The notes under the pieces were generated by a model. The model searched no databases. It was not told the DNA's origin and saw only the letters and a program-made list of their open reading frames with translations. Below, piece by piece: positions 1-10,406 of a stretch of DNA of 10,406 nt; position 1 is the first letter of the stretch; the number at the start of each line of letters is the position of its first letter. Both the position numbers and the translations under genes were made by a program. This stretch comes from CAVPRW01 sp046727435 [NCBI: bacterium] (GTDB lineage: Bacteria; Tectomicrobia; Entotheonellia; J063): assembly GCA_046727435.1 (NCBI GenBank), contig JBKPCR010000133.1:1-10406 (forward strand), written 5' to 3'.

Positions 1-246
1 GCCGGTCATCGTATCACCGCTTACGGTGAGGGTAAAATTGAGATATCCCCTCACCCCTTCAGTAGTCACGTGGAAGTGCAGTGTGGAGCCATCAATCTCG
101 CCATCGCGAATGTCTTCGCCGACCACGATGTCCGATGCCGCGGCCTCCGTCCCCCACACAGGAATCAAGTCCACCACGCTCTGCTTGCCGGTGACCTTGT
201 TCCCTTCTTGGCGAAGATGAAAGGTGATCTGCCCACTGCTGACGAA
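1..246 (-). pseudogene. Beta-strand-rich protein fragment, N-terminus missing, runs off left edge
   Basis: An 82-codon open frame on the minus strand reaches base 1, so the gene continues outside the window. It is bounded upstream by an in-frame TGA at 247-249. A potential start (ATG at about 285) lies just beyond that stop in the same frame, followed by only 12 codons. The peptide alternates hydrophobic and polar residues around glycines (GQITFHLRQEGNKVTG, IRDGEIDGSTLHFHV, LNFTLTVSGDTMTG). This resembles small lipocalin-like or beta-barrel domains in which repeated strands end in a G-D-x-(M/L)-x-G turn; that resemblance is from memory. The stop may mark a nonsense mutation or a truncated gene whose true beginning is lost. 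No specific function can be named. Confidence 0.5.
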
Positions 247-249
247 TCA
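247..249 (-). other. In-frame TGA upstream of the left-edge fragment
   Basis: The codon lies between a short leader starting with ATG at about 285 (MTNDHGLSVAGS) and the beta-rich frame. Leader and body share one reading frame, so this stop alone separates them. The ATG has an AGGAG-like sequence upstream (plus-strand CTCCTTT at about 290), which suggests the leader was once the real 5' end. Confidence 0.5.
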
Positions 250-363
250 ACTCCCGGCGACCGAGAGGCCGTGATCATTGGTCATTATCTCCTTTAATTA
301 TGACTTGATTGTGGACATTGCCCTGGCGCATCGGTTTCGGACCGACTTTGCCTTCACGTCGCC

Positions 364-513
364 ATGACCGAGCCCGGCGTGGGCGCGTGGCGCGGCAAGT
401 CCATGATGGAACGCGCCTTGGACCCGATCGAGATCGTCCAGGCGCACTACCGCACACGGCTCCTCGCCCAAGCCTCCGGTGCGCGCGCTGCCCCGCTACC
501 CTATCCAGGGTAG
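364..513 (+). CDS. Small hypothetical protein, 49 aa
   Basis: An ATG-to-TAG frame of 49 codons (begins MTEPGVGAWRGKSMMERALD, ends PLPYPG). I do not recognise it. In its favour, third codon positions are overwhelmingly G or C, as expected for a real gene in GC-rich DNA and not for a shadow frame. Its ATG overlaps the stop of a short upstream plus-strand frame (ATGA overlap at 364; the upstream peptide ends DIALAHRFRTDFAFTSP), a pattern typical of translational coupling or of a frameshifted single gene. There is no clear Shine-Dalgarno. It converges on the SDR gene (3' ends 34 nt apart). It may be the tail of a broken gene rather than an independent product. Confidence 0.35.
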   Translation: MTEPGVGAWRGKSMMERALDPIEIVQAHYRTRLLAQASGARAAPLPYPG

Positions 514-549
514 ACCATCGAGGGCCTCAGGGGTGCTGCTGTGACCCCT
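496..549. terminator. Two small hairpins between convergent genes
   Basis: CTACCC (496-501) pairs with GGGTAG (508-513) across a 6-nt loop, and AGGGGT (529-534) pairs with ACCCCT (544-549) across a 9-nt loop. The second overlaps the SDR stop codon. They lie where the plus-strand small ORF and the minus-strand SDR converge, so they could attenuate readthrough from both sides. Neither has a U-tract, so this is not a classical intrinsic terminator. Confidence 0.25.
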
Positions 550-1318
550 ACGGCGCCACTTGCATCCCTACATCCAGCGGGAGCGACACGCCAATGATGA
601 AATTCGCCGCGGGGCTGGCTAGGAATAAGACCGCTTCGGCCACCTCCTCGGGCTCCGCGAAGCGGTGCAGCGGGATGCGCGCCTCTTTGACCCGCCGCTG
701 CTCAGCCCGCGCGGGAGCGTCCCAGACCTGGTGGCCCATCCCGGTCAGCACGATCGTGGGGCACACCGCGTTGACCTGGATGTTAGACGGCCCCCACTCC
801 ACGGCCATCGTCCGGGTTAACTGGTCGAGCCCCGCCTTCGAGGCCGCATATGCCCCGAGGCCCGGGGTCCCAAAGAAGACCCCGATGGAGGAGACGTTGA
901 CGATCTTGCCGCTCCTGCGAGCGATCATCTGGGGAACAATGATTTGTGACAACAGCAACACCGCCCGCAGGTTCAGGGCCGACACGGCATCCCAGTCCTC
1001 CGGCGTGATGTCCAGGAGCGGTGCCACCTTAGCGATGCCGGCGTCGTTCACCAGCACGTCCCACGGCGCGTGCCGCGCCAGGGCCGCCTCACCGGCCGAG
1101 CGCGCGCCCTCCACTGTCGCCAGATCCTGCTCGATCACGAGGCACTCCCGCCCGTACCGCTCCACGACCTGCTTGGTGTGTTCGAGCCCCTGGCGATCCC
1201 GCCCGACGATGCCGAGATCGGCCCCCGCCTCCGCAAACACTTTCGCGATGGCCGCCCCGATGCCTCACGAGGCCCCGGTCACCAATGCACGCTTGCCATC
1301 CAGTCGAAATGCTTCCAT
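548..1318 (-). pseudogene. Short-chain dehydrogenase/reductase (L-xylulose/sugar-alcohol dehydrogenase-like), nonsense-mutated
   Basis: Classical SDR, 256 codons from the ATG at 1318 to a TAG at 548-550. The start is fixed by a strong AGGAGG (1327-1332) 8 nt upstream. The family features are the Rossmann entry LVTGAS-stop-GIG (residues 12-21), a NNAG-equivalent motif reading NDAG, the VNVSS serine, the YAASK catalytic Tyr-Lys, and the VNAVCPT segment before an LTxMG loop typical of L-xylulose/threitol-type SDRs. Codon 18 is TGA (1265-1267), where family members usually have Arg or Ser, so the reading frame is cut inside the NAD(P)-binding glycine motif. Other normally conserved positions also look eroded: NNAG to NDAG, ITG to IIG, DGG to DVG. 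A GTG at 1240 could start a 230-aa product, but it would lack the glycine motif and could not bind cofactor normally. I call it a recent pseudogene. Confidence 0.85.
1265..1267 (-). other. Premature TGA in the SDR TGxxxGIG motif
   Basis: Reverse complement of TCA. The flanking codons give TGAS before and GIGAAIAK after, so the frame is undisturbed and a single codon is affected. A CGA to TGA transition (Arg to stop) is the simplest origin. Confidence 0.85.
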
Positions 1319-1326
1319 CGTCTTTG

Positions 1327-1332
1327 CCTCCT
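1327..1332 (-). promoter_or_regulatory. Shine-Dalgarno AGGAGG for the SDR gene
   Basis: Plus-strand CCTCCT reads AGGAGG on the minus strand, 8 nt from the ATG at 1318. It shows that the gene was built to start there, upstream of the premature stop, and not at the internal GTG at 1240. Confidence 0.8.
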
Positions 1333-2274
1333 GGGGGATCGAAGCACCGCCCCTTGTAACCCAGTCGTCCAACGCAGTGGCCCGGCCCGATGGCGCCTCC
1401 GCAGCGCGGGAGCGACACCCAAGCAGCCGTCAGGTCCCGGCCGAGCGAGAAGGTTGACGGTTGCAATCATACACTCCTCCCCCTGGAGCCGGAAAGCCCG
1501 CATGGCATGGGCCAGCATGTCTGGCGACCCGGGCCGCCTCCCCCCAGCCGCCATGCTCCTGAGCAGTGCTCGTAACCACCCACCTCCATGGCATCGCCGG
1601 GCGCACCGCCCCATGATCGTGCACCTGACGATCGTCATACCCGCTATGCCGCTGCAACGTGCGCTCGTCATGGTGATCGTCACTATCCTCTCCGAGGGGA
1701 GTCTCATATACATATAATCTCGCGTACCTCCCAGACCTTACAGCTCTGACCACGTTGGCAGCTCGGTTCCAGTGAAATCATCATTGAGAGCGGCACACAC
1801 GCACAGAATCAGTCGCTCTCTCCGAAAGCTCCTGCTCGCTCGGAGTCTCGCGGAGGCTGAGTACGCGACCGCTGAACCTAACTTTGCCAGTATCATCATC
1901 GTGAACTGTGGGGGCGAAGTCCCAATGACCCTCCCATCTTCCGTCTCCTCCCTTCCCGCTGCGCAGATCTGAACATACTGGTCAAATCTGAACCGATCCC
2001 AGCCCGCCTGATCCTACAAGCGACGCCGTCCGGTCCCTGCTGCCGAACCCTCCCCCCTGGGTCATCCTACACAGCTGGGCGAGCTGCTCTGGTCACCCTG
2101 TATCACCGTTTTCAGTAATAAATTAAATGGATTGTCTTCGAGATCCTGAGCGGGCATGGCTCTTGCTTAAGAGTATGTCAAGACCTGCCTAAGCCCACGC
2201 CGCGAACGACCCTTGCTGGGTCAGGCCGGGAGCCCTCAGGCGTGGCTGGCAGAGCCCACCGGACACCTGCTCGT
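1333..2274. other. Stretch without a convincing gene
   Basis: About 940 bases with no ORF I can support. A minus-strand frame (1279-1713) contains a protein-like stretch (DMLAHAMRAFRLQGEECM, roughly 1460-1530) with G/C-rich third positions and may be a gene scrap, but it overlaps the SDR start out of frame and resembles nothing I know. A plus-strand frame at 1772-1972 (66 aa) is also unrecognised. The one clear feature is the dispersed repeat at 1699-1765. Confidence 0.5.
1699..1765 (+). repeat. Dispersed repeat, copy A
   Basis: Starts with the 20-mer GAGTCTCATATACATATAAT (1699-1718), identical to 7174-7193. Similarity continues with gaps through TCGCG, ACCTTAC and CCACGTTGGCAG to about 1765. 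Immediately upstream both copies also share CGAGG-n-GAG. The indels between copies (9 nt extra here, 3 nt extra in copy B) are multiples of three. The core contains a perfect TATAAT. No transposase or inverted partner is visible near this copy. Confidence 0.7.
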
Positions 2275-2280
2275 GGAGGG
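2275..2280 (+). promoter_or_regulatory. Shine-Dalgarno GGAGGG for the small Cys-rich protein
   Basis: GGAGGG lies 7 nt before the ATG at 2288 and selects that start over an in-frame upstream candidate at 2213, which lacks such a site. Confidence 0.6.
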
Positions 2281-2287
2281 AAGAGCC

Positions 2288-2590
2288 ATGCGCACACACC
2301 GATGGACCAAGCTCTTTCTCAAGCGCTGCCCACTGTGTCAGGAAGTGGTGCAGGACGGCGCCGCGGGCGTGGTGCGCTGTTTGGGCCGCCTGTACTGTTG
2401 TCAGGCGCATGCGGACAGGGACGAAGCCAGTCTGTACCGAGCCCTGCAGGCATTCCACCGCCGGCATGCCGCCCGGCATGGGGGCAACCGGCTGCTGCCC
2501 GCGGCCGTCCTCCCGCACGTGGGGAAGGATCATATCCGCGTGCGCAGACGAACCATCGCGACGAGCCACGCTCAAGAGGCGCATCCATGA
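2288..2590 (+). CDS. Small Cys-rich, probably metal-binding protein, 100 aa
   Basis: Begins MRTHRWTKLFLKRCPLCQEV. Potential metal ligands are C14 and C17 (CPLC), C31, and C37, C38 and H41 (YCCQAH), a zinc-ribbon-like layout of two ligand pairs about 20 residues apart. A helical, charged segment follows (DRDEASLYRALQAFHRRHAA, 43-62). After about residue 70 the sequence becomes basic and less structured, so the last 30 residues may be non-native tail added by a rearrangement: the very next in-frame segment is a fragment of an unrelated cyclase. The start is chosen for its GGAGGG site. No transmembrane segment is seen. I cannot name the family; such small Cys-rich proteins are often partners of larger enzymes or nucleic-acid binders, but nothing here decides it. 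Confidence 0.6.
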   Translation: MRTHRWTKLFLKRCPLCQEVVQDGAAGVVRCLGRLYCCQAHADRDEASLYRALQAFHRRHAARHGGNRLLPAAVLPHVGKDHIRVRRRTIATSHAQEAHP

Positions 2591-2608
2591 AGTGAAACAC
2601 ACTGGGGG

Positions 2609-2749
2609 ATGGCCACCCCTGGCGGCGTCCGGCTGATGGCCGCGACCCTGTGGGTGGTGGAGGGCCTGGTGCGGGTGAATATCCTGGGACCCGTGTCGAT
2701 CAAAGGCCTGACGGAGCCCCAGGAGCATTATCACCATTGTTCTTGCTAG
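2609..2749 (+). pseudogene. C-terminal scrap of a class III adenylate/guanylate cyclase domain
   Basis: A 46-codon frame, in the same frame as the preceding gene and separated from it by a TGA (2588-2590). It reads ...LMAATLWVVEGLVRVNIL then GPVSIKGLTEP. This matches the end of class III cyclase catalytic domains, where a (T/A)AAT-x-x-L-(V/I)-EG strand is followed by LGP(V/I)x(V/I)KGL-x-(E/K)P and then (V/I)-x-(V/A)(Y/F)EL. Here the strand after KGLTEP is replaced by QEHYHHCSC and a TAG, so the fragment breaks off inside the motif. The rest of the cyclase domain, with its metal- and substrate-binding residues, is absent from the window. In ATPase-linked cyclases this motif lies just before the AAA/TPR region, also absent. 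It is a fossil, not an active enzyme. Confidence 0.65.
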
Positions 2750-3026
2750 TCTGGATATGGTGTACGCTCTAATCCCACGCGTCTCACCCAACGCAGGCCG
2801 CATGCTGTATGCACGCGAACGCGCCAACGGATGGACCTGACGGCCACATAAGTTCGGAGCAGGGGATGCGATGGCTGCCATGGGGCAGCAAAAAGCAAGA
2901 TGTGGCTATGACGTCGTGCACCCATCGTGTGCGTGGGGTGTGATGGGAGGGTGAACATGTCGAGGCATTCATGTGTGGCCTGCGTGACGATACGCGCCCC
3001 GAGAGCGGTGTGGATGCGGGACAGCG
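2750..3026. other. Gap between cyclase scrap and hybrid kinase
   Basis: 277 bases at the 3' side of the minus-strand kinase gene. I see no gene, no U-tract terminator and no repeat. Confidence 0.5.
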
Positions 3027-5156
3027 TTAGGGCATGGACGCCCCTCTCGGCTCCGCCAAAACCGCGCTGATCCGCACGAACTCCTGCTCCAACATCTGCA
3101 ACACCGTGGGCGCACCCACGAGATGGCCCGCTCGGCCTAGGGTCTCCAATTCAGATGCCAGATCATAGGCCACCGTGCGCCCGAAGATACTCAGGGCGCC
3201 TTTCAAGCTGTGGGCTGCCTGCGCCATCTGTTGGGCCGCTCTATGCTCAATGGCGCCTCGCAGCTCTTCGACCCGAGCGGGGTAATCCTGGCGAAACACC
3301 TCGATCACCTCCCGTAGTAAGGCCCGATCGCCGTCGACAGCGCTCAGGGCGCTAGCCAGATCGATCGGTGGCTCATCGGGAGGCGGGATAAGAACTGATC
3401 GGCTGCCCAGCACCTGCATGAGGACCGTGTCCAAATTGTCGCGCTTCAGGGGTTTCGACACATAGCCATCCATCCCAGCTGCCAGGCACTCCTCCTGATC
3501 GCCCTTCATGGCACGGGCCGTCATGGCCACAATAGGGATATGGCCCCCGCTCGTCTGCTCCCGTGCCCGGATGGCCGCCGTCGTTTCCAAGCCGTCCAGG
3601 ACGGGCATCTGCACATCCATAAGCACCAGATCGAAAGCTTGCTCCTCTAGGGCGTTCAGAGCGGCCTGACCATCGCCCACGACCGCGACCAGATGTCCTT
3701 GCTTCGCTAAGATGCTGACGGCCACCTTCTGGTTGACGAGGTTATCCTCCGCCAGCAGAATGCATAGGCGTGGGCGGCCTTCGCGGAGCGTATGCCGGGT
3801 GATGACGGGGGATAGTCTGGCCTTCGATGCTGGCTTCCCCAAGGCCTTGATGAGAGCCTCCCACAGCTCGCCCTGGGTAATCGGCTTCGTCAAATAGGCG
3901 CCGATACCCAACTCCCGGCAGCGGGCGGCATCGCCTCGCTGACCTCCAGAGGTCAACATCATGATGGTTGCCTCCGCCAGATCGGTATGCTGCTTGATCT
4001 GCTCAGCTAGGGTAAAGCCATCCATCCCTGGCATGTGGGCGTCGAGTAACACCAGGGGGAAAGGCGTGCTGGTCGCTCTGGCCTGTTTGAGGGCCACCAG
4101 GGCCGCCGCCCCACTGGCCACGGCCGTGGGCTGCATCTGCCAGTGGGTGAGTATCTCGACGAGGATGCGGCGGTTCGTCGTATTATCGTCTACCACCAAC
4201 ACGGGGAGGTTCTCGACATCTACAGCTTGCATGGGCACCGACTCCGTCAGCGCATCGCTGTCTATGCCGAAATGCGCGAGAAAATGAAACGTGCTCCCGT
4301 GGCCAACCTCGCTCTCCACCCAGAGCCGTCCCTGCATCAGGTGGACGAGTTTGCCTGCAATAGCCAGCCCGAGCCCGGTCCCTCCATACTGGCGTGTCGT
4401 CGAGCTATCGATCTGGGTGAAAGGCTCGAAGATTAGGCGTTGCTTCTCAGGTGGAATGCCTACGCCGGTATCCATCACCGCCACGTGCACCGAGACGTTG
4501 TCCCCTGTCTGCGCTTCCGTATCAACCTCCACCACCACTTCCCCCCGCTCGGTGAACTTGATGGCATTGCCGACCAGGTTGACGAGGATCTGGCGCAACC
4601 GGCCCGGATCGCCAATGAGGGCATCGGGGACCGTGGGATGCACATGGTAGACTAGTTCCAACCCCTTCTGGTGGGCTCGAAGGGCGAGGGTTTTTAGGGC
4701 GTGACCCAGACAATTGCGCAGGTGAAAGGGAATGGGCTCGAGATCGAGCTTGCCGGCTTCAATCTTCGAAAAATCGAGGATATCGTTGAGCACCGTCAGC
4801 AGCGCGTCGGCTGAGCTCTTCACGATCTCCAGGTACTCCCGCTGCTCAGCGGTGAGATCCGTGTCAAGGGTGAGGTCGGTCATGCCGATGACGCCGTTCA
4901 TAGGGGTGCGAATCTCGTGGCTCATGTTGGCTAAAAATTCGCTTTTGGCGCGGTTCGCCTTGAGCGCTTGATCCCGCGCCTCAGCGAGCTCAGCTGTACG
5001 CTCTGCGACCAATTCCTCCAAGTGTTCAGCCAACTGTCGAAGCTCCTGGTTGGCCTGATAGAGTTCAAGGCTCTTTTGTTCCAGCAGTGCCTCCGCCTCC
5101 TTGCGCGCTCTCTTCTCCCGGTCCAACCGCCCTTTCAGAAGTTCGACCTCGTTCAT
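3027..5156 (-). CDS. Soluble hybrid histidine kinase with two receivers and an HPt domain; H-NOX partner kinase
   Basis: 709 aa, intact. Order: N-terminal coiled coil (about 1-75, heptad-rich, ending in [20 protein letters not shown]); HisKA with phospho-acceptor H80 in [12 protein letters not shown]; HATPase_c with N box (NLVGNAIKF, about 192-201), G1 box DTGVGIP (229-235), F box (FEPFTQ) and G2 box (GGTGLGLAI); receiver 1 (about 317-440) with D323/D324, phospho-acceptor D372, T402 and K424; receiver 2 (about 464-585) with E470/D471, D514, T546 and K568; HPt (about 600-700) with H649 in AHSLKGA. All key residues are present, so a full His-Asp-His relay can run in one protein. There is no transmembrane segment and no sensor domain (PAS, GAF, CHASE): the input must come from a partner. 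That partner is almost certainly the H-NOX protein encoded 3 nt upstream. Translation is probably coupled, as only a weak GGGG lies before the ATG. The downstream response regulator is not in the window. Confidence 0.96.
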
Positions 5157-5159
5157 GAA

Positions 5160-5702
5160 TTAGCCCCGCTTAGTGAGCAAGAAGCGCACGCACGTTCCCT
5201 GCCCGCCGGATAGATCGTCACGTTGAATCTCGACATGCTCCCCGAAGTGCTCAGTACACCCTCTGATCAGTCCTTCTGCGAGATCGGCGAAGGCGCGTGG
5301 GGACCGGTACACCATCGTCAGCTGCCCCGGCTGAGAGGTACAGGTAAAACTGGGGAGCTCGGCGTTGGGGTACAACTTCCGCACCTCGACATGGATGTAT
5401 CTCTCAATGCTTTCCAAGAAGCCAAACGCCGATTGGATACCGACAAAGAAGTGCGGGTAATTGACAACAAACCGCCCGAAGAGGTGCTTGCCGAAGCTGC
5501 GCAACAAGTCTGGGACGACGATTCCAGTCTCCTGGCTGAGCTGTGTTACGAGTTGCACCATCTCGTGATGGTCATACGTTCCCACGGCCGTGTACGCGCC
5601 ACCTGACGGCAGATCGCAGGCCCCGATAATGCGGTCAGCGAGTTCCGGGGAGAATTGGTCTTCGATCATCTCCAGCAACTGTGTAAAAATCATGCCTTTC
5701 AT
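5160..5702 (-). CDS. H-NOX (haem NO-binding, HNOB) sensor protein
   Basis: 180 aa, the usual length of stand-alone bacterial H-NOX proteins. It begins MKGMIFTQLLEM, the typical H-NOX start. The proximal haem ligand is H104 (RYIHVEVRKLYP), and the haem-propionate-binding Y-x-S-x-R motif is YRSPR (132-136). Aligned with the Thermoanaerobacter tengcongensis H-NOX, I5 is kept, W9 is Leu, and the distal Tyr140 that stabilises bound O2 corresponds to L141. Absence of that Tyr predicts a sensor that binds NO (and CO) but excludes O2. In characterised systems NO-bound H-NOX controls a co-encoded histidine kinase; here the hybrid kinase starts 3 nt after this stop (TAA 5160-5162). The start is supported by AGGAGGT (5708-5714). 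The protein is cytoplasmic, with no signal peptide. Confidence 0.96.
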   Translation of the reverse strand: MKGMIFTQLLEMIEDQFSPELADRIIGACDLPSGGAYTAVGTYDHHEMVQLVTQLSQETGIVVPDLLRSFGKHLFGRFVVNYPHFFVGIQSAFGFLESIERYIHVEVRKLYPNAELPSFTCTSQPGQLTMVYRSPRAFADLAEGLIRGCTEHFGEHVEIQRDDLSGGQGTCVRFLLTKRG

Positions 5703-5705
5703 GAC

Positions 5706-5927
5706 CTACCTCCTCGGTGGTCGCACCGTGGCCCGCCTGACTCCCTCTGGGAGCGTCGTCTCGAGCGATGCTCCGTGTGCGGTCGGCTCGGGCATGGGCA
5801 TGCCAAAGGTGTGCAGGCCTTCATGGTGCACGGCCATGGCCCCCCGGAAAGGGCGTTCTCCCGCTTCACTGCGCTCTCCAAGCGCGACATCCTTCAGCAG
5901 GCCCGGTACATAGGCCCCTCGTAGCGC
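5706..5927 (-). CDS. Possible small or N-truncated ORF upstream of H-NOX
   Basis: An open frame of 73 codons on the minus strand, ending with TAG (5706-5708) only 3 nt before the H-NOX ATG. That spacing mirrors the H-NOX/kinase junction and suggests coupling. The peptide looks protein-like (AYVPGLLKDVALGERSEAGE, then RPFRGAMAVHHEGLHTFGMP), but I do not recognise it. It is bounded upstream by TGA (5928-5930); beyond that stop the same frame has an ATG a few codons earlier (MRRRNRIG). The only internal ATG is at 5837, giving 43 aa without a clear Shine-Dalgarno. It may be a gene broken by a stop, or simply the H-NOX leader region. Confidence 0.35.
   Translation of the reverse strand, partial: ALRGAYVPGLLKDVALGERSEAGERPFRGAMAVHHEGLHTFGMPMPEPTAHGASLETTLPEGVRRATVRPPRR
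5708..5714 (-). promoter_or_regulatory. Shine-Dalgarno AGGAGGT for H-NOX
   Basis: Near-perfect anti-16S complement 5 nt before the ATG at 5702. It overlaps the TAG of the upstream small frame. Confidence 0.8.
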
Positions 5928-5930
5928 TCA

Positions 5931-6742
5931 GCCTATCCGATTACGACGGCGCATTTCGTGATCGCCTCTCCTGCACGCCATAAGTAGCGGCGATGAGGGC
6001 CGCGTATGCGCCAGGCAAGGCTTTTGGGAGGAGTCGATCCAGGCGATCCGACTACGAGGGGACGCCGTTGCCCCGATGAGACGAGCTGGCCGTTCGCGGA
6101 CAGGGACTGATCAAGCAGTTCGACCGCCAATGCATTTTTGCTACTTTTCTTCCCCTGGGGTCCCGCCGGGCCCGCTCCGCTCGGATGCCGCGCCCACGTT
6201 TGGGGGCGGGCGGATGCAAGGTGCTCAAAAATCCTCATGACCCTTTCCTCTGTGATGGGTGGCGGTAGTCGTGACCAGGCTTTCCGTGCGAGGATCGTGC
6301 ATGCAGGCATCGCACGAGAACTCGGCATCGGTGACGAACTGACGCGTCCGCCGCATGGATGATCCCGCTCCTTTCCAACCCCCTTCCAGGGGAGGTAATA
6401 CTTCCGCTTCTCACGAACAGCAAGCCACGCTAGACCTGCGGTGAGAAGATGGGACGATATAGCGGGATCGCAACCGAGGGGCTGGCCGACCTCGCCACCT
6501 GCACGAGGGTGGATGCTGCGGTCACTGGTGGGAACTGTTCGCGTCGCGTTTCTCGGTTGCCGATTGGCGTCACGAGCGTCACCAGTGCGGAGCGCGAGGT
6601 GTGGAATGCGGCCCATTGGCACAGGCGTCTGAGCCAGCTCGGGTGTATGACCGACTTGTCGCTGCTCTGAGGGGACCCCCCATACAGTGGTCTGTCCACG
6701 TCCGCGCATGATCTCCCTCGTTCTCCTGCGATCGAGGTTATT
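5931..6742. other. Stretch without a recognisable gene
   Basis: About 810 bases. A 258-codon minus-strand frame (5933-6709) is open throughout, but its composition is Arg/Pro/Ser-rich and repeats no family motif; part of it (LAWLAVREKRKYYLPWKGVG, near 6370-6430) looks more protein-like. A shorter minus-strand frame inside it, 6225-6356 (43 aa, with FSCDACMH), is listed separately. The promoter of the H-NOX operon probably lies somewhere here, but I cannot place it. Confidence 0.4.
6225..6356 (-). CDS. Possible 43-aa small protein with a CxxC
   Basis: ATG at 6356 preceded at some distance by AAAGGAG, ending in TGA at 6225. It reads MRRTRQFVTDAEFSCDACMH and then a polar tail ending GKGHEDF. 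The CDAC-MH pattern could bind a metal, but a single CxxC in 43 residues is weak evidence. It overlaps a longer frame in another phase. Unrecognised. Confidence 0.2.
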   Translation of the reverse strand: MRRTRQFVTDAEFSCDACMHDPRTESLVTTTATHHRGKGHEDF

Positions 6743-6800
6743 TTGATTGTTTTTAATGAATATATAAATTTTATGATAGTTTTATACGAATCAATCGGAG
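6743..6800 (+). promoter_or_regulatory. AT-rich promoter-like stretch and ribosome-binding site
   Basis: A sharp drop in GC against the surroundings. It holds TTGATT (6743-6748), TATAAA (6763-6768) and TATGAT (6772-6777), then CGGAG (6796-6800), 6 nt before an ATG at 6807. The -35/-10 spacings are not ideal (14 or 23 nt), so the exact promoter is uncertain. Base composition and placement suggest the leader of the gene starting at 6807. Confidence 0.4.
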
Positions 6801-6806
6801 AATACA

Positions 6807-6890
6807 ATGAGTTCTTTTCACTGTGATCATGAACATTATGAATACAACGGTTTCGGCATCACATGGCTAGAGATCCAAGTGACGAGAGAG
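6807..6890 (+). pseudogene. 5' end of an unknown gene, cut off by a rearrangement
   Basis: The frame starts [20 protein letters not shown] with a Shine-Dalgarno and an AT-rich leader. Its first 25 or so codons are AT-richer than everything after them. Beyond about 6890 composition jumps to GC-rich and the frame (open to 7049) becomes low-complexity Ala/Arg/Pro, the out-of-phase reading of the ATPase fragment that follows. The original gene is therefore truncated. The Cys/His-rich start might bind metal. I do not recognise it. Confidence 0.4.
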
Positions 6891-6946
6891 CCTCACGGGC
6901 GGGGTTGCGCGGGACCGGCGGGGGAGGGGGAGCGGAAGGAAGGAAC

Positions 6947-7174
6947 AGAGGCATCCACCGCGTCGCCGGCCGCACCGGCGACCGCACGGCGTGGGTCACG
7001 ACCCGCCCGTGTCGCGCGCCCCACCACACCATCTCGGAGGTGGGGCTGATCGGCGGGGGCCACGTGCCGAGGCCGGGTGACGTGTCGCTGGCCCACAAGG
7101 GCGTGCGCTTCCTGGATGCATGGCCCGAGTTTCGCCGCCATGTCCTGGAGGTCTTGCGCCAACCACTCGAGGAG
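6947..7174 (+). pseudogene. Internal fragment of a YifB/ComM-type AAA+ (Mg-chelatase-like) ATPase
   Basis: The frame reads [46 protein letters not shown] and [17 protein letters not shown]. This matches the central part of YifB/ComM ATPases, (R/T)RPFRxPHHTIS(D/E)xxLIGGG-x-(P/V)PxPGEVSLAHxGVLFLDELPEF. Only about 76 of some 500 residues remain. The Walker A region and C-terminus are missing, and the Walker B Glu is lost (FLDEL reads FLDAW), so this is an eroded fragment. At its 3' end it runs directly into the dispersed repeat after PLEE, giving ESLIYI and a TAA instead of the expected continuation. ComM is a helicase in natural transformation; no function is expected here. Confidence 0.8.
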
Positions 7175-7235
7175 AGTCTCATATACATATAATAATTTCG
7201 CGGATGTCCTTGACCTTACCACGGTGGCAGCGCTC
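7174..7235 (+). repeat. Dispersed repeat, copy B
   Basis: Copy of the 1699-1765 repeat, starting with the same GAGTCTCATATACATATAAT. It abuts, within a codon, the point where the YifB-like fragment stops matching its family, so the repeat's left edge is a true junction. Similarity runs through TTCGCGGA, ACCTTAC and CACGGTGGCAG. Confidence 0.7.
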
Positions 7236-7456
7236 GCCGCACGCATCAGGTCGTCGACAACCGCGCCGAGCGCTCATCTTTCCGAGCACCCCCCACGGCC
7301 CATCTCTCCCGACCAGGCTATGGAGGTCTCTAGCCGCTGGCGGGGCGCGAGGATAGCCTCTAGCGCTCGCGAGAGGAACCGGTGTGGGCGTGTCGAGGCA
7401 TCACCCCGTCGGGCTTGGACAAGGCTCAGGCCCGTGGGGTAGGAGGTGCTCGCAGC
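7236..7456. other. Short stretch without a supported gene
   Basis: About 220 bases between the dispersed repeat and the next gene fragment. No frame resembles a known protein and no structure stands out. Confidence 0.5.
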
Positions 7457-7651
7457 CTATGCTTCTGGAGCTGGCGGCTGGTGACAGGTGGCGAAGGCGC
7501 GCAACCAGGTGGCGAGGCGAGCCTTGCGCTCGGCCTAGTCGATTGAAGGCGGGTCATGGCGGATGAATCGCCAGAGCACCGGCCCATACTGCCGCACCAG
7601 ATGCCAGAGGCGTACAGGGTAGTAGCCAGAGCGGCCGAGGGCATTGTCGAC
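7457..7651 (-). pseudogene. C-terminal fragment of an unknown protein with internal TAG
   Basis: A frame of 65 codons between an upstream TAA and a TAG at 7457-7459, interrupted by TAG at 7535-7537. It reads YYPVRLWHLVRQYGPVLWRF then IRHDPPSID-stop-AERKARLATWLRAFATCH, ending PPAPEA. The amphipathic, Trp/Arg-rich composition and the unbroken frame on both sides of the TAG argue that it was a real C-terminus (the TAG perhaps from a sense codon such as CAG). The family is unknown to me. Its upstream end is only 10 bases from the proposed outer edge of the IS nest, so the rest was probably displaced by those insertions. Confidence 0.45.
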
Positions 7652-7660
7652 TTATTGCAC

Positions 7661-7673
7661 GTTGACAGAATCG
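7661..7673 (+). repeat. Candidate left inverted repeat of the IS6-like element
   Basis: GTTGACAGAATCG read inward resembles the inward reading of the right side (GTTGTCAACTTAATCG, 10169-10184 on the minus strand) with one mismatch in the first seven bases and a 3-nt gap. If real, it would mark the outermost layer of the nest. No matching 8-bp target duplication is seen. Confidence 0.25.
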
Positions 7674-7863
7674 TTTGGCAGAAAGGTGCATGACTACCTT
7701 GGTAGCAGCTCTTATACTAATTCACTGGGACGTTGTCTTGATGTATTCGACACCATGTCGCCCCTAGGGATAGGCGGTCCATGGCACCAGAGCTAAGGGG
7801 TACTCCCAATATCGGCGGAGCACCTGGGTTAGCGAGGCTTCCGAGGTCTCGAATATGACTTTG

Positions 7864-8914
7864 CTATGAACACAGTGCATGAATGGCTTCCAGCAAATAT
7901 GCCTATCCAGTGAGGGATTGCAGAGTGGGCGCGTCATAGGCCTGCAACAAGTTGCCGACATCGACCTGTTGCGCCTCAAGGTCGACGAATTACTGCCAGG
8001 CCAGGTCGACCTTCACGTCACGCCAGACCCGCTCAATCGGGTTCAGCTCGGGACCGTAGGGTGGGAGCCATACGGACTGCACATGTGCAGGCCATCGAAT
8101 CCGTTGAGCCGTATGGGCGCCACTGTTATCCAAGAGCAAGAGATTGAAGCTGTCGGGAAAGGCCTGCGCCAAGGCGTCGACGAAGAGCTGAAAGGTGTCG
8201 GCATTCAGATACGGCAGCTCCAGGAACAACCGCTCGCCCGTGGTCGGGGCGACGGCGCCGTAGATGTAGAACCATTCAAAGGTTTACTGGATCGGCCCCA
8301 CGGGTTGAACCCCGCAGGCCGTCAGCCGTCGGCGGCGCACGGTGAGTCACCCCACACGCCTTTCATCCTGGCTGAACACACGCACCGGTCGGGTCTGCTC
8401 CGATGGCATGGCACGCTGCAGCGGCTCCTGACAGGTCGCCTGCAACGTGGGAATGGCTTCAGGGTGTTTTGGTGTGACTGGGGCGTGGGACCTTGAGCGT
8501 GGCCTTGAACCGGGTCCGCACGATGGTGTAGAGCGTGTGAGCGTGGACCTCCAGCTGAAAGGTCTGCTGGACCCAGTGCCGTAGCGCTTCATAGGAGGCA
8601 AACCCGGCCGGCTGCTGGAGGGCCCGCTCAATGGCGGCCAACACGTCTGGGGGCAGCGAGAGGGGCTTGCCAGCCGTGATATAGACCTCCAGCAAAGCCG
8701 CCAAGCCACTCACTTCGTAGAGGGCGAGCCGGTGGCCGATGGTGTGGCGATGCACCCCCACCAGGTGGGCCACCTCCTGGCGGCTCTGCGCGTGCCCACT
8801 GGCCAGGAAGTAGAGCCTCTGGAGCCGTGGTTTCTTACGACCATCATGTTCACGTGGTAAGCTCTGCTTAAGCGTGTCTGCAGGCTCGGTCATGAGGGGT
8901 AGAGGTTTGTGCAT
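7864..8914 (-). pseudogene. IS630-family transposase of element 1, with frameshift and three stops
   Basis: Start ATG at 8914 with GGGAGG nearby. The N-terminal winged-helix/HTH part is intact to about 8461 (QSRQEVAHLVGVHRHTIGHR, LPPDVLAAIERALQQPAGF). A 1-nt insertion near 8461 shifts the frame at SHTKTP/EAIPTL. Then come VFSQDERRVG (first catalytic Asp; DES has become DER), TGA (8347-8349), TAA (8284-8286), TFEWFYIYGAVAPTTGERLF, LLLLDNSGAH (second Asp), LPPYGPELNPIERVW (catalytic Glu), TAA (7990-7992) and TAG (7903-7905), ending in IHALCS and a TAG at 7864-7866. With these repaired it would be about 350 aa, normal for the family. The catalytic DDE residues survive, so decay is moderate. Confidence 0.9.
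7867..7881 (+). repeat. Left terminal inverted repeat of element 1
   Basis: Perfect 15-bp match to the reverse complement of 8965-8979. The transposase stop TAG lies just outside it, in the TA target. Confidence 0.9.
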
Positions 8915-8964
8915 CGCCTGCCCTCCCAACGGACCGCTGAAACCCTCAGCAAGGATAGCAGTAC

Positions 8965-8979
8965 CATGCACTGTGTTCA
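8965..8979 (-). repeat. Right terminal inverted repeat of element 1
   Basis: Perfect 15-bp partner of 7867-7881, about 50 bases upstream of the transposase ATG. Confidence 0.9.
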
Positions 8980-9702
8980 ATCAAAACTCATATAAGGGGT
9001 CGTGGACGTGTTTCGAGAGCGCTTGGCGCCGCTCCTTGAACCACCGCTCACCAGGATTGAGTTCGGGACTATAGGCAGGTAAAGGCACCGTTCGATGCCG
9101 TCCGGCCACCACACGTGGCCGCTTGTGTGCACCCCACTGTCATCAAGCACCACGGCCCATGGCCCAGCGGGCAATGCCTGCCGCCACTCATGTAGAAACA
9201 GCTCAAAGCAGGCGCCATCCAGTCGGGGGAGGAAGAGGCAGAAACTCTGGCCAGCGGTAGTCGATCCCCCACTACTCCCGCAAATAGCGTTGGGCCTCTT
9301 TGAGCCGGGCGATTGGGCCCACTCGCATCTCAATGCTTAGGGCCGTCCAGACCTTAGGGGCACTCATTCGTGCCGACCTGGACGCGGTTGCCATTGCACC
9401 AACGCCTCCAGCCCACGGCTCGTATAGGTCGCCCACCACCGTTGCAGTTGCCGTGCACTATAGCCGAGGACCGGCGCAGCGGCCCGCACGCTGCAGATAG
9501 TGCGTGTTTTCAGCAGGCGTAAGAGCTTGACCCGGTCGCCGATGGGTCGGCTCCGGAGCCGCCTCTCTAAGGCGAATAGAGCTGGTGTGCTCCGGGGGAT
9601 CGGTTCTCCATAGCCGATCCACATGACATCCTTGGCGATGGGCTTGTCGGGGCGAAATGACTTCGCCACTCCCCGGTAGCTTAACTTACCGACATGAGCA
9701 AG

Positions 9703-9712
9703 GTGAATTAGT
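9703..9712 (-). repeat. Right terminal inverted repeat of element 2
   Basis: GTGAATTAGT, reverse complement of ACTAATTCAC at 7716-7725. It overlaps the TAA that closes the IS6-like frame. Confidence 0.7.
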
Positions 9713-10133
9713 GTGATGCCGCGGTGGGGAGGCTCGTGATTTCCCGCCAGCTAGCGAATCTTTTGCGCATTTCTTGACGATACTCGAGGGCTGATAAGCG
9801 ATACCGGCATGGTCGAAGGTATTGGGCAACCGGACCATAGGCGGCAAGGAAGCGCTGCGCGTGTCCTGGCGAGTTGGAACCCTGCATCCGTCGCTCGCGC
9901 TGGCGGGAAGGGCTGAGGTGCCACTTATCGCCTGGTCTCGGCCGGCGGCGGAGTTGATTCGCGTACTGTTGCCCAAACTTCCGGCACCATTTACGGATCG
10001 CTTCGTACGTCACAATGATTCCACGAGCGAACAGGAGCTCTTCGACATCGCGCTAGCTGAGGCAAAAACGGAAGTCCAGCCAGACATCATGGCTGATGAT
10101 CTCCGCGGGGAAGCGGTGGTGTTCATATGACGA
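9708..10133 (-). pseudogene. IS6-family transposase remnant with the catalytic core deleted
   Basis: The frame can be followed from about 10133 (HHRFPAEIISHDVWLDFRF, CLS), through a TAG at 10053-10055, to RDVEELLFARGIIVTYEAIR, KWCRKFGQQYANQLRRR and PRPGDKWHL. This is the N-terminal zinc/HTH part of IS6 transposases. It then jumps in frame (about 9912-9917) to RQRERRMQ, SPGHAQRFLAAYGPVAQYL and RFASWREITSLPTAA, the C-terminal part. Normally some 100-120 residues with the DDE catalytic triad lie between DKWHL and the RRRER helix; here they are gone. No ATG is found at the expected start (TCG TCA TAT GAA). The closing TAA belongs to the inverted repeat of element 2, so the 3' end was replaced by that insertion. 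It is non-functional. Confidence 0.85.
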
Positions 10134-10168
10134 TTATGGCACATCGGCCAGGAGCGGTGTAGATTGCG

Positions 10169-10184
10169 CGATTAAGTTGACAAC
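10169..10184 (-). repeat. Candidate right inverted repeat of the IS6-like element
   Basis: Read inward on the minus strand: GTTGTCAACTTAATCG, 36 nt before the remnant's first codons, a normal distance for IS6 ends. Its proposed partner is 7661-7673. Evidence is modest. Confidence 0.3.
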
Positions 10185-10206
10185 GCCCACGTGGAACACC
10201 GAACCT

Positions 10207-10406
10207 TTATTGCGGCTTAGGTCCGACGACGAGCATCAATACCCCTTGTGGCATACTTTCCAGGACGCTACTTTGTGCCGCGATGCCCACCGCGTGGAGC
10301 GTGTCCTGTAGGCGAGCGGCACGGGCAGATACCGTAGCATCGCCGCTTTTGCTAACGAAGGTGAGGCCAGGGGGAACACCGCTGACCGTTTGTTGGCTGA
10401 CCCTCC
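10207..10406 (-). CDS. C-terminus of an unknown protein entering from the right edge
   Basis: 65 codons ending in TAA (10207-10209), open to the window edge, with G/C-rich third positions in places. It reads GVPPGLTFVSKSGDATVSAR, AARLQDTLHAVGIAAQS and PQGVLMLVVGPKPQ-stop. The alternation of a helix (ATVSARAARLQDTLHAVG) with a closing beta strand (VLMLVVG) looks like an alpha/beta domain end, and the short VGPKP tail resembles a protein terminus, but I cannot name the family. It lies just outside the proposed IS6 end, so it appears untouched by the insertions, at least within view. Confidence 0.55.
   Translation of the reverse strand, partial: RVSQQTVSGVPPGLTFVSKSGDATVSARAARLQDTLHAVGIAAQSSVLESMPQGVLMLVVGPKPQ

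What the first reader, a model, noticed from the sequence alone, without database searches (positions are those of the whole stretch)
3027..5702. H-NOX paired with a sensorless hybrid kinase that carries its whole phosphorelay
Seen: H-NOX and a 709-aa kinase separated by 3 nt. The kinase has no membrane or sensory domain but has HisKA, HATPase, two intact receivers and an HPt, with H80, D372, D514 and H649 all present. Known: H-NOX proteins regulate co-encoded histidine kinases in NO signalling (biofilm, quorum sensing), often through a kinase with one receiver or a separate HPt. Inference: the N-terminal coiled coil is the docking site for H-NOX, and having two receivers plus HPt in one chain allows two competing or gated inputs before phosphate leaves the protein. 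This is the most likely working system in the window.
Basis: partly seen in the sequence, partly recalled or inferred. Interest (0 to 1): 0.65.

Follow-up and report, generated by a model that had tools for sequence, protein, structure and literature searches.

The report
Nitric-oxide sensor with all-in-one relay kinase
A small bacterial nitric-oxide sensor protein is encoded next to a kinase that carries a whole signal relay in one chain, and the kinase begins with a short helix also found at the start of most enzymes paired with this sensor in related loci, which is probably the plug by which the sensor holds its partner.

Summary
Window 5160-5702(-) is an intact H-NOX gene; 3 nt downstream, 3027-5156(-) encodes a soluble 709-aa hybrid kinase (HisKA, HATPase, two receivers, HPt) with H80, D372, D514 and H649 present. 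H-NOX with a sensorless hybrid kinase is a known kind (HqsK, HnoK). HPt in the chain is a minority form (6 of 77 H-NOX partners scanned). One other H-NOX locus with the same full architecture was found, in the phylum of a Nitrospirales MAG, followed by a REC-PAS-GGDEF-EAL gene.

The coiled-coil docking inference gains most. The kinase's first ~40 residues are a conserved helix, directly downstream of H-NOX in 81 of 87 H-NOX loci, on kinases, diguanylate cyclases, GGDEF-EAL proteins and a class III cyclase. In 398 Pseudomonadota genomes all 29 strong matches sit beside H-NOX; 20 of 26 weak ones do not. Helix residue 6 covaries with H-NOX residue 24 as a charge switch (likelihood ratio 49, p 5e-10; first among the pairs tested). 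A shared docking helix that fits the second H-NOX helix is the new, testable point. NO response, its direction and the phosphate path are inferred. The 'two gated inputs' idea is untested.

The parts
5160..5702 (-). H-NOX (heme NO-binding) gene, 180 aa
   Evidence: ORF; Pfam HNOB E 3.6e-40; 43% identical to S. woodyi H-NOX 6OCV in a structural alignment
5709..5715 (-). Probable ribosome-binding site (GAGGAGG) of H-NOX
   Evidence: sequence
5619..5648 (-). Second H-NOX helix (residues 19-28), taken as helix B, inferred docking face; residue 24 is R here
   Evidence: helix 19-28 in AF2 model; residues 24 and 20 covary with kinase residue 6 in the family
5391..5393 (-). H-NOX H104, expected proximal heme ligand
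   Evidence: invariant column; role recalled
3027..5156 (-). Soluble hybrid histidine kinase, 709 aa
   Evidence: ORF; Pfam
5031..5144 (-). Kinase residues 5-42: conserved N-terminal helix shared by H-NOX partners (inferred docking module)
4950..5030 (-). Kinase residues 43-69: continuing linker helix to HisKA
   Evidence: AF2 model gives one helix through kinase residue 69
4752..4949 (-). HisKA domain, residues 70-135, phospho-acceptor H80 at 4917-4919
4278..4613 (-). HATPase_c domain, residues 182-293
   Evidence: motif boxes
3846..4202 (-). Receiver 1, about residues 319-437, D372 at 4041-4043 (borders estimated from motifs)
3426..3761 (-). Receiver 2, residues 466-577, D514 at 3615-3617
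3069..3311 (-). HPt domain, residues 616-696, H649 at 3210-3212

Best explanation
This is a two-gene cytosolic nitric-oxide signalling unit. H-NOX binds NO at its heme. Through its second helix (and probably the helix that carries the heme ligand) it holds the N-terminal helix (residues 5-42) of the kinase, which continues as one helix into HisKA. Without NO the kinase autophosphorylates on H80; NO-bound H-NOX lowers autophosphorylation or turns the kinase into a phosphatase. Phosphate passes from H80 to a receiver Asp (D372 or D514, more likely D514), to H649 and then to a separate response regulator outside the window, perhaps a c-di-GMP enzyme such as the REC-PAS-GGDEF-EAL protein encoded after the same pair in another genome. 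Shown here: gene pair, domains, intact residues, the shared H-NOX-linked helix, covariation. Inferred: binding, NO effect and its sign, phosphate route, output.
For: Domains and residues. Helix on the partner directly downstream of H-NOX in 81 of 87 loci. Of 77 helix-bearing partners scanned, 65 match HATPase_c, 11 GGDEF, 7 EAL and 1 Guanylate_cyc; 8 of the 12 nearly invariant columns of their alignment lie in the helix (R13, E14, A17, R18, A21, E22, E26, K28). 398 Pseudomonadota genomes: 29 of 29 matches with E<=1e-9 adjacent to H-NOX; 50 of 52 genomes with the helix hold H-NOX against 52 of 346 without (Fisher 3e-32). 194 Verrucomicrobiota genomes: helix in 6, H-NOX in 7, all 6 helices just downstream of H-NOX. 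Nitrospirota: 3 of 3 helix places adjacent. Helix residue 6 x H-NOX residue 24: LR 49.4, p 4.9e-10; next H-NOX column LR 22, in the same helix; LR 47-50 on three further trees, 40 on 83 HisKA kinases alone. Literature: NO-H-NOX inhibits HqsK (PMC6759604, abstract and passages); HDX-MS places the H-NOX/HnoK contact at helices A-C and F (PMC7108781, passages). Same architecture in L174 with REC-PAS-GGDEF-EAL next.
Against: No binding or NO data. AF2 on the H-NOX-helix read-through gave pTM 0.71 and neither coordinates nor a docking score, so it does not show docking. The window carries the other class at the covarying pair (R24/L6), so no salt bridge is predicted there. The treekit sign test on supported branches had 2 and 6 pairs and could not decide. 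In Caulobacter NO-bound H-NOX did not inhibit HnoK (PMC12329717, abstract and passages). 20 of 55 helix matches, all with E>1e-9, lie away from H-NOX, 2 of them in genomes where no H-NOX was found. Five of 13 stand-alone H-NOX genes without a helix match showed neither helix, weak helix nor HNOBA beside them. Neighbouring genes in the window are broken.
Confidence: 0.72

Rival explanations
1. The N-terminal helix is only a dimerisation or signalling helix of the partners; H-NOX docks on the HisKA/HATPase core instead.
For: The helix runs on into the HisKA coiled coil (one helix in AF2); signalling helices are widespread in sensor kinases and cyclases (PMC1592074, abstract start and passages).
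Against: The same helix is on GGDEF, GGDEF-EAL and class III cyclase partners that have no HisKA or HATPase. Strong profile matches in 398 + 194 + 148 genomes were all beside H-NOX. Its residue 6 covaries with one H-NOX helix beyond the other columns tested.
Confidence: 0.18
2. The H-NOX is chiefly a redox (Cys/zinc) sensor, as reported for Caulobacter and V. cholerae, rather than an NO sensor.
For: Caulobacter H-NOX acts on HnoK only after Cys oxidation (PMC12329717, abstract and passages).
Against: Of the four S. oneidensis H-NOX cysteines in the aligned C-terminal stretch only the last (window C171) is matched; window A139, L141 and L164 stand opposite the others (alignment; which cysteines ligate zinc is from PMC7108781 passages and recall).
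Confidence: 0.08
3. The unit is a relic: the two genes are intact by chance in a decaying stretch and the downstream part of the relay is lost.
For: The neighbouring SDR gene has an in-frame stop, transposase-like frames are in pieces, and no response regulator was found in 10.4 kb.
Against: Both genes are full length with all catalytic residues, GC3 of the kinase 0.74; an H-NOX kinase can act on an unlinked partner (LuxU in V. parahaemolyticus, PMC6759604 passages).
Confidence: 0.1
4. Receiver 1 and receiver 2 take separate inputs and compete or gate the relay.
For: Both receivers keep their active-site residues.
Against: No second input or second kinase was found in the window; two-receiver partners without HPt and one-receiver partners with HPt both occur, so the two features are not tied.
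Confidence: 0.12

Closest known systems
V. parahaemolyticus / V. harveyi H-NOX-HqsK
   Same: H-NOX gene beside a cytosolic hybrid kinase without sensor domain; His-Asp-His relay (PMC6759604, PMC6769237, passages)
   Different: HqsK has one receiver and uses the separate HPt LuxU; here two receivers and HPt are in the chain
S. oneidensis / V. cholerae H-NOX-HnoK-HnoB
   Same: NO-sensing H-NOX controls an adjacent kinase (PMC7108781, PMC8846402, passages)
   Different: [quoted passage not shown] L159-L161 look like this type (my inference; genomes unnamed): their partners show only a diverged N-terminus that the helix profile barely scores
S. woodyi H-NOX with its DGC/PDE partner
   Same: Best-scoring H-NOX of known structure by sequence (6OCV; 43% identity)
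   Different: Partner is a DGC-PDE enzyme (PMC8846402, passages), not a kinase; its sequence was not seen here
   Same: Helix-HisKA-HATPase-REC-REC-HPt, kinase 46% identical over 1-693, H-NOX 59%
   Different: Followed by a REC-PAS-GGDEF-EAL gene (cut at the end of the stretch), absent in the window
H-NOX with HNOBA-bearing partners, and soluble guanylate cyclase
   Same: H-NOX acting on a separate or fused output enzyme
   Different: These partners have HNOBA instead of the helix (L156, L157, L158, L165, L169); the sGC comparison is recalled

Membership tests
H-NOX (HNOB, PF07700) | Whole-domain profile match over the curated cut-off | tested here: met
   138 bits, cut-off 25.5, residues 2-160
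H-NOX (HNOB, PF07700) | Proximal His, conserved Pro and Y-x-S-x-R motif | tested here: met
   H104, P117, Y132/S134/R136; roles recalled
H-NOX (HNOB, PF07700) | Heme binding and NO selectivity | not testable with these tools
   needs protein; the distal pocket was not mapped to an O2-binding H-NOX here
Cys-zinc redox H-NOX | Full set of zinc-ligand cysteines | tested here: not met
   one of four aligned S. oneidensis cysteines matched; ligand identity from PMC7108781 passages and recall
H-NOX-associated hybrid kinase (HqsK/HnoK kind) | Adjacent to H-NOX, cytosolic, no sensor domain, hybrid | tested here: met
H-NOX-associated hybrid kinase (HqsK/HnoK kind) | Kinase activity changed by NO-bound H-NOX | not testable with these tools
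   needs assay
H-NOX-associated hybrid kinase (HqsK/HnoK kind) | Single receiver with separate HPt (HqsK layout) | tested here: not met
   two receivers and HPt in the chain
Conserved N-terminal helix of H-NOX partners (defined here) | Conserved 38-column helix at the N-terminus of a gene next to H-NOX | tested here: met
   window is row 1 of the profile with 57 other loci, 34-71% identical to it, so this is by construction; found independently by phmmer from the window; adjacency
Signalling helix (S-helix) | Match to the published S-helix profile | not tested
   profile not available here

The most novel reading that the evidence does not exclude
Bacteria use one short, transferable docking helix as a general plug for stand-alone H-NOX: an output enzyme (hybrid kinase, diguanylate cyclase, GGDEF-EAL, class III cyclase) that carries it at its N-terminus becomes NO-responsive. 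Specificity between pairs is set in part by a charge switch between helix residue 6 and H-NOX residue 24 on the second H-NOX helix. Kinases carrying a variant helix far from H-NOX are further, unlinked clients.
Probability: 0.5. Interest if true: 0.72.

Novelty: new variant of a known kind. Interest (0 to 1): 0.56.

Why it matters
How H-NOX recognises its partners is open: a 2022 review states that no high-resolution structure of H-NOX with a signalling partner exists (PMC8738867, passage). The shared helix and the residue 6/residue 24 covariation give a specific, small target for mutation, a way to look for H-NOX clients that are not genetically linked, and a candidate tag for putting other enzymes under NO control. 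The window pair itself adds a self-contained HisKA-REC-REC-HPt version of the relay.

Tried and rejected
Whole-genome context of the window: none held, so host and cognate regulator stay unknown. Among the loci compared, the kinase scores best against L174, L026 and L173, all of the Nitrospirales MAG's phylum (loci L100 and above other than these were not compared), but the best H-NOX hit by identity is a Myxococcales MAG (L008, 65%), so I name no host. L008's next frames lack the helix.

Structure route: AF2 of H-NOX read through into kinase residues 1-70 (39 rows, 19 of them paired) gave pLDDT 91.5 and pTM 0.71 but no coordinates; VIA-align rows matched only the H-NOX part, residues 1-183. 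Docking is therefore not shown by structure. No solved chain has the helix by sequence: 2 matches up to E 1, best E 0.25.

Covariation: mutual information with a HisKA/HATPase comparison in 83 kinases put the helix in 4 of the top 10 pairs (14% expected), but in 20% of the top 20 and 17% of the top 200; mean-field DCA gave many inter-protein pairs of unclear meaning. Only the residue 6/24 pair stood out after the Pagel test. That test covered 12 random control columns (highest LR 13), 173 column comparisons (the main pair is in it three times under different codings; H-NOX residue 123, outside the helix, came third at LR 19.5) and the 450 highest-MI of 4,402 pairs; the other 3,952 pairs were not tested. 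The trees are weakly supported; treekit's pair test was undecided. Of 121 rows, 2 lack H-NOX column 24, and L143 and L143b are pieces of one broken H-NOX. I coded residue 6 as R/K against the rest and residue 24 as D against the rest after seeing the table; coding each column by its commonest residue gave LR 48.2.

Census counts: of 87 H-NOX loci, 81 have the helix on the direct downstream partner; L074 has it in a separate short ORF, L073 on a gene upstream in the same direction, L006, L008 and L086 have none, L037 is not assessable at a contig end. The 6 of 77 HPt count leaves out L017, L023, L026, L056 and L059 (too long or cut), of which L026 and L059 have HPt by Pfam. L173's HPt-like tail has no His at the expected place by eye and no Pfam Hpt match.

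Viral contigs: 12 relatives of the kinase at 30-39% identity, not followed. The 26-nt repeat has no exact 20-nt match in viral contigs. Rfam and tRNA scans of the window were empty. Papers on HDX-MS and NMR mapping of the interface (Rao 2017, Guo 2018, Lahiri 2014) are not held; they may already contain part of the docking result. I found no description of the shared helix in searches (listings, plus the passages I opened).
Full report
What is there. On the minus strand the window holds two full-length genes 3 nt apart: H-NOX (5160-5702, 180 aa) and a hybrid kinase (3027-5156, 709 aa). Pfam finds HNOB in the first and HisKA, HATPase_c, two receiver stretches and HPt in the second, nothing else at E<=0.001. 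The rest of the window looks poor in intact genes: an SDR gene cut by an in-frame stop, transposase-like frames in pieces, and no other frame of 90 aa or more with a kinase, receiver or HPt domain by local profiles.

Related loci. The plasmid H-NOX genes have neighbours annotated as EAL, GGDEF, ATP-binding or response-regulator proteins in six records; the seventh has no annotation. This gives 87 H-NOX loci, from many phyla by record title. The partner is nearly always the next gene downstream. Of 77 helix-bearing partners scanned one by one (window included), 65 match HATPase_c, 62 HisKA, 57 a receiver, 11 GGDEF, 7 EAL, 6 HPt and 1 the class III cyclase domain. So the kinase type is common and the HPt-bearing type a minority. 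The Paenibacillus partners have two receivers and no HPt by local profiles, and a separate receiver gene follows.

Closest match. In 148 genomes of the phylum of a Nitrospirales MAG (genome of L026), three carry the helix described below, all three beside H-NOX. One, L174, has the architecture of the window: helix, HisKA, HATPase, two receivers (Pfam splits them into three stretches), HPt (765 aa, 46% identity over window residues 1-693; H-NOX 59%). A REC-PAS-GGDEF-EAL frame overlaps its end and runs off the fetched stretch. That gene is the best candidate for the kind of output the window kinase would feed, by analogy only. L026 has the same parts plus GAF; L173 has GAF, two receivers and an HPt-like tail that lacks the His by eye and has no Pfam Hpt match.

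The N-terminal helix. The first ~40 residues of the partners, whatever enzyme follows, share a strong consensus, LxRRLxRERxARKxAExLLExKSRELYxANxxL. In the whole-partner alignment 8 of the 12 nearly invariant columns lie here. It is on the direct downstream partner in 81 of 87 loci. No Pfam family reaches its cut-off on it and no solved chain shows it.

Is it specific to H-NOX? A 38-column profile of 58 rows (58 of the 82 available) was run over 398 genomes of the phylum of a Thiothrix MAG (Pseudomonadota by the record title). It matched 55 places in 52 genomes. I examined all 55, 30 with 1.5 kb and 25 with up to 3 kb on each side. All 29 places with E<=1e-9 lie directly downstream of H-NOX; of 26 weaker ones 6 do. 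At least one of the 29 (G001) is itself a row of the profile. Of the 20 away from H-NOX, 18 lie in genomes that have H-NOX elsewhere and 2 (G052, G351) in genomes without. H-NOX was found in 102 of the 398 genomes: 50 of 52 with the helix, 52 of 346 without. In the phylum of a Verrucomicrobiales MAG, 6 of 194 genomes have the helix and 7 of 194 H-NOX; all 6 helices follow H-NOX; at least one of the 6 (G005) is a profile row. A strong helix without H-NOX within 3 kb also exists: L155 (52.6 bits), in a genome (G004) whose known H-NOX is elsewhere.

What H-NOX genes without the helix have instead. Of 13 stand-alone H-NOX loci of Pseudomonadota without a helix match (L156-L168), four have HNOBA-bearing partners (L156, L157, L158, L165), three have kinases with a diverged N-terminus that I read as a form of the helix (L159-L161), one has a nearby kinase frame with a weak helix (L163, 11.7 bits), two have a ~626-aa partner without it (L164, GGDEF-EAL by Pfam, and L166), and three showed no clear partner (L162, L167, L168). 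The H-NOX genes of genomes with unlinked helix kinases were viewed in two cases: L169 sits beside an HNOBA-GGDEF gene, L170 was not resolved. Two long H-NOX frames are H-NOX-PilZ fusions (L171, L172). So the helix is one of several ways to couple H-NOX, and the commonest in the loci closest to the window.

Contact between helix and H-NOX. From 121 neighbouring pairs, kinase residue 6 (R/K or not) and H-NOX residue 24 (D or not) go together: 26 of 34 R/K rows have D, 8 of 85 others do. With R/K at residue 6, H-NOX residue 24 is never R or K (0 of 34 rows with a residue there); with a hydrophobic residue at 6 it is R or K in 25 of 71. Pagel's test on an H-NOX tree built without columns 14-28 gives LR 49.4, p 4.9e-10. 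Against the same trait the next H-NOX column is residue 20 (LR 22.0), then 123 (19.5) and 21 (18.4); 20 and 21 lie in the same helix as 24, residue 123 does not. Among the 450 pairs with highest mutual information of 4,402, LR 48.2 is first and 20.8 second; multiplied by 4,402 the p-value is still about 4e-6. The result holds on three other trees and in 83 HisKA kinases alone. Published HDX-MS puts the H-NOX/HnoK contact at helices A-C and F (PMC7108781, passages), which fits the second helix. Caveats: weakly supported trees, coding chosen after seeing the data, and the sign test on supported branches undecided. In the window the pair is R24/L6, the second class.

How it most likely works. H-NOX senses NO, holds the kinase by its N-terminal helix and changes the helix that runs into HisKA (AF2 draws one helix). 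By precedent (HqsK, HnoK; PMC6759604, PMC7108781, passages) NO-bound H-NOX lowers kinase activity; the exception in Caulobacter (PMC12329717, abstract and passages) means the sign must be measured. Phosphate then runs from H80 to a receiver to H649 to an external regulator. Which receiver relays, and whether the other one regulates, cannot be told from sequence.

Membership and novelty. H-NOX: yes by profile and motifs. H-NOX-associated hybrid kinase: yes by layout, activity untested; the HqsK layout (one receiver, separate HPt) is not met. The window unit is a variant of a known kind. The general finding, one helix shared by unrelated H-NOX clients with a mapped contact, was not found in print in my ten library searches (listed under Tried and rejected), but three papers on the interface could not be read.

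Noticed in passing
window 548-1318 (-): Short-chain dehydrogenase gene (Pfam E 2e-52) with an in-frame stop in its cofactor-binding motif; looks like a pseudogene.
   Followed up: partly
window 1693-1718 and 7168-7193: 26-nt direct repeat (96%) 5.5 kb apart that brackets the H-NOX/kinase pair; no exact 20-nt match in viral contigs. Origin unknown.
   Followed up: partly
window 7853-8993: 29-nt inverted repeats (83%) around a frame with a weak helix-turn-helix match: probable IS remnant; a further helix-turn-helix frame at 9364-9669.
   Followed up: no
L087 7001-8947: Planctomycete H-NOX beside a helix-GAF-class III cyclase: an in-trans counterpart of soluble guanylate cyclase.
   Followed up: partly
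L171 and L172 2227-3486 (-): H-NOX fused to PilZ in single 419-aa proteins; many H-NOX frames of 400-470 aa may be the same kind.
   Followed up: partly
L128, L129, L134-L137, L140, L142, L144-L146, L150-L152, L154: Hybrid kinases with a variant helix, not beside H-NOX, in genomes with H-NOX elsewhere; one of the two such H-NOX genes viewed sits beside an HNOBA-GGDEF gene (L169). Candidate unlinked H-NOX clients.
   Followed up: partly
L132 and L139: Second, weaker helix copies on HATPase proteins next to a 360-aa protein not assigned to a family here, in genomes that also have a normal H-NOX pair.
   Followed up: no
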